Assembly (NCBI GenBank): GCA_002151545.1
Contig: CP021237.1
Coordinates: forward strand, 4,774,001 to 4,838,000
DNA: 64,000 nucleotides
Direction of reading: 5' to 3'
Source of the DNA: Sphingobacteriaceae bacterium GW460-11-11-14-LB5
GTDB lineage: Bacteria; Bacteroidota; Bacteroidia; Sphingobacteriales; Sphingobacteriaceae
Under the pieces are notes generated by a model. That model did not search any database and had not been told where the DNA came from. It saw only the letters and a list, made by a program, of their open reading frames with translations. Made by a program: the position numbers and the translations under genes. Each line of letters starts with the position of its first letter. Positions within the stretch are counted from its first letter, which is position 1. Below are positions 1 to 64,000 of this stretch, piece by piece.

Positions 1-6
1 TTATTG

Positions 7-939
7 TTAGTTCCAATCATTATCTTTAATTTCTTGGTATACTTTGGAAACCCCTTCTTCCAATTTTATTTTTGCTTTCCAACCCAGCCCGTTAATTTTA
101 TCAACACTCATTAACTTCCTAGGAGTACCATCAGGTTTTGAAATGTCTGTCAAAATATTACCTTGAAAGCCTACCGTTTTTTTAACCAATTCGGCTAAAG
201 CTAAAATGGAGATATCTTCTCCAACACCAATATTAATTAAACCTGGTTCATCATATTTTTCCATTAGAAAAACACAAGCTTCAGCTAAATCATCAGCATG
301 CAAAAATTCTCTTTGAGGCGTTCCACTACCCCAAATAGTAACTGACTTTTCTGCATTTTTCTTAGCAATAATAAACTTGCGAAGCATGGCGGGCAATACA
401 TGCGAGTTATTTAAATCATAATTATCATTTGGTCCATATAGATTTGTTGGCATAACTGAAATAAAGTTACAGCCATACTGCTTACGATAAGCATCGCACA
501 TTTTAATGCCCGCAATTTTTGCTATTGCATATGGTTCATTGGTAGATTCTAATTCACCTGTTAACAAGTATTCCTCCTTTAGTGGTTGAGGTGCTAATTT
601 AGGGTAAATACAAGACGAGCCTAAAAACATCAGTTTTCTAACTTTATTTACATAAGCTTGGTGGATTACATTATTCTGGATCATCAAATTCTCATAAATA
701 AAATCAGCTCGATAAGTATTATTTGCAACTATTCCACCAACCTTAGCTGCTGCTAAAAAAACATAGTCAGGCTGCTCGTTTTGAAAAAAACTCGATACAG
801 CCAAGGTATCTCTCAAATCTAAGACGGAGGATGTTGCAGTTAATATATTGTCAAAACCGTTGCGTTCTAAATTTCGAAGTATTGCTGAACCGACCATTCC
901 TCTATGTCCAGCAATGTAAATTTTATCGTTCTTATTCAT
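7..939 (-). CDS. fcl: GDP-L-fucose synthase
   Basis: An NADPH-dependent epimerase/reductase of the SDR family that turns GDP-4-keto-6-deoxy-D-mannose into GDP-L-fucose in the cytoplasm. The 310 residues match the usual family length. The Rossmann loop GHRGMVGSA lies at residues 11-19, and the catalytic triad is visible as S108 (GSSCIYP), Y137 and K141 (YAIAK). It follows gmd by 57 bp on the same strand, so the two steps from GDP-mannose to GDP-fucose are adjacent at the distal end of the polysaccharide locus. No manB/manC genes lie in the window, so GDP-mannose must be made elsewhere. Confidence 0.95.
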   Translation of the reverse strand: MNKNDKIYIAGHRGMVGSAILRNLERNGFDNILTATSSVLDLRDTLAVSSFFQNEQPDYVFLAAAKVGGIVANNTYRADFIYENLMIQNNVIHQAYVNKVRKLMFLGSSCIYPKLAPQPLKEEYLLTGELESTNEPYAIAKIAGIKMCDAYRKQYGCNFISVMPTNLYGPNDNYDLNNSHVLPAMLRKFIIAKKNAEKSVTIWGSGTPQREFLHADDLAEACVFLMEKYDEPGLINIGVGEDISILALAELVKKTVGFQGNILTDISKPDGTPRKLMSVDKINGLGWKAKIKLEEGVSKVYQEIKDNDWN

Positions 940-996
940 TTTATATTGATGATGGCAGCCTACAAAGCCTCTTAATACATTATTTTGTTACTAATG

Positions 997-2109
997 TTAC
1001 TCAAATTGGTTTTTAACACTGTATCCTGCGGCCTTTAACATCAACTCTTTTTTGAAGTGGTCCACATCAGAAACCATCATTTCACTAACTAGAGCAGGTA
1101 AATCATATTTAGGTATCCAACCTAACTTAGTTTTCGATTTTGTTGGATCTCCAATTAATAAATCAACTTCTGTAGGCCTAAAATAGGCAGCATCAACAGA
1201 AACAACTTCTTTTCCAATTTCTAATTGGTAATCTGGATTAATACACGATACAACGTACGCTTTCTCATCAGCTCCTTTCCCCTTAAATTCAAGTTCAATT
1301 CCCACTTCTTTGAAAGACATCTTTACAAAATCTCTTACTGTTGTTGTAACCCCGGTTGCAATTACATAATCTTCTGGAGTATCTTGTTGCAGAATTAACC
1401 ACATTGCTTCAACATAATCCTTTGCGTGCCCCCAGTCACGTTGCGCATCCAAATTGCCTAAATATAGCTTATCCTGTAGCCCTAATGCAATTTTAGCAGT
1501 ACCTCTTGTAATCTTTCTGGTAACAAAAGTTTCTCCCCGTAAAGGGCTTTCGTGGTTAAATAAAATTCCATTACAGGCAAACATACCATATGCTTCGCGA
1601 TAGTTAACGGTAATCCAATAAGCATACATTTTTGCAACTGCATATGGAGATCTTGGATAAAATGGTGTGGTTTCGCTTTGAGGTACAGCTTGAACCAGAC
1701 CATATAATTCTGAGGTAGATGCTTGGTAGATTTTAGTTTTTTTCTCTAAACCAAGTATGCGTAATGCTTCTAACAACCTTAAAGTTCCTATCCCATCTGC
1801 ATTAGCTGTATATTCTGGTGTATCGAAACTTACTTTCACGTGGCTCATTGCACCTAAATTATAGATCTCGTCTGGTTGAACTTCTTGTACAATACGGATA
1901 AGGTTGGTAGAGTCGCTAAGATCTCCATAATGTAACTTAAACCTTACATTACTTTCATGTGGATCCTGATATAAATGATCTATACGATCTGTATTAAATA
2001 AAGAACTTCTTCTTTTTATACCATGTACTTCATATCCTTTTTTCAAAAGTAAATCGGCAAGATATGCTCCATCTTGACCTGTAATACCTGTTATTAGAGC
2101 TTTTTTCAT
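997..2109 (-). CDS. gmd: GDP-mannose 4,6-dehydratase
   Basis: Catalyses the NADP-dependent dehydration of GDP-D-mannose to GDP-4-keto-6-deoxy-D-mannose, the substrate of the next gene. The N-terminal motif [15 protein letters not shown] followed by HGIKRRSS is the hallmark of Gmd, and the active-site region shows STSELYG followed by YAVAK. A longer in-frame start exists at 2136. I chose 2109 because the protein then begins [12 protein letters not shown] as in the family, and the overlap with the upstream SDR gene becomes a 10-bp gap. About 370 residues, normal length. Confidence 0.95.
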
Positions 2110-2119
2110 TTTATAAATA

Positions 2120-3034
2120 TTATTCATTAACATCAAATGAGGTTGCTGTTTTTACCAATCCTTCATCACTTTTAAGTGGTAAGTTATCTTTAATTACCTC
2201 TTTTATTTTTTTATTATTTACTATATAATTTTCTGTTAGTTTATTTAAACGTTCACTATTTAGGGGCATTTTAGTATAATCTCCAATTTTAGCCAAGAAT
2301 TTAACCAAATTTATATTAACTCTCCATAAAACGGCCTTTTTATCTAAAGCGCCTGCAAGTATTTCAACAACTTGATTGGTTGATAAAGCTTCATCATCAG
2401 CTACATTATATATACCTGAAGGCACATTTTTTTCTAGCAGGTTGCTAATTACAAAACAAAGATTATCAACTGAAAGGAATGATCGTTTATTTTTAAAAGC
2501 GGCTAAAGGATATGGGATTCCTCTTTTAACGAATTGAAACAATAGATTCAAATTACCTTTATTTCCTGGACCATGTATCATACAAGGCCTTAGGATATAA
2601 TAAGATTTTCCTGCTGGCAATTGTTGGTTCATTATATATTGTTCAGCCAGAAGTTTGGATTTGCCATAGTGTGTTTTTGGCGAAGGAATAGCATTTTCAG
2701 TTAGTTCTCCATCTACTATATCAGCAACAGCCTTTACTGAACTTATAAAAATAAATTTCTGAGCGTCAGACTTTATAAATGCATCATACAGTTTTTTTGT
2801 AAGCTCAAAATTTACTTCATAATATTCATTTGCGCCGCTCACATTCTTTAAATCATGTGCTTTACCAGCTAAATGAACAATTGCTTCTGTTCCATCTGGA
2901 AACTCGATATTAACGTTTTTCAAATATACACGATCCAATGATGTAATTTTGTAATTAACATGTTTTGTTAAGTAATTAGTCAAATTTTGACCTACAAAAC
3001 CAGATGATCCAGTCAATATTAAATTATGTATCAT
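2120..3034 (-). CDS. NAD-dependent epimerase/dehydratase (SDR)
   Basis: An extended SDR protein of 304 residues, probably a nucleotide-sugar 4-epimerase or 4-reductase. The N-terminal [11 protein letters not shown] loop binds NAD(P). The active-site Ser lies in SSVKAVAD and the Tyr/Lys pair in YGKSKLLAE. Members of this subgroup sit in O-antigen loci and act on UDP-HexNAc or 4-keto sugars, but the sequence alone does not fix the substrate. It lies between a WecG-type transferase gene and gmd on one strand with short gaps, so it is part of the same transcription unit. Confidence 0.75.
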
Positions 3035-3092
3035 GTTAAAAATTACTTAGATCTCATTTGGTGAGCTTGTGTTATTAAAGAAGTTATCCGAT

Positions 3093-3842
3093 TTATTTGT
3101 TTCTATTCCTAATTTTTCTTTTCTCTTGCCAGTAAAGCCTTGGTATTATTTTCAGATATGGCATTATTCTGGAAAGCTGTTTTTTCGGTTCACTAAAAAT
3201 CCGACTGATCCATATAAATTTAAGGGCTCCAACATTTGCATCAGGCAAAGCAATTTTTCCTATATAAAAATTAAATGCTGCTCCGATTGCAAACAATATT
3301 CCACTATTTAAATAAGGAATTAAATTTGCTATAAATAACTCCTGTTTAGGTGCACCTAGTGATACCCAAATAATTTCAGGCTTTAATATGTTAATTTTTT
3401 CTGCAATTTCGGCATAGTTGAAATCTTCAACTTTTTCAAATGGTAATGGCATTACATCTAAATGCGAATTGTCTACACCGTTTTTCTGGAGCGTAGCTTT
3501 TATTTGATTGGAAGTTTCTTCATCACTACCTAATAAAAGTTGTTTGTATTTTTTCTCTATATAATAAGCAAAAATTTCGGGGCCATTTAATGCTCTTAAT
3601 CTCTGTTTATGCACCATGCCCGCCAGCATAGCAATTGAACTTCCGTCACAGGTATTAATTAATGCTCCATTTAACACATTCCTAAATTGCTCATCTTTTT
3701 GAGCAATTGTAAGCACATTTGCATCTACCACACACACATACCCTTTTTGCGAATTTGTTATTGCTTCTTCAATGGTACTTTTCAGTAAATGATGATCAAA
3801 CTCAAGGAAAACATTGAAATATTTTTGCATTTTATATGCCAT
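3093..3842 (-). CDS. WecG/TagA/CpsF family glycosyltransferase
   Basis: A 249-residue cytoplasmic glycosyltransferase of the GT26 type. Family features seen are the DANVLTIAQKDEQFR stretch near residues 40-54 (the conserved D/N and distal R), CDGSSIAM, and the C-terminal WVSLGAPKQE motif. Known members add N-acetylmannosamine-type sugars (ManNAc, ManNAcA) to lipid-linked GlcNAc. Because this locus builds a mannuronic-acid-type nucleotide sugar, it is a fair candidate for transferring it, although that link is inference. It is flanked by two SDR genes on the same strand. Confidence 0.82.
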   Translation of the reverse strand: MAYKMQKYFNVFLEFDHHLLKSTIEEAITNSQKGYVCVVDANVLTIAQKDEQFRNVLNGALINTCDGSSIAMLAGMVHKQRLRALNGPEIFAYYIEKKYKQLLLGSDEETSNQIKATLQKNGVDNSHLDVMPLPFEKVEDFNYAEIAEKINILKPEIIWVSLGAPKQELFIANLIPYLNSGILFAIGAAFNFYIGKIALPDANVGALKFIWISRIFSEPKKQLSRIMPYLKIIPRLYWQEKRKIRNRNK

Positions 3843-3857
3843 TCTAAATCCAATTAA

Positions 3858-4862
3858 CTATTTATTGCTCCAATAAGGAAAGAAAGGTTTACCCTCGGTT
3901 TTGATCCAGCTAATAGTTTCTTTAACATTTTCATCCAAATTAGGATTAGATAAACCAAAGTTATCGATTGTTTTCTGCATTGGAGTTGGATAGTTATCAA
4001 TCATATTGTTAAATCTCTCAGAATGTAAAGGGAACGGAATTCCTATTTTTTTAAGAATATCTCCACCATAAGAAACTAATTGCAGTAAAAATTTTGGGAA
4101 AGTCCTTAATTTTTTATTGGTCAGTTCCTGACTAAATGCACTTATCCACTGGACCGAGTTCATTGGATTATCTCCTACATAATATACCTGTTTATCAACA
4201 AGTTCTATTGGAGAAATTATAATCCCATAAATCTGATGTACAACATTTTTCACATACGCATACGATTTAACAGGATCCACGCCTTTTGGATGAAAATATA
4301 AACCTTTATCTATAATTTTAAAAAATTCGTTTGGATAGCGCATATTCCAAGGCCCCCATACATTGGTAGGTCTTATTATGGTCCAAGCACACTGCATAGA
4401 TGAGTTAGCGGTTGCCTCTTCACTGATTTTTTTACTAACACCGTATGCAGTATGGGGCTTAAAATCTTTATCGTTTGAAGGCAATGGTAACTCGTTCGAC
4501 TTGTAAACATACTGGGTTGAAGTAATCACGACGTGCTTAATTGACTCGCAGCTCTCAATTACTTTAATCAAATTTGCCGTTCCCTCTGTATTTTCATAAT
4601 AATCTTCCAATTTATCACTTGCAGTATCAGTTCTGGCTGCAAGGTGCACCACATGAGTCGGTTTAAATTCATTAAAAATTTTAGCCAGTTTATCTTCATC
4701 CATGATATTGCCCTCTACCCAAAATTTATTATGTATTGAGTTTAGGGGTTTTTGTTTATCAAGGTTTATAAAATTATCTATTTCATTACTCAACAACAAG
4801 TCAATAAAATTTGATCCAATAAATCCTGAGCCACCGGTTATTAATAATTTTATATTCTTCAT
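3858..4862 (-). CDS. NAD-dependent epimerase/dehydratase (SDR)
   Basis: An extended SDR protein of 334 residues. The N-terminal TGGSGFIGSNF dinucleotide loop, the TSTQYVY serine region and the Tyr/Lys pair YGVSKK are all present, so it should be catalytically competent. It is likely to act on a nucleotide sugar during repeat-unit synthesis, as epimerase or 4-keto reductase; the substrate is not identifiable. The start overlaps the stop of the upstream glycosyltransferase gene by 4 bp, which implies translational coupling. It is distinct in sequence from the second SDR at 2120-3034. Confidence 0.75.
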   Translation of the reverse strand: MKNIKLLITGGSGFIGSNFIDLLLSNEIDNFINLDKQKPLNSIHNKFWVEGNIMDEDKLAKIFNEFKPTHVVHLAARTDTASDKLEDYYENTEGTANLIKVIESCESIKHVVITSTQYVYKSNELPLPSNDKDFKPHTAYGVSKKISEEATANSSMQCAWTIIRPTNVWGPWNMRYPNEFFKIIDKGLYFHPKGVDPVKSYAYVKNVVHQIYGIIISPIELVDKQVYYVGDNPMNSVQWISAFSQELTNKKLRTFPKFLLQLVSYGGDILKKIGIPFPLHSERFNNMIDNYPTPMQKTIDNFGLSNPNLDENVKETISWIKTEGKPFFPYWSNK

Positions 4863-5971
4863 ATTTCACCAAAAACGTTATCCATATTTTTTAAAAATGT
4901 ATTTATCGAGTAATTATCGACATATTTTGCCCTGCCATTATCGCCTAATGTTTTACGCAACTCTTTGTCATTAATGAGTAGTTCCAATTTAGCGGCAAGA
5001 TCACTTGCATTATTTGGTTCAACCAGGATTCCATTAACTTTATCATCTACTACATATGGAATTCCATTCCATCTGGTAGCAATAATTGGCACCTTAAATT
5101 GCATTGATTCTACCAGCACAATTCCAAATGTTTCAGAAGGAACTCTCGTTGGAAAGCAAAAAATATCCGCTTCTCCAAAAACCTTCCATTTTTCTGCCTC
5201 TATTTTTGTACCTAAAAAAAATACATCGCTTGTTAAATTATACTTTTCAATAAGCTGTTCTATCTGAACCTTAAATTCTGCTGAGATAAAAATCCCCACA
5301 AGTTGAAGACAAAATGGAATGCTTTTTTCCTTCAGTATCCTAACTGCCTCTATAAGCTCAAGCATTCCTCTTTCTTCATACATTGCCCCAACATAGAGTA
5401 AGTTTGGTATTTCGTTTTTTACCGATCCAAACTTGGCGTGATATGATGGGTACTCATCTTCAATACCATTAGGTACTACAAACAACTTTTTAGCTTTTAA
5501 AACCACTTCATCTCCATGACTGTAGTTCGTAAGTGTGATTAAAATATCAGGTTTGAAAAATGCAATTCTATAAAAGAATTTTGCCACTGGATTCAAGTTG
5601 GCATAAAGCCTAGAAGAGCCACCTGCATGAGTATGAAGTATTGTTTTTTTAAAGATAAACCGGATAGGCGCAAGCAATAACATATCTCTATACATCCCGA
5701 GCTTATTTGGCCCAGCCGGACCATAATACAGGATATTTGCATTATAATAGAAACGGTAAACCCAAGTTAATATAATTGCTTTGAATAAGCCCCAAAACTT
5801 ATATAACTTGAAACTTCCCATATCATCAAAATCTCTTGAAAATTCAAGCCTTACATGAAATAGTTCTGCATTTTTATATTCTCCATCCAAAAGTGTTTGA
5901 AGCATTAAAGCTTGTCCACCATAAGGAGGAGGGGTCTGTCCTAAAACCAAGATCCTTTTCTTTCTTAACAT
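4859..5971 (-). CDS. Glycosyltransferase family 4 (GT-B fold)
   Basis: A 370-residue retaining glycosyltransferase with two Rossmann-like halves. The N-terminal acceptor domain carries QTPPPYGGQ with the glycine-rich loop. The C-terminal donor domain has VPNGIE near residue 167 and the E-x7-E motif at E280 and E288 (ETFGIVLVE). It probably extends the lipid-linked repeat unit at the inner face of the cytoplasmic membrane. It overlaps the polymerase-like gene by 7 bp upstream and the SDR gene by 4 bp downstream. Donor and acceptor are unknown. Confidence 0.87.
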   Translation of the reverse strand: MLRKKRILVLGQTPPPYGGQALMLQTLLDGEYKNAELFHVRLEFSRDFDDMGSFKLYKFWGLFKAIILTWVYRFYYNANILYYGPAGPNKLGMYRDMLLLAPIRFIFKKTILHTHAGGSSRLYANLNPVAKFFYRIAFFKPDILITLTNYSHGDEVVLKAKKLFVVPNGIEDEYPSYHAKFGSVKNEIPNLLYVGAMYEERGMLELIEAVRILKEKSIPFCLQLVGIFISAEFKVQIEQLIEKYNLTSDVFFLGTKIEAEKWKVFGEADIFCFPTRVPSETFGIVLVESMQFKVPIIATRWNGIPYVVDDKVNGILVEPNNASDLAAKLELLINDKELRKTLGDNGRAKYVDNYSINTFLKNMDNVFGEI

Positions 5972-7077
5972 ATATTATTACTTAAATGATTGTTGGCTGG
6001 CGTGAGGCTTGTCTGTAATTGCGATTTTGTACTTATAAGCGAATCACTATAGGAATAAATGGCAAAGAAAAACAGAAACATTAAGTAATAACTAAAAACC
6101 ATATCTGCATAAAATCCGTAGCCTAGAAAAATTGCGAAAAAATAATAGTTCTTCTTATTAACTTTTGGTCTTAAAAAAAAGAACAAAAAATATAGCCCCC
6201 CGAAAACTCCAAAGTGGGCGGTAAGCATAAAGTAGAAATTATCAAAAGTAGGCTCAAGCCCCATACTCTTTATATCTACCCCGGTAAATAAGTAAGAAGC
6301 CGAGCTCGTTTCGAGTACTCTATTAAGAAGTTCTACCCTACCATTAAACGTACCGTATGCCAACATCCTGGTTGTCTCTTCCTGAGAATTAAATATTATA
6401 GGGAAGACAAACACCAAACACAGAAAAATTGTGAGAGAAGCTAAAAAGGCAAGAAATAAATACCAAGAACTGTACCTTTTAACAAAAAAGGTAAAGAAAT
6501 AAGCAATTAAAGTTGAAATAAACACCCCCCTTGAACCCGCAATATATAACATTATAACAGCAAATATTATATACCATCGTTTCTTTTCTATGGTAAAATA
6601 ATATAAAAAAATAGCAATAAAAAGCGTAAATTCAGGCATGCTGGCAAAGGTTGAAAAGGGCCTAACATCACCTCCGCCAATAAATTCTCTTTCATCAGCA
6701 AAACTTAAACCAGATTGAATCCAATTGATTTCTACAGGGGAATAGCCAAATATCTTCTGTGAAATTCCGTACAAGCAAACTACAATAAAAAAAGGGATAG
6801 ATTTATTAACAAGTTCGTCAAAATTCGCTCTCTTAAACATTGGAATGGCCAGAAGCAACAAAAAATACATTATAAAATTTCCGTATGAATTAATATTTCC
6901 GGTAAAAAAAAGTATTATGGAAATAATCAGCACAAATAAAATAGAGTTTTTTGATATACGAGGTGTTAAAACTGTTAATAATGGAATAAAAACAATTGTA
7001 TTGTATATGCCTGCATTGAAAGCAAAAAATCTCTTGATAAATGAAAAAACATTAACTAAAATAAATCTGAAAAACAT
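5965..7077 (-). CDS. O-antigen polymerase-like membrane protein (Wzy type)
   Basis: A polytopic membrane protein of 370 residues with about ten hydrophobic segments and a larger hydrophilic loop in the second half (around NSQEETTRMLAYGTFNGR). This layout is typical of Wzy polymerases, which join lipid-linked repeat units on the periplasmic side and are very poorly conserved in sequence. It is the only such protein in the locus, which also has a flippase and a Wzc homologue as a Wzy-dependent pathway requires. The call rests on topology and context. Confidence 0.7.
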   Translation of the reverse strand: MFFRFILVNVFSFIKRFFAFNAGIYNTIVFIPLLTVLTPRISKNSILFVLIISIILFFTGNINSYGNFIMYFLLLLAIPMFKRANFDELVNKSIPFFIVVCLYGISQKIFGYSPVEINWIQSGLSFADEREFIGGGDVRPFSTFASMPEFTLFIAIFLYYFTIEKKRWYIIFAVIMLYIAGSRGVFISTLIAYFFTFFVKRYSSWYLFLAFLASLTIFLCLVFVFPIIFNSQEETTRMLAYGTFNGRVELLNRVLETSSASYLFTGVDIKSMGLEPTFDNFYFMLTAHFGVFGGLYFLFFFLRPKVNKKNYYFFAIFLGYGFYADMVFSYYLMFLFFFAIYSYSDSLISTKSQLQTSLTPANNHLSNNIC

Positions 7078-7118
7078 TTTTTATTATTGGTTAAGGTTTT
7101 AAACAATTTATTGAGGCA

Positions 7119-7126
7119 CAAAAGTA
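7119..7126 (-). promoter_or_regulatory. Putative internal promoter (-7 box) before the wzy-like gene
   Basis: On the minus strand this reads TACTTTTG, a perfect match to the Bacteroidota -7 consensus TAnnTTTG. It lies in a 159-bp gap, unusually long for this operon, about 40 nt before the start codon at 7077. No good -33 box is visible, so it may be weak. If real it allows the last seven genes of the locus to be expressed separately. Confidence 0.45.
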
Positions 7127-7236
7127 AGGTTTTCGTTTTAATAATTCCATGCGAAATGAAAACTAGTATTGATACAAAAAATTGTAAGTTTAGCGTACAA
7201 ATTCTGTTACCAAAAAAAGGTTTATGTAATCAATTA

Positions 7237-7833
7237 CTAAATACTCCTTATTAATTTCGCCGGATTACCAGCATATATGCTTTTATTTTCAACGGCTTTC
7301 ACCACTACGCTACCTGCTCCAATTACACATCTTGTTCCGATATTAGCTGTTATCACAGCATTACTCCCAATCCAAACATCAGAACCAATCGTTATTGTTG
7401 ATCTGCCAGCTGCCTTTTGGGCACTAATTGTTTGATTGGGATCGTCGAATGCATGTTGACTTGTTCCACTGATAAAATTTACGAAGCCACCAATTATAAC
7501 ATCGTCTCCCATATTCACCTCACCAATAGCATTATATAATCCGATCAATACACGGTTTCCAATTCTAGCTGTTGGATATTGACAAAAACTCCCATACTTA
7601 AAAACTACATCGGTACCTAAATGGGCTAGAGTGGCCTTATAATAGAAATATCTTAATTTTTGCCCAAATAAAAACGGAAACTTTGACACTACTATAGATA
7701 CTTCTGTATAGGCTCCCGCATAGATAGCCAATTTACCAAAAATTATAAAAAGCAATGAAAAAGGTAGCGCCATCAGCGAAATAACTCCGAAATATGTGTT
7801 TTTAAGAATTTTAAAAATAACATTCATAGTCAA
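7237..7833 (-). CDS. Left-handed beta-helix acyltransferase
   Basis: A 198-residue hexapeptide-repeat acyltransferase (CysE/LacA/NodL superfamily). Residues 1-40 form a hydrophobic N-terminal stretch likely to be membrane-associated. The rest shows the isoleucine-rich hexapeptide coils and a protruding loop with the conserved SQHAFDD histidine, ending in the family signature YAGNPAK. It probably O- or N-acetylates a sugar of the repeat unit. It lies 14 bp after a glycosyltransferase gene on the same strand. Acyl donor and acceptor cannot be told from sequence. Confidence 0.82.
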   Translation of the reverse strand: MTMNVIFKILKNTYFGVISLMALPFSLLFIIFGKLAIYAGAYTEVSIVVSKFPFLFGQKLRYFYYKATLAHLGTDVVFKYGSFCQYPTARIGNRVLIGLYNAIGEVNMGDDVIIGGFVNFISGTSQHAFDDPNQTISAQKAAGRSTITIGSDVWIGSNAVITANIGTRCVIGAGSVVVKAVENKSIYAGNPAKLIRSI

Positions 7834-7847
7834 ATATTAAATCCTAA

Positions 7848-9062
7848 TTATTTTTCATTGATTACCTCTTCAAATACTGAGGTCAACCTGCCTGCTAGGC
7901 TAGTTCTAAGATATTTTGAGATATTTAATCTTTCTATTGGGACGTTATCCTGATGTCTTTTATAAATTTCTAAAATAACATCAGCAATCTTTTCCGGATC
8001 CTCATTCTCGGTTAGGATTATTTCTTCAATTCCATTAACAACATCCGCTATCCCTCCTTTTTTAGCAGCTAAAGCTAAAATTGGCCTTTTGCAGCCTAGG
8101 TAATCGAAAATTTTCCCAGTCTGCTCTGTCTCCTGACCACTACCAATAAGAATTAATGCATTAGAGCCCTTCATGTAAGAAACGGTATCATAATAAGAAA
8201 GATATCCTACCGAAACAAAATGATCGGAAAGTTCAAGATCGGCTACAATTTTGTTAATTTCAGGATTAATCTCGCCAACGTAATTGAATATAATATCAAT
8301 ACCCTTTTGCTTTAGTATTTTTATTGCCTTTAGAAAATAGGTTGGGTTGCGGAAAGATTTACCACTTAGAAATTTGCCAGCGTAGGTAATTGTAAATTTG
8401 CTAAATGGTTTTGCAGGGATCGGGTCATAATCATCAGGATCATAACCATTCGGAATAACAATAAAGTCTGTAGCTGGCCTATTTGGATAGGCTTCGCGAT
8501 ATTGTTGCGCCATTTTTTCTGAAACGACAATTACACGCGATGCCTTATTGAGCACTATTGGCTCCAGAAAATTATTTAGTGGTCCAAATATCTTACCCTT
8601 TAAACCTTTCAGTGGATTATCGACTACTGCCAATTTCCAGGGATCGCGTAAATCTATCACATACTTTATACCATACCGTGATTTAGCAAAAGGCGCTACA
8701 AGTAATGGAAAAAATGGATCACCAGTAGCAAAAAGCAAATCAGGCTTCTCTTTTTTTATGATCGATCCAATCGTTGTAAACAATGGTTTTAACCATCTGG
8801 TTGGTAATCCTTTCCGCAAGCCTTTTAAAAAAATAGGTTCAGTAGAAATCCCTGTTCTGTATATTATTAAGTCGTTAGGAACATCTTTTAATAAGCTCGT
8901 ATCAATTAAGAAATTGCTTTCTTTATAACATTCTTCTTTTACAGTTACCACTACAGGTTTCCAATTAAAATTCGGAATGTATTTTACAAATTTAGTTATA
9001 CGAAAAGTACTTATTCCACCAGCAGGAGGGAAATAAGTAGCAAGCATTATCACTTTTTTCAT
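7848..9062 (-). CDS. Glycosyltransferase family 4 (GT-B fold)
   Basis: A 404-residue GT-B glycosyltransferase resembling the WbuB-like subgroup. The N-terminus has the glycine-rich acceptor loop TYFPPAGGISTFRITK. The donor half carries VIPNGYDPDDYD followed by ITYAGKFLSGKS, and later GKIFDYLGCKRPILAL, where the usual E-x7-E motif is degenerate, as in this subgroup. It probably adds one sugar to the undecaprenyl-linked repeat. It starts 5 bp downstream of the WbpG-type gene stop, so it is co-transcribed with the acetamidino sugar genes. Confidence 0.85.
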   Translation of the reverse strand: MKKVIMLATYFPPAGGISTFRITKFVKYIPNFNWKPVVVTVKEECYKESNFLIDTSLLKDVPNDLIIYRTGISTEPIFLKGLRKGLPTRWLKPLFTTIGSIIKKEKPDLLFATGDPFFPLLVAPFAKSRYGIKYVIDLRDPWKLAVVDNPLKGLKGKIFGPLNNFLEPIVLNKASRVIVVSEKMAQQYREAYPNRPATDFIVIPNGYDPDDYDPIPAKPFSKFTITYAGKFLSGKSFRNPTYFLKAIKILKQKGIDIIFNYVGEINPEINKIVADLELSDHFVSVGYLSYYDTVSYMKGSNALILIGSGQETEQTGKIFDYLGCKRPILALAAKKGGIADVVNGIEEIILTENEDPEKIADVILEIYKRHQDNVPIERLNISKYLRTSLAGRLTSVFEEVINEK

Positions 9063-9067
9063 ATCAA

Positions 9068-10192
9068 CTATCCCCTATGTTTTACTGCCCTGTACAACTT
9101 TCTGAGCACTCTGTAAAGTAAAGTTCTGTATACTCTACCATAAGGAGCGTAATCCCAATATGATTTTCTTGGTGCATTTAAAATGCTGTCTAACTGCTCC
9201 TGAGTAAGATCGAATTTTTTCAAAACATAAGCAGTATCTTCCTTTTGCAGGTCTTCAGGATAGGTAGATTTTTTAAGCTCTTCTAATGCTGAATCTCTTG
9301 AAATTTCTCCGGCACAAATAAGACTTGAAAGATGGGATCGTCTTTTATCATAACCAAATTTTGTAGGTAACCAATATCCCTGAAACCAACGGGTATAAAT
9401 AGATTCGTAGTGCTTACCTCCATAATAACGCCATCCAATCTCTTTTTCTAAAATAGGCATCGCATCTTTCTTAGAAAAATCTATATAATCCAGAATGTTA
9501 ATAAATTTTTTACTATAAGGTGGAAACAGAAAATTAGCCAGATTTAAGTGTGGGAATGTTTTCAACTTCACTTTCCCAAATTTCTTATGGATATTTTTTA
9601 TATATCCCCAGTCGAAATGCCCCTGAGACCATTCTGCAGGTAGATGCGTTTCTGTTTTAACATTATATCCTGTTAAAATATTATCCACATTTATCATTTT
9701 CGCTGTTCTAAGCATCGAAACCACAATAGCGTGATCACTTGGAATTTCGGAATCGGGAGTTGAGGCTTTTAAGAAAGCCAATTGCAGATCTCTAAATTCA
9801 TTCCAATCTAAAACAATAGTATGTAAATCAATTTCTAATTTACGGCATATATTTTCTACATTTTTAATTGCTAATTCCGAATCCCAGCCATTATCGAGGT
9901 GTACAGCTAAAGGCCTTAAGCCAAGCTGTTTTACCTTATAGGCAACGTAAGTACTATCTACACCACCACTAACACCTATTACGCAGTCGTAATCATTATT
10001 CTTATTTTTATCTTTTATTCTATCTACAATTTCCTTAAGTTTTTTTTCACCTTCTTCACCAGAAAAAACTTTTCGCTTTATCTGCAAATCGTGGGTATGG
10101 CAATGATTACATACTCCTTGTTCATCAAATACAATATCCGGATCTGATGTATCCATTACACACTTCGTACATATTTCGTATGGTCTTGTCAT
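9068..10192 (-). CDS. wbpG: N-acetyl sugar amidotransferase, WbpG/PseA type
   Basis: Converts an acetamido group of a nucleotide sugar to an acetamidino group, using ammonia delivered by the HisH2/HisF2 pair. The 374 residues show two N-terminal CxxC pairs (C8/C11 and C28/C31) likely to bind zinc, and an ATP pyrophosphatase PP-loop SGGVDS at 75-80. In Pseudomonas aeruginosa O5 this enzyme acts on UDP-ManNAc3NAcA. The neighbouring hisF2, hisH2 and wbpI-type genes give the same context here. The gap to hisF2 is 3 bp, so coupling is likely. Confidence 0.9.
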   Translation of the reverse strand: MTRPYEICTKCVMDTSDPDIVFDEQGVCNHCHTHDLQIKRKVFSGEEGEKKLKEIVDRIKDKNKNNDYDCVIGVSGGVDSTYVAYKVKQLGLRPLAVHLDNGWDSELAIKNVENICRKLEIDLHTIVLDWNEFRDLQLAFLKASTPDSEIPSDHAIVVSMLRTAKMINVDNILTGYNVKTETHLPAEWSQGHFDWGYIKNIHKKFGKVKLKTFPHLNLANFLFPPYSKKFINILDYIDFSKKDAMPILEKEIGWRYYGGKHYESIYTRWFQGYWLPTKFGYDKRRSHLSSLICAGEISRDSALEELKKSTYPEDLQKEDTAYVLKKFDLTQEQLDSILNAPRKSYWDYAPYGRVYRTLLYRVLRKLYRAVKHRG

Positions 10193-10195
10193 AAT

Positions 10196-10963
10196 TTACT
10201 TGGTATTAAATAAGGTTAATAATTCTTGGTATTGCGGATAGGTAATCAAAACAGCACGATGAGGACCATGAAAAACAAAAAAAGCACCCGCAGCAACTGC
10301 ACTAGCACCGGCATCTACAGCATCTTTAATATCCTTTAAACTGCCAATTCCTCCTAATGCGATAAGGGGAGCAGATATTTCTCCACTGGCCTGTTTTATT
10401 AATGTTAAATCAGATCCTTGTAAGGTACCGTCTTTATCTACAGCATTTAACAAAATTTCCCCTGCACCTGCATCAACTGCCTGTTTTATATAACTTATCC
10501 AATTTTCATTAGCATTTTTTCCTTCACTTGACTTAAAAAGCTTAGGTCTTTGAAGCCAGTCTTTTTTAACATCTACTGAAACAACAATAGCAGAGCTGCC
10601 AAATCTTGCGACCAAATCCCTTACCAAATCGAGGTCTTCTAAAACTGCTGTCTGCAGGCAGATTTTTTCAACTCCTAATTTGAAAATTTTATAGGCTTGG
10701 TCAATTGTTTTAATCCCACCACCATAACACAATGGCATAAAACATTCACCTGCAAATTGCTCTATAAGACCGTAATTTGGCTCGCGTTTTAGTTTGCTTG
10801 CATCAATATCGAGCACCATCAACTCATCTACTTCTTTTGTATTGAAAATACGCATTGCATTCAATGGATCACCAATGTATTTCGGAGCAGCGAATTTGGT
10901 TGTTTTTACAAGACCACCATGTTGATTTAGTAACAGGGCAGGTATAACTCTATGTTTAAGCAT
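10196..10963 (-). CDS. hisF2: HisF-like ammonia-channel protein for the acetamidino sugar (HisF2)
   Basis: A 255-residue TIM barrel related to imidazole glycerol phosphate synthase cyclase. The true HisF N-terminus has a catalytic Asp11 in a CLDVKDG-type motif. Here the same place reads PALLLNQHG, with Leu at position 11, while the second Asp region (VVSVDVKKDW) is kept. That pattern fits the paralogues used with WbpG, which pass ammonia through the barrel but do not make imidazole glycerol phosphate. It directly abuts hisH2 with no gap. I therefore reject a role in histidine synthesis. Confidence 0.9.
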   Translation of the reverse strand: MLKHRVIPALLLNQHGGLVKTTKFAAPKYIGDPLNAMRIFNTKEVDELMVLDIDASKLKREPNYGLIEQFAGECFMPLCYGGGIKTIDQAYKIFKLGVEKICLQTAVLEDLDLVRDLVARFGSSAIVVSVDVKKDWLQRPKLFKSSEGKNANENWISYIKQAVDAGAGEILLNAVDKDGTLQGSDLTLIKQASGEISAPLIALGGIGSLKDIKDAVDAGASAVAAGAFFVFHGPHRAVLITYPQYQELLTLFNTK

Positions 10964-11587
10964 TTATATTGATAAAAAATTTTTCAATAATTCCATTCCA
11001 AATCGATGACTCTTCTCCGGATGAAATTGAAAACCATAAATATTGTCTTTTTGTACCGAAGCAGTAACATCAGAACCATGATAGGCTGTTGCTACAACAT
11101 GATTAGCATCTTCACAGACAGCATGATACGAATGAACAAAATAATAACGTAGTTCTTCATCCTGAATAGGAAATAACCCATTAGATTTATACACCTTTAT
11201 AGCATTCCAACCCATATGAGGAACCTTGATTGGGTTTTCGGGTTGTGATACAAACTTTATTAGCTTTCCAGGAATCCATCCGAGTCCTGGCAGTACTCCT
11301 TCTTCACTTTCATCAAAAAAGAACTGCATACCCAGGCAAATTCCCAAAACCGGTATTTTTTTTTCGAGTGCTACAATATTTAAAGCCTCAACCCAACCGT
11401 GTTCGTTCAACTCCTTCATGCCCACATCAAAAGACCCCACACCTGGCAATATTACTTTTTTTGCCTGAAGTAAATCCTCAGGTGAATTAGCAATAATTAC
11501 TTCACCACCCAAACGATTAATCATATTTACCACCGATTTAGTATTCCCTAACGATAAGTTCGGTATGTATATCTTGTTATTATCCAT
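10964..11587 (-). CDS. hisH2: Glutamine amidotransferase subunit HisH2
   Basis: A class I glutaminase that releases ammonia from glutamine and hands it to the HisF2 barrel for WbpG. The 207 residues carry the full catalytic triad: nucleophile C84 in LGICLGMQ, and H189 and E191 in FHPEKSH. The oxyanion-strand motif PGVGSF is at about 49-54. No other his genes are present in the window, so the pair belongs to the polysaccharide pathway rather than histidine synthesis. Confidence 0.9.
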   Translation of the reverse strand: MDNNKIYIPNLSLGNTKSVVNMINRLGGEVIIANSPEDLLQAKKVILPGVGSFDVGMKELNEHGWVEALNIVALEKKIPVLGICLGMQFFFDESEEGVLPGLGWIPGKLIKFVSQPENPIKVPHMGWNAIKVYKSNGLFPIQDEELRYYFVHSYHAVCEDANHVVATAYHGSDVTASVQKDNIYGFQFHPEKSHRFGMELLKNFLSI

Positions 11588-11611
11588 TGCACTGAATCTA
11601 ATATTTCTTTT

Positions 11612-12685
11612 CTATCTAGATGAAATTACCTCAAGAATGCGTTGACCTGTTCTACCATCACCGTAAAGACTTAAACCAGAATCTATTGTTTTTCCATGCA
11701 TTGCTTTAAAAGCACTTACAATATCAGCATCTACTGGAGAGGCTAACATATTTACGCCAGCTTCAATGAGTTCAACCCACTCCGTTTCATCGCGAAGCGT
11801 TAAACATGGCTTTAAATGGAAAAATGCTTCTTTTTGTACGCCGCCACTATCCGTCATTACCAGCGAACAATTTTGCAACAACCAGTTCATCTCTAAAAAT
11901 CCAACAGGTTCAATTATTTTAATGTTTTGATGTAATTTTATACCATCTATTTTTTTAATCACACCTGCAGTCCGCGGATGAATTGGAAGTATAATTTGAT
12001 GATTTGCAGCAATTATATTTAAAGCATCGATTATATTTCCAAGTCTTGATAAATCGTTTGTATTATCTGCTCTATGAATGGTACATAGTACAAACTCTGA
12101 TTCAATATTATCAACTTGAGGTCGTTTCGCTCTTTCCTTGTAAAATAGGGTTGCATCGTACATTACATCTCCAACCTGATAAACTTTATTATCAGTAACC
12201 CCTTCATTTTTGAGATTATGAATAGCTGTGATTGTTGGAGCAAATAAAAGATCAGACGCATGATCCGTCAGAATTCTATTAATCTCTTCGGGCATCTTAC
12301 GGTTAAACGACCTTAGGCCAGCCTCAACATGGGCAACAGGAATATGTATTTTTACGGCCGCCAGCGCACCAGCTAAAGTCGAATCAGTATCTCCATAAAC
12401 CAATACCCAATCTGGTTTTTCGGCTAAAAGCACTTCTTCAATTGCCTCTAACATTCTACCCGTATTCTGTCCATGGCTGCCACCACCAATTTTCAATTGA
12501 AAATCAGGCTTACGAATATCTAGTTCTTCAAAAAACACATCAGACATATTAGCATCAAAATGTTGCCCGGTATGGATCATAATCTCTTCTACACCTTCTA
12601 TGTCTCTTATTACCCTTGATATTACCGCAGCTTTTATAAATTGTGGCCTAGCGCCAATGATTGTACAAATTTTCATATTTTTCAA
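11612..12685 (-). CDS. wbpI: Non-hydrolysing UDP-sugar 2-epimerase, WbpI/WecB type
   Basis: A 357-residue GT-B-like epimerase that inverts C2 of a UDP-N-acetyl sugar. Hallmarks seen are IIGARPQFIKAA at the N-terminus, HVEAGLRSFNRKMPEEINR near residue 130, and the C-terminal MTDSGGVQKEAF. In the Pseudomonas pathway WbpI converts UDP-GlcNAc3NAcA to UDP-ManNAc3NAcA, which is the likely role here because the other steps are encoded next to it. A WecB-like activity on UDP-GlcNAc is the alternative. An internal start four codons in (12676) is possible. Confidence 0.88.
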   Translation of the reverse strand: MKNMKICTIIGARPQFIKAAVISRVIRDIEGVEEIMIHTGQHFDANMSDVFFEELDIRKPDFQLKIGGGSHGQNTGRMLEAIEEVLLAEKPDWVLVYGDTDSTLAGALAAVKIHIPVAHVEAGLRSFNRKMPEEINRILTDHASDLLFAPTITAIHNLKNEGVTDNKVYQVGDVMYDATLFYKERAKRPQVDNIESEFVLCTIHRADNTNDLSRLGNIIDALNIIAANHQIILPIHPRTAGVIKKIDGIKLHQNIKIIEPVGFLEMNWLLQNCSLVMTDSGGVQKEAFFHLKPCLTLRDETEWVELIEAGVNMLASPVDADIVSAFKAMHGKTIDSGLSLYGDGRTGQRILEVISSR

Positions 12686-12717
12686 ATTAAACTAACAAAA
12701 AGTTAAATTAACCTCTA

Positions 12718-13344
12718 TTAATCATTAATTTTTAATTTCTGTTGTTTAAACTTTTCAAACTTATTATTAGGAATATATCCATTATATTTATAAAGACTCT
12801 CGTAACCAATGCACTTTTCTTTATCTAAAAACTTAATGATTTTTGCTGGATTGCCACCAATAACACAATAACCATCAGCAAAAGACTTTGTCACTACTGA
12901 TCCCGCACCAACAATGGTAAAATCTCCCAGTTCTACATTAGGTAAAATGACTGAATTCATACCCACCCAACAATATTTTCCAATCTTTACAGTACCTTCC
13001 AAATGCTTAGTTGTATCATAAATATCATGATTACTGCTAATAATCCCAACATTCGCAGCAATTTGAGAATAGTCTCCTATAATTATCTTTCCCATGCCCT
13101 GAATATAACATCCAGGCATCATCCCAGGTGATGTTTCAATTCCTGCTTCAATATTTTTAGGATAAGTAACAATACTTGTAAAGTGAACCTGCCAATAGGC
13201 AGATCGGTTGAATCCTAATATTTTTTGAAAAAAGAAATACCTAAAATTAATAGGGGTCTGTGTATTTCTTGTTTCATAGATACACCTTGTAAATGGGAGG
13301 GTTTTGATTATACCCCAATATATATTCTTTATTATCCTTTTCAT
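12718..13344 (-). CDS. Left-handed beta-helix acyltransferase
   Basis: A hexapeptide-repeat O-acetyltransferase of 208 residues, related to the serine acetyltransferase/WcaF group. The catalytic histidine is in SSNHDIYD. The coil region runs from about residue 70 to 175 and closes with VIGGNPAKII. It probably acetylates a sugar of this polysaccharide. Its start overlaps the flippase stop by 4 bp. It is distinct from the acyltransferase at 7237-7833 and from the WbpD-type enzyme at 15686-16264. Confidence 0.8.
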   Translation of the reverse strand: MKRIIKNIYWGIIKTLPFTRCIYETRNTQTPINFRYFFFQKILGFNRSAYWQVHFTSIVTYPKNIEAGIETSPGMMPGCYIQGMGKIIIGDYSQIAANVGIISSNHDIYDTTKHLEGTVKIGKYCWVGMNSVILPNVELGDFTIVGAGSVVTKSFADGYCVIGGNPAKIIKFLDKEKCIGYESLYKYNGYIPNNKFEKFKQQKLKIND

Positions 13345-14630
13345 ATATCTGATACCAAAGCTCTTTTTTTGGAAAGTTGAAATGACCGCACTAAATAGAT
13401 GATATATATTATCGAAAAATTGATCGCATAAAGTTTCACTGTAAGTAATATATCTTTATAAATAACTGCTCCAGTATATAAAACTAAAGCAGTGCTAAAT
13501 AAGATATAAATATGCCAAATAAAGTCTTCTTTCTGTTTGTGTACAATATAAAATATAAAGCTTAGCGGGCTTGATATGAATTTGAAGAAAAACATGAAAA
13601 GTAGGATGTCTAGGAATTTCCCCGCTGGAGCCCATTGATTTCCAAATAGCAAAACTATGAAATGATCTCCAAATAAGTATAATAAAATAAAAGGAAATAC
13701 TGAAATCGCTAACATCTTTTTCAAAGTACTCAGATACGCCTCCTGGCAACTACCAGTCTCTCTATAATCTTTAGCAGCTCTTTCTTTAAACACATCAAGA
13801 ATAGCTCCTGCCAATAATGAGATTGGAATATTCAAGAGTGTAAGAATAAATGAAAAATATCCTGAATCTTTTGGATTAAACAACCATAGAAAAACAAAAA
13901 CTGGCATTTGTGCACAAAGTACATTCATCAATTCAGCAGGTAATATATACATTGGGAACTTAGCATATTTTTTTCCAACATTCTGATACTGCGCCCTCTG
14001 TTCTGTGCTTATCGACAATGATGATTTCATCTCGATAGTCTTTATCTTGTATCTTAAAAAAAGATTTGAAAACAAATGGCTCAAAGTTAACGCCGAGGCT
14101 AAGAAAATTGCTGTTGGAAAGAAGAAACCTATCGATACGGCAAATGCCCCAAATAACACGCTCCTCAAAATCTTATTGAGAGAAAGTACTGTAAACTTCT
14201 TTTCCCTAACAAGCCAATAGTTTAATATCTGAAATGAGCTTAATAAATATGTTGCGATTGGGATAATCAGAAATATCCATCTGTGCTTATCTTTAATCCC
14301 AAATATTGAATTCAAAAAATCAAGTGGCAAGGCGATCATAAAGATTGCTATGATACCGCAAACAGCAAGATTAATCCAATTACAGAGATGCATCAGGTCG
14401 ATAACTTCATTCTCTGTATCCGGAAGCATTATTGCAAGTTCGTACTTACCTGTTGATAAAATGCTCAAAATGCTAATGGATGCCAAAAAGCCAGCATAAA
14501 TACCATATTCTGCCGGTCCAAATTGTTTTGCGATGACTGGAATAATCAGAAAAGATATGGCCTGTGCCATTGCTGTGCCAGAAAATAATTTAAGAATATT
14601 TTTGTCATATTCTCCAAGTCGTAATCGCAT
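13341..14630 (-). CDS. Oligosaccharide flippase (Wzx type)
   Basis: A polytopic membrane protein of 429 residues with about twelve transmembrane segments, of the polysaccharide biosynthesis/MATE-like superfamily. The first segments (SGTAMAQAISFLIIPVIAK, FGPAEYGIYAGF) are typical of Wzx proteins. It should carry undecaprenyl-diphosphate-linked repeat units across the inner membrane, working with the Wzy-like protein and the Wza/Wzc export system encoded nearby. It starts 10 bp after the WbpB-type gene ends. A second, unrelated copy is at 59070-60389. Confidence 0.87.
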   Translation of the reverse strand: MRLRLGEYDKNILKLFSGTAMAQAISFLIIPVIAKQFGPAEYGIYAGFLASISILSILSTGKYELAIMLPDTENEVIDLMHLCNWINLAVCGIIAIFMIALPLDFLNSIFGIKDKHRWIFLIIPIATYLLSSFQILNYWLVREKKFTVLSLNKILRSVLFGAFAVSIGFFFPTAIFLASALTLSHLFSNLFLRYKIKTIEMKSSLSISTEQRAQYQNVGKKYAKFPMYILPAELMNVLCAQMPVFVFLWLFNPKDSGYFSFILTLLNIPISLLAGAILDVFKERAAKDYRETGSCQEAYLSTLKKMLAISVFPFILLYLFGDHFIVLLFGNQWAPAGKFLDILLFMFFFKFISSPLSFIFYIVHKQKEDFIWHIYILFSTALVLYTGAVIYKDILLTVKLYAINFSIIYIIYLVRSFQLSKKRALVSDI

Positions 14631-14640
14631 TTGATTTAGC

Positions 14641-15684
14641 TTAGTTTCCAGCCTTATATATTCTTTCGATAATATCTACAACCTTTAATCCTTCTAAGGC
14701 ATTTGTAGTTATATTCCCATTTCCATTAATCACATCTACAATATTTTCATAAATATAGTGGTGATTTGCCGCCGAACCTTTATAAGGGCCGTAATCATTT
14801 GGTGGATTACTTTCTTTTAATACAGGCATTTCATAATCCTTAATATGGCAATACTCTACTTCATTCATATATTGCCCGCCTACTTTAAGCGAACCGTTTT
14901 CAGCGATAACAGTGATTGAGCTTTCCAAATTCTTATTCCACACTGCTGTTGAATAGTTTAAAGAACCCATTCCACCATCTACAAAGTCGAAACTAACAAA
15001 GCCCGAGTCCTCAAAATCTGTACTTGTATGGTGACTAAAATCATTGAGTTTTCCTTGAATATTATGTATATCGCCAAAGTACCAATACATTAAGTCAATA
15101 AAATGAGAAAATTGTGTAAACAAGGTACCTCCATCTAATTCTTTCGTTCCATGCCATGAGCCTGGTTTGCCCGTTTTAGGATCTGGTTTATAATATCGAT
15201 CATCTCTATTCCAATAACAGTTGATCTGAACCATAAATATTTTGCCCAGTATGCCCGCTTCTAAAATGCCTTTTAACCATTCTGATGGAGGCGAGTAGCG
15301 ATTTTGCATTACGCAAAAAACTTGCTTATGTTTATGTAATGCCTTAAATATAACGCGTTCACAACCAGCTTTAGTTAAAGCCATTGGTTTTTCAACTACG
15401 ATGTGGCAATTACGATCTAATGCTTTAATTGCCTGTTCTTCGTGAAATCCGTTTGGCGTAGCAATAGAGATTACATCAATCTCTAAATTAGATTTTATTA
15501 ATTCATCAATCGAAGAGAAAAATTTAGCTTCTTTATATGCTTCAATGCCAAGCTCTTGTGATGATTTGGTATCACATAATGCAACTAGTTCACAATTTTC
15601 ATTGCCTTGAATCATACTTGCATGACGTTTCCCAATATGCCCACAGCCTATTACTGCAAATTTTATTTTTTTGTCAGTTTTCAT
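14641..15684 (-). CDS. wbpB: Gfo/Idh/MocA oxidoreductase, WbpB type
   Basis: Likely oxidises C3 of UDP-GlcNAcA to the 3-keto form with tightly bound NAD. The 347 residues show the Rossmann loop VIGCGHIGKRH and the family motif VEKPMAL near residue 97. Pseudomonas WbpB regenerates its NAD by reducing 2-oxoglutarate to 2-hydroxyglutarate. This makes the L-2-hydroxyglutarate oxidase gene 1.7 kb upstream in the same operon notable. The gene is flanked with almost no gap by the wbpD-type gene, matching the usual pathway order. Confidence 0.88.
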   Translation of the reverse strand: MKTDKKIKFAVIGCGHIGKRHASMIQGNENCELVALCDTKSSQELGIEAYKEAKFFSSIDELIKSNLEIDVISIATPNGFHEEQAIKALDRNCHIVVEKPMALTKAGCERVIFKALHKHKQVFCVMQNRYSPPSEWLKGILEAGILGKIFMVQINCYWNRDDRYYKPDPKTGKPGSWHGTKELDGGTLFTQFSHFIDLMYWYFGDIHNIQGKLNDFSHHTSTDFEDSGFVSFDFVDGGMGSLNYSTAVWNKNLESSITVIAENGSLKVGGQYMNEVEYCHIKDYEMPVLKESNPPNDYGPYKGSAANHHYIYENIVDVINGNGNITTNALEGLKVVDIIERIYKAGN

Positions 15685-15685
15685 T

Positions 15686-16264
15686 CTATTTAACTCTGAT
15701 TACTAAATTATTTTCTAACTTATATTCTTGTCCACTCTCTTCACATATTGCGATGCCACTATTATCGAAATTTAATCGATGTCCGTACTCGCTTACCCAA
15801 CCTATTTGTTTAGCAGGATTACCTACAACTAATGCATATGGAACTATCGTTTTGGTAACAACAGCACCAGCCCCTATAAAAGCAAACGCGCCAATATCGT
15901 GGCCACAAACAATAGTTGCATTCGCACCAATTGAGGCACCTTTTCCAACATGAGTTTTTGAGTATTGCCCTCTTCTATTTACTGCACTTCTGGGGTTAAT
16001 CACATTTGTAAAAACCATTGATGGCCCTAAAAAAACATCATCATCACAAGTAACGCCCTCATAAATTGAAACATTATTTTGAATCTTGACGTTTTTACCT
16101 AACTCAACCCCTGGAGAAATCACCACATTTTGACCTATATTACAATTTTCACCAATTATACAGTTTGACATCACATGCGAAAAATGCCAAATTTTAACTC
16201 CTTCTGAAATATTTGCCCCCTCATCTATCACAGCTGTTTCATGTGCGAAAAATTTACTATCCAT
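15686..16264 (-). CDS. wbpD: UDP-sugar N-acetyltransferase, WbpD/WlbB type
   Basis: A 192-residue hexapeptide acyltransferase that should acetylate the 3-amino group of UDP-GlcNAc3NA with acetyl-CoA. It begins with KFFAHETAVIDEGANISEG and has the coil region from about residue 20 to 150. The conserved Asn/His region FTNVINPRSAVNRRGQY and the signature VVGNPAKQIGWVSEYG are typical of WbpD/WlbB. It lies 1 bp upstream of wbpB and abuts wbpE, so the three steps are tightly coupled. Confidence 0.9.
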   Translation of the reverse strand: MDSKFFAHETAVIDEGANISEGVKIWHFSHVMSNCIIGENCNIGQNVVISPGVELGKNVKIQNNVSIYEGVTCDDDVFLGPSMVFTNVINPRSAVNRRGQYSKTHVGKGASIGANATIVCGHDIGAFAFIGAGAVVTKTIVPYALVVGNPAKQIGWVSEYGHRLNFDNSGIAICEESGQEYKLENNLVIRVK

Positions 16265-17395
16265 CTATTTAAAAAAGTTAATTATATTTTCAATAATGTA
16301 GTCTTGAACTTCAGTTTTCATTTCGGTATGGATAGGAAGAGAAATCACTTCCCTGCATAATCTTTCCGCAACTGGGAAATCTCCTTCATTATAGCCATAA
16401 ACCAAATAAGCTTCTTGTAAATGTACCGGAACAGGATAATAAACCATTGTGGGGATGCCATTATCCTGAAGATATTGCTTGAATTCATCCCTTCTTCCAT
16501 CCTTAACTTTACAGGTATATTGATTAAATACATGCGTAGAATAACTTGCTCTGGCCGGAATAACAAGGCCATTCAGACCTGAAATCATTTCATCATATTT
16601 TTTGGCTACCCCTTGTCTGGCAAGGCTGTAGTCATCTAAATATTTAATCTTCACATTAAGTATAGCAGCCTGCACAGTGTCTAATCTCGAATTAATACCA
16701 ACAACTTCATGATAGTATTTTTTTCGCTGACCATGATTGGCAATGATATGAATTTTTTCACCCAAGGCTTCATTTTGGGTCAGCAAAGCGCCACCGTCGC
16801 CAAAACAGCCCAAATTTTTTGATGGAAAAAAAGAGGTAGTGCCAATATTACCAATGGTTCCTCCAAAGGCTTTTGAGCCATCCTTAAAAATGTATTGAGA
16901 TCCCATGGCCTGAGCTGTATCCTCGATAACAGCAATACTATACTTCCTGGCGATAGCTAAAATCGCTTCCATATTGGAGCATTGACCAAATAGGTGAACA
17001 GGAATAATCCCTACAGTTTTATCTGATATCAGTTCTTCAAGTTTCGTATGGTCTAACTCGAAAGTATCTTCTGTAACATCAATAAATTTAGGGATAAGCC
17101 CTAATAAGGCAATCACCTCGACAGTTGCAATATAGGTAAAGGCAGGAACGATAATTTCATCACCGGGTTTAAAGCCCAAGGCCATCATAGCTATTTGAAG
17201 TGCATCAGTCCCATTTGCACATGTTACCGCACTGTTAACATTGTTATATTCTTTTAGGCTATTGCTGAATTGCTTTACCTGTGGCCCGTTTATATATGCT
17301 GCTCCTTCTACTGCCTCCAGCAATGCCTGATCAATTTCTGATTTGATTTTTAAATATTGACCTTTAAGGTCTACCATTTGGATGGCATCTTTCAT
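16265..17395 (-). CDS. wbpE: PLP-dependent sugar aminotransferase, WbpE type
   Basis: A DegT/DnrJ/EryC1-family enzyme of 376 residues that should aminate UDP-3-keto-GlcNAcA using L-glutamate, giving 2-oxoglutarate. The PLP lysine is K193 in SFFPSKNLGCFGDGG, and the ring-stacking/Asp region is EDTAQAMG with D159. The 2-oxoglutarate formed is the known oxidant for WbpB. It abuts wbpD and follows the hydroxyglutarate oxidase gene by 4 bp. Confidence 0.92.
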   Translation of the reverse strand: MKDAIQMVDLKGQYLKIKSEIDQALLEAVEGAAYINGPQVKQFSNSLKEYNNVNSAVTCANGTDALQIAMMALGFKPGDEIIVPAFTYIATVEVIALLGLIPKFIDVTEDTFELDHTKLEELISDKTVGIIPVHLFGQCSNMEAILAIARKYSIAVIEDTAQAMGSQYIFKDGSKAFGGTIGNIGTTSFFPSKNLGCFGDGGALLTQNEALGEKIHIIANHGQRKKYYHEVVGINSRLDTVQAAILNVKIKYLDDYSLARQGVAKKYDEMISGLNGLVIPARASYSTHVFNQYTCKVKDGRRDEFKQYLQDNGIPTMVYYPVPVHLQEAYLVYGYNEGDFPVAERLCREVISLPIHTEMKTEVQDYIIENIINFFK

Positions 17396-17399
17396 AACT

Positions 17400-18599
17400 T
17401 TAATTTAGAATTTTATCACTGATTAATTTCCCAATCGACAATGATGAAGTTGCGGCGGGAGAAGGTGCATTCCTAACATGAATGATATTTGCATTTTGAA
17501 GAATATTAAAATCATCTATTAAATTTCCTTTTTTATCACAAGCCTGCGCTCTAACACCTGCTCCACCTTCAACCAAGTCACTCTGATTGATCTCTGGTAT
17601 TAGCTTTTGTAAGGAACGGGTAAATGCTGCCTTTGATAAAGACCTATAAATTTCGCCCATCCCAGTTTGCCCATATTTCGCAACAATTTTCCAGAACCCG
17701 GGCCAGGCTAATGTATCACCCATATCTTTCAAACTGAAATCACTGAATTTATATCCTTCTCTTTTAAAAGCCAGAACAGCATTTGGTCCAGCTTCAATTC
17801 CACCGCCAATCATTCTGGTAAAATGAACACCTAAAAATGGAAATTCCGGATCGGGAACTGGATAGATTAAATGTTTAACTAAGCTTTCGCGCTCAGTTTT
17901 CAATTTGTAGTATTCGCCCCGAAAAGGTATAATTCTAAGATTATTGTCATCCTCCGTTAAAGAGGCTATGCGATCAGAAAATAGTCCACCACAACTTACT
18001 AGTTTAACAGTACTGTATACTTCAAGATTAGTCTTAACAATTATGCACTTACTATCTTGTTGAATCTTATTAACTTCCTGGTTAAAAGATATTTCCCCAC
18101 CAAGTGCCATAAAAAGTTCTAAAATCTTTTCTGCCATTTTCGGATAGTCAATGATACCTGTTTGTGGAACGAAAATTGACTCTAATGCAGCACAGTGTGG
18201 TTCAATCTCTCTACTCTCAGCAGCTGAAAGTCTTTTCAAACCTTTTAAGCCATTTTCAATCCCCCTCTGATAAATGTTGTTTAAACCAGGTAGCTCTTTT
18301 TGATCTGTAGCGACAATAATTTTCCCACAAATATCATAAGGAATCTCATGTTGTTGAGCAAACTCAATTATAGATTGATAACCCGAAATACAATTCTGAG
18401 CTTTCAGACTTCCTGGTTTATAATAAATACCACTATGTATAACACCACTATTATGGCCAGATTGATGCTTTGCAACACCATCTTCCTTATCTAAAATTAA
18501 AACATTTAACTCAGGTTGAGCAATTTTTAATTGATAGGCAGTAGATAAACCAACAAGCCCTGCACCAACAACGATGATATCATATTTTTTAATTGACAT
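17400..18599 (-). CDS. lhgO: L-2-hydroxyglutarate oxidase/dehydrogenase homologue
   Basis: An FAD-dependent oxidoreductase of the DAO superfamily, 399 residues, full length. The FAD loop VVGAGLVGLSTAYQL begins at residue 10, and the stretch SGHNSGVIHSGIYYKPGS near residues 46-63 is the hallmark of LhgO. The C-terminus keeps GGAGVRAQA and RNAPSPAATSS. The known reaction oxidises L-2-hydroxyglutarate to 2-oxoglutarate, passing electrons to the respiratory chain. Embedded between wbpE (4 bp) and the wbpA-type gene (8 bp), it probably recycles the 2-hydroxyglutarate made by WbpB. That role is inference. Confidence 0.88.
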   Translation of the reverse strand: MSIKKYDIIVVGAGLVGLSTAYQLKIAQPELNVLILDKEDGVAKHQSGHNSGVIHSGIYYKPGSLKAQNCISGYQSIIEFAQQHEIPYDICGKIIVATDQKELPGLNNIYQRGIENGLKGLKRLSAAESREIEPHCAALESIFVPQTGIIDYPKMAEKILELFMALGGEISFNQEVNKIQQDSKCIIVKTNLEVYSTVKLVSCGGLFSDRIASLTEDDNNLRIIPFRGEYYKLKTERESLVKHLIYPVPDPEFPFLGVHFTRMIGGGIEAGPNAVLAFKREGYKFSDFSLKDMGDTLAWPGFWKIVAKYGQTGMGEIYRSLSKAAFTRSLQKLIPEINQSDLVEGGAGVRAQACDKKGNLIDDFNILQNANIIHVRNAPSPAATSSLSIGKLISDKILN

Positions 18600-18607
18600 G
18601 AAAATAA

Positions 18608-19882
18608 TTATAATCTACCATCAACAATATTCCTATCAATAAATGATTTAGTATCAAAAATTACTGCCCCCTTATCTTTATAAGTCTGAAAATCGATAGA
18701 TAAAAACTCATTGTGCGATACTGCCACAATGATGGCTTTATAATCAGTTCCATTTAAACGATCAATAATTGGCACGTTATATTCATGTTGCACATCTTGC
18801 GGATCAGCCCATGGATCATAAATATCCACATCCAATCCAAATTGTAATAATTCTTGATAAATATCAATTACCCGCGTATTCCTCGTGTCAGGGCAATTTT
18901 CTTTGAATGTAAAACCTAGTATTAAAGCTTTGGATCCTTTAATAAGATGTCCCTTACCTATCATTAATTTAATAACCTTGTTTGCGACGAACATGCCCAT
19001 GTTATCATTAACTCTTCTGCCAGATAATATTACCTGTGGATGGTAACCTAAAGACTCTGCTTTATGCGCCAGATAATAAGGATCTACACCAATACAATGC
19101 CCGCCTACTAAACCAGGTTTATATTTGAGGAAGTTCCACTTTGTTCCAGCGGCCTCAATTACATCTGTGGTATCTATACCTATTCGATCAAAAATTAAAG
19201 CCAGTTCATTAACAAAAGAAATATTTACATCTCTCTGTGCATTTTCAATAGCTTTACTGGCTTCAGCAACCTTTAAACTTGGAGCTTTATGTGTGCCGGC
19301 AGTTATAATGCTACTGTATAAGTTGTCAACAACTTCAGCAATTTGAGGTGTAGAACCAGAAGTTACCTTTTTTATTTTAGTTAATGTGTTTACTTTATCT
19401 CCTGGATTGATTCTTTCTGGAGAATAGCCGCAATAAAAGTCCTCGTTAAATTTTAGCTGGCTAAATTTTTCCAGTACTGGCACACATTCCTCTTCTGTAC
19501 AACCAGGATATACAGTTGATTCATAAATCACGATATCACCCCTCTTTAATATTTTGCCAAGCATTTCTGATGCTTTTAGCAGAGGCGTTAAATCTGGAGC
19601 TTTAAATTGATCAATAGGGGTGGGAACTGTTACTATATATATGTTACTGCTTTCTATGGCACTAACAGCTGAGGCAAATGACAATCCTATACCATTCTTA
19701 ACGCGTACACTTCTAAGCGTTTCTAAATCGGCCTCTTGTGTGCGGTCTTCGCCATTATTCAGTTCTTCAACTCGTTCCTGGTTGATATCAAACCCAATAA
19801 CTTCATATTTTTTAGCAAACTCTATAGCAAGAGGTAAGCCTACGTAACCTAAACCAATAATAGCAATCTTATGTTTACTCAT
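18608..19882 (-). CDS. wbpA: UDP-N-acetylglucosamine 6-dehydrogenase, WbpA/WecC type
   Basis: A nucleotide-sugar dehydrogenase of 424 residues that oxidises C6 of a UDP-HexNAc to the uronic acid with two NAD. Seen are the NAD loop IGLGYVGLPLA at 9-19, YSPERINPGD near 153, catalytic C263 in GGHCIGVDPYYL, and CPDTRNTRV in the C-terminal domain. It should provide UDP-GlcNAcA, the first intermediate of the diacetamido-uronate pathway encoded downstream. A WecC-like role (UDP-ManNAcA) is the alternative. A 95-bp gap separates it from the kinase gene. Confidence 0.88.
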   Translation of the reverse strand: MSKHKIAIIGLGYVGLPLAIEFAKKYEVIGFDINQERVEELNNGEDRTQEADLETLRSVRVKNGIGLSFASAVSAIESSNIYIVTVPTPIDQFKAPDLTPLLKASEMLGKILKRGDIVIYESTVYPGCTEEECVPVLEKFSQLKFNEDFYCGYSPERINPGDKVNTLTKIKKVTSGSTPQIAEVVDNLYSSIITAGTHKAPSLKVAEASKAIENAQRDVNISFVNELALIFDRIGIDTTDVIEAAGTKWNFLKYKPGLVGGHCIGVDPYYLAHKAESLGYHPQVILSGRRVNDNMGMFVANKVIKLMIGKGHLIKGSKALILGFTFKENCPDTRNTRVIDIYQELLQFGLDVDIYDPWADPQDVQHEYNVPIIDRLNGTDYKAIIVAVSHNEFLSIDFQTYKDKGAVIFDTKSFIDRNIVDGRL

Positions 19883-19977
19883 TTATAAATTTTTATTAAA
19901 ATCTAAAGCATATGTGCATTTAAGTACACTAAAACATTTATTTGATCTTCTAGTCTTACAACAACAAAATCAATTTT

Positions 19978-22320
19978 CTACTTAAATATCTTTTGATACC
20001 ATTTTAAGTCCGCACTTTGTCCATAATTACCATAGCCATAACCATAGCCATAATATTTACTGACAATATCATTTACCACTATTCCAAGGTTCTTCATTTT
20101 CTTTGTCTGATATAGGTCTTCAACGATTTTCAACTGATCCTTTTGCGTAATTTTTTGTCTAACAAGGTATAGCGTTACATCAGCATACCTTGAAAGTAAT
20201 TGCGCGTCAGCTATTATACCTACTGGCGGAGCATCCATAATGATATAATCAAATTCCTTCTTTAATTCCTCAATAAGCTTTGGTACATGCTCATTCATTA
20301 AAGTCTCAGCCGGATTAGGTGGTAGCGGCCCCGATGAAACAATATATAAATTTTTATTAATCGATAAAGGCTTAACTATATCGGTCATCTTGATTTCAGA
20401 ATTTATAGTAAAATTACTAAAGCCCATATCATTGCGAACAGCCAGTTTAGCGGAGAGACCTGGTTTACGTAGATCCAATTCCATTAACAGCACTTTTTTA
20501 CCAGCTAATGCTAAAATATTACCCAAATTAATTGCGGTGAATGACTTACCTTCCCCGCTCATGCTTGAAGTTAAAAGAATAACTTTTTCATTTTCTGTCT
20601 TTAAGTAAAATGAAAGATTGGTTCTTAACGCCCTGAACTGCTCTGAAATGGCAGAACGGCTCTGATTCGCAACAATTAAATTATCTTCACTCAAATTATG
20701 ACTGATTTCACCAATTACAGGAACATTAGTAAGGGCCGCAATCTCCTCCTTTGTTTTAATACTGGTGTTTAACAACTCTTGGCCGAAAATAAATGCTATG
20801 GGAATAACTAACCCCGCGAGTAGTCCGATCAGGTAAAAAAGACTTTTCTTTGGGCTTATTGGGTTAACATCAGATTTCGGGGGATCGATGGTCTTCGCAA
20901 TTGAGATATTAGAAGTTTTAGAAATATTAGTTTCTTCAGCTTTTTGCATCAAAAATATATACAATTCCTGTTTAATTTGCTGATTTCTGGCTAGTTTTAA
21001 ATAATTCTTTTCAATTTGTGGAACACCAGAAATTTGATCCTCTGCAGTGTTTAATTGCTTTCGAAGTTTATCTCTTGTAAATAAAGCAGTTTTTTTAGTA
21101 CTTTGGATATTGGAAAGCATATTGCCACGCAGCTCTGCAATCTGCTTGTCTATATTTTGAATAAATGGACTTTGCTCTGTTAAACCTAGCAACTGTTTTT
21201 CCCGTTCAATGAGCAAAGAATTATAATGCTCCATAATATTGGAAAAAACCATATCCTGAGGGATTAGTGCCGAAGGAAATACTTTTTTATTGTCTACGTT
21301 ATTTTTCAAATATTTTTCAAGTTCATTGATCACAGTAACCTGAGTTTCGGCCTTGGCTAATTCTGCAGCAAAGCCCCCAGAGTTTTGAACCAATAACTTA
21401 CCCTGCTCACTCATATCAGACAACCGATTCCGTTGTTTAAAGGATTCTACTTCATTTTCAACATCACCCAGTTCAGAAGCAATCACATTTAATCTTTCTT
21501 TAATGAAACGGTAAGTGCTGTCAGCTACAGCATTTTTATCGTTCAAATTGGACTGTGTATATTTTTTTATCAAAGTATTTAAAATATCTTCCCCTTTATT
21601 AGGTAGCGGATATGAAAGTCTTAAATCGATGATACTTACCTGCTTATTACTTGCAGCAACAGCCAGTAATCCCATTAAGGAAGCTACTCTGGAATCTATA
21701 GAACTAATGGTAACATAATATTCACTATTGTCTATTTTATAGTTTTGGTTAGGCTCAATTTGTAATATTCCTATTCCATTAACTTTAAAAGGTTCATTCC
21801 ATCCAATCTCCTTTTTAAAATCCTGGGCGCTTATTAAAAATTTATTTGCTGATACCTTAACTACATCTAATTTAGTGGTGCTAATCGTATCTACCCCTTT
21901 AATTATATTAATTTTAAATGGTGCCTCGTATAATTCCCGGCTAACAAAATCTGTTTTTTTTGAGTATACAATGTTTAATTGCATTTCCCGGACTACCTGT
22001 TCCATCAGAAATCTTGTTTTTAAGATCTCGATTTCATTGTCAACAGAGTTTTTAGAGCCCATTAATCCACCTAGGTCCATCAGTGCCGTATTCTGCTTTG
22101 CAATTCCACCGCCCTTCTGATCGTCATTTACAATTAGTTTAGCTTTGATCTGATAGCTTGGTGCTGTATATTTCCCATATATAAAAGCAAATAGCAGGCA
22201 AACGAAAATACTAACTAGACACCAAACCCATTTGTCTAAAAGTTTACTAAAAATATCTTTTAAATTAAGCTCAAGCTCATCCCGGCTTTGCACTGTATTC
22301 ATTTCTGGAGGGTTATTCAT
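19978..22320 (-). CDS. wzc: Polysaccharide co-polymerase / BY-kinase (Wzc type)
   Basis: Inner-membrane chain-length regulator fused to a tyrosine autokinase, 780 residues. The first TM lies at about 33-50 and the second near 500-525, enclosing a long periplasmic part with coiled-coil segments and a GNVR-like domain. The kinase has Walker A SGEGKS (588-593), Walker A' LLMELDLRKPG (611-621) and Walker B YIIMDAP (692-698). The tail has a tyrosine cluster with Y756, Y757, Y759, Y761, Y763 and Y766. It lies 12 bp from the wza-like gene. The PHP-type phosphatase upstream is its likely partner. Confidence 0.93.
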   Translation of the reverse strand: MNNPPEMNTVQSRDELELNLKDIFSKLLDKWVWCLVSIFVCLLFAFIYGKYTAPSYQIKAKLIVNDDQKGGGIAKQNTALMDLGGLMGSKNSVDNEIEILKTRFLMEQVVREMQLNIVYSKKTDFVSRELYEAPFKINIIKGVDTISTTKLDVVKVSANKFLISAQDFKKEIGWNEPFKVNGIGILQIEPNQNYKIDNSEYYVTISSIDSRVASLMGLLAVAASNKQVSIIDLRLSYPLPNKGEDILNTLIKKYTQSNLNDKNAVADSTYRFIKERLNVIASELGDVENEVESFKQRNRLSDMSEQGKLLVQNSGGFAAELAKAETQVTVINELEKYLKNNVDNKKVFPSALIPQDMVFSNIMEHYNSLLIEREKQLLGLTEQSPFIQNIDKQIAELRGNMLSNIQSTKKTALFTRDKLRKQLNTAEDQISGVPQIEKNYLKLARNQQIKQELYIFLMQKAEETNISKTSNISIAKTIDPPKSDVNPISPKKSLFYLIGLLAGLVIPIAFIFGQELLNTSIKTKEEIAALTNVPVIGEISHNLSEDNLIVANQSRSAISEQFRALRTNLSFYLKTENEKVILLTSSMSGEGKSFTAINLGNILALAGKKVLLMELDLRKPGLSAKLAVRNDMGFSNFTINSEIKMTDIVKPLSINKNLYIVSSGPLPPNPAETLMNEHVPKLIEELKKEFDYIIMDAPPVGIIADAQLLSRYADVTLYLVRQKITQKDQLKIVEDLYQTKKMKNLGIVVNDIVSKYYGYGYGYGNYGQSADLKWYQKIFK

Positions 22321-22332
22321 TAAAGATTGCTA

Positions 22333-23139
22333 TTATTTAAAACTAGAAATGGCTAGAACAATTACAGAAATTACCGAAGCGATTAAACCAATGGTTTGAA
22401 TCTGGGCTGAATTTGTTGCTGCAACTTTTCTTTTATTGGGTTCTACATAGATAACGTCATTCTGTTTTAAATAATAGAACGGACTGCTAAAAACACTACT
22501 GGAATTAAGATCCAAACGAGCAAACTCTTTTTTACCATTGTTATCGCGAACAATTAATACATTTTCTCTTCTCCCGTAAATGGTTAAGTCGCCAGCTAAA
22601 CTTAAAGCATCCAAAATCGTAACCTTTTCATTAGGTAAGGTATATGCGGAAGGCGCGTTTACCTCACCCAATACACTCACTTTAAAGTTAGCAAAGCGGA
22701 GTTGTACATTTGGTTGTTTGTAAACATCAGATGCTTTTTCGCGAATGAGCTCTCTTGCTTGGTAAGTAGTTAAACCGACAACCTTTAATTTCCCGATAAG
22801 GGATAATTCGATTTCGCCATTTTTGTCGACTAAAAAGCCTGTATTTTGTGTCGATACACTGTTATTGGTATTGCCTCCTAAGGTAGGTGTTGCTGCGGCT
22901 TGATTAATAATTGCTCCGCTCTGAGGATTAAGTGTGAAAATATTAATACTTAAGATATCGTCAGGTTGTATTATTGGCTCTGTGAAAGCGATTGCACTAT
23001 CTAAGCTAGCTTGTTTAACAGACTGAATGTCCTGAAAATAAGCAATTTTTTTATTGCTAACACAGGAAAAGGAAAGGGTAATCGCAAAAAACAGAACTGC
23101 CAACTTCGATCCCTTATTCACATTATTTCTTTTATTCAT
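22333..23139 (-). CDS. wza: Polysaccharide export lipoprotein (Wza type)
   Basis: Outer-membrane polysaccharide export protein, 268 residues, shorter than E. coli Wza. A lipoprotein signal is clear, with the lipobox cysteine at C26 (LSFSC). The Poly_export domain (IIQPDDILSINIFTLNPQ onwards) and one SLBB-like domain (VSVLGEVNAPSAYTLPNE) follow. The last 20 residues form a hydrophobic helix (TIGLIASVISVIVLAISS) that could anchor or form the pore helix. It is the first gene of the main operon and has a plausible promoter at 23185-23216. Confidence 0.9.
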   Translation of the reverse strand: MNKRNNVNKGSKLAVLFFAITLSFSCVSNKKIAYFQDIQSVKQASLDSAIAFTEPIIQPDDILSINIFTLNPQSGAIINQAAATPTLGGNTNNSVSTQNTGFLVDKNGEIELSLIGKLKVVGLTTYQARELIREKASDVYKQPNVQLRFANFKVSVLGEVNAPSAYTLPNEKVTILDALSLAGDLTIYGRRENVLIVRDNNGKKEFARLDLNSSSVFSSPFYYLKQNDVIYVEPNKRKVAATNSAQIQTIGLIASVISVIVLAISSFK

Positions 23140-23178
23140 AGGTATAAATCTGTCCTAATAATATTGTAGATTATGAAC

Positions 23179-23216
23179 AGTTTGCAAACTTAATCATTTA
23201 ATTGTAATATCTAAAA
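23179..23216 (-). promoter_or_regulatory. Putative main promoter of the polysaccharide operon, with a palindrome
   Basis: On the minus strand the -7 box TAAGTTTG (23185-23192) matches TAnnTTTG exactly. A -33 box TTTT (one mismatch to TTTG) lies 20 nt upstream. The box overlaps a perfect 12-bp palindrome AGTTTGCAAACT (23179-23190), which could be an operator. The leader to the wza start codon would be about 40 nt. No antiterminator gene of the UpxY type is nearby. Confidence 0.5.
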
Positions 23217-23308
23217 GGCATAATTTCAGATAATCTTGATATAGTTTAATTGTGAGCGTTAATCATAAAAATAATGCCAGAATTTTAATCCTGATTAGAA
23301 GTAATTAT

Positions 23309-24052
23309 TCATGAGGCTAAAACCGATCCAAAAATTTCTTGATTTTTAAAATCATAAAAACCAATCAAATCGTAAAGTCTTCCAGACTGGACTGCTTCTG
23401 TTAATGTATTTAAATGTTTATCATGATGTAAGTCAGTACCTGCAAAATCATACATTTTTTCCTTCAAAAGCAATTCTGCCAGATGTTTAACATCTTTACC
23501 ATAGTAGCCTAATACCGAAAGTAAATTAAGCTGCAGTAAACACCCTTTTTCTTTAAATCGTTTTAATCGGCTTTTATCTTTAAAATAAAAAGTATAACGT
23601 TCTGGATGGGCCAATACTGGCCGATATCCTTTAATTTCAATATCAAAGATCGTTTGACTAATGCGAGGACTTTCTGATAAGTATGACATTTCGATCAATA
23701 AATGTTTTTGATCTAACGTACACAAATGTCCATCTAAGGTAAAATCCTGATCGACCATATATTCTGCCCCAGCACCCAATTTGGTTATTATATTGGCTTG
23801 ATTAAGTGCTGTTTGTAAATTCTGCTTGGCCTTGGCTATACTTTCTGGTGTATTGGGATAAAGTTCTTTTAAGATATGTGGCGTAGCGATCAATTGCTCA
23901 AAACCCAGTTCAGTCAGTGATTTCACAAATCGAACAGAAGTTGCCACATCTGGAGAACCGTCGTCAATACCAGGTAAAATATGCGAATGCATATCCACCC
24001 CAAGCCAGGAGATATCGGTAACTTTATTCTTTTTACTAAAAAAACTTAACAT
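23309..24052 (-). CDS. PHP-family tyrosine-protein phosphatase (CpsB/YwqE type)
   Basis: A 247-residue metal-dependent phosphatase expected to dephosphorylate the tyrosine cluster of the Wzc-like kinase. The PHP signature DMHSHILPGIDDGS lies at residues 20-33, with H22 and H24 as metal ligands. IATPHI and later AHPERY and GTDLHHDK supply the remaining His/Asp ligands. CpsB-type enzymes are common partners of BY-kinases in Firmicutes and Bacteroidota. It precedes wza on the same strand with a 169-bp gap that contains a promoter, so the two may be transcribed separately. Confidence 0.88.
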   Translation of the reverse strand: MLSFFSKKNKVTDISWLGVDMHSHILPGIDDGSPDVATSVRFVKSLTELGFEQLIATPHILKELYPNTPESIAKAKQNLQTALNQANIITKLGAGAEYMVDQDFTLDGHLCTLDQKHLLIEMSYLSESPRISQTIFDIEIKGYRPVLAHPERYTFYFKDKSRLKRFKEKGCLLQLNLLSVLGYYGKDVKHLAELLLKEKMYDFAGTDLHHDKHLNTLTEAVQSGRLYDLIGFYDFKNQEIFGSVLAS

Positions 24053-24923
24053 ATAACTTAACGGGTGATTGGGCTATAGTACTAAAAACATCATTTAACT
24101 CCTAAATGCCCTCATGGTAAAGGTCAGCATATTTATATACCTTAACAGAGACAACAATATTCGTACATACTTAACTGATAAAAAACAAATTTATTACGCA
24201 ATATGCATCTAGGCATCCGGATTAAAAATAAAGGTAGTAATTAGGATTGTAAAAGTAGACGAAATAAGACAATAAGTAGATCTTTTTGAAATTTTTAATA
24301 AAAAATTAATCTGCTTAAACTAAATAATCTAAACAGTAGATAATTCGATGCATTAATAGCTTTTCCTTAACAAAATCATAATTATTAGGATCAATGCCAG
24401 CAATTGAAATATACTCCAAATTCAAAATAAATTTTACTTCTCCAAGGATAATTTGTTCATAAGTATTAACATAGATTACCTTTCGGTAATAACAGTGTAG
24501 CCTATTGTTTTTCCAGTATTTTATCTTTCGTTAAAAGGTGCTGATAAATGGATTGAAGCATAAGCTCAATACTATTTAAAGTTTTATAGTTGCCCCGTTT
24601 TTAGATATTCCATCCTTTTTCATTAAATGAGAATCAGATATCACCGTAACTTTTGCCTTTAAGTAAGTGATAGGCGATTCAAGGTACAGAAAAAGAGAAG
24701 TTATCAAAGGGCTACATAGTATAGAGAAAACCTAACGTTAAAGTGAAGCCTGTATCAATCCTATCTTATCTTTGATTTTCGCAATATAAAGATTCTTTGA
24801 TTAGGGCAAAAACGACAAACGAAACACCCACGCACAACTCCGCTCTTTTGGCGAAAAACTAGAAATCTCCAACAAATGTAGTTGTATCTATTAAAAACCA
24901 ATGAAAATATGACATAAATAGAC
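24053..24923. other. 871-bp intergenic region without a recognisable gene
   Basis: AT-rich sequence between the rfbA stop and the phosphatase start. Both flanking genes are on the minus strand. I see no convincing ORF, RNA or hairpin terminator. One perfect -7 box (TAAATTTG on the minus strand, 24186-24193) lies about 134 nt before the phosphatase start but has no -33 partner. The region may be a long leader or the remnant of a lost gene. Confidence 0.5.
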
Positions 24924-25784
24924 TTACTTAATTTGCTTAAGCAGATAACTGCCATAACCACTTTTAACTAGTGGAGTAGCAATAGCCCTAAGCTGTTCTG
25001 CATCGATAAACCCCATGCGGTAAGCAATCTCTTCGATACACCCAATCTTTAAACCTTGTCTTTCTTCGATAATCTGTACAAATTGTCCAGCTTGCATTAA
25101 CGAGGTAAATGTTCCGGTATCTAACCATGCAGTGCCTCGGCTCAATACACCCACTTTTAATTTACCACGTTCCAAATAAACACGATTAACATCAGTAATC
25201 TCATATTCACCACGGGGAGAAGGTTTAATATTCTTGGCAATTTCAACTACCTCATTATCGTAAAAATATAATCCAGGTACCGCATAACTTGACTTTGGTT
25301 GAACAGGTTTTTCTTCAATGGAAATAGCTTTGTTGCTTCCATCAAATTCAACCACACCGTAACGTTCCGGATCTGCCACCTGGTAAGCAAATACCACCCC
25401 TCCATCAGGATCGGAACTGGCTTGTAACAATTTAGCCAATCCGTCACTATGAAAAATATTATCGCCCAGCACCAGCGCCACTTTATCTTTACCGATAAAC
25501 TCTTCTCCGATCACAAAAGCCTGTGCTAATCCATTGGGCTCTGCTTGCACCGCATAACTGAATTTACAGCCCAATGAAGTGCCATCACCCAATAGCTTCT
25601 GGAAATTAGGAAGATCATGCGGAGTAGAGATAATCAGAATTTCTTTTATTCCAGCCAACATCAAGGTAGAGAGCGGGTAATAAATCATTGGCTTATCGTA
25701 AACCGGCATCATCTGTTTACTACAAGCGAGTGTTAAGGGATGCAAACGGGTTCCGCTGCCACCAGCTAAGATTATACCTTTCAT
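24924..25784 (-). CDS. rfbA: Glucose-1-phosphate thymidylyltransferase
   Basis: Makes dTDP-glucose from dTTP and glucose-1-phosphate, the first step to dTDP-L-rhamnose. The 286 residues are the usual length. The nucleotidyltransferase signature [11 protein letters not shown] is at residues 8-18, followed by [25 protein letters not shown] near 110 and the EEKP motif near 163 are also present. It is the last gene of the rfbBCDA set and is separated from rfbD by 70 bp of short repeated sequence, so it could be weakly uncoupled. Confidence 0.96.
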
Positions 25785-25785
25785 A

Positions 25786-25829
25786 TTTTAGTCATTAGTT
25801 CATTAGCCATTGCTTCATTGGTCATTACA
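25786..25829. repeat. Short degenerate repeat between rfbD and rfbA
   Basis: The gap contains repeated units of the form TTCATTAG/TCATTGGT. Nearly the same units occur at about 39407-39442. They look like dispersed low-complexity filler rather than a regulatory site. Confidence 0.4.
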
Positions 25830-25854
25830 GACCTAAATGAATAATGATGCCTAT

Positions 25855-26715
25855 TTATTGTATTTTAATTTGTTTTATACACTCCACCAAGCTATCTCTC
25901 CAGTAAGGAATTTCAATATTAAATGTACTTTTTATTTTAGATTTATCCATTACTGAAAATGCGGGACGAGTTGCATTTGTCGGGTAAGCAGATCCAGGTA
26001 TCGGATTTACCTTAATTTCTGTTTTACTGATATCAAATATGGCTTTCGCAAAGTCGAACCAGGACGTTACTCCTTCATTGCTATAATGGTAAAGGCCATA
26101 GCTAGTTTGACCGGATTCAATAATATCATAAATAGCATTAGCCAGATCGATTGCGTAAGTTGGTGTACCTACCTGATCGGCTATGATATTCAGTTCATCA
26201 CGTTCAGTTCCCAATTTCAACATGGTTTTTACAAAGTTATTGGCATATTCTGAATACAACCAGCTCGTACGGATAATAAAGTGAGCTGGTAATCTAAACG
26301 CTACTGCATTTTCACCATCCAGTTTCGTTAGGCCATAAACATTGATGGGCCTAGCCTCATCATCTTCCTTAAGCAATTTCACTTCATTCCCTTCAAAAAC
26401 GAAATCGGTTGAAACATGAATTAAAGTCGCTCCTTTTGCTAAACAGGCCGAAGCCAGATAAGCGGCACCAGTCTCATTAATGGCCTTGGCCAGATCAGCT
26501 TCATCTTCAGCCTTATCAACAGCGGTATAGGCCGCACAATTGATTACAAAGGCAGGTTGTTCCCTTGCTAATAGTTTATTTAAGCCACCCTCATCCAGAA
26601 TGTTGGCATATTGTTCGGCAGGAAAAATAACTTCAGCTATCCCCCTGCGTTCGGCTACCGTTTTTAAACATTGACCTAATTGCCCGCCAGCACCAATTAC
26701 TAATATTTTGTTCAT
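25855..26715 (-). CDS. rfbD: dTDP-4-dehydrorhamnose reductase
   Basis: NADPH-dependent SDR enzyme that reduces dTDP-4-dehydro-L-rhamnose to dTDP-L-rhamnose, the last step of the pathway. The 286 residues show the N-terminal loop VIGAGGQLGQCL. STDFVFEG supplies the serine/threonine region, and YGLTKLDGE holds the Tyr/Lys pair. RTSWLYSEYANNFVKTML is a conserved RmlD stretch. It overlaps rfbC by 4 bp, which implies coupling. The product should feed the surface polysaccharide made by the adjacent locus. Confidence 0.95.
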   Translation of the reverse strand: MNKILVIGAGGQLGQCLKTVAERRGIAEVIFPAEQYANILDEGGLNKLLAREQPAFVINCAAYTAVDKAEDEADLAKAINETGAAYLASACLAKGATLIHVSTDFVFEGNEVKLLKEDDEARPINVYGLTKLDGENAVAFRLPAHFIIRTSWLYSEYANNFVKTMLKLGTERDELNIIADQVGTPTYAIDLANAIYDIIESGQTSYGLYHYSNEGVTSWFDFAKAIFDISKTEIKVNPIPGSAYPTNATRPAFSVMDKSKIKSTFNIEIPYWRDSLVECIKQIKIQ

Positions 26716-27260
26716 ATATACTGTAAAGCTGAGAATGGTTTTAGAAGTAAATCTTTATCAGACACGGCCTGATCCTGTTCAGGGATTAGCCAATCGATAT
26801 TCAGATCAACGTCGTTATAAATTACCCCTGTTTCTGAAGCTTTATTAAAAAAATTATCGCATTTATATAAAAATTCTGCCGTTTCGCTTAATACTGAAAA
26901 GCCGTGAATAAATCCTCTTGGGATATATAACTGTAATTTATTCGCTGCGCTTAAACGTATGGCAAAATGTTTACCATAAGTTGGCGAGCTCGGGCGTACA
27001 TCTACCGCAACATCGAGTACTTCTCCTTTGGTTACACGAACTAGCTTAGCCTGTGCAAATTCTCCGGCTTGGGCATGCAAGCCCCTAATTACACCGTATG
27101 AAGAATAAGATTCGTTGTCTTGGACAAACCTGCCCGACAAACCCGTTTTTTCTTCAAAGGTATTTTGATTAAAACTTTCAAAAAAATAGCCTCTTGGATC
27201 TTCAAATATCCTCGGCTTAATAATCAGACAATCTTTTAATCCTGTTTGTTCAATTTCCAT
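26712..27260 (-). CDS. rfbC: dTDP-4-dehydrorhamnose 3,5-epimerase
   Basis: A cupin-fold epimerase of 182 residues acting at C3 and C5 of dTDP-4-dehydro-6-deoxyglucose. Conserved features are PRGYFFESFNQNTFEE near residue 22, VIRGLHAQ with the catalytic His, VDVRPSSPTYGKH, and IPRGFIHGF. The Tyr region FLYKCDNFF follows. It overlaps rfbB by 1 bp and rfbD by 4 bp, the tight spacing expected of an operon. Confidence 0.95.
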   Translation of the reverse strand: MEIEQTGLKDCLIIKPRIFEDPRGYFFESFNQNTFEEKTGLSGRFVQDNESYSSYGVIRGLHAQAGEFAQAKLVRVTKGEVLDVAVDVRPSSPTYGKHFAIRLSAANKLQLYIPRGFIHGFSVLSETAEFLYKCDNFFNKASETGVIYNDVDLNIDWLIPEQDQAVSDKDLLLKPFSALQYI

Positions 27261-28312
27261 TATTTATGACTGTACTGCTGTTCGTAATAAGATTGATAAT
27301 TACCTGAAGTTACATTATTTAACCAGTCTTCGTTTTGAAGATACCAGTCTACTGTTTTGGCCAAACCCTCTTCAAACTGTAAACTCGGTACCCAATCCAA
27401 TTGTTTTTGGAGTTTACTAGAATCAATGGCATAGCGCAGATCATGCCCGGCCCGATCGGTTACATAAGTAATCAGTTTAGCTGATTCACCAGCTTCCCGA
27501 CCCAATTTTTGATCCATAATTGTACAAAGCAGATTAATCAGATCGATATTTTTCCATTCGTTATGCCCACCAATATTATAAGTGTCACCGGTTTTCGAAT
27601 TGTGGAAAATCACATCAATTGCCCTGGCATGGTCTTCTACCCATAACCAATCACGTACATTCTCTCCTTTACCGTATACAGGTACCGGTTTGTTATTTTT
27701 AATATTATTAATCGCTAATGGAATCAGTTTCTCTGGAAAATGATGAGAGCCATAATTATTAGAGCAATTAGAAATTACACAATCCATACCATAAGTATCA
27801 TGGTAGGCCCTTACAAAGTGATCTGAACTCGCTTTCGAAGCAGAATAGGGGCTATGCGGATCGTAAGCGGTGGTCTCGGTAAACATACCTGTTTCTCCTA
27901 AAGCGCCATAAACCTCATCGGTACTTACGTGGTAAAAACGTTTTTTATTATAGTCACCTTTCCAATATTCGCGGGCTGCATTTAATAAATTTACAGTACC
28001 AATAACATTAGTAATGACAAAAGCTGTAGGGTCAGAAATAGAGCGATCTACATGGCTTTCTGCCGCAAGGTGAATCACTGCATCGAAGTCTTCTGATTTA
28101 AACAGATCAAACATCGCATTAGCATCTGTGATATCTTCTTTTACAAATCTATAATTTGGTTTATTTTCAATATCGCTTAAGTTAGCCAGGTTACCTGCAT
28201 AGGTAAGTTTATCTAAGTTTACGATCTCATATTGAGGATAGTTATTTACAAAGCGACGGACTACATGAGAGCCTATAAAACCAGCCCCTCCAGTAATTAA
28301 GATTTTTTTCAC
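27260..28312 (-). CDS. rfbB: dTDP-glucose 4,6-dehydratase
   Basis: NAD-dependent SDR enzyme making dTDP-4-keto-6-deoxyglucose. The 350 residues show TGGAGFIGSHVVRRF at the start and LAAESHVDRSI near residue 80. STDEVYG supplies the Thr/Asp/Glu and YSASKASSDH the Tyr/Lys of the active site. It is the first gene of the rhamnose operon. The 262-bp upstream gap is AT-rich; I found no match to TAnnTTTG there on the minus strand. Confidence 0.96.
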   Translation of the reverse strand: MKKILITGGAGFIGSHVVRRFVNNYPQYEIVNLDKLTYAGNLANLSDIENKPNYRFVKEDITDANAMFDLFKSEDFDAVIHLAAESHVDRSISDPTAFVITNVIGTVNLLNAAREYWKGDYNKKRFYHVSTDEVYGALGETGMFTETTAYDPHSPYSASKASSDHFVRAYHDTYGMDCVISNCSNNYGSHHFPEKLIPLAINNIKNNKPVPVYGKGENVRDWLWVEDHARAIDVIFHNSKTGDTYNIGGHNEWKNIDLINLLCTIMDQKLGREAGESAKLITYVTDRAGHDLRYAIDSSKLQKQLDWVPSLQFEEGLAKTVDWYLQNEDWLNNVTSGNYQSYYEQQYSHK

Positions 28313-28574
28313 GGTATAAGAGATTTATAAAATGCTAAAATAGTTTACATAAACTAAAAAATCACTGTTTTTTAAACTAAAAACAAAAATGAACAAATTT
28401 TGTAAACTCATTTGCACTTTTAAATACTGAATAGGATCTGTATAAGCCTATTAGCATACCATTTAATTTAAAGACGGCTATATATTGTACTATGAATTAA
28501 AACAGAATTGCTTCAAATCGGATTAGGCCAATAATTGAATGAAATAACCACCAAGATTTAAGAAAGAAATAAAA

Positions 28575-29141
28575 CTACATTGCCGCTACTGAACTTTCAA
28601 GCTCCTTATACCACTCTTCGCCGTATTTACGGATCAGCGGTCCTTTCAAAAAACTGTATACAGGAACTTTCAATTCGCGGCCAAAGGTACAGGCATCGTG
28701 GCAGATGTGCCAACGGTCGTAATTTAACACATCAAATTCCGGATATTTGGTTATCCGGATAGGGTAGAGGTGGCATGAAATCGGTTTCTGCCAATCTACA
28801 ATACCTTGTTCATAGGCTTTCTCGATAGCACATTTGGTAATGCCACCTTCGAACAGTACATAAGCACATTCTTTATTTTTATCTACGCAAGGTGTAGTTA
28901 AATCGCCATCTTCATCCACTACATATACGCCCTGCTCTTCTATGGCCTTAATGCCTTTTTCATTTAACAGGTGTTTTATCTTTGGATAAATCTCTTCTAA
29001 GATAGCCTTTTCATCATTATCCAGCGGTGCACCCGAATCACCTTCCACACAGCAGATCCCTTTGCATTTGCTTAAATTACAAACAAAGTTTTCTTTCAAC
29101 ACGTCTTCGTGCACTAGCACCTGTTCAACTTCTATCATCAT
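28575..29141 (-). CDS. DUF3109 family cysteine-rich protein
   Basis: A 188-residue protein with about ten cysteines. The N-terminal set C21, C26, C30 and C31 (CNLSKCKGICC) resembles the YkgJ-type cysteine cluster, which is predicted to bind zinc or iron. Further cysteines are in TPC, KEC, TKC, SCHLYPIR and CHDAC. The function of DUF3109 proteins is not established. Its ATG shares a base with the stop of the DUF3108 gene, so the two are translationally coupled. Confidence 0.82.
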   Translation of the reverse strand: MMIEVEQVLVHEDVLKENFVCNLSKCKGICCVEGDSGAPLDNDEKAILEEIYPKIKHLLNEKGIKAIEEQGVYVVDEDGDLTTPCVDKNKECAYVLFEGGITKCAIEKAYEQGIVDWQKPISCHLYPIRITKYPEFDVLNYDRWHICHDACTFGRELKVPVYSFLKGPLIRKYGEEWYKELESSVAAM

Positions 29142-29914
29142 TATTCTTTTGCTAAAGCATATTTCAGCCCAGTGGCCGATTTTAATTCCATGGTTACCGC
29201 CCCCACCAATATCTCTACCTGAGCCTTTACGGGTACGCGGTTTCCATCGTCAGTTACCCAAAGGTATAAGCGGCTATCTTTTTTAAATATCCTGCCAGGT
29301 TTTATCGACGGACTAAATTTTAAGCAACGGATATTCCCTAATTTACTCTTAATGGTTTCTTTACCCACATATTCAACCTCTAAGGCAGAAATTTCATCGC
29401 CTAAAAAATAGTTCAACTTAAACTTATCACCAACTTTGATTTTACCAATATCCAGGCTTCGGGCAAAGTAATAAGCCGAAACCAAATCAAAAGTCTGATC
29501 AGTCGGTGTCGTAAAGGTTCCCCTGTTCGAAACTACTTTTTTAGCATTTTGTGTAAAACGTGCCTTATCCTGGCGCCTGTAGCTAGCCTCTCGTATATTT
29601 TCCTGGTAGAAGTATGGCAAGAGACTGGTTTTATCGATATACGAATCGTAATGATCTCTTATCTTGTAAAAAACATCAAAAGTTCCTGAAGTCTGCGCGT
29701 CGACTGTAAGTTTATAGGTAGACCTGTTATCAAACTTTAAATCAGAGTTTGTTACCTTAATGGTGGCCTCTGCCGCGGTAATAAATCCGTACCTTAATTT
29801 ATATTGTAAAACTTCGCCTTCCTGAAACACTGCTTCTTTCTTCAGGGGAAGTTCCTGAGCCATTGTGATCAGACTGCATAAGCCTGCCGTGAGGGTTATC
29901 AATAATTTTTTCAT
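29141..29914 (-). CDS. DUF3108 family exported protein
   Basis: A predicted periplasmic or outer-envelope protein of about 257 residues. I chose the start at 29914, which gives a clean signal peptide MKKLLITLTAGLCSLITMAQ. Starts at 29929 and 29956 are also open. The mature part is beta-rich and matches DUF3108 (GEVLQYKLRYGFITAAEA, YFLGDEISALEVEYVG, VPVKAQVEI). The family is widespread in Bacteroidota and is related in shape to lipoprotein-like fatty-acid-binding folds, but its role is unknown. Confidence 0.78.
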   Translation of the reverse strand: MKKLLITLTAGLCSLITMAQELPLKKEAVFQEGEVLQYKLRYGFITAAEATIKVTNSDLKFDNRSTYKLTVDAQTSGTFDVFYKIRDHYDSYIDKTSLLPYFYQENIREASYRRQDKARFTQNAKKVVSNRGTFTTPTDQTFDLVSAYYFARSLDIGKIKVGDKFKLNYFLGDEISALEVEYVGKETIKSKLGNIRCLKFSPSIKPGRIFKKDSRLYLWVTDDGNRVPVKAQVEILVGAVTMELKSATGLKYALAKE

Positions 29915-30017
29915 TGCTTTTGTACTCATTTGTGTGTGTTGTTGGGAAAAAACCATTTCCTAAAAAATACAGTTAAATTCTTTCCTCTATGAAGATATAC
30001 AAAAAGCAAACCAAAAT

Positions 30018-30533
30018 TTAATCTTTTCTTTTATATACAGGAACGGTAGAGCAGGGCTCGCCAAACATAATGCTTTTTACTACTGGGGTAAGCAGGTTGG
30101 TTACCTCTACATAGGCTGAAACCGGAACTTCGATATCGCCACATCCTTTTACCACTACACGTTCGTTAGCATAATCCTGGGGATTAATTTTAGCCAATGC
30201 CTTGGTAAATAAAACCGCTTCTAAAGTATTTAAGTCGCCAAATACCACTTCATTGGCATATGGTTTTAATTTATTCGCCAGCAGCATGTAAGCCCAGGTA
30301 GGAACAATTGCGTCAGCCGAACAGATAATGGCTACATTCTTATCCTGATATTGCGCCCAATCGTGATTTTTAATAAACTCTCTAAAATCCTTTTCCCTTA
30401 ACATTAAACCATGAAATAGATTATCTACAATATCATAAACCACTCTTTCGCCTTTATGATAAAAATCCTCCAGATTTAAGGTTATTAAACCGCTGTTAGC
30501 TACTTTATTAATGATGTTTTCCTGAATTTCCAT
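30018..30533 (-). CDS. DUF2480 family protein
   Basis: A 171-residue cytoplasmic protein found almost only in Bacteroidota. It begins MEIQENIINKVANSGLI and contains LNLEDFYHKGERVVYDI, FREFIKNHDWAQYQ and CGDIEVPVSAYVE, which match DUF2480. There is no signal peptide and no TM segment. Function is unknown. It lies 65 bp downstream of the ppiD stop, beyond a strong terminator, so it is probably transcribed on its own. Confidence 0.8.
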   Translation of the reverse strand: MEIQENIINKVANSGLITLNLEDFYHKGERVVYDIVDNLFHGLMLREKDFREFIKNHDWAQYQDKNVAIICSADAIVPTWAYMLLANKLKPYANEVVFGDLNTLEAVLFTKALAKINPQDYANERVVVKGCGDIEVPVSAYVEVTNLLTPVVKSIMFGEPCSTVPVYKRKD

Positions 30534-30542
30534 GGCCTTAAA

Positions 30543-30577
30543 TAAAAAAACCGTTCCGACTAATCATCGGAACGGTT
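30543..30577 (-). terminator. Rho-independent terminator of ppiD
   Basis: An 11-bp perfect stem (30549-30559 paired with 30567-30577, loop of 7 nt) whose minus-strand copy ends in a run of seven T. It lies about 20 bp after the ppiD stop codon, and its GC-rich core (CCGTTCCG) is unusual for this AT-rich DNA. Confidence 0.9.
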
Positions 30578-30598
30578 ACAAAATTACGTATTTTCTGC

Positions 30599-32683
30599 TT
30601 AATAGAATTTCACGCGATTGTCTTTTATCTTCGCATTTTCCTGTAAAGCCTGGAAAGCTGATCCTAATGAACGTTGTCCTAAACTTAACATCATGCTTTC
30701 TTTCTGTTTAAACATGTTGGCAATTGGTGCAGGGCTTGTAAATCCATCAACTGAAAACACATAAACACCACGCTCACCCTGAACAGGAGCAGATAATTTA
30801 CCTGGCTGTGAACCGAAAACGCTTCCTACTAAAGCATTTTCCTGTGCTACACCTGGAATTACCGGATTGGCCATAACTACATTCTGTACTGGATTAACCG
30901 GACGTGCTACTTTAGCTGCAACCTGCTCGATACTTCCTTTACCTGCGTTAGCTAATTTTTCTTTTAATTGTTTTGCTTTAACGGCATTAATTACCATCGG
31001 CTCAATTTCTTTCTTCACATCAGCTAAAGATAAAATACCTTTTGGACTGATTGTAGTTAAACGGGCCACCACATAAGCATTGCTCATGGTATAAATTTCA
31101 GGTAATACATCACCTTTATCTGCTGCGTAAGCATCTTGAATTAATTTACGTGGATTATCCAGTCCAGCCGCAAATCCTTGTGTTGATGCCACCTTATCAG
31201 CAACCGCAACCTTTAATCCTTTTTGTGCAGCAAATTTGCTAAAGTCGTTACCTTTTACTTCAGTTAAGAAATTGCTTGCAGCTTTGTAAGCCGCTGCCTG
31301 GGTTTTGCTACTTGCATTTAATGCTTTTTCTACGTAAGCTAATTTAGCCACTTTAGATGAACCGATTTGTTTTTCGATTTTAAGCACGTGGTATCCGAAC
31401 TGAGATTTTACTACTTTAAGATCTCCTGTTTTGCCATCAAATGCTGCATTCTCAAACTCAGGTACCATAGCACCACGGGCAAAAGCCGGCATTTCACCAC
31501 CTTTATCTTTTGAGCCATCTACACTGTAGGTTTTAGCCAGTTCTCCAAAGTTAGCACCTTTTAAAATTAATGCTTTTAATGAATCTGCTAACTTCAATGC
31601 TTTATCTTCACCACCTACTTTAGCCGGATCGATTAAGATATGGCTTGCTTTTACGGAGTCAGGAGAGATACGGGTAGAAACTACCTTTACAATTTTGTAT
31701 GAATTACCTGTTAATTTAGGACCATAAAAACCGCCTGCTGGTAACGCAAACACTGCTGAATCAACCGCAGGATCTAATTTACCTTTTGTGATATAAGTAA
31801 ACGGAACTTTTACGTCTGAATTGATTGCTGCGAAAAGCGAATCGTTTTTAGCTACCTGGAAATCAGCAGCAATTTTATCCACCTGAGTTTTGATGGCTAA
31901 TGAATCGGCTTTTGTTGGACTGATACTGAAAGTAACATATTCGAAAGCACGTGTTTCTTGTGGATTGTTGAAACGTGCTTTGTTCTGATCGTAATATTCA
32001 GAATAATCGCCATCTGTTAATTTAACTGAGGCATCTGGAATAGAAGTATAATCTAAACTTACATATTTAAAGTTAGCCAGTTTATTGCGGTTGGTATACT
32101 CATCTGTAGCTTCTAAAGAAGTTACGTAAACCGAATTACGGATTAAATTAGAATATTTTGTTTGCAGGGCCTGATTTTTAATTTCTTCCTGTAACATATT
32201 AGACTGTTGCAAAGCCTGAGGTTCTTTCGATTTTAGAAAGTTCATCAAAGTAGCACGGTCTAACTGTCCTGTTTGCGGATTAGAGAAATATTGTTTGATT
32301 AGCGGGCTAGGGTTTTGACCTTGCAATAAATCTAACAATTCATCTTCAGAAACGGTTAAACCTAAACGGTCATATTCTTTAGTTAACAAAACTTTCGCTA
32401 ACTCTGCATTCCATGCCTGATCAACAGCCATAGCAGTCATCTGTGCATTTGCACTGCCGCCATATTGTTGTTTCATTTGGTTTACACCTTGATCAACCTT
32501 TGGTCCGAATTCATCAATATTGATATCCTTACCATCAATAGACCCTACAACTTTTTGATTTGCCGACCAAAAAGGTTTACCCACGTTAATTGCATCACCT
32601 ACTAAAAATGCAACAATTGCAAAACCGATGGCAAAGACCAGAATATAGCCTGCACGGTTACGCAAAAATGTCATTAATCCCAT
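30599..32683 (-). CDS. Peptidylprolyl isomerase / periplasmic chaperone, PpiD type
   Basis: A membrane-anchored periplasmic folding factor of 694 residues. One TM helix at about residues 10-31 (RAGYILVFAIGFAIVAFLVG) anchors it. A SurA_N-like chaperone region follows from about 40 to 190. A PPIC rotamase domain runs from about 343 to 445 (VKASHILIDP, FGELAKTYSVDGSKDKGGEM, QFGYHVLKIEK). A long C-terminal chaperone part completes it. It lies downstream of lptC, a common Bacteroidota order, which suggests a part in outer-membrane protein assembly. Confidence 0.88.
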   Translation of the reverse strand: MGLMTFLRNRAGYILVFAIGFAIVAFLVGDAINVGKPFWSANQKVVGSIDGKDINIDEFGPKVDQGVNQMKQQYGGSANAQMTAMAVDQAWNAELAKVLLTKEYDRLGLTVSEDELLDLLQGQNPSPLIKQYFSNPQTGQLDRATLMNFLKSKEPQALQQSNMLQEEIKNQALQTKYSNLIRNSVYVTSLEATDEYTNRNKLANFKYVSLDYTSIPDASVKLTDGDYSEYYDQNKARFNNPQETRAFEYVTFSISPTKADSLAIKTQVDKIAADFQVAKNDSLFAAINSDVKVPFTYITKGKLDPAVDSAVFALPAGGFYGPKLTGNSYKIVKVVSTRISPDSVKASHILIDPAKVGGEDKALKLADSLKALILKGANFGELAKTYSVDGSKDKGGEMPAFARGAMVPEFENAAFDGKTGDLKVVKSQFGYHVLKIEKQIGSSKVAKLAYVEKALNASSKTQAAAYKAASNFLTEVKGNDFSKFAAQKGLKVAVADKVASTQGFAAGLDNPRKLIQDAYAADKGDVLPEIYTMSNAYVVARLTTISPKGILSLADVKKEIEPMVINAVKAKQLKEKLANAGKGSIEQVAAKVARPVNPVQNVVMANPVIPGVAQENALVGSVFGSQPGKLSAPVQGERGVYVFSVDGFTSPAPIANMFKQKESMMLSLGQRSLGSAFQALQENAKIKDNRVKFY

Positions 32684-32917
32684 ATTGTAATTATAAATTT
32701 ATTTAGTTCTTTTTTAAGAGGGCGCAAGATACAAATTTGCCTCAAAAAAGAAAACACAAAATTTTATTTATCAAGCGCTTAATTATTAGGGCAATGGATG
32801 AGGTAATATGACCAGGAAAAGATGATGGATTTAAGGTTAAAATTGGCTTCAAAACTATGGAGATTTGATCAGGTTCTTCATACCTTATCCATCTTACCTC
32901 CCACATTTTACATCACG

Positions 32918-33490
32918 TTAAGGCGCTACACCTTCCTTCATATTCAATTCACCGTTTCCGCTATCCATTTCATAAGTGCTAAAATCCTGCGGAGCTTTGA
33001 AGTTAATACCTTCGCCAATGCTACCATCTACCCCTTTCACATATACCCTTTGATTGGAATAAAAAATCTTTTTCGATTCATCCCAGATTAACTCTTGTGA
33101 TGAAAAAGTATCGCCCTTACTGTTTTTTACCACCACATTCTTCCTGAATTCGGTTTTGAGCTCATTATCTTTCCGAATGGCATAATCGCAAACTAGGTTT
33201 CCATCAACAGTTCCGTTCGGATTATAAAAATCGATGCTCACCCCTTTAATCATTTCCTGGTAAGTACTTCCATTACTAGGGGTAACCTTATCCATTATCG
33301 GGGCGTAACCTTTCGCCTTAATTCTGGCCGAATCGCTATAAGTAATGTCGACACCGATGGTTCGGTCTCTGCTTAAGATTACTTTATTTGAAGAAACTGC
33401 ATTGGCATTTTTTAGATCGTCGTCTCCACAGGAAGCCAGAAAAAAAGGCAACATCAGAAACAGACCATATAAAAATGTTTTCCAATTCAT
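32918..33490 (-). CDS. lptC: LPS export protein LptC
   Basis: A 190-residue lipoprotein with lipobox cysteine C21 (FFLASCGDD). The mature part is beta-jellyroll-like and matches LptC/YrbK (VDITYSDSARIKAKGYAPIMD, GNLVCDYAIRKDNELKTEFRKNV, SSQELIWDESKKIFYS). LptC bridges the LptBFG transporter and LptA on the periplasmic side. Bacteroidota LptC is often a lipoprotein rather than TM-anchored, as here. The start shares one base with the stop of the outer-membrane barrel gene. Confidence 0.85.
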   Translation of the reverse strand: MNWKTFLYGLFLMLPFFLASCGDDDLKNANAVSSNKVILSRDRTIGVDITYSDSARIKAKGYAPIMDKVTPSNGSTYQEMIKGVSIDFYNPNGTVDGNLVCDYAIRKDNELKTEFRKNVVVKNSKGDTFSSQELIWDESKKIFYSNQRVYVKGVDGSIGEGINFKAPQDFSTYEMDSGNGELNMKEGVAP

Positions 33491-34782
33491 TAGTCTACAC
33501 GGTACTTACGGAACCAGGTATCATTCAGGGTAAAACCTAAGTGGAAATTAATATACTGCTCTTTAACCAGATTATTATTTAATGTTCCTCTTTGTCCGAG
33601 TTCTGTTGTAAAGTTGATTTTATAAAATGCTGTACCACCGTTGGCAGTAGGTAAAGGGAAGCCAAAACCTAATGATGCACCCATTTGTTTAATATCCTGA
33701 TTACCGATTTTAATGTAGGTTTTATCGTAATTAAATCCAATGCGATAGTCTACACGTTTCATGTAACTGTTATAAGAAAACGCATCTGGCGTCCACTGGC
33801 CACCTAATGATGCTCCCCAGCTATCCTGCAAACCCTGGTTTACATTATTGATGCTGGTTGCAGCCCATTTGCCCATTCTAAAATCGGCACCAATCATCCA
33901 CTTATCATTTTGCTGGATAGAGATCCCAAAATTGTGGGTCAATGGTAAAGTAAGGTTAGATCTTCCGTTATTCACGATATTTAAGGTATCGGCTGCAGGG
34001 TTTTCATTACCGCTTTGATCTCGGGTGTATAAGGTAGCAAAAGAAGTTTGTGTTGAATTTATTTTCCCTGAGGTGCTTCCAGAATAACCCAGGGTCATGA
34101 TTGTTTTCTTACCGATATTAAAATCGTACTGGATACCATAAGAATAATTAATTCCACCAACACTGTTTTTATTCTGAAGTTTGGCGTTATAAGCACCTAC
34201 CGATTGAAATTCGGTAGCCCGCGTAGTTTGGAGATTACCAAAAATATATTCCAGGTTACCACCAATTCTTAAATGATCGCCAAAACGATAACCATAACCT
34301 AAGTAGGCTTTTGATAAACCACCCTCGCCTTCATAAAGCTGATCTAAAGTGGTTGTATCTACTTTGGTCGTGTTTCGATAAGAATAACCTAAATCCGAAT
34401 AAGGTAAAATACCAAAACTCAGGGCCGATCTTCTGGTAACAGGAGCCGCAAATGCCAAATGGCTAAAAGTAGAGTTGAAACTCGTTTCCTTTAAATTGTT
34501 TCGCGACAGACTGGTTAAACCAGCACTCATGCCCACATCAATAGTGGTTAAAGTTATTCCCGCATACGATGAAGGGTTTTGCATATTGATATAATTGAAC
34601 CCTGTTACTTTACCTACTGCGGTAGAAATTCCACCCATTGCTCTAAGCTGGGGCAACAAAGATCCCTTTATATTTCCAAGTCCATATCTTGAATATGGTG
34701 ATGAAGTGGTAACCTGTGCCTGAGCACTTAAACCACAAACTAGAAAGAGTATGGCTGCAATATAATTTATTCTTTTGTACAT
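33490..34782 (-). CDS. Outer membrane beta-barrel protein, FadL/PorV-like
   Basis: About 430 residues with a signal peptide (YIAAILFLVCGLSAQAQ) and many alternating hydrophobic strands, ending in a typical barrel C-terminus. The N-terminal TTSSPYSRYGLGNIKG is characteristic of a Bacteroidota family of uncharacterised barrels found next to coaX and lptC. The start at 34782 was preferred over 34803 because it removes the overlap with coaX and gives the signal peptide its proper length. Role unknown; a transport channel is possible. Confidence 0.78.
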   Translation of the reverse strand: MYKRINYIAAILFLVCGLSAQAQVTTSSPYSRYGLGNIKGSLLPQLRAMGGISTAVGKVTGFNYINMQNPSSYAGITLTTIDVGMSAGLTSLSRNNLKETSFNSTFSHLAFAAPVTRRSALSFGILPYSDLGYSYRNTTKVDTTTLDQLYEGEGGLSKAYLGYGYRFGDHLRIGGNLEYIFGNLQTTRATEFQSVGAYNAKLQNKNSVGGINYSYGIQYDFNIGKKTIMTLGYSGSTSGKINSTQTSFATLYTRDQSGNENPAADTLNIVNNGRSNLTLPLTHNFGISIQQNDKWMIGADFRMGKWAATSINNVNQGLQDSWGASLGGQWTPDAFSYNSYMKRVDYRIGFNYDKTYIKIGNQDIKQMGASLGFGFPLPTANGGTAFYKINFTTELGQRGTLNNNLVKEQYINFHLGFTLNDTWFRKYRVD

Positions 34783-34783
34783 T

Positions 34784-35518
34784 TTAATCTGCAATAGCTT
34801 CATTTAATCCTTTTAATACTAAGTAAGGATCTTTTATAATTTGAGGCGCAAAGATGCTGTTTTGTAATTGTTTATACAAAAAATTAGCATCACCCCCCGT
34901 TATAATTACCTTCAGAGCACTTTCTTTTTTATTATTTAGGGCAATAAAGCCTTCAATTTCGTTTATTATTCCTTGTAAAACGCCGTTCTTGATTGCCGAT
35001 TGTGTATCAGTACCTTCCACAATATCTTCATTTGCATCCCACTCAACCAAAGGTAAACGGCCGGTAAATTCGTGCACAGCCTTAAAACGCATTTTAATAC
35101 CAGGGCTTATACTTCCGCCAAAATATTCCTTTGAGCTGGTTAAAACATCGTAGGTAATACAAGTACCGGCATCAACCACTAAACTTGCATTTGCCGGATG
35201 TAAGCCATTTGCACCTAAAACAGCAGCCCATCTGTCTAATCCTAAAGTAACCGGCGTTTTATATCTATTTTGTACACCATTCGTTAACAGGGTTGAAAAA
35301 CGGATATAACCAGTATGCTTTTTTAAAAATACTTCTAAGGGCCCAATTTCCTGGCTAACACTACTGATGATGGATTTTGCCGGCGAAAACTTCTCGATCA
35401 ATTGAGCCAAATCAAGTATTCCAATTTTATTGAAACGCTGATGATGAACAATTTCCTTATTTTCAAAAACAGCAACCTTAACAGCAGAATTTCCAATATC
35501 AATGCTTAGCCTACGCAT
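34784..35518 (-). CDS. coaX: Type III pantothenate kinase
   Basis: Catalyses ATP-dependent phosphorylation of pantothenate, the first committed step of coenzyme A synthesis. The 244-residue ASKHA-fold protein has the N-terminal DIGNSAVKVAVF motif, LGLDRWAAVLGA near residue 98, VVDAGTCITYD near 121, and GGSISPGIKMR. The full set of catalytic motifs is present. It heads a group coaX - barrel - lptC. A possible -7 box (TAGCTTTG on the minus strand) is at 35623-35630. Confidence 0.93.
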   Translation of the reverse strand: MRRLSIDIGNSAVKVAVFENKEIVHHQRFNKIGILDLAQLIEKFSPAKSIISSVSQEIGPLEVFLKKHTGYIRFSTLLTNGVQNRYKTPVTLGLDRWAAVLGANGLHPANASLVVDAGTCITYDVLTSSKEYFGGSISPGIKMRFKAVHEFTGRLPLVEWDANEDIVEGTDTQSAIKNGVLQGIINEIEGFIALNNKKESALKVIITGGDANFLYKQLQNSIFAPQIIKDPYLVLKGLNEAIAD

Positions 35519-35622
35519 TTAAAATCTCCCACTGCAAATAATATGTTCTTAGAAATTCCAATGATTCCATTTTTTATCCATCTTAATTAAAACTAAAAAA
35601 GCTTTAATTCTAAAATCATGCA

Positions 35623-35630
35623 CAAAGCTA
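35623..35630 (-). promoter_or_regulatory. Putative -7 box upstream of coaX
   Basis: Reads TAGCTTTG on the minus strand, an exact match to TAnnTTTG. It lies 105 bp before the coaX start, and no -33 box is evident, so confidence is low. Confidence 0.3.
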
Positions 35631-35673
35631 TTAATCTTTGTCAAGTTTCGTTCTAGTTATTTGTTAAAAAAGG

Positions 35674-36654
35674 TTAAACAAACAGAAAATACTGTATCGA
35701 AAGCACAAATAAAACGAACAATGTTTCGTAAAACCAGCGTTTTTTGGCATTGCTAAAATAGTAGGCTAACAGTACCGATCCGGGTGGTACGCACAGCAAA
35801 AAATGCCAGGTCCTGAAATCGGGTTTAAGGTAAAAACTAGCTGCTGAAATAATAAACATAAAAAACAACAGCTGAAAACTTTTCCTTGTACTGATAAAAC
35901 TCCTGAAGAAATTTTCGCGGAGCTGTAGCGACGCCAGTATGATAATTACCGTTACCGGAATCAGCACCAGATAATCGTTATAGTTGATTTTAAAAACCGA
36001 AGGGAACTTATTGCCTAATGGTTTCCAGATTTGATAAAACGAGCTTAAATTATCTTTCCAGTAATAAAATACGGCCAGAAAAAAGAAAACCGTAATAAAG
36101 CCAATTAAACCCGCCACCCATTCGCGCCAGTTAAACGACCTGAAAAGCAACAGCGCTAAAAAGATCATAAGCAACATCGTCATAAACGGAAAGTAGATCA
36201 ATGTTCCAACCCCTATAATCATCCCGATATCGAAAACAGTGGTAATGGAATTCGCACTTTTACCCAGCTTTAAAAACTTATCTATAATCCAGATTAACAG
36301 AAAATTACACAACAATGCCGGACTCAGAATCATAAATGGCATAAACAAGCTTGTTCCTGTGATAAACATCAGCCCCGGAAGGAAACTCGGTTTGGTCAGT
36401 AAATTATGGTTATTAACAACCCGGTTGAAAATTAGGGCCTGAACATAAACCAAAAGTGCTGCAATAAAAATATTGGTATAGGGCGTAAAGGCGTTGTCTA
36501 AATCTATATTGATCAGTAACCGGGCAAATGGCTCCAAAAAATCAAAGTTCAGCTTATCGTGCGTTTCATGAAAAATGGCAATACGCAAAAAGAACGTGTA
36601 TGCCAGCAAGAATACGAGGTTAATTGGATTTAGCTTTCTAAACTGATTAATCAT
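35674..36654 (-). CDS. DUF6427 family membrane protein
   Basis: A polytopic inner-membrane protein of 326 residues with about nine hydrophobic helices. The sequence MINQFRKLNPINLVFLLAYT and the NNHNLLTKPSFLPGLMF stretch match a Bacteroidota-only family annotated DUF6427. No catalytic motif is recognisable. It is a single gene, with a 155-bp gap to coaX downstream and a repeat-rich 600-bp gap upstream. Function unknown. Confidence 0.72.
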   Translation of the reverse strand: MINQFRKLNPINLVFLLAYTFFLRIAIFHETHDKLNFDFLEPFARLLINIDLDNAFTPYTNIFIAALLVYVQALIFNRVVNNHNLLTKPSFLPGLMFITGTSLFMPFMILSPALLCNFLLIWIIDKFLKLGKSANSITTVFDIGMIIGVGTLIYFPFMTMLLMIFLALLLFRSFNWREWVAGLIGFITVFFFLAVFYYWKDNLSSFYQIWKPLGNKFPSVFKINYNDYLVLIPVTVIIILASLQLRENFFRSFISTRKSFQLLFFMFIISAASFYLKPDFRTWHFLLCVPPGSVLLAYYFSNAKKRWFYETLFVLFVLSIQYFLFV

Positions 36655-36803
36655 GCCTTTTTAAAGAGTAGGCAAAGTAAAGAAAATAATTTAACAGTAG
36701 CAGAAGAAAGATGAAGCGCGGAGAACAGTAAGCGTTGAGCGCATAGCAGAAAGATCAAAGAGAGGATCTACATTGTCATCTTAATAAATACATCCAAATG
36801 CTG

Positions 36804-37213
36804 GTCAGTCTGAGCGGAGTCGAAGACCTTTTGCAGGCAAAACAAAATGAGTTTTTTAGAAAAGCAGGTTCATGTACTTTTCGGTTAGGGTAGTCCTGCC
36901 ATACGCTTTACCTCACTACGTTCAGTGCCCGCTCTTGTCAGGTTTAGATTACGTAGGATTGTACCACGGATTAGAATACATACACCGAAATATCAAAGCA
37001 GATAGGCGTCTAAATGGTCCTCGTTTGTAACGAGGATTAGCTAGATCCGCATTTGTAATGCGTGATACCAGCACGATCTGCAACAAACCATGCCCAAATT
37101 GTTGCTGTACGTTAAATAACCCTGGGAGTAGCTGCTACCCGCATTCATTTCCAAAATCAGACCAGTAACTCAATTCATCGTAAAGATCCTTCGACTACGC
37201 TCAGGATGACAAT
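36804..37213. repeat. Repeat element bounded by inverted ends, with internal TGT-loop hairpins
   Basis: The 600-bp gap 36655-37254 holds no gene. Its core is bounded by inverted ends: CTGAGCGGAGTCGAAG near 36810 and CTTCGACTACGCTCAG near 37188, one mismatch apart. Inside are two perfect hairpins with a shared TGT loop, CCTCGTT/AACGAGG (37019-37035) and CGCATT/AATGCG (37048-37062). Such paired palindromes resemble REP/REPIN units moved by IS200-like transposases. No transposase gene is present here. Confidence 0.65.
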
Positions 37214-37254
37214 AATGAACTTTGGACTCAGGACTGAAGACTTAGGACTAAAAA

Positions 37255-38244
37255 CTAAACCCTCGCATATTTCTTCACCATATCATCAATAATCTGAGCC
37301 GTCTCATCCGGAAAATTAAACTCATGCTGTTGAGGATTTTCTACCCAGTTTTTAATAATTGGCAACCAGTTTCTGGTACTTCCCCATATTACAGGCAAAC
37401 CAAACTGCTTTAAGGCATAGGCGTTACACTGCTGTTCGAACTGGAAGCGCATCGGTGCCACGAGCAATTTTTTCTTTAAATAAAGTGCTTCTGCGGGGCC
37501 TTCAAAACCACCGCCGGTGAACAAACCTTCGCAGGTGGCCAGACTTTTATTAAATTTTTCGTTGTTAACCGGCTCTACAAAAACATTCCCTTCCCGGTAG
37601 GCAACTTTACTGTGTTTAGAGAAAACCTGCCAGGTAACATTTGGTAGTTGTGTAAAGAGCTTGACCAAACGTTTATCATCAATGGCTGGAAGATAAACGG
37701 TATAATGTCCTAAATTTTCACTTTTCAGATTTCGGATTTCTGCCCTGATTACGGGTGTATGGATAAAAGTATCATAACGATCGAAATGAAAGCCAATGTG
37801 GTATTTAGTTGGTGCATAACGGCTCAAAATAAGCTTTCCCCAGTCTAAAGTTCTTGGACGTGGCACTTTTTTAGATTTAAATGCCGCCTGGTGACTCAAC
37901 GATACACATTCTATGCCCTGCAGTTTACAGGCCCAGGCACTTACAGGTTCAAAATCGTTAACGATTAAATTGTACTCTTTAAGCGGTAACTGCTTCATAT
38001 CTTTCCTAAAGCGGAAAAGATTCATGTTCAGCCATGTTTTAAAGTGATCTACTCCACCTTTTTTTCCAAAGATAAAACTGAATCCATGCAATTGGTATTT
38101 CACGGGCTGACTGAGTTTCACATCGGCCTGTGTTCCACTTACTAAAATATCCAATTCGCCATATTGTTGTAACAAAGGAATGATTTCCCTTGCCCTGCTG
38201 ATATGACCGTTACCTGTTCCCTGTATTGCGTAAAGTATCTTCAT
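37255..38244 (-). CDS. GT-B glycosyltransferase (GT1/GT28-like)
   Basis: A 329-residue cytoplasmic glycosyltransferase. The N-terminal glycine loop GTGNGHISRAREIIP and the donor-site motif TGGGFEGPAEALYLKKKLL near residues 244-262 match the MurG/UGT-like group often annotated as a glycosyltransferase family protein. Acceptor and donor are unknown; glycolipid synthesis is possible because the next gene is an LpxH-like phosphoesterase 20 bp away. The two probably form an operon. Confidence 0.8.
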   Translation of the reverse strand: MKILYAIQGTGNGHISRAREIIPLLQQYGELDILVSGTQADVKLSQPVKYQLHGFSFIFGKKGGVDHFKTWLNMNLFRFRKDMKQLPLKEYNLIVNDFEPVSAWACKLQGIECVSLSHQAAFKSKKVPRPRTLDWGKLILSRYAPTKYHIGFHFDRYDTFIHTPVIRAEIRNLKSENLGHYTVYLPAIDDKRLVKLFTQLPNVTWQVFSKHSKVAYREGNVFVEPVNNEKFNKSLATCEGLFTGGGFEGPAEALYLKKKLLVAPMRFQFEQQCNAYALKQFGLPVIWGSTRNWLPIIKNWVENPQQHEFNFPDETAQIIDDMVKKYARV

Positions 38245-38264
38245 TTATGCCCGAATATCTAAAA

Positions 38265-39119
38265 TTATTGGGCAATTTCATATTTTATATTCTGTAAAAG
38301 AATATTTATGTCCAGTTTACTTTTTAAATCCTCGGCATCAGAAAGGATTCCTTCGTCTAACTCATCTTTCGTAAAATGTTGGTGCTCGTACTTAAACACT
38401 GTCCATTTTTGGTTTTCATATTCTAAAGCGGTTAAACTTTCTACCCAATCGCCGCTGTTCAGGTAAACCACTTTCCCGTCTTCGGTGGCAATTTCACGTT
38501 GTTCAGCCTGATGGATATGACCACAAACCACATAGTTATATCCCTTTTCAATCGCCAGTTCAGCTGCAGTTTGCTCAAAACTATTGATGAACTTAACGGC
38601 ATCCTTAAATTTAGCTTTGATTTTTTTCGAAAAGCTCATCTTTTCCCTGCCAAATGCGGTAAGTACCCAGTTTACAAAACTATTAATGAGGATCAGTGTA
38701 TCGTAACCAACCGCACCAAGTTTGGCCAGCCATTTAGAGTGCTGCATGGTTACATCGAAAACATCGCCATGAAAAAACCATGCTTTTTTACCGTCAAGTT
38801 CTAAGATCAATTTATTCTGGAGGTGGAAAGTCCCCATTTCCATGCCGTCGAATTTACGGAGCATCTCATCATGATTTCCGGTCAGGTAGTGAACCTGCAC
38901 CCCTTCTGATACGAATTTCATCAGTTTACGGATCACTTTCATGTGCGATTCGGGCCAATAACTTTTGCTAAACTGCCAGATATCGATGATATCGCCGTTT
39001 AAAATCAAAATTTTGGGCTTTATGCTCTTAAGGTATTTTAGCAATTCTTTGGCATGGCAACCATAGGTACCTAAATGTACATCGGAAATTACGACTACAT
39101 CGACAGTTCTTTTATCCAT
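38265..39119 (-). CDS. Metallophosphoesterase, LpxH-like
   Basis: A calcineurin-type phosphoesterase of 284 residues. All metal-ligand motifs are present: SDVHLG (D13, H15), NGDIIDIW (D43), TGNHDE, FHGDVFD and CGHIHQAE. LpxH cleaves UDP-2,3-diacylglucosamine to lipid X, and this gene is close to that family. Bacteroidota have several paralogues, however, so the substrate is not certain. It is followed by a glycosyltransferase gene and preceded by a 31-codon membrane ORF. Confidence 0.82.
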   Translation of the reverse strand: MDKRTVDVVVISDVHLGTYGCHAKELLKYLKSIKPKILILNGDIIDIWQFSKSYWPESHMKVIRKLMKFVSEGVQVHYLTGNHDEMLRKFDGMEMGTFHLQNKLILELDGKKAWFFHGDVFDVTMQHSKWLAKLGAVGYDTLILINSFVNWVLTAFGREKMSFSKKIKAKFKDAVKFINSFEQTAAELAIEKGYNYVVCGHIHQAEQREIATEDGKVVYLNSGDWVESLTALEYENQKWTVFKYEHQHFTKDELDEGILSDAEDLKSKLDINILLQNIKYEIAQ

Positions 39120-39190
39120 AAACGGGAAATTTAGGGGGGAAGGATTTTGTTACCGCCCGGTTAAAGCAGTTCAGAGATAAATTAGTTGGG

Positions 39191-39286
39191 TTACCACTCC
39201 TCTTCCTCATCGAGTTTTACCTCAAAGGGGCTAAAGAAATAAAGTACAACAATTAATAAGCATACGGCAAAGAATGATTCTAACAT
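39191..39286 (-). CDS. 31-residue single-pass membrane protein
   Basis: A short ORF with one predicted TM helix (FFAVCLLIVVLYFFSPF) and an acidic tail ending DEEEEW. It starts with ATG 18 nt after a perfect -7 box and lies 71 bp upstream of the phosphoesterase gene, on the same strand. Its compact layout and the well-placed promoter argue for a real gene. I know of no characterised homologue. A role as an accessory or regulatory peptide of the envelope is only a guess. Confidence 0.6.
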   Translation of the reverse strand: MLESFFAVCLLIVVLYFFSPFEVKLDEEEEW

Positions 39287-39304
39287 ATCATCTGATTTAC
39301 ATTA

Positions 39305-39333
39305 CAAAGGTAAGACTCTGTATATCAAACAAA
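39305..39333 (-). promoter_or_regulatory. Promoter of the 31-residue membrane protein gene
   Basis: On the minus strand TTTG (39330-39333), a 17-nt spacer and TACCTTTG (39305-39312) form a good Bacteroidota promoter. The predicted start site leaves a leader of only about 10-15 nt before the ATG at 39286. Confidence 0.65.
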
Positions 39334-39533
39334 TGTTACGACATTGTTAAATTATTATTCCATTTGATAAAGAATGTTAAAATGACATGTTAAGGCTTTT
39401 GGTTCAATAGTTCATTAGTCATTGGTTCATTAGTTCATTACTCACCGTCGCCATTGCAAAGATGGTCTGTAAAGTGGAATGCAATAACGCATTGGTGTCT
39501 GTCATGCAAGAAGTAAGTATATCTATTGTCAGT

Positions 39534-39597
39534 CTGAGCCTGTCGAAGACCTTTACTTGTCGAAAACAAAAAAACATTTGTCCTTCGACAGGCTCAG
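39534..39597. repeat. Inverted repeat, 15-bp arms
   Basis: CTGAGCCTGTCGAAG (39534-39548) and its exact complement CTTCGACAGGCTCAG (39583-39597) enclose 34 nt. The same motif family bounds the element at 36804-37213. The 666-bp stretch 39287-39952 holds no ORF apart from the leader of the short gene. Confidence 0.7.
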
Positions 39598-39603
39598 GAT
39601 GGC

Positions 39604-39852
39604 AATCGAGGTATGGAAATCGACTTTGGACTGGAGACTATTGACTAAGGACTCCTTAATAGATCCTGAAACAAGTTCAGGAGGACGATCGCAAGTGTGA
39701 ATGCTCAGAATCGCATGATGCGCAGTGAATTTATCTTAAAAGTCCTTCGACTCCGCTCAGGTTGACAAATCGAGGGATGGAAATCGACTTTGGACTGGAG
39801 ACTATTGACTAAGGGCTCCTTAATAGATCCTGAAACAAGTTCAGGAGGACGA
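39604..39852. repeat. Direct repeat, two copies of about 85 bp
   Basis: Copies at 39604-39688 and 39768-39852 are nearly identical, 164 bp apart. Each contains the small palindrome TCCTGAA/TTCAGGA with an ACAAG loop. A CCTTCGAC-type end lies in front of each copy, so the whole unit (about 110 bp) was duplicated. Confidence 0.75.
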
Positions 39853-39897
39853 GTCCGAGGGAATATTCTGTATTTCCTTGGCAAAAATACACAGGCA

Positions 39898-39931
39898 ACA
39901 AAAAACCCCGCAAGATCAAAATCCGCGGGGT
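39898..39931 (-). terminator. Rho-independent terminator of the YfhO gene
   Basis: On the minus strand a CCCCGC/GCGGGG stem (39925-39930 with 39906-39911), extended by one A-T pair, is followed by TTTTTT. It lies 22 bp after the YfhO stop codon. Confidence 0.85.
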
Positions 39932-39952
39932 GTAAATCTATTTGAGAAATTA

Positions 39953-42448
39953 CTAAGCTTTAACGGCTTTCTTTTTCTTCTTTTCTTCTGAGTAAAACCC
40001 AAAACCTAATCCGGCCAGTAACAAAATCGATCCTGCCAAAGAGATTTTCTCTCCGGTGTAATACGATGTCGGGTGGAAAATAAACTCAAGTTTATGGTTA
40101 CCTGCTTCTAATTGCGCTGCACGTAAAACATAATCTGCCCTGAAATAAGGCTTTTCAACACCGTCGATGTACATTTTCCAGCCTTTATCATAATAAATCT
40201 CTGAAAACACCGCAATTACATCCTTAGCGGTTGAGTATTCGTAAGTTAAATGATCAGGGTTATAGTTGGTTAATTTAATAAAACCTTCCTGACCAGTTCC
40301 TAAACGTTTGGTATCGATCGAGCTTTTGAAACTTTCGTCAACAATCGCTTCCTTCTTAGCATCAAAACTGCTAATGGCCTTCATTTCTTCATCAGCGTTT
40401 TTAGCAAACTGCACACTTTGTACAAACCAGGCATTACCCGCAGCCGTTGCATTACGCTGCATTTTATACGATCCGTTTTGGGGATCCTGCGTAATGATAT
40501 ACTTCGTATTCAACATATCCAGCACATCCTGGTTAATGCTTTTGGTTAACTGGTTATCAACCAACTCCTGAAAACGCTTTAATCTTGCTGAGTGGAAACC
40601 ACCAACTGTTTTATGGAAATAAGAAGTTTCTGCGCTTTTAAACGGATCGCCCAACGACATATCGAAAACCCTGAAATTTGGATCTTTATCGGCTGAGATA
40701 AAATTATCTACGTCTCTTGGCTGATAATGATTATCTAAATCAGATTTACTTACAAAATTCTGGTTGTTTAAATAACGGCGGTCTACCTGCCACAAATCAA
40801 TTAAAACAAATAATGCCAATAAACCAAAAGCCAATTGCATGTTCAATTTTTTGGTAATGAAAGCCCAGGTAATTCCAAAACCAATAGCAACGAACAATAA
40901 AGAACGTAAAGCATCAGCACGTGCTAAAGCCACACGGTCAGCAACTATGCCGTTCAAAATCTCCATTGCAGCGCCTCTGTTATTTTGTAATGCCTGTGTT
41001 AATGCCTCTAATAGTTGTGGTTGGTTAGCCTGTGTGAAACTAAAGAAAGCAGTAGGAATAGCTGCAATAATTAAGGCAAATCCACCGGTTATACCAGCTG
41101 ACCATGTTAAACGTTGAACCAAATATTTTTGATCATATTTACCTTCCTGTGCTTCCTTAACAGCTAATATTGCCAGTAATGGCACTAACAAGCCAACTAC
41201 GGCCAAAATGGATTCTACTGCTCTAAATTTATTGTAGCCTGGTAAGTAATCGAAGAATATATCTGAAATAAATGGCAGATTACTTCCGAAAGAAAGGAAC
41301 AACAACAAAATACTCGATCCTAAAATCCACCATTTCCAACGATGTTGTACAATAAACAATCCGAAAACAAATAGGAAGCAGATAATTGCACCGAAGTAAT
41401 AAGGGCCTGCAGTACCTGGCTTTTTACCCCAGTATTGGTTAGCGCCAAGATTCTGTGCAACATAACCAATTGCTTGCCTTGGATCTACACCAGAAAGATT
41501 TTTTTCAACTGCTTTATAGGTATTGCTTTCAGGTTTAATAATTTCGTCGATACTACTTGCTCCTCCATAAATATTTGGAATCAAGAAAGAGAAACTCTCT
41601 CCAACCCCCTGACTCCATTGATAAGCATATTCTTTATCCAAACCATTTGCAGGTTCAGCTTTATCGGTAGTTAAATTAGATTTTCCTCGAATGGTTTCTT
41701 TGCCATACTCGTAGGTTGTCCATAGGGTACCTGCATTTACCAGAACTGATAGAAAAATACCTGCAACAATATAAGCGACAGACTTACCAAATGCTGGAAG
41801 CTGTTTTGCTTTAAAGGCATGATAAAGTTCTATACAGCCTAGAATAAACAACGCTATAAATAAATAATAGGTCATTTGGATGTGGTTAGAGCGGATTTCT
41901 AAAGCCATAAACAGTGCAAGTAAACTTCCACCAACCAAATACCGGCCCCTTAAGATGAGAATAATAGCGGCTAAAATAGGAGCAAAAAAGCCAATTGCTA
42001 ATGCCTTATTGCTATGCCCAGCTGCAATAATGATAAAATTATAAGAGGTAAATGCAAATGCAATTGCCCCCGCAGCAGCAAGCCAAGGGTTTATTTTTAA
42101 CACACAAAATAATAGGTAAGCGCCTAAAAGGTATAATAAAACTGTTCCAACAGGATCAGGGAATATGCCCTTAATTACATCGATGCCGTATGTTGTGATA
42201 TTAAGGGGGTACTGTACCCAAATCTGATAAGCTGGCATACCGCCGAACATTTGATTGGTCCAAAGCGGGCCCTTACCATCTTTTGCCTTAATATCCATAA
42301 TTTCTTTTTGCATGGCCTTAGCCTGCAAAACATCGCCCTGTTGTGGTGCTTTACCCTGCAAAACAGGACTGAAGTAGGCAAAAGTAATGACTACAAAAAA
42401 TGCAATAATGGCTAAGTGAATGCCATTTTTATTAAACCAGTTATTCAT
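39953..42448 (-). CDS. YfhO family membrane protein
   Basis: A large polytopic membrane protein of 831 residues with about twelve TM helices, a soluble C-terminal region and a final TM before a lysine-rich tail (EEKKKKKAV). YfhO in Bacillus is a GT-C-like protein needed for glycosylation of lipoteichoic acid. Relatives in Bacteroidota are uncharacterised. The conserved N-terminal region FAYFSPVLQGKAPQQGD followed by WTNQMFGGMPAYQ is clear. It is a single gene with its own terminator. Confidence 0.85.
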   Translation of the reverse strand: MNNWFNKNGIHLAIIAFFVVITFAYFSPVLQGKAPQQGDVLQAKAMQKEIMDIKAKDGKGPLWTNQMFGGMPAYQIWVQYPLNITTYGIDVIKGIFPDPVGTVLLYLLGAYLLFCVLKINPWLAAAGAIAFAFTSYNFIIIAAGHSNKALAIGFFAPILAAIILILRGRYLVGGSLLALFMALEIRSNHIQMTYYLFIALFILGCIELYHAFKAKQLPAFGKSVAYIVAGIFLSVLVNAGTLWTTYEYGKETIRGKSNLTTDKAEPANGLDKEYAYQWSQGVGESFSFLIPNIYGGASSIDEIIKPESNTYKAVEKNLSGVDPRQAIGYVAQNLGANQYWGKKPGTAGPYYFGAIICFLFVFGLFIVQHRWKWWILGSSILLLFLSFGSNLPFISDIFFDYLPGYNKFRAVESILAVVGLLVPLLAILAVKEAQEGKYDQKYLVQRLTWSAGITGGFALIIAAIPTAFFSFTQANQPQLLEALTQALQNNRGAAMEILNGIVADRVALARADALRSLLFVAIGFGITWAFITKKLNMQLAFGLLALFVLIDLWQVDRRYLNNQNFVSKSDLDNHYQPRDVDNFISADKDPNFRVFDMSLGDPFKSAETSYFHKTVGGFHSARLKRFQELVDNQLTKSINQDVLDMLNTKYIITQDPQNGSYKMQRNATAAGNAWFVQSVQFAKNADEEMKAISSFDAKKEAIVDESFKSSIDTKRLGTGQEGFIKLTNYNPDHLTYEYSTAKDVIAVFSEIYYDKGWKMYIDGVEKPYFRADYVLRAAQLEAGNHKLEFIFHPTSYYTGEKISLAGSILLLAGLGFGFYSEEKKKKKAVKA

Positions 42449-42476
42449 TAAGGTTTGTTTAAGTTTAAACGAACGT

Positions 42477-42484
42477 CAAAAATA
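42477..42484 (-). promoter_or_regulatory. Putative -7 box for the YfhO gene
   Basis: TATTTTTG on the minus strand matches TAnnTTTG. It lies 29 bp before the start codon; no clear -33 box. Confidence 0.4.
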
Positions 42485-42538
42485 AAAAAATGGGCGGTAT
42501 AAAAAAGTAATAAATTAAATGCATGCTGAATAAAAAAT

Positions 42539-42546
42539 TAGATTTG
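42539..42546 (+). promoter_or_regulatory. Putative -7 box for the alginate-lyase-like gene
   Basis: TAGATTTG matches TAnnTTTG exactly and lies 31 bp before the start codon at 42578. The -33 region is weak. This box and that of the divergent YfhO gene lie within the same 129-bp gap. Confidence 0.45.
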
Positions 42547-42577
42547 TAACCAGGAATAAAAATTCAACCTATTTATT

Positions 42578-43663
42578 ATGAGAAAGTTTGTCGTTACAAT
42601 CGCTCTTGCATTATTATCTTTTTCTTCGTTTTCGCAAATTGTAAGTTTGAATACCAATGAAATTAAAAAGCTGAAAAGGCAGCTCAAAAATGATGGGGAA
42701 ACCAAAAAACTATACTCAGGCTTTGAAAAATCAGCATTAAATTATCTAAACGAAAACCCCAACCCAATTGATACCATCAGAACTGAAGGATTATTAAAAG
42801 GAAATCCAAAAAAGGAAAAAACCAGATTAGCCCTGGCTGACATGAACAAAATGTTTGCATTGGCCTTACAATACCGGATAACGGAAGATCAAAAATATTT
42901 AAACAAATGTGTAGAATTTCTGAGTGCATGGGCGAAAATCAATAAACCCAATGGCGATCCTATTGACGATACCAATCTCGATAAAGCCATTGAAGCTTAC
43001 GACCTGATTAAAAAAGATATCCCAGCAGCTGATAAAAAACAGATTGAACAATGGCTTACTGAAACGGCTTTAGCAGAAATTAACAGCAAACGCATGAAAG
43101 CGGGGAGAGCTACTGCCATTAATAACTGGAACGCTCACCGTCTAAAAGAGGTTGGCGAAATTGGTTACACCTTAAACAATCAGCATTTTATTAAATGGAC
43201 CATCGACAATCTGAAAAGCCACATCAATATCAATTTATATCCTGATGGAACAAGTTTGGATTTTAAAGAGCGCGATGCCATGCATTACCACATTTACGAC
43301 CTGGAACCAATGCTGAAACTGGCCATCATGATTGATCGGGCGAAGGGCACCAACTTTTATACCTATGAGTCGCCTAAAGGATCATCGATCAAAAAATCGG
43401 TAGAATGGATGATCCCATACATCAATGGCGAAAAACAGCATGAAGAATATGTAAATACGACTGTTAAATTCGACCGCGACCGGGCAAAGAATAATGAACC
43501 TGGATTTGCACCGGGAACGATGTTTAAACCAGATTTGGCTTTACCTGTATTAAAACTATCTGTCTATTTCGATAGGGCACAGGCTGAGCTGTTAAAAAAA
43601 GTAAATAACAATGAAACCAATTGGCAAATGCTGCTGGATAAAATACAACGAGAAAGCCAATAA
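42578..43663 (+). CDS. Alginate lyase family protein (PL5-like fold)
   Basis: A secreted 361-residue protein with signal peptide MRKFVVTIALALLSFSSFSQ. The (alpha/alpha) barrel domain matches the alginate lyase family. The active-site-type stretch INNWNAHR lies at 181-188 and DFKERDAMHYHIYDLEPM carries further conserved His/Tyr. Related proteins cleave alginate or other uronic-acid polymers. The substrate here is not certain, and there is no PUL (SusC/SusD) nearby. It could trim a uronate-containing polymer made by the cell. Confidence 0.8.
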   Translation: MRKFVVTIALALLSFSSFSQIVSLNTNEIKKLKRQLKNDGETKKLYSGFEKSALNYLNENPNPIDTIRTEGLLKGNPKKEKTRLALADMNKMFALALQYRITEDQKYLNKCVEFLSAWAKINKPNGDPIDDTNLDKAIEAYDLIKKDIPAADKKQIEQWLTETALAEINSKRMKAGRATAINNWNAHRLKEVGEIGYTLNNQHFIKWTIDNLKSHININLYPDGTSLDFKERDAMHYHIYDLEPMLKLAIMIDRAKGTNFYTYESPKGSSIKKSVEWMIPYINGEKQHEEYVNTTVKFDRDRAKNNEPGFAPGTMFKPDLALPVLKLSVYFDRAQAELLKKVNNNETNWQMLLDKIQRESQ

Positions 43664-43691
43664 ATCCCAACAAATAAACTTTCAATAATTC

Positions 43692-43720
43692 TTGAAAGTT
43701 TGAAAATAAATTTATCTTTG
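43692..43720 (+). promoter_or_regulatory. Promoter of the GbsR-type regulator gene
   Basis: TTG (43692-43694), an 18-nt spacer and TATCTTTG (43713-43720) fit the Bacteroidota consensus. The -7 box ends only 3 nt before the ATG at 43724, so the transcript should be leaderless or nearly so. A TTG at 43700 would put the start inside the promoter, so I rejected it. Confidence 0.6.
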
Positions 43721-43723
43721 TGT

Positions 43724-44233
43724 ATGGAATTAGCAGCAGCGAAATTAAAATTTATAGAAGCATGGGGTAAATTAGGCTCTGAATGGGGAATTAACCGCAC
43801 CATGGCCCAGGTACATGCATTATTGCTAATTTCTCCCGAAGCGCTTACCACCGAAGAAATCATGGAAGCGCTCAGTATTTCAAGAGGAAACGCCAACATG
43901 ACCCTCCGCGACTTAATCGGATGGGGCTTAATTGAAAAACAACACAAAGCCGGCGAACGAAAAGAATACTTTTTTGCAGATAAAGATGTTTGGAATATTT
44001 CCCGTCAGGTAGCCAAAGAGCGTAAAAAAAGAGAGCTAGAACCGGTTTTAAAAGTTTTAAATGAGCTGTCAACGGTAGTGGGCGATGAAAAGGACCCCGC
44101 GTTTAAAACCTTCAAAAAATCAGTAAACGATATAAATAAACTGGCCGTCAATGTAGATAAAACCTTGGAAACGATGCTTAAAGCAGAAGAGAGCTGGTTC
44201 TGGGGCTCGGTATTGAAGGTGTTCAAGCCATAA
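43724..44233 (+). CDS. GbsR/MarR-type transcriptional regulator
   Basis: A winged-helix regulator of 169 residues. The helix-turn-helix covers about residues 35-75 (LTTEEIMEALSISRGNANMTLRDLIGWG), preceded by the family stretch WGINRTMAQVHALLLI. Bacillus GbsR represses glycine betaine synthesis; Bacteroidota members have unknown targets. The ATG at 43724 starts MELAAAKLKF. It follows the alginate-lyase-like gene by 60 bp with its own promoter. Its stop directly abuts the stop of the convergent gene. Confidence 0.85.
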   Translation: MELAAAKLKFIEAWGKLGSEWGINRTMAQVHALLLISPEALTTEEIMEALSISRGNANMTLRDLIGWGLIEKQHKAGERKEYFFADKDVWNISRQVAKERKKRELEPVLKVLNELSTVVGDEKDPAFKTFKKSVNDINKLAVNVDKTLETMLKAEESWFWGSVLKVFKP

Positions 44234-44683
44234 CTATTTATGCCTTGCACTATCATTAAATTGCCAAAGCACATTAATAATTTTCCAGGTGCCATTTAAT
44301 TTAACCAGGTGCATATAATCGATCCATTCATCTGCAATTAATTTAACTGAAGCTGTTTTCTCTGAGATATCAAGCATTTTAACTTCTTTTTTAGGAACAG
44401 CGGGGAACTTGTCTTTTTTGCGGTTGTAGTTTTCGGCTAAGATAACCATCGATTCTGCAGAGGTTTCACGAACATAATCTTTATTGGTTTCCTTGTCTGT
44501 CCAAAATGTTCTTTTAACAAGCCTCGGATGCAAAGCCTGCTCCATTTGTTTAGGATTTGGGTTATGTTGCGATTCTATGTAATCAAGAGCAGCACGTTTG
44601 ATTGCTAAACTATCCTGTTTGGTCTGGCTAAAGCATTTCTTACTGATGATCCATAAGGAGATAAAAACAATAAAATATTTCAT
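44234..44683 (-). CDS. Exported NTF2-like protein (putative lumazine-binding family)
   Basis: A 149-residue protein with a signal peptide (FIVFISLWIISKKCFSQ) and a cone-shaped NTF2-like fold. The stretches QALHPRLVKRTFW, VKLIADEWIDYMHLVKLNGTWKIINVLW and the single short helix near the start match PF12893-like proteins. These act in diverse roles and often have no known ligand. It is convergent with the regulator gene, with no intergenic base between the two stop codons. Function unknown. Confidence 0.7.
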   Translation of the reverse strand: MKYFIVFISLWIISKKCFSQTKQDSLAIKRAALDYIESQHNPNPKQMEQALHPRLVKRTFWTDKETNKDYVRETSAESMVILAENYNRKKDKFPAVPKKEVKMLDISEKTASVKLIADEWIDYMHLVKLNGTWKIINVLWQFNDSARHK

Positions 44684-44752
44684 AACTGAGCGTGTATATC
44701 TGGTTTTCGAGTTGAGGCATTAAACTTAGACTATATATTTTGAATTTTAAAC

Positions 44753-44779
44753 AAAAAACCCTGAAACAAGTTCAGGGTT
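44753..44779 (-). terminator. Rho-independent terminator of the DUF4834 gene
   Basis: On the minus strand AACCCTGAA/TTCAGGGTT (9-bp perfect stem, 5-nt loop) is followed by TTTTTT. It lies a few bases after the stop at 44784. The plus strand is also T-rich after the stem. Confidence 0.85.
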
Positions 44780-44783
44780 CTTT

Positions 44784-45032
44784 TTATTTCACTTCTTCGT
44801 AATCTACGAAGTCGCCGAGTTTATCTGTTTTACTTTGATCAGGCTTTGGAGGCATATAATCTATCGAAATAGAGCCTTCAGGTTTTGATCTTCTTTGTTG
44901 TTGCTGCCCTGTTGCCTGACTTTGCATTTTGCTGGCCAGGTTATTAAACAGCATTGGCAGAATTAACCTAATCAACATTCTGATCAGCCAAAGTACCAAT
45001 ATTGCGATGAAAATGAATTTTACTAATGCCAT
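44784..45032 (-). CDS. DUF4834 small membrane protein
   Basis: An 82-residue protein with one N-terminal TM segment (FIFIAILVLWLIRMLIRLI) and a glutamine- and lysine-rich tail. It matches the Bacteroidota family DUF4834, with the C-terminal motif KLGDFVDYEEVK. Function is unknown. A good promoter (45115-45143) and a strong terminator make it a single-gene transcription unit. Confidence 0.8.
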   Translation of the reverse strand: MALVKFIFIAILVLWLIRMLIRLILPMLFNNLASKMQSQATGQQQQRRSKPEGSISIDYMPPKPDQSKTDKLGDFVDYEEVK

Positions 45033-45114
45033 TCTTTAAATTACTGTTGTTACAAATATAGACGTCATAAAATTTATTTTGTTACTTATTTAGCCTTTAA
45101 TTGCATTTTGATTA

Positions 45115-45143
45115 CAAATATAATACGCAAATAAGCCTGCAAA
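45115..45143 (-). promoter_or_regulatory. Promoter of the DUF4834 gene
   Basis: TTTG (45140-45143), 17 nt, and TATATTTG (45115-45122) on the minus strand fit the consensus. A second identical -7 box lies at 45053-45060 without a -33 box. Confidence 0.5.
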
Positions 45144-45162
45144 GGTTTTAATAACCTCCCAT

Positions 45163-45360
45163 TTAATCTTCAATAATTTCAGCTACACGGCCTACCTGAC
45201 CATCTTCGAGCCTCACTTTTATCCCTCTGGAGTGAAATGCGGATGAAGTAAGCAGATCTTTCACTACACCATAGGTGATGTTTCCCGATCGCTGATCTTT
45301 CTTCAAAATAATCCCGACTTCTAATCCTGGATAAATGTCTTTTCTGTTTTGCCCGTCCAT
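45163..45360 (-). CDS. YwbE family protein
   Basis: A 65-residue protein beginning MDGQNRKDIYPGLEVGIILK with the stretch GVVKDLLTSSAFHSRGIKV, which matches the YwbE (DUF2196) family. It is predicted to fold as a small beta-barrel, and its function is unknown. It is cytoplasmic and lies 55 bp downstream of the DUF3472 gene on the same strand. Confidence 0.85.
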   Translation of the reverse strand: MDGQNRKDIYPGLEVGIILKKDQRSGNITYGVVKDLLTSSAFHSRGIKVRLEDGQVGRVAEIIED

Positions 45361-45415
45361 TCTGCTGTAATATGATAATAATTAAAGCTTCAAAATTCCA
45401 TAATTATTTTCAGTG

Positions 45416-46708
45416 TTAAGGTAATTTACTGAAATCTATTTCAGGTTTTTTACCGGCAGTGCTTCTGGTAAAGATTTTTCTTGGTGTGGTATAGTTGTTA
45501 AAAAAGCCACTGTTCTTCAAATAGAAGGCGCCTTTATCTAACCCACCCTGATAATCCATCCGGTATCCTTTTGCTCCAGTGTTGTCAGTCGTAAAGCGGG
45601 CAGATTTTAATTCAGTCCAGGTTCCTTTATCATCGCAGATCCATTGGTTATCAAACAAAACTTTACGCGACAGGTCGCCCTGTACAGGTGAGAAGTTTTC
45701 TAAAAAGGAATGGAAACGTTTTAAATAAGTTTTAGTTTGTGGCCTGGTAAAACTGGCTATTAATTGCCATTTGTTGGTTTCGGGTGCGAAGAAATAAGCG
45801 GTATAAGTGGTTAGGCTATCTTTTCCGGGTACGCCATGCAATAAAAATTTATAGGTGTTTCCTGCTTTCCACATATAATTCAGGTAGCTCTGTCCTCCAG
45901 CGCCTTCATTCCCAAATTCTCCTGTGTGTACACCTTCGCCTTTCTTTAGCATTCTAATCTTATGTGATTCGGGAATACTTTTAGGGTCATCAGTACTGAA
46001 AGGGCTCCATACCGAAAACAAGATGTGTCGTTCTGTAGGGCTATTTACCTGCATACCGAAATAACCCTCGCCAAATCCATTTGCCATAAAGTAAGAACCT
46101 AAAATATCTTCTCCTTTTGGTACGGTTACCTCATTGTAATACCACTCTGCATTTACATTTTCTGGTTGCTGATAGTTCAGGTGAACCGATGGCCCACGTC
46201 TGCCCCAATGAAAAAAGTTGCCTTCATTGTTTTTAACGTAAGCGGTTTTGCCTTCAATAGCTGTACCGCCGATGGATAAAGTCTGTATCGAGGGAAATTT
46301 GCCGGCACTTTTGCTTATTCCTTTAATGGTTAAGGCTACGTAACCTGTGTCTTTAATGCTCCATTCGCCAATCTTACCGTCAAATGGCTTGGTTTCATCA
46401 AAATTTACCTTTTTGGCTTGGTTGTTAATGGCAAATTCCACCACCGATTGCCCATCTAAAACAGGTTTGTCGCTTAGCGATACCGTTACTGTACCAGGCT
46501 TGGAAACCCTAAAATAAGCTGTAAAATATTCTTTCGGATTAGACCAGTTAACAATTCCTCTGTTAGAAAGGGTTCTTTCAGCATCTTCATGTAAGGAACT
46601 GTAAGCATTGCCTGCAAGTGGGAGGGATATTGTTGTCGCATTTTGGGCATAACTTTTAAGTCCCAGGGCGCCGAGTACGATCAGCGTGACTAGTTTTAGA
46701 GATTTCAT
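45416..46708 (-). CDS. DUF3472 domain secreted protein
   Basis: About 430 residues with a signal peptide (LVTLIVLGALGLKSYAQ). An N-terminal DUF5077-like beta-sandwich (residues about 20-130) is followed by DUF3472 (FHWGRRGPSVHLNYQQP, SPFSTDDPKSIPE, GEGVHTGEFGNEGAGGQSY). Such proteins are found beside polysaccharide-degrading enzymes and may bind carbohydrate. The start at 46708 gives the correct signal peptide; 46741 is the longer alternative. A large inverted repeat lies just upstream. Confidence 0.82.
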   Translation of the reverse strand: MKSLKLVTLIVLGALGLKSYAQNATTISLPLAGNAYSSLHEDAERTLSNRGIVNWSNPKEYFTAYFRVSKPGTVTVSLSDKPVLDGQSVVEFAINNQAKKVNFDETKPFDGKIGEWSIKDTGYVALTIKGISKSAGKFPSIQTLSIGGTAIEGKTAYVKNNEGNFFHWGRRGPSVHLNYQQPENVNAEWYYNEVTVPKGEDILGSYFMANGFGEGYFGMQVNSPTERHILFSVWSPFSTDDPKSIPESHKIRMLKKGEGVHTGEFGNEGAGGQSYLNYMWKAGNTYKFLLHGVPGKDSLTTYTAYFFAPETNKWQLIASFTRPQTKTYLKRFHSFLENFSPVQGDLSRKVLFDNQWICDDKGTWTELKSARFTTDNTGAKGYRMDYQGGLDKGAFYLKNSGFFNNYTTPRKIFTRSTAGKKPEIDFSKLP

Positions 46709-46712
46709 TTGA

Positions 46713-46767
46713 TGATTTTTAGATAACTTATTGAATTGCAATTCTAAGTCAAATTATCTAAAAATCA
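46713..46767. promoter_or_regulatory. Nested inverted repeat upstream of the DUF3472 gene
   Basis: Perfect 14-bp arms TGATTTTTAGATAA (46713-46726) and TTATCTAAAAATCA (46754-46767) enclose a 27-nt loop. The loop holds a perfect 12-bp palindrome GAATTGCAATTC (46733-46744). It ends 4 bp from the start codon of the DUF3472 gene and follows uvrB. It could be an operator or a leader hairpin. Confidence 0.6.
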
Positions 46768-46785
46768 ATCTTTAAAACCAAATCG

Positions 46786-48828
46786 TTACTTACCGAATTT
46801 TTCGTTGAACATTTTCTCCAGGGCAAACATTTCATCACGCAATTTTGCGGCCTGCAAAAAGTCCATATCTTTTGCTGCTTTCTGCATGTCCTTACGGGTA
46901 GTATCAATTGCCCTTTGCAGTTCCGCTTTACCCATATATTGAACAATCGGATCTGCAGCAATACTGATTTCTGCATTTTCGACATAGGCCCTTGCTTTAT
47001 TATCACTTGCCTTTTGCGAGAAATCGAGCACCGAGGTTTGCTCTAAAATGGCTTCTCTTGATTTTCCAACTGTTTTTGGGGTAATACCATTTTCGAGATT
47101 GTAGGCAATCTGTATATCTCTACGCCTGTTCGTTTCTGATATTGTTTTCTCCATACTATCTGTAATGCCATCAGCATACATAATTACACGGCCTTTATCG
47201 TTCCGGGCCGCACGGCCAATGGTTTGGATGAGCGATTTCTCCGAACGCAAGAAACCTTCCTTATCGGCATCTAAAATAGCCACTAAGGTAACTTCGGGTA
47301 AATCTAATCCTTCACGCAGTAAGTTAATTCCCACTAAAACATCGAATTCTCCTAAACGTAAACCACGAAGAATTTCTACACGTTCAAGGGTTTTAATTTC
47401 AGAATGGATGTACCTGGTTTTGATATTTAAGCGATCGAGGTATTTTGTCAGTTCTTCAGCCATACGTTTGGTTAATGTGGTAACCAAAATACGTCCGCCA
47501 TCTTTTATGGTAATGTCTATTTCATCTAAAAGATCGTCAACCTGATTAATAGCAGGTCTGATCTCAATAACAGGATCTAACAAACCTGTGGGTCTGATTA
47601 CCTGCTCTACTACCACACCTTCTGATTTTTCCAATTCATATTCGGCCGGAGTTGCACTTACATAAATGGTTTGCGGCGCAAGGGCTTCAAACTCGTTAAA
47701 GTTTAAAGGTCTGTTATCAAGTGCCGCCGGCAAACGGAAACCATACTCCACCAAAGATAATTTCCTCGATCTATCTCCACCATACATGGCCCTGATCTGC
47801 GGAACGGTAACGTGACTTTCATCGATCACCATTAAATAATCTTCCGGGAAATAATCCAACAAACAGAAAGGACGCATGCCAGGTTGCCTTCCATCAAAGA
47901 AACGTGAGTAGTTTTCAATTCCAGAACAATAACCCAATTCCTTCATCATTTCGATATCGAAGTTGGTACGTTCTTCCAAACGTTTTGCTTCCAGCAAATG
48001 TCGGTCTGCAATTAACTGGTTTTTGCGGATTTCCAGCTCTTCCTGTATTCCCCAGATCGAAGAATTGAACCTATCTTTCGGTGTAACGAAAAGATTGGCA
48101 GGATAAATAGCCATATCTTCTAATTTCTCGATAGTTTTTCCGGAAACGGGATCAATTGAAGACAGTTCTTCAATGTCATCACCGAAAAAAGAAATGCGGT
48201 AAGCATGGTCAAGATAGGCTGGAAAAATATCAACGGTATCGCCTTTAACCCTAAAGGTTCCGCGTTTAAAGTCTGTTGTGGTTCTGGAATATAAAATCTC
48301 CACCAAGCTATGCAAAAATGCATTCCTCGAAATCCGTAAACCCACGCCAAAACGGAAAACCATGCGCGAAAAATCTTCGGGATTACCCATACCATAAATG
48401 CAGGAGATAGAGGATACCACGATGATATCCCGTCTGCCACTCATTAATGACGATGTAGTACGTAAACGGAGTTTTTCAATCTCCTCGTTTATGCTCAGGT
48501 CTTTCTCGATATAAGTATTGCTCGATGCAATAAAAGCTTCAGGCTGATAATAATCGTAATATGAAACAAAATAATTAACCGAGTTTTCAGGGAAGAAATT
48601 TTTGAACTCACCATAAAGCTGGGCCGCCAAAGTTTTATTATGACTCAAAATCAGGGTAGGTTTTTGCGTCTGCTCAATTACATTGGCTACCGTAAATGTT
48701 TTTCCCGATCCGGTAACCCCTAATAAAGTTTGATAATGTTCGTTGGCATTTACGCCATCTACCAATTGTTTTATAGCGTTGGGCTGATCTCCGGTAGGTT
48801 GATATTCTGAGGTGATTTTAAATTTCAT
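46786..48828 (-). CDS. uvrB: UvrABC excinuclease subunit B
   Basis: DNA damage-recognition helicase of nucleotide excision repair, 680 residues. Walker A GVTGSGKT is at 37-44. The beta-hairpin region YYDYYQPEAFIAS lies near 92, helicase motifs continue with DESHVTVPQ and QTIGRAARN, and the C-terminal UVR domain pairs with UvrC. Normal length, all motifs intact. The gene has its own promoter with an inverted repeat (48845-48872). Confidence 0.97.
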   Translation of the reverse strand: MKFKITSEYQPTGDQPNAIKQLVDGVNANEHYQTLLGVTGSGKTFTVANVIEQTQKPTLILSHNKTLAAQLYGEFKNFFPENSVNYFVSYYDYYQPEAFIASSNTYIEKDLSINEEIEKLRLRTTSSLMSGRRDIIVVSSISCIYGMGNPEDFSRMVFRFGVGLRISRNAFLHSLVEILYSRTTTDFKRGTFRVKGDTVDIFPAYLDHAYRISFFGDDIEELSSIDPVSGKTIEKLEDMAIYPANLFVTPKDRFNSSIWGIQEELEIRKNQLIADRHLLEAKRLEERTNFDIEMMKELGYCSGIENYSRFFDGRQPGMRPFCLLDYFPEDYLMVIDESHVTVPQIRAMYGGDRSRKLSLVEYGFRLPAALDNRPLNFNEFEALAPQTIYVSATPAEYELEKSEGVVVEQVIRPTGLLDPVIEIRPAINQVDDLLDEIDITIKDGGRILVTTLTKRMAEELTKYLDRLNIKTRYIHSEIKTLERVEILRGLRLGEFDVLVGINLLREGLDLPEVTLVAILDADKEGFLRSEKSLIQTIGRAARNDKGRVIMYADGITDSMEKTISETNRRRDIQIAYNLENGITPKTVGKSREAILEQTSVLDFSQKASDNKARAYVENAEISIAADPIVQYMGKAELQRAIDTTRKDMQKAAKDMDFLQAAKLRDEMFALEKMFNEKFGK

Positions 48829-48835
48829 GGGTAAT

Positions 48836-48866
48836 CAAACTTAGTTAAAATTGATCTTTAAATCAA
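48836..48866 (-). promoter_or_regulatory. uvrB promoter, nearly leaderless
   Basis: TTG (48864-48866), 20 nt, and TAAGTTTG (48836-48843) on the minus strand. The -7 box ends 7 nt before the ATG at 48828, so the mRNA leader should be only a few nucleotides. Confidence 0.6.
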
Positions 48867-48872
48867 TTTTAA
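48845..48872. promoter_or_regulatory. Inverted repeat over the uvrB -33 box
   Basis: Perfect 11-bp arms TTAAAATTGAT and ATCAATTTTAA with a 6-nt loop. One arm covers the -33 element and the other ends just upstream of the -7 box, as expected of a repressor operator. Confidence 0.6.
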
Positions 48873-49044
48873 TGTTCTCTCCTCCGCTTATAAAACATAA
48901 ACGGTTGGCAGGAAATATACGGTTTAGGCTGCAAAGTCTAAAACAGGAGAAAGTCAGAAAAGTTGGCGTAATAAGAAATTTATTCCCATCAGAATTTTAT
49001 AACCTTCAATACCCAGATAGCCTTTCAGATAGATTAAAGACATA

Positions 49045-49089
49045 TCAACCTAGTAAATCGAAAGTTTAACTTCTGATTTACTAGGTTGA
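49045..49089. repeat. Inverted repeat, perfect 15-bp arms
   Basis: TCAACCTAGTAAATC (49045-49059) and GATTTACTAGGTTGA (49075-49089) enclose 15 nt. It lies in the gene-free stretch 48829-49279 between the divergent uvrB promoter and the peptidase terminator; no T-run follows on the plus strand. Confidence 0.65.
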
Positions 49090-49109
49090 TTCTTAGTATT
49101 ACACCTCAA

Positions 49110-49143
49110 TAAAAATCCCCATTGAAAAAATTCAACGGGGATT
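49110..49143 (-). terminator. Terminator downstream of the M1 peptidase gene
   Basis: A 13-bp stem with one mismatch (AATCCCC-type arms, 49114-49126 with 49131-49143) is followed on the minus strand by a T-run. It lies about 140 bp after the peptidase stop, past a repeat. Confidence 0.7.
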
Positions 49144-49210
49144 TCTCAATCCTTTCGACAAGCTACGATTGACAGATTCTAAAATCGGCGTCATCTCGAC
49201 CGGAGCAAAG

Positions 49211-49257
49211 CGCAGTGGAGAGATCTTTGAGCTATATTAAAAGATCTCTCCACTGCG
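49211..49257. repeat. Inverted repeat, perfect 18-bp arms
   Basis: CGCAGTGGAGAGATCTTT (49211-49228) and its exact complement (49240-49257) with an 11-nt loop. It belongs to the dispersed GAGATCTCTCCACTGCGG-type repeats of Bacteroidota. Its position is just inside the 3' end of the peptidase operon, where it would form a strong hairpin in the mRNA. Confidence 0.75.
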
Positions 49258-49279
49258 GTCGCTTAGGATGGCGACATGA

Positions 49280-51652
49280 TTATTTACCCGCAGCAGCTTG
49301 CATTGGGTTTTTACCAACCGATTGGCCTCTTACTGCTCCGCCAGCTTTGGTTTTATATACTTTAAACTTGCTTTCTTTTGCCTTGCCACCCCAGCTGTTA
49401 TTTGAGGTATCGATATCTGCAGTTTCGCGCAGTGGATCGATTAAAATAGAGGCTACTTCTTTATTTTTAACATAAAACTTAGCTGTTTTCAATTCATTAT
49501 GTCTCCAAATCTGCGCCGGAATACGGTCTATTTCTTTTGTTCCGTCTTTATAGGTAAACTCAACAATTACAGGCATTACTAAACCTCCTTTATTGCTAAA
49601 ACTCAGTTCGTAAAGAAATTTATCTCCATATTTGTCCTGCTCCGCTGAAGGAACAGCTTCCTGTGTTGCAGCGGTTTCCGTTTTAACAGCTACAGTGGTA
49701 TCAACAGCAACCATTCCCCTATCATATTTATAGTAGAAATCTTGAGCTGCAGGCGTTTTATCTACATAAAAATTAATTTTCTTATCCTCACGGTTCCTGA
49801 TTTTCGAAATATCCTCAAAGGCATTAACAGCAGGTTTATCAATTTTAACCATTTTCGATTTGGCTTCCGGTAAATCTTTCGGGAAATCGGCTTTCGCAAA
49901 TTTTACGCTATCTAATGATATGTCGCATGGATCGGTTCCATAAAACCAACCTCTCCAAAACCAGTCTAAATCTTCACCACTGGCATCTTCCATCGTACGG
50001 AAAAGATCAGCAGGTTCAGGGTGTTTAAAGGCCCATCTTCTCGAGTATTCTTTAAATGCATAATCGAAAAGTTCTCTTCCCATGATGGTTTCGCGAAGGA
50101 TATTTAAACCAGTAGCAGGTTTAGAATAGGCATTCGGACCGAAACGGGTAATATTTTCAGAGTTGGTCATAATTGGTTCCAGTTCATCCTTTGGCAATTT
50201 CATATAATCAACAATGGTATATGCAGGCCCTTTTTTACTTGGAAATTTGTTATCCCAAAGCTCTTCGGTTAAATACTCCACAAAAGAGTTTAATCCTTCA
50301 TCCATCCAGGTCCACTGGCGCTCATCACTATTGACAATCATAGGGAAGAAGTTATGTCCCACCTCGTGAATAATTACACCTAACATGCCATTTTTAGTGC
50401 TTTCGCTGTATGTTCCGTCAGTATCTGTACGGCCGTAGTTAAAACAGATCATCGGATATTCCATTCCGTTTGCGGCTTCGATACTTTGTGCAACCGGATA
50501 AGGATAAGGGATAGTAAAATCTGAATAGGTTTTAATGGTATGTGCCACCGCGCGGGTAGAAAACTTGCTGTAAAGATTGTATGCTTCTTTTCCATAAAAA
50601 CTCATACACATTACCGTGTTGTTATTGGCCTGAATTTTTTGAGGCATGGCATCCCAGATAAACTTGCGGGAAGATGTCCAGGCAAAATCGCGGACATTAT
50701 TCGCATTAAAAACCCAGGTTTTTTTAGCGGTAGATTTTTTGGTTTCTGCAGCTTTAGCCTCAGCCAAGGTTTGGATTTCTACAGGTGCTGCTGCAGTTTT
50801 GGCCGAATTATACCTGCTTAATTGTGTAGGATTTAAAACAGCGCTATAATTGATACACTCTCCTGTTGATCCCACGAGGTGATCAGCCGGAACTGTCATT
50901 TGAACTTTAAAATCGCCAAAGGTTAAGGCAAACTCGCCTCTACCTGTAAACTGATGGTTCTGCCATCCCTGAAAATCGCTGTATACACATAAGCGTGGGT
51001 ACCACTGCGTCATGGTAAACAGGTAATTTCCGTCTGTTGGAAAAAACTCATAACCTCCACGGCCACCTACACTCATCCGGTCAGAAATTTTATAGTTCCA
51101 ATCGATGTTGAAGATAAATTTTTGACCACTTCTCAGCGCTACAGGTAAATCAACCCTCATCATGGTTTTGTTAACCGTGTATGGTAAGTTTTTACCGGTT
51201 GCATCGGTTAATTTGGTAATATTTATTCCATAACCGTTGTTGCCTGTTGCACTTAACTGATCTAAGTTTTTAGTCGTTCCCGTGGCAGGCATTTTAGTTG
51301 CATCCTGATAATTGGCATTTCTATCTGTGCTATGCTCGTTTTCATCAAGCTGCAACCAGACATAAGTTAAAGGATCGGGAGAATTGTTGGTATAAGTAAT
51401 CGTTTCAGATCCGGTTAACAACAGATTTTTTTCATCCAGCTCACATTTAATGTTGTAATCGGCACGTTGCTGCCAGTATTTAACTCCTGGCGCTCCGCTG
51501 GCGGTACGTTGTTCATTAGGTGTTGGTAAAATGGTGCCTAACTGCTCAAATTTATTCCCATGGTTACTCCCCGGGTTATTCTGGGTATTTTGAGCCATAG
51601 CTACACTAGCAGAAAAGAATAGCAGGCCGGTTAAAGTAAATAGTTTATTCAT
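49280..51652 (-). CDS. M1 family metallopeptidase
   Basis: A secreted zinc aminopeptidase-type protein, 790 residues. The signal peptide is MNKLFTLTGLLFFSASVAMAQ. The zinc site is complete: H429-E430-V-G-H433 and the third ligand E452 18 residues later (WTWMDEGLN). The exopeptidase signature is NGMEYP at about 395-400. It lies 11 bp downstream of the HupE/UreJ gene on the same strand. Likely located in the periplasm; substrate specificity unknown. Confidence 0.9.
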   Translation of the reverse strand: MNKLFTLTGLLFFSASVAMAQNTQNNPGSNHGNKFEQLGTILPTPNEQRTASGAPGVKYWQQRADYNIKCELDEKNLLLTGSETITYTNNSPDPLTYVWLQLDENEHSTDRNANYQDATKMPATGTTKNLDQLSATGNNGYGINITKLTDATGKNLPYTVNKTMMRVDLPVALRSGQKFIFNIDWNYKISDRMSVGGRGGYEFFPTDGNYLFTMTQWYPRLCVYSDFQGWQNHQFTGRGEFALTFGDFKVQMTVPADHLVGSTGECINYSAVLNPTQLSRYNSAKTAAAPVEIQTLAEAKAAETKKSTAKKTWVFNANNVRDFAWTSSRKFIWDAMPQKIQANNNTVMCMSFYGKEAYNLYSKFSTRAVAHTIKTYSDFTIPYPYPVAQSIEAANGMEYPMICFNYGRTDTDGTYSESTKNGMLGVIIHEVGHNFFPMIVNSDERQWTWMDEGLNSFVEYLTEELWDNKFPSKKGPAYTIVDYMKLPKDELEPIMTNSENITRFGPNAYSKPATGLNILRETIMGRELFDYAFKEYSRRWAFKHPEPADLFRTMEDASGEDLDWFWRGWFYGTDPCDISLDSVKFAKADFPKDLPEAKSKMVKIDKPAVNAFEDISKIRNREDKKINFYVDKTPAAQDFYYKYDRGMVAVDTTVAVKTETAATQEAVPSAEQDKYGDKFLYELSFSNKGGLVMPVIVEFTYKDGTKEIDRIPAQIWRHNELKTAKFYVKNKEVASILIDPLRETADIDTSNNSWGGKAKESKFKVYKTKAGGAVRGQSVGKNPMQAAAGK

Positions 51653-51663
51653 TATACGGTTTA

Positions 51664-52248
51664 TTAAAAAGGAATTCGTTCTAAAGCCATTTTTAAAGCC
51701 AGGCTAAATACGGCTGCTGATATAAATAAAACCCAGCTCATACGTTTGATGCGGGTATAGTTAAAAATTAAAAAGGTAATCAGTAAGATGATAATCACCA
51801 TAAAAATCTGTCCGGCCTCTAAACCTACATTAAAACCAAATAGCCCCCAGCCAATGTTCTGATCTTTGGCCAGCATTATCCGGATGGAGTTGGCAAAGCC
51901 CATTCCGTGAATAAGTCCAAAGCCCAGCGCCAGGAAATAATTGATCTTGATTGATTTTAAAGAAAAATTCTTTCTAAACAAATTGCTGATCGCAGTAATG
52001 ACAATGGTACAGGGAATTAAGAATTCTACCCATTTACTATCAAACCTGATGATATCCAGTACACTTAAAAGTAAGGTAAATGAATGGCCAATGGTAAAGG
52101 CTGTAACCAGTATAAGTACTTGTTTTAAATTGACATAACTGTAAATAGCAACCAGGGCTAACACAAACAGCTGATGATCTAAAGCATCGGCACTGATAAT
52201 GTGCGCCCAACCCAATTTAAAATAAAAGATAAAATCCTGTAGCGGCAT
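51664..52248 (-). CDS. HupE/UreJ family membrane protein
   Basis: A 194-residue protein with about six TM helices of the HupE/UreJ group, relatives of which carry nickel or cobalt. Conserved His-containing helices are visible: HIISADALDHQLF, IGHSFTLLLS and GLIHGMGFANS. No urease or hydrogenase genes are nearby, so the metal role is not supported by context. It is co-transcribed with the M1 peptidase. Bacteroidota often pair this family with M1 peptidases. Confidence 0.8.
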   Translation of the reverse strand: MPLQDFIFYFKLGWAHIISADALDHQLFVLALVAIYSYVNLKQVLILVTAFTIGHSFTLLLSVLDIIRFDSKWVEFLIPCTIVITAISNLFRKNFSLKSIKINYFLALGFGLIHGMGFANSIRIMLAKDQNIGWGLFGFNVGLEAGQIFMVIIILLITFLIFNYTRIKRMSWVLFISAAVFSLALKMALERIPF

Positions 52249-52499
52249 GAATAATAAGCTAACTATTGAGAATGAAATAGTTTACAATAGCTAAAATTAT
52301 ATTTTTAATTACAAAAACCCGAAATATCCTTCAAAAAAACCCTAAATACCAAATTTGTTACCAATTTTTAACTCATTTAATGCTTTTTGACGAAGTTTTG
52401 TCGTAAATAACTGGGTTTACAGTTGTAAACAAAATTGTTGTTTAATATACCTGGCCAATGCGGTAACTTGGTAAAACTATTGGTCTTTTATTCAACACT

Positions 52500-53165
52500 A
52501 TGCTTTGGCTTAAATATTATTTACAAAAACCTGAGAAAGGTTTCGATCCGGTTCCAAAAGCTTTTGCAGAAAAATATGCAGCAAATGAATACCAAAAAAT
52601 CGACAGCAAAGTAATTGATGCTATAAAAACCCACCTGGGCGATTTCGAAGACAAAACTTTACTCGATCTTGGTGCCGGTCCGGGACAATACAGTATTGAA
52701 TTTGCCAGGAGGGGAGCAAAAGTGACCTGGCACGACATTAGCCGGAATTATTTAACCATAGCAAAAGCTAAAGCTAAGGAAGAAAATATGGTTATAAATT
52801 TTTCGTTGGGTTATTTAGAGGAAGCCCAGGGCAAGTTCGATATAATCTTTAATCGCATATGTTGGTATTACTGTATCAATGATTACCGCTTTGCAAAATG
52901 CATCTACAATTTAATCAAAAAAAATGGCTACGGTTTTATAGTGGTCAACAATGAGAAATATCACAAAGAAGAACTGGCAAAAGAATCGGGTTTTAGAAAA
53001 TTAGCCATTCAAACGAGTTATTGGCTCAATGAAAATTTTAATATTAAACTTAGCCATGTTCATCCATCCCACAAAAAACTCAGTAAAATATTCGCCAGCT
53101 TAAATTTCAGACACTTACATTTAGAACAATGCGGGCACAACACCTTAATTACATTTAACAAATAG
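52500..53165 (+). CDS. Class I SAM-dependent methyltransferase
   Basis: A 221-residue Rossmann-fold methyltransferase. Motif I LDLGAGPGQYS lies at 56-66, with the acidic residue of motif II at the end of the second strand (VTWHDIS). The substrate is unknown. The gene is transcribed divergently from the HupE operon across a 251-bp gap that contains a perfect hairpin GTTTAC/GTAAAC (52415-52430). Confidence 0.82.
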   Translation: MLWLKYYLQKPEKGFDPVPKAFAEKYAANEYQKIDSKVIDAIKTHLGDFEDKTLLDLGAGPGQYSIEFARRGAKVTWHDISRNYLTIAKAKAKEENMVINFSLGYLEEAQGKFDIIFNRICWYYCINDYRFAKCIYNLIKKNGYGFIVVNNEKYHKEELAKESGFRKLAIQTSYWLNENFNIKLSHVHPSHKKLSKIFASLNFRHLHLEQCGHNTLITFNK

Positions 53166-53185
53166 ATGATTATCTGTTAACTTTG
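53154..53185 (+). promoter_or_regulatory. Promoter of the DUF6702 gene
   Basis: TTTA (53154-53157), 20 nt, and TAACTTTG (53178-53185). A Shine-Dalgarno-like AAGGAA at 53202-53207 lies 10 nt before the ATG at 53218 and supports that start. The -33 box overlaps the end of the methyltransferase gene. Confidence 0.5.
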
Positions 53186-53217
53186 CTGCCTTAACTTTTT
53201 TAAGGAAAGATTTAAAT

Positions 53218-53730
53218 ATGTTAATGCGTAAATTAAAATATAGCCTTTTGCTTTTGTGTGTTGCTTTTTTTGCTGTCGGCGCAGGAATAAAACATCCCTT
53301 GCATGTAAGCACAACTGAAGTAAACTTTAATGCAAAGGATAAAACTTTAGAAGTAAGCTGTAAAATCTTTTCAGACGACTTTGAGGCCATTTTAGCCAAA
53401 TTATATAAACAGAAAACCGATCTGAGCAATCCGAATATGAAAAGCGCGATGGACGAACTGGTAAAAAAATACCTGCTTGCTCATTTACAGCTAAAAGCCA
53501 ATGGTAAAGCTGTTGCCATGAACTACATCGGATTTGAGATCGACCATGAGGCTACTAATATTTATCTTGAAGTGGAGAAAATTTCGTCTATAAAATCGGT
53601 TGAGGTGAGTAATTCTATTTTATACGATATGTTTGACGATCAGATGAGCATTGTACATATTGTAAAAGGCACCATCCGTAAAAGCACCAAAATCCTTTAC
53701 CCTGAAAAAAAGTTCACCGCAAACTTTTAA
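53218..53730 (+). CDS. DUF6702 family exported protein
   Basis: A 170-residue protein with an N-terminal hydrophobic signal (YSLLLLCVAFFAVGAGIKH). The mature part matches DUF6702 (HPLHVSTTEVNFNAKDKTLEVSCKIFSDDFE). In many Bacteroidota this family sits next to an M1 peptidase and a HupE/UreJ protein. Here those genes are 1 kb away on the other strand. It is probably periplasmic; function unknown. Confidence 0.75.
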   Translation: MLMRKLKYSLLLLCVAFFAVGAGIKHPLHVSTTEVNFNAKDKTLEVSCKIFSDDFEAILAKLYKQKTDLSNPNMKSAMDELVKKYLLAHLQLKANGKAVAMNYIGFEIDHEATNIYLEVEKISSIKSVEVSNSILYDMFDDQMSIVHIVKGTIRKSTKILYPEKKFTANF

Positions 53731-53864
53731 TTGTAATTTTTGTATTAGATAACGGTTCAATGTTAAATTACCGTTAATTTTAGAAGCAATATTATTGAAG
53801 TTAATATCTGCTGAGAAATATTTCTTGTAATCTTTTTTTAAATACCGTGTTGTTAAAATAAGTT

Positions 53865-55133
53865 ATGCATCTAATCATCTTCTCCAACATATTAACGCCT
53901 CGGATAAAATATATCTTTAACTTTATTTTTAAAGATATTCTTAAAGCAGAATTAGAATTTACGGGCAATAGCCAATATTTTCTAGAAAGCAACCACGTCA
54001 AAATCAGTTATGGCGAGGAGCCTTTAGGCGAAGAACTTTTCTTTAAAAGCACCGCTTTACTCTTTTCCAACAAATTAGAAGAAATTAAACCCAAAACGAT
54101 CTCTTTTGGCGAGTATCAGGCTCCATTTCCGGTTGCTCAATCGGCCTTACCTTTCGATGTTTTTGCAGCCTCTTTTTTTATATTAAGCCGTTATGAAGAA
54201 TATTTTTATCCCAAAAAAAACGAAGAAGATTTTAAGCCATCAAAAAGCTACCAGCACAAATGGAAGATTTTAGATAAACCGGTTATTGATGAATGGGCAT
54301 TGATCATTAAAAGTCTGATCAAAAAAAAACATCCGCATTTTAAGTTTCATGAAAAGAAATTTCAACACCAACCAACCATACATTTCAATATATTGCCCAA
54401 CTTACCTGAGGGATTATTAAATAGAACCAAATTTATTTTCAGTGCGCTCTTTAAAAAAGAAAACAATTATTTGAGTTCGAAATTTGACAGGCTAACAGGA
54501 ATAGGCATTAACAATGAACAGGTTTTAGCTGAGGTGAGCCAGCTATTTTCTTTAAAAAAGAGTACCCCCCTTTATTTTGTCGATTTCCCTGATGTACCCA
54601 TCAATTACATTAAGATAAATGGTATTTCAAAAACACTTAGCGGCCAATCAGTTGGATTATTAAGACCTTGCGCAAGCGATAAGGAAAAAATGTTCGAGAT
54701 TAAGGAAGGCTTGGTCAAGCTCAAAAAAATTCATCCAAACCCCGTTCCGGTAAGCAGTCAACAACTGGAAGTTTTAAAATTCCCCATCTGTTATTTAAAC
54801 ATTCTCAATTCTGGCATTACTTCCGATTATTCTATGGGCTACAGCAATGTATTGGGCTTTAGGGCCGGCACCTGTACACCATTTAGCTGGTATGATCTTC
54901 AGCTTGAAAAAGTAACGCCTTTAATCGTTAATTCTTATTGCCTCACCGATCATATTCTTCAATTTTTAACACACGAAGCAGCGGTTAAAACAGTGCGCCA
55001 ATATATCGATGCAGTGAAGGTGGTAAACGGTACCTTTTATAGCAGCTGGAACCTAAAAAGCCTGTCGGCAAATGCCAAATACAAAAAATTAAAATCGCTG
55101 TTTGGAGAAATGCTGAATTACGCCGGAAATTGA
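53865..55133 (+). CDS. DUF7033/polysaccharide deacetylase-like protein, catalytic residues lost
   Basis: A 422-residue protein related to Bacteroidota two-domain deacetylases (DUF7033 plus NodB-like domain). The DUF7033 part (ALPFDVFAASFFILSRYEEY) and the landmarks DYSMGYSNVLGFRAGTCTPF (321-340) are well kept. The usual metal/catalytic motifs are not: the DxD position reads TIHFN (171-175), the GLHPS-type motif reads GLLRP (264-268), and the RQH motif reads SSQQ (297-300). It is probably a pseudoenzyme or has another function. The reading frame is open throughout. Confidence 0.78.
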   Translation: MHLIIFSNILTPRIKYIFNFIFKDILKAELEFTGNSQYFLESNHVKISYGEEPLGEELFFKSTALLFSNKLEEIKPKTISFGEYQAPFPVAQSALPFDVFAASFFILSRYEEYFYPKKNEEDFKPSKSYQHKWKILDKPVIDEWALIIKSLIKKKHPHFKFHEKKFQHQPTIHFNILPNLPEGLLNRTKFIFSALFKKENNYLSSKFDRLTGIGINNEQVLAEVSQLFSLKKSTPLYFVDFPDVPINYIKINGISKTLSGQSVGLLRPCASDKEKMFEIKEGLVKLKKIHPNPVPVSSQQLEVLKFPICYLNILNSGITSDYSMGYSNVLGFRAGTCTPFSWYDLQLEKVTPLIVNSYCLTDHILQFLTHEAAVKTVRQYIDAVKVVNGTFYSSWNLKSLSANAKYKKLKSLFGEMLNYAGN

Positions 55134-55222
55134 TTTTAGTTTAAATTATTCGGCTTAAAATGATTAAATTTAGTGATTAAATCTCCCGCTGGGATAAATC
55201 ATTAAGATACCGGAAAACAAAT

Positions 55223-55870
55223 ATGATGATCTTTGATGTAAGCAAGACGAAAACTATCGCCAATACCTTTATTGCCGAACTTCGGGATGAAAACATCCAG
55301 AAAGATTCGATGCGTTTCCGCAAAAACATGGAAAGGCTTGGGGAGTTTTTTGCCTATGAGATCAGTAAATCACTTCAATACACGAGCAAAGAAATTGTAA
55401 CCCCATTAGGTGTATCACCTTGCGAAGTTTTAACTCAGCAGCCTGTTTTGGCTACGATACTCCGGGCAGGCTTACCGCTTCAACAAGGTTTGCTTAACAT
55501 CTTCGACAAAGCCGATTGCTGTTTCATTTCAGCTTATCGCAAAGTAAAAAAGAGTGGTGATTTTGTGATTCAAATGGATTACATTTCTACACCGGATTTG
55601 GAAGGTAAGGTATTAATTATGGCCGACCCAATGTTGGCTACCGGACAAAGTATGGTAATGTGCTGTAAAGAACTGATCAACCGTTATAAAGTTGCAGAAC
55701 TTCATATTGTTGCCGCAATAGCCAGTACAGAAGGTGTTGCCCATGTGCGCGCTAATCTGCCCAAAGCAAAACTTTGGCTTGGTGCCATTGATGAAGAAAT
55801 GACCAGTAAATCTTACATCGTGCCTGGGCTTGGCGATGCTGGTGATCTGGCATACGGAGAGAAAGTTTAA
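55223..55870 (+). CDS. upp: Uracil phosphoribosyltransferase
   Basis: Salvages uracil to UMP with PRPP. The 215 residues show the PRPP-binding motif LIMADPMLATGQSM (131-144) and the C-terminal uracil-binding stretch YIVPGLGDAGDLAYG. The family stretch ATILRAGLPLQQGLL is at 77-91. All active-site parts are intact. It is a single gene with no visible terminator. The annotated start gives MMIFDVSK; the second Met is equally possible. Confidence 0.93.
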   Translation: MMIFDVSKTKTIANTFIAELRDENIQKDSMRFRKNMERLGEFFAYEISKSLQYTSKEIVTPLGVSPCEVLTQQPVLATILRAGLPLQQGLLNIFDKADCCFISAYRKVKKSGDFVIQMDYISTPDLEGKVLIMADPMLATGQSMVMCCKELINRYKVAELHIVAAIASTEGVAHVRANLPKAKLWLGAIDEEMTSKSYIVPGLGDAGDLAYGEKV

Positions 55871-55872
55871 TT

Positions 55873-55931
55873 TTTAGTCCTCAGTCTGAAGTCCTTAGTC
55901 TAGAGTCCTTAGTCAAGAGTCTTTAGTCCAA
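55873..55931. repeat. Degenerate tandem AGTCCTTAGTC repeats
   Basis: About five imperfect units between upp and the phosphatase gene. Related units occur in opposite orientation at about 37215-37252 and in the direct repeats at 39625-39655. Confidence 0.6.
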
Positions 55932-55958
55932 AGCTAAACCTCCTTATAAAACAATTAA

Positions 55959-56276
55959 GTGAACATCCTCTTTATATGCAGTAGAAATAAATGGCGTAGC
56001 GCCACTGCCGAAAACATCTATAAAAGCCATCCTGAACACGAGGTCAGATCAGCAGGAACAGCGCCCTCGGCCAGAATTAAAATCAATGCAAAATTGATAA
56101 TCTGGGCAGATCTCATTTTTGTGATGGAGAAAAAACATAAGCGAAGAATCATAGAACGTTTTCCCGAAGAAACCGGTGAAAAGGAAATAATTACACTCCA
56201 TATCTCTGATGATTATCAATACATGGATCAGGAACTTATTGAAGAGTTAAACGCAAAAGTTGCCGATTATCTATAA
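55959..56276 (+). CDS. Short low-molecular-weight protein tyrosine phosphatase-like protein
   Basis: A 105-residue protein with a GTG start (no earlier ATG). The CX5R loop CSRNKWRSAT places C7 and R13. The usual LMW-PTP is about 150 residues and has an Asp-Pro general-acid loop near the end. Here the C-terminal part is shortened, and an ISDDYQYMD stretch is the best candidate for that loop. Related short proteins occur in Bacteroidota and Proteobacteria and are probably active. It may act on phosphotyrosine or phosphoarginine; no partner kinase is adjacent. Confidence 0.72.
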   Translation: MNILFICSRNKWRSATAENIYKSHPEHEVRSAGTAPSARIKINAKLIIWADLIFVMEKKHKRRIIERFPEETGEKEIITLHISDDYQYMDQELIEELNAKVADYL

Positions 56277-56294
56277 ATCAAAAGATCATTAGGC

Positions 56295-56302
56295 TACCTT
56301 TG
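56295..56302 (+). promoter_or_regulatory. Putative -7 box for the YjjG-type gene
   Basis: TACCTTTG is a perfect match and lies 15 bp before the ATG at 56318. No -33 box at the usual distance. Confidence 0.4.
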
Positions 56303-56317
56303 TGAAAATCATCACTC

Positions 56318-57007
56318 ATGAAAAAGCACATTTTCTTCGACCTTGACCACACCATTTGGGATTTTGACCGTAATGCCGAAGAAACGTTAAATGAGCTCTA
56401 CCAAACCTACAAATTAGATGAGCTGGGTTTAAAATCATGTGCCGATTTTATCACCACATATACCGAAAATAACCATCAGTTATGGGCCGATTACCATTTA
56501 GGAAAAATCACCAAAGATTTTTTAAGATCGGAGCGGTTCAACAAAACGTTTATTCAACTGGGTGTTCATCCCGATGCGGTACCTCATCAGTTTGAAGATG
56601 ATTATGTAAATATTTCACCCACTAAAACTAATTTGTTCGAAGGGGCTGAAAATGTTTTGGGCTATCTGCAGCAAAAATATACCCTGCATATTATTTCTAA
56701 CGGCTTTAAGGAAACAACCTTAACCAAAATGAACCTTTCGAATCTTAATCCATATTTCGAAAATGTAATTATCTCAGAAGATGTGGGTGTAAACAAACCC
56801 AATCCTATTATTTTCGAATATGCGCTGGATAAGGCCAAAGCTTTAAAAGCAGAAAGTATTATGATCGGCGATAGCCTCGAAGCCGATATTTATGGTGCAT
56901 TAAACTTTGGTATGGAGGCTATATTTTTTAATCCTTTACAGAAAAAAAAGCCCGAAGATGTTAAAAGGGAAATCGTTCACCTGGAAGAATTATTAAAACT
57001 TTTTTAG
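56318..57007 (+). CDS. HAD-type pyrimidine nucleotidase, YjjG family
   Basis: A HAD phosphatase of 229 residues. Motif I is DLDHT (nucleophile D8, D10), motif II IISNGF, motif III includes VNKPNPIIF, and motif IV is IGDSLEADIYGA. YjjG-type enzymes hydrolyse non-canonical pyrimidine nucleotides. The match to the family start FFDLDHTIWDFDRNAEETL is strong. Its position after upp fits a pyrimidine theme, but the link is loose. Confidence 0.88.
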   Translation: MKKHIFFDLDHTIWDFDRNAEETLNELYQTYKLDELGLKSCADFITTYTENNHQLWADYHLGKITKDFLRSERFNKTFIQLGVHPDAVPHQFEDDYVNISPTKTNLFEGAENVLGYLQQKYTLHIISNGFKETTLTKMNLSNLNPYFENVIISEDVGVNKPNPIIFEYALDKAKALKAESIMIGDSLEADIYGALNFGMEAIFFNPLQKKKPEDVKREIVHLEELLKLF

Positions 57008-57081
57008 CCTTACTCCTTTTTTGTTTCATTTTGGCATTTGTTTGGCAATAGCTCAATACACACACAAATGAAATCTTTATT

Positions 57082-57789
57082 ATGATGAAAAAAACCATCT
57101 TTTTAGGATTGGCAATGCTTTTTGCTACCCTAACTTTCGCTCAAAACAACCGCAGTGCTGCCGAAGTATTTCTGCAAATCGTTAACCCAGGCAAGTATAA
57201 TGTATATTTAGATGAAGAACTGGTTGGGTCAGCCAATGGCAGGTTCCGTTTTTATAATGTATACAATTCAGCACCCATGTTATCTATTATTCAGGGCAAT
57301 ACCGTCGTACTAAAACAGAGAATTAAGGTTATTCCACAACAAAGGCTTGTACTAAGTTTTGAAGATAAAAGGTTAACTACTTTAAAACAGCTAAATATCT
57401 ATCGCAACAGACAATATGCCTTAAACGATTTTGACGGTTATACCGGAGATTATAATACCGGTATTGTTCCACCAGTTCAACCACAACCTGATTTCAATTA
57501 TAGATTACTCTCTGAGGAGGCTTTTCAGACTTTTTTAAACCAATACAAAAAAGAAAGTTTTGATGATGGCAGAACAAGAATGATCAATGTGGTGAGTAAA
57601 AATGCCTCACTGTTAAGTGCTCAGGCCAGGTTGCTATTAAAATCCTTCGCCTTTGATGACGAACGTTTGAAAGTAGCCAAGAATCTTTACAAAACCGTTG
57701 CCGACCCACAGAACTATTTTAGCTTATCTGATATTTTTGTTTTTTCATCTAATAAGGACGACTTCTTAAAATATTTGGAGAAGCAGTAA
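57082..57789 (+). CDS. DUF4476 domain exported protein
   Basis: A 235-residue protein with a signal peptide (KTIFLGLAMLFATLTFAQ). The C-terminal half matches DUF4476 (EEAFQTFLNQYKKESFDDGR, LLSAQARLLLKSFAFDDERL, FSSNKDDFLKYL). The N-terminal half is a beta-sandwich-like region. Found widely in Bacteroidota, function unknown. It begins 74 bp after the phosphatase gene. Confidence 0.78.
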   Translation: MMKKTIFLGLAMLFATLTFAQNNRSAAEVFLQIVNPGKYNVYLDEELVGSANGRFRFYNVYNSAPMLSIIQGNTVVLKQRIKVIPQQRLVLSFEDKRLTTLKQLNIYRNRQYALNDFDGYTGDYNTGIVPPVQPQPDFNYRLLSEEAFQTFLNQYKKESFDDGRTRMINVVSKNASLLSAQARLLLKSFAFDDERLKVAKNLYKTVADPQNYFSLSDIFVFSSNKDDFLKYLEKQ

Positions 57790-57808
57790 ATCGGCTTATC
57801 TTTATTGA

Positions 57809-58321
57809 ATGAAGGCTGCAAAAATAAAGGCATCGATACATAAAATTGTCGATGCCTATAAATCGAAATTATCTCACTATGATGAGGATATTTTTCAAAC
57901 CACGCCACCCATTGATGGCTGGAGCTACAGTGAAGTATATTCGCATATTTTCGATTCAAGCCTGCTCTCCTTAATTGCACTCGAACGCGCGGCAAGCGGT
58001 AAAGGCGAAAACAAAGCCACGCATTTTATTGTAAAACTGATTTTGGTTTTAGGTACCTTACCACCGTCAAAAAAGTATAAAGTTCCGAAAAGACTGGCCG
58101 AAAGGGTAAAAAAAATCAGCAAAACAGAAGCGCTCGATTTTATTTTAGAGTTTGAAAAAGGGCTTGATGATAATTACCCTGCAATTGCCCATGCACAAGC
58201 CGATTGTAAAACAAAACACCCGCGGCTAGGCTACTTAAATGCCCGGCAATGGCTAAGATTTATTGAAATTCATTTAAAACACCACCTCAAACAGTTAGAA
58301 AGAATAGAAAAGAGTTTTTAG
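57809..58321 (+). CDS. DinB family protein
   Basis: A 170-residue four-helix-bundle protein of the DinB/YfiT superfamily. Histidines suitable for a metal site are in WSYSEVYSHIFDS and the C-terminal IHLKHHLKQLERI. Such proteins include thiol transferases and uncharacterised DNA-damage-inducible proteins. It follows the DUF4476 gene by 19 bp. Weak -7-like sequence TATCTTTA is at 57797-57804. Confidence 0.8.
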   Translation: MKAAKIKASIHKIVDAYKSKLSHYDEDIFQTTPPIDGWSYSEVYSHIFDSSLLSLIALERAASGKGENKATHFIVKLILVLGTLPPSKKYKVPKRLAERVKKISKTEALDFILEFEKGLDDNYPAIAHAQADCKTKHPRLGYLNARQWLRFIEIHLKHHLKQLERIEKSF

Positions 58322-58366
58322 GCGTAAATTAATTTCACCATATTTGAGTATACTAAATTCATCGCC

Positions 58367-58981
58367 ATGAAAACTGCTTTTTACTTATTCGCATTAACTA
58401 TACTTTGCGCCTGCAATAGCGAAAAGAAAGAAACTGCTCAAGCGGTTATTCCAACACCTACCGGGATACAAGGCCTCCAGAAAAGCAATGCTGTTCAACC
58501 CGCAGCACAAAACGCCAAAACCAACCTTATTTTTAATCCACCACATGGCGATGCCGGGCATACCTGCGCGCTAGCGGTTGGTGCACCATTAAACCAAACA
58601 GCGGCAGTTCAACCACAAAAGAGTGTTAGTCCGCAACCCGTAACTGTTCCGGCACCACCTGCAGTAAATACCTCAGGCAAAAAATTAAATCCTAAACATG
58701 GAGAACCGGGCCACAGATGTGATATTGCGATTGGCGCCCCTTTAGATAGCAAACCCACCCAGATCGTGACCACACAGCCTGCAGTAAAGCAAACGGTAGC
58801 GATAAAAACAGGCAAGGGCTTGAACCCACCTCATGGACAGCCTAACCATAGGTGCGATATTGCTGTTGGTGCACCCTTAAATAGCAAACCTGCGCAGGCT
58901 GTAACTACGACACCTGTTCCAGTTCCTGACACTAAAACTTCAGAAACAAAAGCACTGGAGACCAAGAGTGAAGGGAAATAA
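58367..58981 (+). CDS. Lipoprotein with three His/Cys repeats
   Basis: A 204-residue predicted lipoprotein with lipobox cysteine C16 (LCAC). Three copies of a 19-residue motif, consensus NPxHGxxxHxCxIxxGAPL, lie at 57-75, 108-126 and 153-171. They are joined by Pro/Thr/Gln-rich linkers. Each repeat has two His and one Cys at fixed spacing, which suggests metal or heme binding. The repeat is found in other Bacteroidota proteins without assigned function. The tail is rich in Lys, Thr and Glu. Confidence 0.75.
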   Translation: MKTAFYLFALTILCACNSEKKETAQAVIPTPTGIQGLQKSNAVQPAAQNAKTNLIFNPPHGDAGHTCALAVGAPLNQTAAVQPQKSVSPQPVTVPAPPAVNTSGKKLNPKHGEPGHRCDIAIGAPLDSKPTQIVTTQPAVKQTVAIKTGKGLNPPHGQPNHRCDIAVGAPLNSKPAQAVTTTPVPVPDTKTSETKALETKSEGK

Positions 58982-59038
58982 TAGGACATACTTCATGTAA
59001 GTAACGCATTAAAATATTTTGAATTTGGCCTATCTAAC

Positions 59039-59070
59039 TTAACGCACATTTTTTTACATCTTTGCGTTAA
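59039..59070 (+). promoter_or_regulatory. Inverted repeat and -7-like box at the second flippase start
   Basis: Perfect 8-bp arms TTAACGCA (59039-59046) and TGCGTTAA (59063-59070) span the promoter region up to the start codon. A -7-like box CATCTTTG (7 of 8) is at 59057-59064, five nt before the ATG. Could be an operator or sequester the start. Confidence 0.4.
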
Positions 59071-60389
59071 TGAAATTACCCGCCATAAAAGGTTTTGACG
59101 AAGAAGCATTTAACAAGTATTTAAAAAATACGGGATGGGTCATATTTGGCAAGGGGCTCAGCCTTATTGTAAACGTACTAATTACAAGCTACCTAGGTCC
59201 TATTTTATTTGGAGATTTAAGTTTTGGATTGTCTTTGGTGGCAATACTTGCTGCAGTAGGCGCCTTAGGACTTGATACTTTCATTATCCGTGAAATTATT
59301 CAGGAGCCGAATAAGCGTGATGAAATTCTGGGGACTTCATTATGGCTCAGAATAGTTACAAACGGCTTGCTTATTCCTATTGCAATTGGTATTTACTTAA
59401 TCAGCCACAATTTATCATCAAATCCCGGTACTCCCTTAACCTTACTTATTGGTCTACTTGCTTTCGCATCTTTTTTTAAATCATTTAATGTTATTGATGC
59501 ATACTTTCAGTCTCAAGTACAATCCAAATACGTTGTACAGGTCCAGAATGTATGTCTGGTTACAATTTCAATAATTAAAGTAGCTATCATTGTTTTGTCG
59601 CTTCCCTTAATCTATATTGTCTTCGCATATGTTTTAGAAGGATTGATCTTGGCAGCAGGCCTGATAATTGTTTATCAGAAACGAGGCTTTAGTATTTTCA
59701 ACTGGAGTTTTGACAAACAACGGGCGAAATCCTTATTAAGAAAATCATCGCCGCTCATCCTTTCGGCGGTAATGGTTTCCATTTACATGAAGATAGACGT
59801 GGTGATGCTAAAAAGCATTGGCAGTAAAGCCATTGGGATTTACAGTTCTGCACAAAACCTCAGCGAGGCATGGTATTTCATTCCGGTTGCAATTGTTACC
59901 TCTGTATTCCCTGCTTTATTAAATGCCCGAAAAACAGATCTGGACCGTTATCAAAAGCGGCTTAAAAACCTTTACGATCTACTAATTTTTATAAGTTTAC
60001 CTGTTGCTTTATTTATCAGCTTTTTTGCTGCAGATATTATTCACCTTATTTACAGAGGCAAATATGATGGCGCTGGCCCCATGCTTTCCATTCATATCTG
60101 GTCGGGGATTTTTGTATTTCTGGGTACTGCAAGTTCTCAGTATTTAGTTGCCGAGGGCTTTACAAAAATCTCATTTTATAGAACAGCCGCAGGTGCTATA
60201 GTCAATATTCTGCTAAATCTTTGGTTAATTCCAAAATATGGCGGTGTAGGAGCATCAGTTGCTACCCTAATAGCCTGCTTTGTATCTACATTTTATCTTT
60301 TATTAATCCCTAAAACAAGACAACAGGGTATAATGATGTTAAAATCATTATTTTTGGTCACCGCATTTCAAAAAATATTTAAACGTTGA
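59070..60389 (+). CDS. Oligosaccharide flippase (Wzx type, second copy)
   Basis: A 439-residue polytopic protein with about twelve TM helices, of the MATE-like polysaccharide flippase superfamily. It begins a second, smaller glycan gene group of a different sequence type from the Wzx at 13341-14630. It overlaps the next gene by 4 bp (TTGA). Its substrate is presumably a distinct lipid-linked glycan. Confidence 0.85.
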   Translation: MKLPAIKGFDEEAFNKYLKNTGWVIFGKGLSLIVNVLITSYLGPILFGDLSFGLSLVAILAAVGALGLDTFIIREIIQEPNKRDEILGTSLWLRIVTNGLLIPIAIGIYLISHNLSSNPGTPLTLLIGLLAFASFFKSFNVIDAYFQSQVQSKYVVQVQNVCLVTISIIKVAIIVLSLPLIYIVFAYVLEGLILAAGLIIVYQKRGFSIFNWSFDKQRAKSLLRKSSPLILSAVMVSIYMKIDVVMLKSIGSKAIGIYSSAQNLSEAWYFIPVAIVTSVFPALLNARKTDLDRYQKRLKNLYDLLIFISLPVALFISFFAADIIHLIYRGKYDGAGPMLSIHIWSGIFVFLGTASSQYLVAEGFTKISFYRTAAGAIVNILLNLWLIPKYGGVGASVATLIACFVSTFYLLLIPKTRQQGIMMLKSLFLVTAFQKIFKR

Positions 60390-61033
60390 GTACTCTTAAA
60401 GCATTAACCACATTAATTGCTAAGCCAGGCAGGCTTAAGGCATTATTATCATACGGACATAAGGGCTACCTGAACAGCATTGGCTGGTTCACGGCTTTTG
60501 ATAAAAAACAGGCAGTAGACGGTCAGGGAAAAGCATTGCCTTGGGTAACCTATTCGTTTATCGATTTTATTAAAGAACGTATTAACAAAACACAGCATAT
60601 TTTCGAGTATGGCTCTGGCAGCTCTACTATTTTTTATGCCGAAAGGGCTGGATCGGTAACTTCTGTAGAGCATGATAAAGGCTGGTTTGATAAAGTTAAA
60701 AATACAAGTCCGGCCAATGCCGAAATGATCTTTTGCCAATTGGAAAAAGATGGAGAATATGCTAAAAAAGCAACCTTGCTTGATAAAAAGTTCGACATTA
60801 TTATTGTTGATGGGCGTGATCGTGTAAACTGTTGCAAGTATAGTGTAGCAGCATTATCAGCAAATGGTGTATTGGTTTTGGATGATAGTGAGCGTGAAGT
60901 GTATAATCCTGCCCGTGTGCTTTTAAAGGCTCAGGGGTTTAAAGAAATCAGTTTCAGTGGGATTTCACCAGGTCTTTTTTACGAAAAAGCAACCTCAGTT
61001 TTTTACAAGCAGGATAATTGTTTAGGTATTTAA
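60386..61033 (+). CDS. SAM-dependent methyltransferase-like protein
   Basis: A 215-residue protein with a TTG start that overlaps the flippase stop (TTGA). It has the SAM-binding stretch HIFEYGSGSSTIFYAER followed by VTSVEHDKGW, and an IIVDGRDRV strand, as in class I methyltransferases of glycan loci. The substrate is unknown. No ATG start is available in this part of the frame. Confidence 0.78.
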   Translation: MSTLKALTTLIAKPGRLKALLSYGHKGYLNSIGWFTAFDKKQAVDGQGKALPWVTYSFIDFIKERINKTQHIFEYGSGSSTIFYAERAGSVTSVEHDKGWFDKVKNTSPANAEMIFCQLEKDGEYAKKATLLDKKFDIIIVDGRDRVNCCKYSVAALSANGVLVLDDSEREVYNPARVLLKAQGFKEISFSGISPGLFYEKATSVFYKQDNCLGI

Positions 61034-61046
61034 ATCAGTACGCATC

Positions 61047-61808
61047 ATGTTAAGCGAAGAAGTAAAAACGGCCTACGATAATTTTTATACCAATAGTGAT
61101 GTAGCATGGAGAATGCTCGGTGCAAAATATAAAGCACAAAACATTATTGATGTTTGCAAAGGATTAAAACCTAAAAAAGTGCTCGAGGTTGGCGCCGGAG
61201 ATGGCAGTATTTTACATTTTTTAAATGAATGGCATTTCACACCAGAATTGTATGCTTTAGAAATTGCGCAAAGTGGTGTCGACATTATAAAAGACCGTAA
61301 CCTTGCTAGTTTAAAAGAAGCGCAGACTTTTGATGGATACAAAATTCCTTATGAAGATGATACTTTTGATTTGATTATTCTTGCGCACGTTTTAGAACAT
61401 GTAGAACACGAAAGGATCCTGATCCGTGAATTGAAAAGAGTAGCCAAATATATTGTAGTAGAAGTACCTAAAGATTATCGTTTCGGTGTAGACCGTAGAA
61501 TGAAACATTTTCTGGATTACGGGCACATTAACATGTACACGCCTACTTCATTAAGGTTTTTGTTGCAGAGTGAAGGTTTAGAAATTTTAGAAGATAAAGT
61601 ATCAATGACTGCGCCAGAAACGGTAAAGTTTAATGAGTTTATCAATAGAAAAGCACCAAAAACGTTTGCTAAAAACTTAAAAATCGAGCTAGAATACCGG
61701 ATCAAAAAGACTTTAGGTAACTGGTTTGGGAAGAAAAAGCAAGAGCAATTTGCTAATGCCTATACCGTGCTAACCAAAAAATCTGACCATAACTTACATA
61801 TATTTTAG
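61047..61808 (+). CDS. Class I SAM-dependent methyltransferase
   Basis: A 253-residue methyltransferase with motif I VLEVGAGDGS at 45-54, the motif-IV-like stretch FDLIILAHVLEHVEHE, and EVPKDYRFGVDRR. It probably modifies a sugar or glycolipid. The last 100 bp of the gene are partly duplicated downstream (62008-62115). It follows the previous gene by 13 bp. Confidence 0.85.
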   Translation: MLSEEVKTAYDNFYTNSDVAWRMLGAKYKAQNIIDVCKGLKPKKVLEVGAGDGSILHFLNEWHFTPELYALEIAQSGVDIIKDRNLASLKEAQTFDGYKIPYEDDTFDLIILAHVLEHVEHERILIRELKRVAKYIVVEVPKDYRFGVDRRMKHFLDYGHINMYTPTSLRFLLQSEGLEILEDKVSMTAPETVKFNEFINRKAPKTFAKNLKIELEYRIKKTLGNWFGKKKQEQFANAYTVLTKKSDHNLHIF

Positions 61809-62331
61809 TGATTAAATGAGCGTATAGAGGCGAAGATCTAACCAAACTTATATGAACCTTAAACTTCTTATAAGGTGTAAGCCGTAACTGAATATACTGT
61901 TATCTTAATATTGGAATTTCATTGTGGCCATTTGAACCATATAAGAAATAGAAGAAAATATAAGTGTAATAGCTCCAACTACAAACTTTAGTTCAATAAT
62001 AGAAAGTGCCAAAACATATGCTAAAAACATAAGAATAGAACTTGAATACCGGGTAAAAAAACCTTGTGTAATTGGTTTGGAAAGAAAAGACAAGAGTAGT
62101 TTGTTAATGCCTATACTTATATGAACCTTAAACCCCTTATGTGGTGAAACCGTAACTGGATATGTTATCTTAATAATTGAAATTTCATTGTGGCCATTTG
62201 AACCATATAAGAAATAGAAGAAAATATAAGTGTAATAGCTCCCACTACAAACTTTAAATTCAATATATTGCAATAGAAATTAAATTCTGTTAAAAATACA
62301 TCCCTAGTTAATTATTTAATAAATACAAGGA
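61809..62331. repeat. Decayed tandem duplication with a fragment of the methyltransferase 3' end
   Basis: The 523-bp gap holds no intact gene. Around 62008-62115 lies a degenerate copy of the 3' end of the methyltransferase gene (original near 61645-61765). Two copies of a downstream unit (61838-61998 and 62116-62265) share long identical stretches such as 19 bp starting at 61927 and 62193. A third shorter trace is at 62757-62810. The repeat distances are 352 bp in the gene part and 266 bp in the downstream part. Confidence 0.7.
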
Positions 62332-62742
62332 ATGTTATTAACTAGAAATTACTTAAAGGACTTAGTTTACAAGGTAAACGGAGCAGCCATTGAGGTTCAC
62401 AGAACATTAGGTCCAGGGCTTTTAGAATGCACTTATCATAAATGCATGATTCACGAATTGGAAATCAGAAATATAAATTTCAAATCAGAGTTAACAGTCC
62501 CAATAGATTATAAAGGATTATTGATTGATTCAGAACTAAGGTGTGACTTATTAATTGAAGATGCTCTGGTAGTTGAGTTTAAAGCTGTTGAAAATATTGC
62601 ACCAATCCATGTGGCCCAGCTACTAACTTATATGAAATTACTAAGGCTACCACTCGGACTAATGATAAATTTTAATTGTTTACATATCTTTTCGGAAGGC
62701 CAAAAAACATATGTAAACGAGATATATGAATCAATTTATTAG
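62332..62742 (+). CDS. GxxExxY family protein
   Basis: A 136-residue protein with the family motif G29-L-L-E32-C-T-Y35. A PD-(D/E)xK-like nuclease core is visible as D72, E82 and K84 (RCDLLIEDALVVEFKAVE). Such genes occur singly within Bacteroidota polysaccharide and accessory regions. Nuclease activity is predicted from the fold, but the role is unknown. It lies between decayed repeats, which suggests insertion by transfer. Confidence 0.82.
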   Translation: MLLTRNYLKDLVYKVNGAAIEVHRTLGPGLLECTYHKCMIHELEIRNINFKSELTVPIDYKGLLIDSELRCDLLIEDALVVEFKAVENIAPIHVAQLLTYMKLLRLPLGLMINFNCLHIFSEGQKTYVNEIYESIY

Positions 62743-62847
62743 TATATTTTTGCTTTAACTTATATGAACCTTAAATTTCTTATATGGTAAAAGGTGTAGC
62801 CAACTTATTATTATGGTTAACCCTATAAAGCTTCAATCGTAAAACAA

Positions 62848-63765
62848 ATGCAAAACCTTGCCCCAATAGCACTTTTCGTATATAACCGTCCGCAGCATAC
62901 CGAGCGTACGTTACAATTCCTGCAACAAAATGAATTGGCTGCACAAAGTCATCTGTATATCTTTTCCGATGGTGCCAAAACCGTGCAGGATGAAGAAAAA
63001 GTTGCTGTGGTAAGAAAGATTATTAAAAAAGCCGAAGGTTTTAAATCGGTTAAGGTAATCGAAAGTAAGGCCAATGCAGGCTTAGCCAATTCGGTAATTG
63101 CAGGTGTAAGCCAATTAATAGCAGAACACGATCAGGTAATTGTTTTTGAAGATGACCTCGTTACCTCTCCACATACTTTAGCCTATTTCAACAATGCTTT
63201 AAATCATTACCGCGAAGAGGAAAAGGTAATGCATATTGGAGCCTACATGTATCCCTTAAAATCAGATAAACTTTCGCAATCTTTTTTCTACAGGGCAGCC
63301 ACAAGCTGGGGCTGGGCCACATGGGGAAGGGCATGGAAAAACTTCGAACCCGATATTGACGTTCTGATAAAACAGTTTGATAAAAAGAAAAGAACGGCAT
63401 TTTCCATCGATAATAAAATGAATTTCTGGAAACAGATGCAGGAGTTTAAGAAAGGGAAAAACAACAGTTGGGCCATAAGATGGTATGCTTCTATCTTTCT
63501 AAAAGGAGGCATCACACTTAATCCATCGCAATCACTCGTGAACAATATTGGGCATGATGGCACAGGTGTACACTCAGGAATAAACGACATCTATAATGTC
63601 ATTATCAACCCCAAACCAATTGTCGAATTTCCAACCGTAATAGCTGAAGATCCCATAGCTTACAAAGCCATCAAAAGCTTTTTGATTAAACGGAAAGGCA
63701 ATATGGTAACCCGTGTCAGGCGTTTTGTAAAAGAAAAGCTGGCGCAATATTTTTCAAAAAAATAA
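62848..63765 (+). CDS. Glycosyltransferase (GT-A, GT2-like)
   Basis: A 305-residue GT-A-type transferase. It begins NLAPIALFVYNRPQHTERTL, typical of a Bacteroidota family, and has a metal-binding acidic cluster E101-D102-D103 (VFEDDLVTSPHT). SWGWATWGRAW is a conserved acceptor-side stretch. A basic C-terminus (KRKGNMVTRVRRFVKEK) may bind the membrane face. Likely acts with the flippase and methyltransferases of this group. Confidence 0.83.
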   Translation: MQNLAPIALFVYNRPQHTERTLQFLQQNELAAQSHLYIFSDGAKTVQDEEKVAVVRKIIKKAEGFKSVKVIESKANAGLANSVIAGVSQLIAEHDQVIVFEDDLVTSPHTLAYFNNALNHYREEEKVMHIGAYMYPLKSDKLSQSFFYRAATSWGWATWGRAWKNFEPDIDVLIKQFDKKKRTAFSIDNKMNFWKQMQEFKKGKNNSWAIRWYASIFLKGGITLNPSQSLVNNIGHDGTGVHSGINDIYNVIINPKPIVEFPTVIAEDPIAYKAIKSFLIKRKGNMVTRVRRFVKEKLAQYFSKK

Positions 63766-63825
63766 TTAATCCACCACCATTCAGGTAGATCATCATAATG
63801 AGCTGATATAGCTTGTTGTTGTAGA

Positions 63826-63858
63826 CAATTAAAAAAATGACAAACCTTTTTTTAATTG
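63826..63858. terminator. AT-only hairpin, possible terminator
   Basis: Perfect 12-bp arms CAATTAAAAAAA and TTTTTTTAATTG with a 9-nt loop, about 60 bp after the glycosyltransferase stop. The stem has only one G-C pair and no separate T-run, so it would be a weak terminator. Confidence 0.35.
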
Positions 63859-63901
63859 GCCATGTTGCTTATATAACATCGAAACTATAAAAATAAAAAA
63901 C

Positions 63902-64000
63902 ATGAAAACGACAACAGCAACAGCAGAGACATTAAACGACCTCATTCAAATTAATAACGACCGTATTGAAGGTTATGAAAAAGCGCGTCAGGAATTAAAA
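63902..64000 (+). CDS. PA2169-type four-helix-bundle protein, 5' part only
   Basis: The first 33 codons of a gene that runs off the window. The protein begins MKTTTATAETLNDLIQINND and continues with RIEGYEKARQEL, matching the start of PA2169/DUF2383 four-helix-bundle proteins. These are ferritin-like in shape and often stress-induced. Only this fragment can be seen. Confidence 0.72.
   Translation, partial: MKTTTATAETLNDLIQINNDRIEGYEKARQELK

Follow-up and report, generated by a model that had tools for sequence, protein, structure and literature searches.

Orthologues with intact and with degenerate NodB/CE4-type sites at one locus in Pedobacter, with a probable pseudoenzyme among them

CE4 pseudoenzymes are a known kind of protein. 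Passages of PMC10967932 describe Ba0150 (4M1B) as catalytically inert and EcCDA (2VYO) as probably inactive, and a passage of PMC6115787 has Ba3943 and Ba0150 departing from the standard MT1; the PDB title of BA3943 (7bkf) describes it as a CE4 family pseudoenzyme. For BA0330 and BA0331, which are also of CE4 type, the relevant section of PMC4505593 records that no deacetylase activity was detected and proposes a structural role. A further point of reference is VimE of Porphyromonas gingivalis, presented in the part of PMC7468200 that deals with it as a putative deacetylase of the Wbp/Vim pathway with a part in preparing the linking sugar that anchors cargo of the type IX secretion system (T9SS).

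The gene described here, located at 53865..55133 (+), encodes a protein of 422 amino acids (aa) in which a profile search and an AF2 model place a DUF7033 domain and a NodB/CE4-type barrel. Positions are those of the window, the whole 64,000 nt stretch that was analysed, which corresponds to bases 4774001-4838000 of a 6.18 Mb genome in one contig. The host is a soil bacterium and, among the best 80 of 92 relatives, the nearest loci are from Pedobacter. In the literature searched, there is no mention of DUF7033 as a domain name, nothing on Pedobacter and pseudoenzymes together, and no account of this branch, its spread or its probable double origin.

The gene, its surroundings and its predicted fold

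The ORF begins with the ATG at 53865, its stop codon ends at 55133 and, as the initial annotation had it, the frame is unbroken. No secretion signal is apparent by eye and, on that basis, the protein is probably cytoplasmic. The sole match in a Pfam search is DUF7033 (PF23019; 78.3 bits versus a curated cut-off of 27), over residues 95-173 (54147..54383, +). Comparison with the polysaccharide deacetylase profile PF01522, which the initial annotation had recommended, gave no match at E ≤ 1, and alignment with intact orthologues of the DUF7033 type from this locus proved informative instead. A genome search revealed no second copy of the gene in its own genome. Six ordinary NodB (PF01522) matches are located elsewhere in this genome, and two such ordinary matches lie near each other at G000:C1:3201358-3202602.

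The downstream neighbour at 55223..55870 (+), the syntenic anchor of the locus, is a gene that we take to be upp, encoding uracil phosphoribosyltransferase. Another neighbouring gene is presumably uvrB, and the neighbour at 53218-53730 is assumed to be a DUF6702-type gene. Further downstream, at 58367-58981 (+), a 204 aa protein is encoded that, by eye, has a lipoprotein-like start (ILCACNS) and three imperfect NPPHGxxxHxCDIAxGAPL-type units. The region from 59070 to 63765 (+), ~4 kb downstream of the pseudo-deacetylase, has flippase-like, methyltransferase-like and glycosyltransferase-like genes, also recognized by eye, and is possibly a surface polysaccharide cluster.

A search of solved structures by sequence gave no credible match. 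The AF2 model of the window protein (pLDDT 89.8, pTM 0.90), when compared with solved structures, has CE4-type deacetylases as its top matches, with 3qbu at Z 16.0 (218 residues, rmsd 2.9), EcCDA (2vyo) at Z 14.3, BA3943 (7bkf), which has the same barrel, at Z 13.9 and Ba0150 (4m1b) at Z 12.6. The model of an intact orthologue (L057, from P. boryungensis; pLDDT 89.3, pTM 0.90) matches 2vyo at Z 15.7 (169 residues, rmsd 2.5). The window protein is thus predicted to have the NodB/CE4 barrel fold. Among the matches listed, those that begin at model residue 1 are the NDST1 N-deacetylase (8ccy and its relatives) and Agd3 (6nwz), the latter with the intact model alone. The rmsd values for these matches are 8.6-10.7, and a shared domain arrangement is therefore not inferred.

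The degenerate motifs that the initial annotation had reported are all in place. TIHFN (residues 171-175; 54375..54389, +) takes the place of the lost DxD, the base and metal Asp by analogy with CE4; GLLRPC (residues 264-269; 54654..54671, +), within which GLLRP is residues 264-268 (54654-54668), takes that of the lost HPS His, and SSQQ (residues 297-300; 54753..54764, +) that of the lost RQH. The retained loop DYSMGYSNVLGFRAGTCTPF (residues 321-340; 54825..54884, +) is likewise present and lies within the least variable region, residues 317-350. The initial annotation had compared them correctly with the canonical motifs. In the alignment of 22 intact orthologues (group B below), TIHFN is opposite TIDVD or a close variant such as TIDIE (L045), the LRPCAS segment is opposite HPSYAS or a close variant such as HTSYAS (L053), and SSQQ is opposite SRQH. 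A fourth catalytic-type His, within WHN in 25/25 intact Pedobacter genomes, is N396 in the window protein, in WNL (residues 395-397; 55047..55055, +). H173, N175, R267, S298, Q300 and N396 therefore occupy the positions of the catalytic D, D, H, R, H and H, respectively, and, to judge from these residues, the window protein is presumably inactive.

Orthologues, retained residues and selection

One scan of species genomes identified 78 loci among the best 80 of 92 relatives, and their alignment separates 42 loci like the window (group A), 22 with TID(V/I)D, HPSY and SRQH or near variants (group B) and 14 that encode proteins of 343-376 aa in which the middle segment and all three motifs are absent (group C). 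The degenerate motifs are common to 41 loci besides the window, and a 42nd (L031) has a broken frame; as these 41 have the same form, a sequencing or frame error was ruled out as the cause. The same downstream gene is present in 42/42 A, 14/14 C and 19/22 B loci, although in seven A loci another gene (586-645 aa) intervenes between it and the deacetylase-like gene. Because all three groups occupy the same place, they look like orthologues that have changed in place. At eight loci (L021, L023, L025, L026, L029, L031, L041, L053) a minus-strand gene encoding 586-645 aa separates the deacetylase-like gene from the presumed upp, a recurrent insertion point.

In Pedobacter, a DUF7033 match is present as one copy in 117 of 145 genomes, and none of these 117 has a second match at E ≤ 0.001. 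Copies were classed by residues, with forms A and C told apart by the middle segment, which gives 25 intact and, with the window included, 92 dead copies; the latter are 53 of form A (again including the window) and 39 of the shorter form C. The 116 copies fetched in addition to the window are accordingly 25 intact, 52 A and 39 C. L045 and L132, from genomes G100 and G302, have Glu for the second Asp of the DxD and are otherwise intact; they were counted as intact by choice and, without them, 23 are intact. Outside Pedobacter, matches are found in 31 of the 251 genomes of the family that were scanned, and all 25 copies checked for residues (18 + 7) are intact. The window gene is a member of one syntenic orthologous gene, other members of which have intact NodB/CE4-type sites. 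Since a match is absent from the remaining 28 of the 145 Pedobacter genomes, the gene is dispensable. For 20 of these 28, the upp locus was searched by tblastn (E 0.01) and no remnant was detected; the upstream neighbour is a different gene in two of these 20 loci (L243 and L248).

The degenerate form is therefore not specific to one strain nor, as a group, is it decaying, the two points on which the initial annotation had called for a check. Judged by length, frames are whole in 114/116 fetched copies and 32 of the 116 are exactly 422 aa; the 39 form C copies are mostly about 345-390 aa. The two copies that look broken, a form A copy from P. agri (L031/G252) with a frameshift near codon 22 and a form C copy (G179) with an in-frame TAA stop, could be assembly errors.

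The statement that every catalytic motif has been lost goes slightly too far. Leaving the window aside, none of the other 91 dead copies retains the first Asp of the DxD, the HPS His, the RQH Arg or the RQH His, and two retain the second Asp; the WHN His remains in 25, of which 24 are form C. The Arg of GFRAGT, present in 91/91 of these copies, and the Asp of DYxMGY are, however, both kept in 92/92 dead copies when the window is included. Seven residues within the DUF7033 match (R109, E111, E112, Y113, S128, D142 and W144) and eight further downstream (D321, Y326, G335, T336, F340, W342, Y343 and D344) are the same in all 117 copies, live and dead. Since these 15 residues can hardly be kept for deacetylation in the dead copies, they constitute the best evidence for a second function, although the fold may account for part of this identity.

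In form A, the former site has been refixed as S-Q-Q plus two new cysteines and is not drifting: Q300 and C309 are present in 53/53 copies, C269 and Q299 in 52/53 and S298 in 51/53, whereas intact copies have Ser at 269 and Thr at 309 (25/25 each). At the first Asp position (173), 29 copies have N and 24 have H; the second (175) is variable, with N, S or T predominating, and of the two His positions that of HPS is mostly R and that of RQH always Q. Other metal-site residues that might restore activity were looked for, and no replacement metal site is seen in the form A alignment; from the residues, new chemistry at the replaced positions may nevertheless have arisen. In form C, positions 173, 175, 298 and 300 vary, and the C269/C309/S298/Q300-type residues of form A are not shared.

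Values of dN/dS were obtained by the Nei-Gojobori method with our own script. The median is 0.080 for form A (from the 39 pairs, of 861, that have a dS of 0.05-1) and 0.074 for the seven copies nearest the window (21/21 pairs), and seven neighbouring genes have values of 0.033-0.096. One usable pair of intact copies gives 0.089 and two form C pairs a median of 0.086, in both cases too few to compare. The dead form is under purifying selection. Calculated by region as mean dN over mean dS (218-425 of the 861 form A pairs, those for which dN and dS were both computable), dN/dS is 0.071 for residues 1-90, 0.103 for 91-173, 0.205 for 174-260, 0.157 for 261-310, 0.075 for 311-345 and 0.153 for 346-422. 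The ratio of pairwise distances in residues 166-260 to those in the first 94 residues is 1.98 in form A and 2.03 in form C versus 0.94 in group B (21 copies, L061 having been dropped because its called start is too long), so that constraint has shifted alike in both dead forms, towards the N-terminal part and the DYxMGY-GFRAGT loop. In all four sets compared, variability is lowest in the stretch 317-350, which contains DYxMGY and GFRAGT. With catalytic residues lost, the fold apparently kept, purifying selection and presence across species, the dead form has the attributes of a pseudoenzyme, as the initial annotation, with a possible binding or scaffold role in mind, had suspected, and it is this form that is found in 92 of the 117 gene-bearing Pedobacter genomes.

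The number of losses and a possible link to type IX secretion

The tree of the protein itself joins A with C (99 aLRT). In a quick neighbour-gene tree (88 loci), C is with B; with the same data, holding A and C together gave a better likelihood (p-AU 0.894), and the search that produced this tree was therefore poor. With a trimmed set of 56 loci, C again falls with B (98/96), and A+C as a clade is rejected (p-AU 0.018); rows with long branches, duplicates and others omitted for speed had been left out of this set, namely L045, L073, L083, L098, L102, L103, L105, L108 and 24 of the 42 A rows. As the intact L045 matters and is absent from the trimmed set, its genome, G100, was included in a tree of the ribosomal-operon region (23 genes, 3815 columns, LG+G4) from 40 genomes that were hand-picked to span the groups and that also served for the sortase, T9SS and TIGR03019 scans. 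In this tree, A adjoins G100/G302, which are intact (94/91), C adjoins the remaining intact Pedobacter copies (97/95), and A+C as one clade is rejected (lnL 72.8 lower, p-AU 0.00086) in a test in which the gene-less G135, G227, G050 and G120, assigned after the tree had been seen, were held with A and C. When the catalytic columns were removed, in a tree of 43 proteins picked by hand, the protein data joined A and C weakly (87/75) and did not reject the species arrangement (p-AU 0.317). The ribosomal-operon, trimmed and column-removed tests therefore make two losses the more likely, and catalysis was probably lost twice, in separate Pedobacter lineages, at one syntenic locus.

In an NCBIfam search, the sole match of the window protein is VimE (NF053580; E 3.2e-24), at 85.3 bits versus an equivalog cut-off of 440, in two stretches of which the best is at residues 309-419. 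Scores are higher for intact relatives in Pedobacter, reaching 191.9 bits, and none of the 251 genomes of the family passes the cut-off. The VimA-related family TIGR03019, used as a proxy, has a best match in the window's own genome of 22.9 bits versus a cut-off of 260. Its matches are weak and confined to 9 of the 40 genomes, with the four sampled Pedobacter genomes that carry PorU not among them, and for this reason the intact Pedobacter enzyme should not be named VimE.

PF01364 is taken here to stand for the sortase PorU. There is no such match in the window's own genome; 13 of the 145 Pedobacter genomes have one and all 13 carry the intact gene, giving 13/25 for genomes with an intact copy versus 0/92 with a dead copy versus 0/28 without the gene, counts that include relatives. 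The PorU-bearing Pedobacter on the ribosomal-operon tree (4 of the 30 with the gene) form one clade. A tie between PorU and an intact gene is suggestive only and, as PorU is also absent from the genomes of 12 of the 25 intact copies, losing it is not enough. Absence of the type IX system as a whole was considered as a cause and ruled out: SprA (TIGR04189) is present in 39/40 genomes, the window's own among those that have it, so that the translocon remains and it is the sortase family that differs. The number of T9SS tail domains per genome, in the 40 genomes, is 11-56 with PorU and 1-11 elsewhere. The two genomes with Glu for the second Asp (G100 and G302) have no PorU match and adjoin dead form A on the ribosomal-operon tree.

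Possible functions and comparison with described proteins

The explanation that we favour, and consider likely, is that the pseudo-deacetylase has been kept for binding or regulation. The enzyme would originally have been needed in a surface-glycan or anchoring step, and a second, non-hydrolytic function would already have resided, in the ancestor, in the N-terminal part that includes DUF7033 and in the DYxMGY-GFRAGT loop. In this function the protein would most likely take part in the synthesis of cell-surface glycans by binding a partner protein, a lipid-linked sugar or a sugar nucleotide. Deacetylation might then have become unnecessary in some lineages, perhaps those from which the PorU sortase branch of type IX secretion disappeared; the chemistry would have decayed while the binding or regulatory part stayed and, in the window's form, the old site would have been refixed (N/H173, C269, S298, Q299, Q300, C309). 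Refixation suggests a specific ligand or a regulatory role rather than free drift, and the dead form probably does a different, non-cutting job. A bolder version is conceivable, although we would not expect it to hold in full: that, within one genus, the deacetylase was converted in place on two independent occasions to a conserved non-catalytic form that kept the ancestral second function, that the metal site of the window's form was rebuilt (S298, Q299, Q300, C269, and C309 beside C337) for a different ligand or metal, and that it serves as a sugar-nucleotide sensor or regulatory subunit, having arisen only in lineages that lack PorU.

A single ancestral loss, followed by transfer of the dead copy from one lineage to another or by its sorting after an ancient duplication, would differ from this explanation in the number of losses only. 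It is unlikely: the gene tree does join A and C, even without the catalytic columns, and one neighbour-gene test favoured A+C (p-AU 0.894), but that clade is rejected by the ribosomal-operon tree and by the trimmed set (p-AU 0.018), the gene data without catalytic columns are compatible with the species arrangement (p-AU 0.317), all three groups are at the same syntenic place and no genome has two copies. That the window protein is still a true VimE, making the linking sugar for T9SS cargo despite its altered site, is scarcely credible. VimE, which a passage of PMC7468200 does describe as a putative deacetylase of the Wbp/Vim pathway, is its sole NCBIfam match (E 3.2e-24), but 85.3 bits is far from 440, the genome has no PorU match, its best TIGR03019 match is 22.9 bits versus 260, and the catalytic residues are gone.

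Two further readings concern what the degenerate site now does. If form A were a re-purposed enzyme, its new active site (C269, C309, S298 and Q300 with C337, D321 and R333) would catalyse a different reaction, and the near fixation of the replaced positions (Q300 and C309 53/53, C269 52/53, S298 51/53), where intact copies instead have Ser at 269 and Thr at 309 (25/25 each), counts in its favour; the split at the first Asp position (N 29, H 24), the variable second position and the absence of these residues from form C nevertheless make it improbable. Slightly less probable still is a slowly decaying relic, a gene on its way out with catalysis useless and no function left. Such decay would fit the 28/145 Pedobacter genomes that have no match, with no remnant at the 20 loci examined, the relaxed middle of the barrel (dN/dS 0.205 for 174-260 versus 0.071 for 1-90) and a form C, mostly about 345-390 aa, that is without the middle segment. 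It does not fit the overall dN/dS of 0.080 in form A, the frames whole by length in 114/116 fetched copies, the exact length of 422 aa in 32 of them or the non-catalytic residues that do not vary among live and dead copies.

A gene that resembles a polysaccharide deacetylase gene is readily taken to encode an enzyme, and the results warn against passing on 'deacetylase' or 'VimE' by name. With live and dead orthologues at one locus in a single genus, and probably two origins, the locus is a natural experiment in which the features common to live and dead copies should reveal the non-catalytic function of DUF7033.

The nearest described proteins differ from the window protein in several ways. 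According to the relevant section of PMC4505593, BA0330 and BA0331 are lipoproteins that bind peptidoglycan, and BA0330 keeps its metal ligands. VimE is the window protein's only NCBIfam match, but the window protein is far below the cut-off and without the catalytic residues, and its genome has neither a PorU match nor a clear VimA-type match. BA3943, Ba0150 and EcCDA have the same CE4 barrel and are described as inactive. To our knowledge, these three have no DUF7033 domain, whereas the window protein has one, and its dead form is present in 92 of the 117 gene-bearing genomes of one genus.
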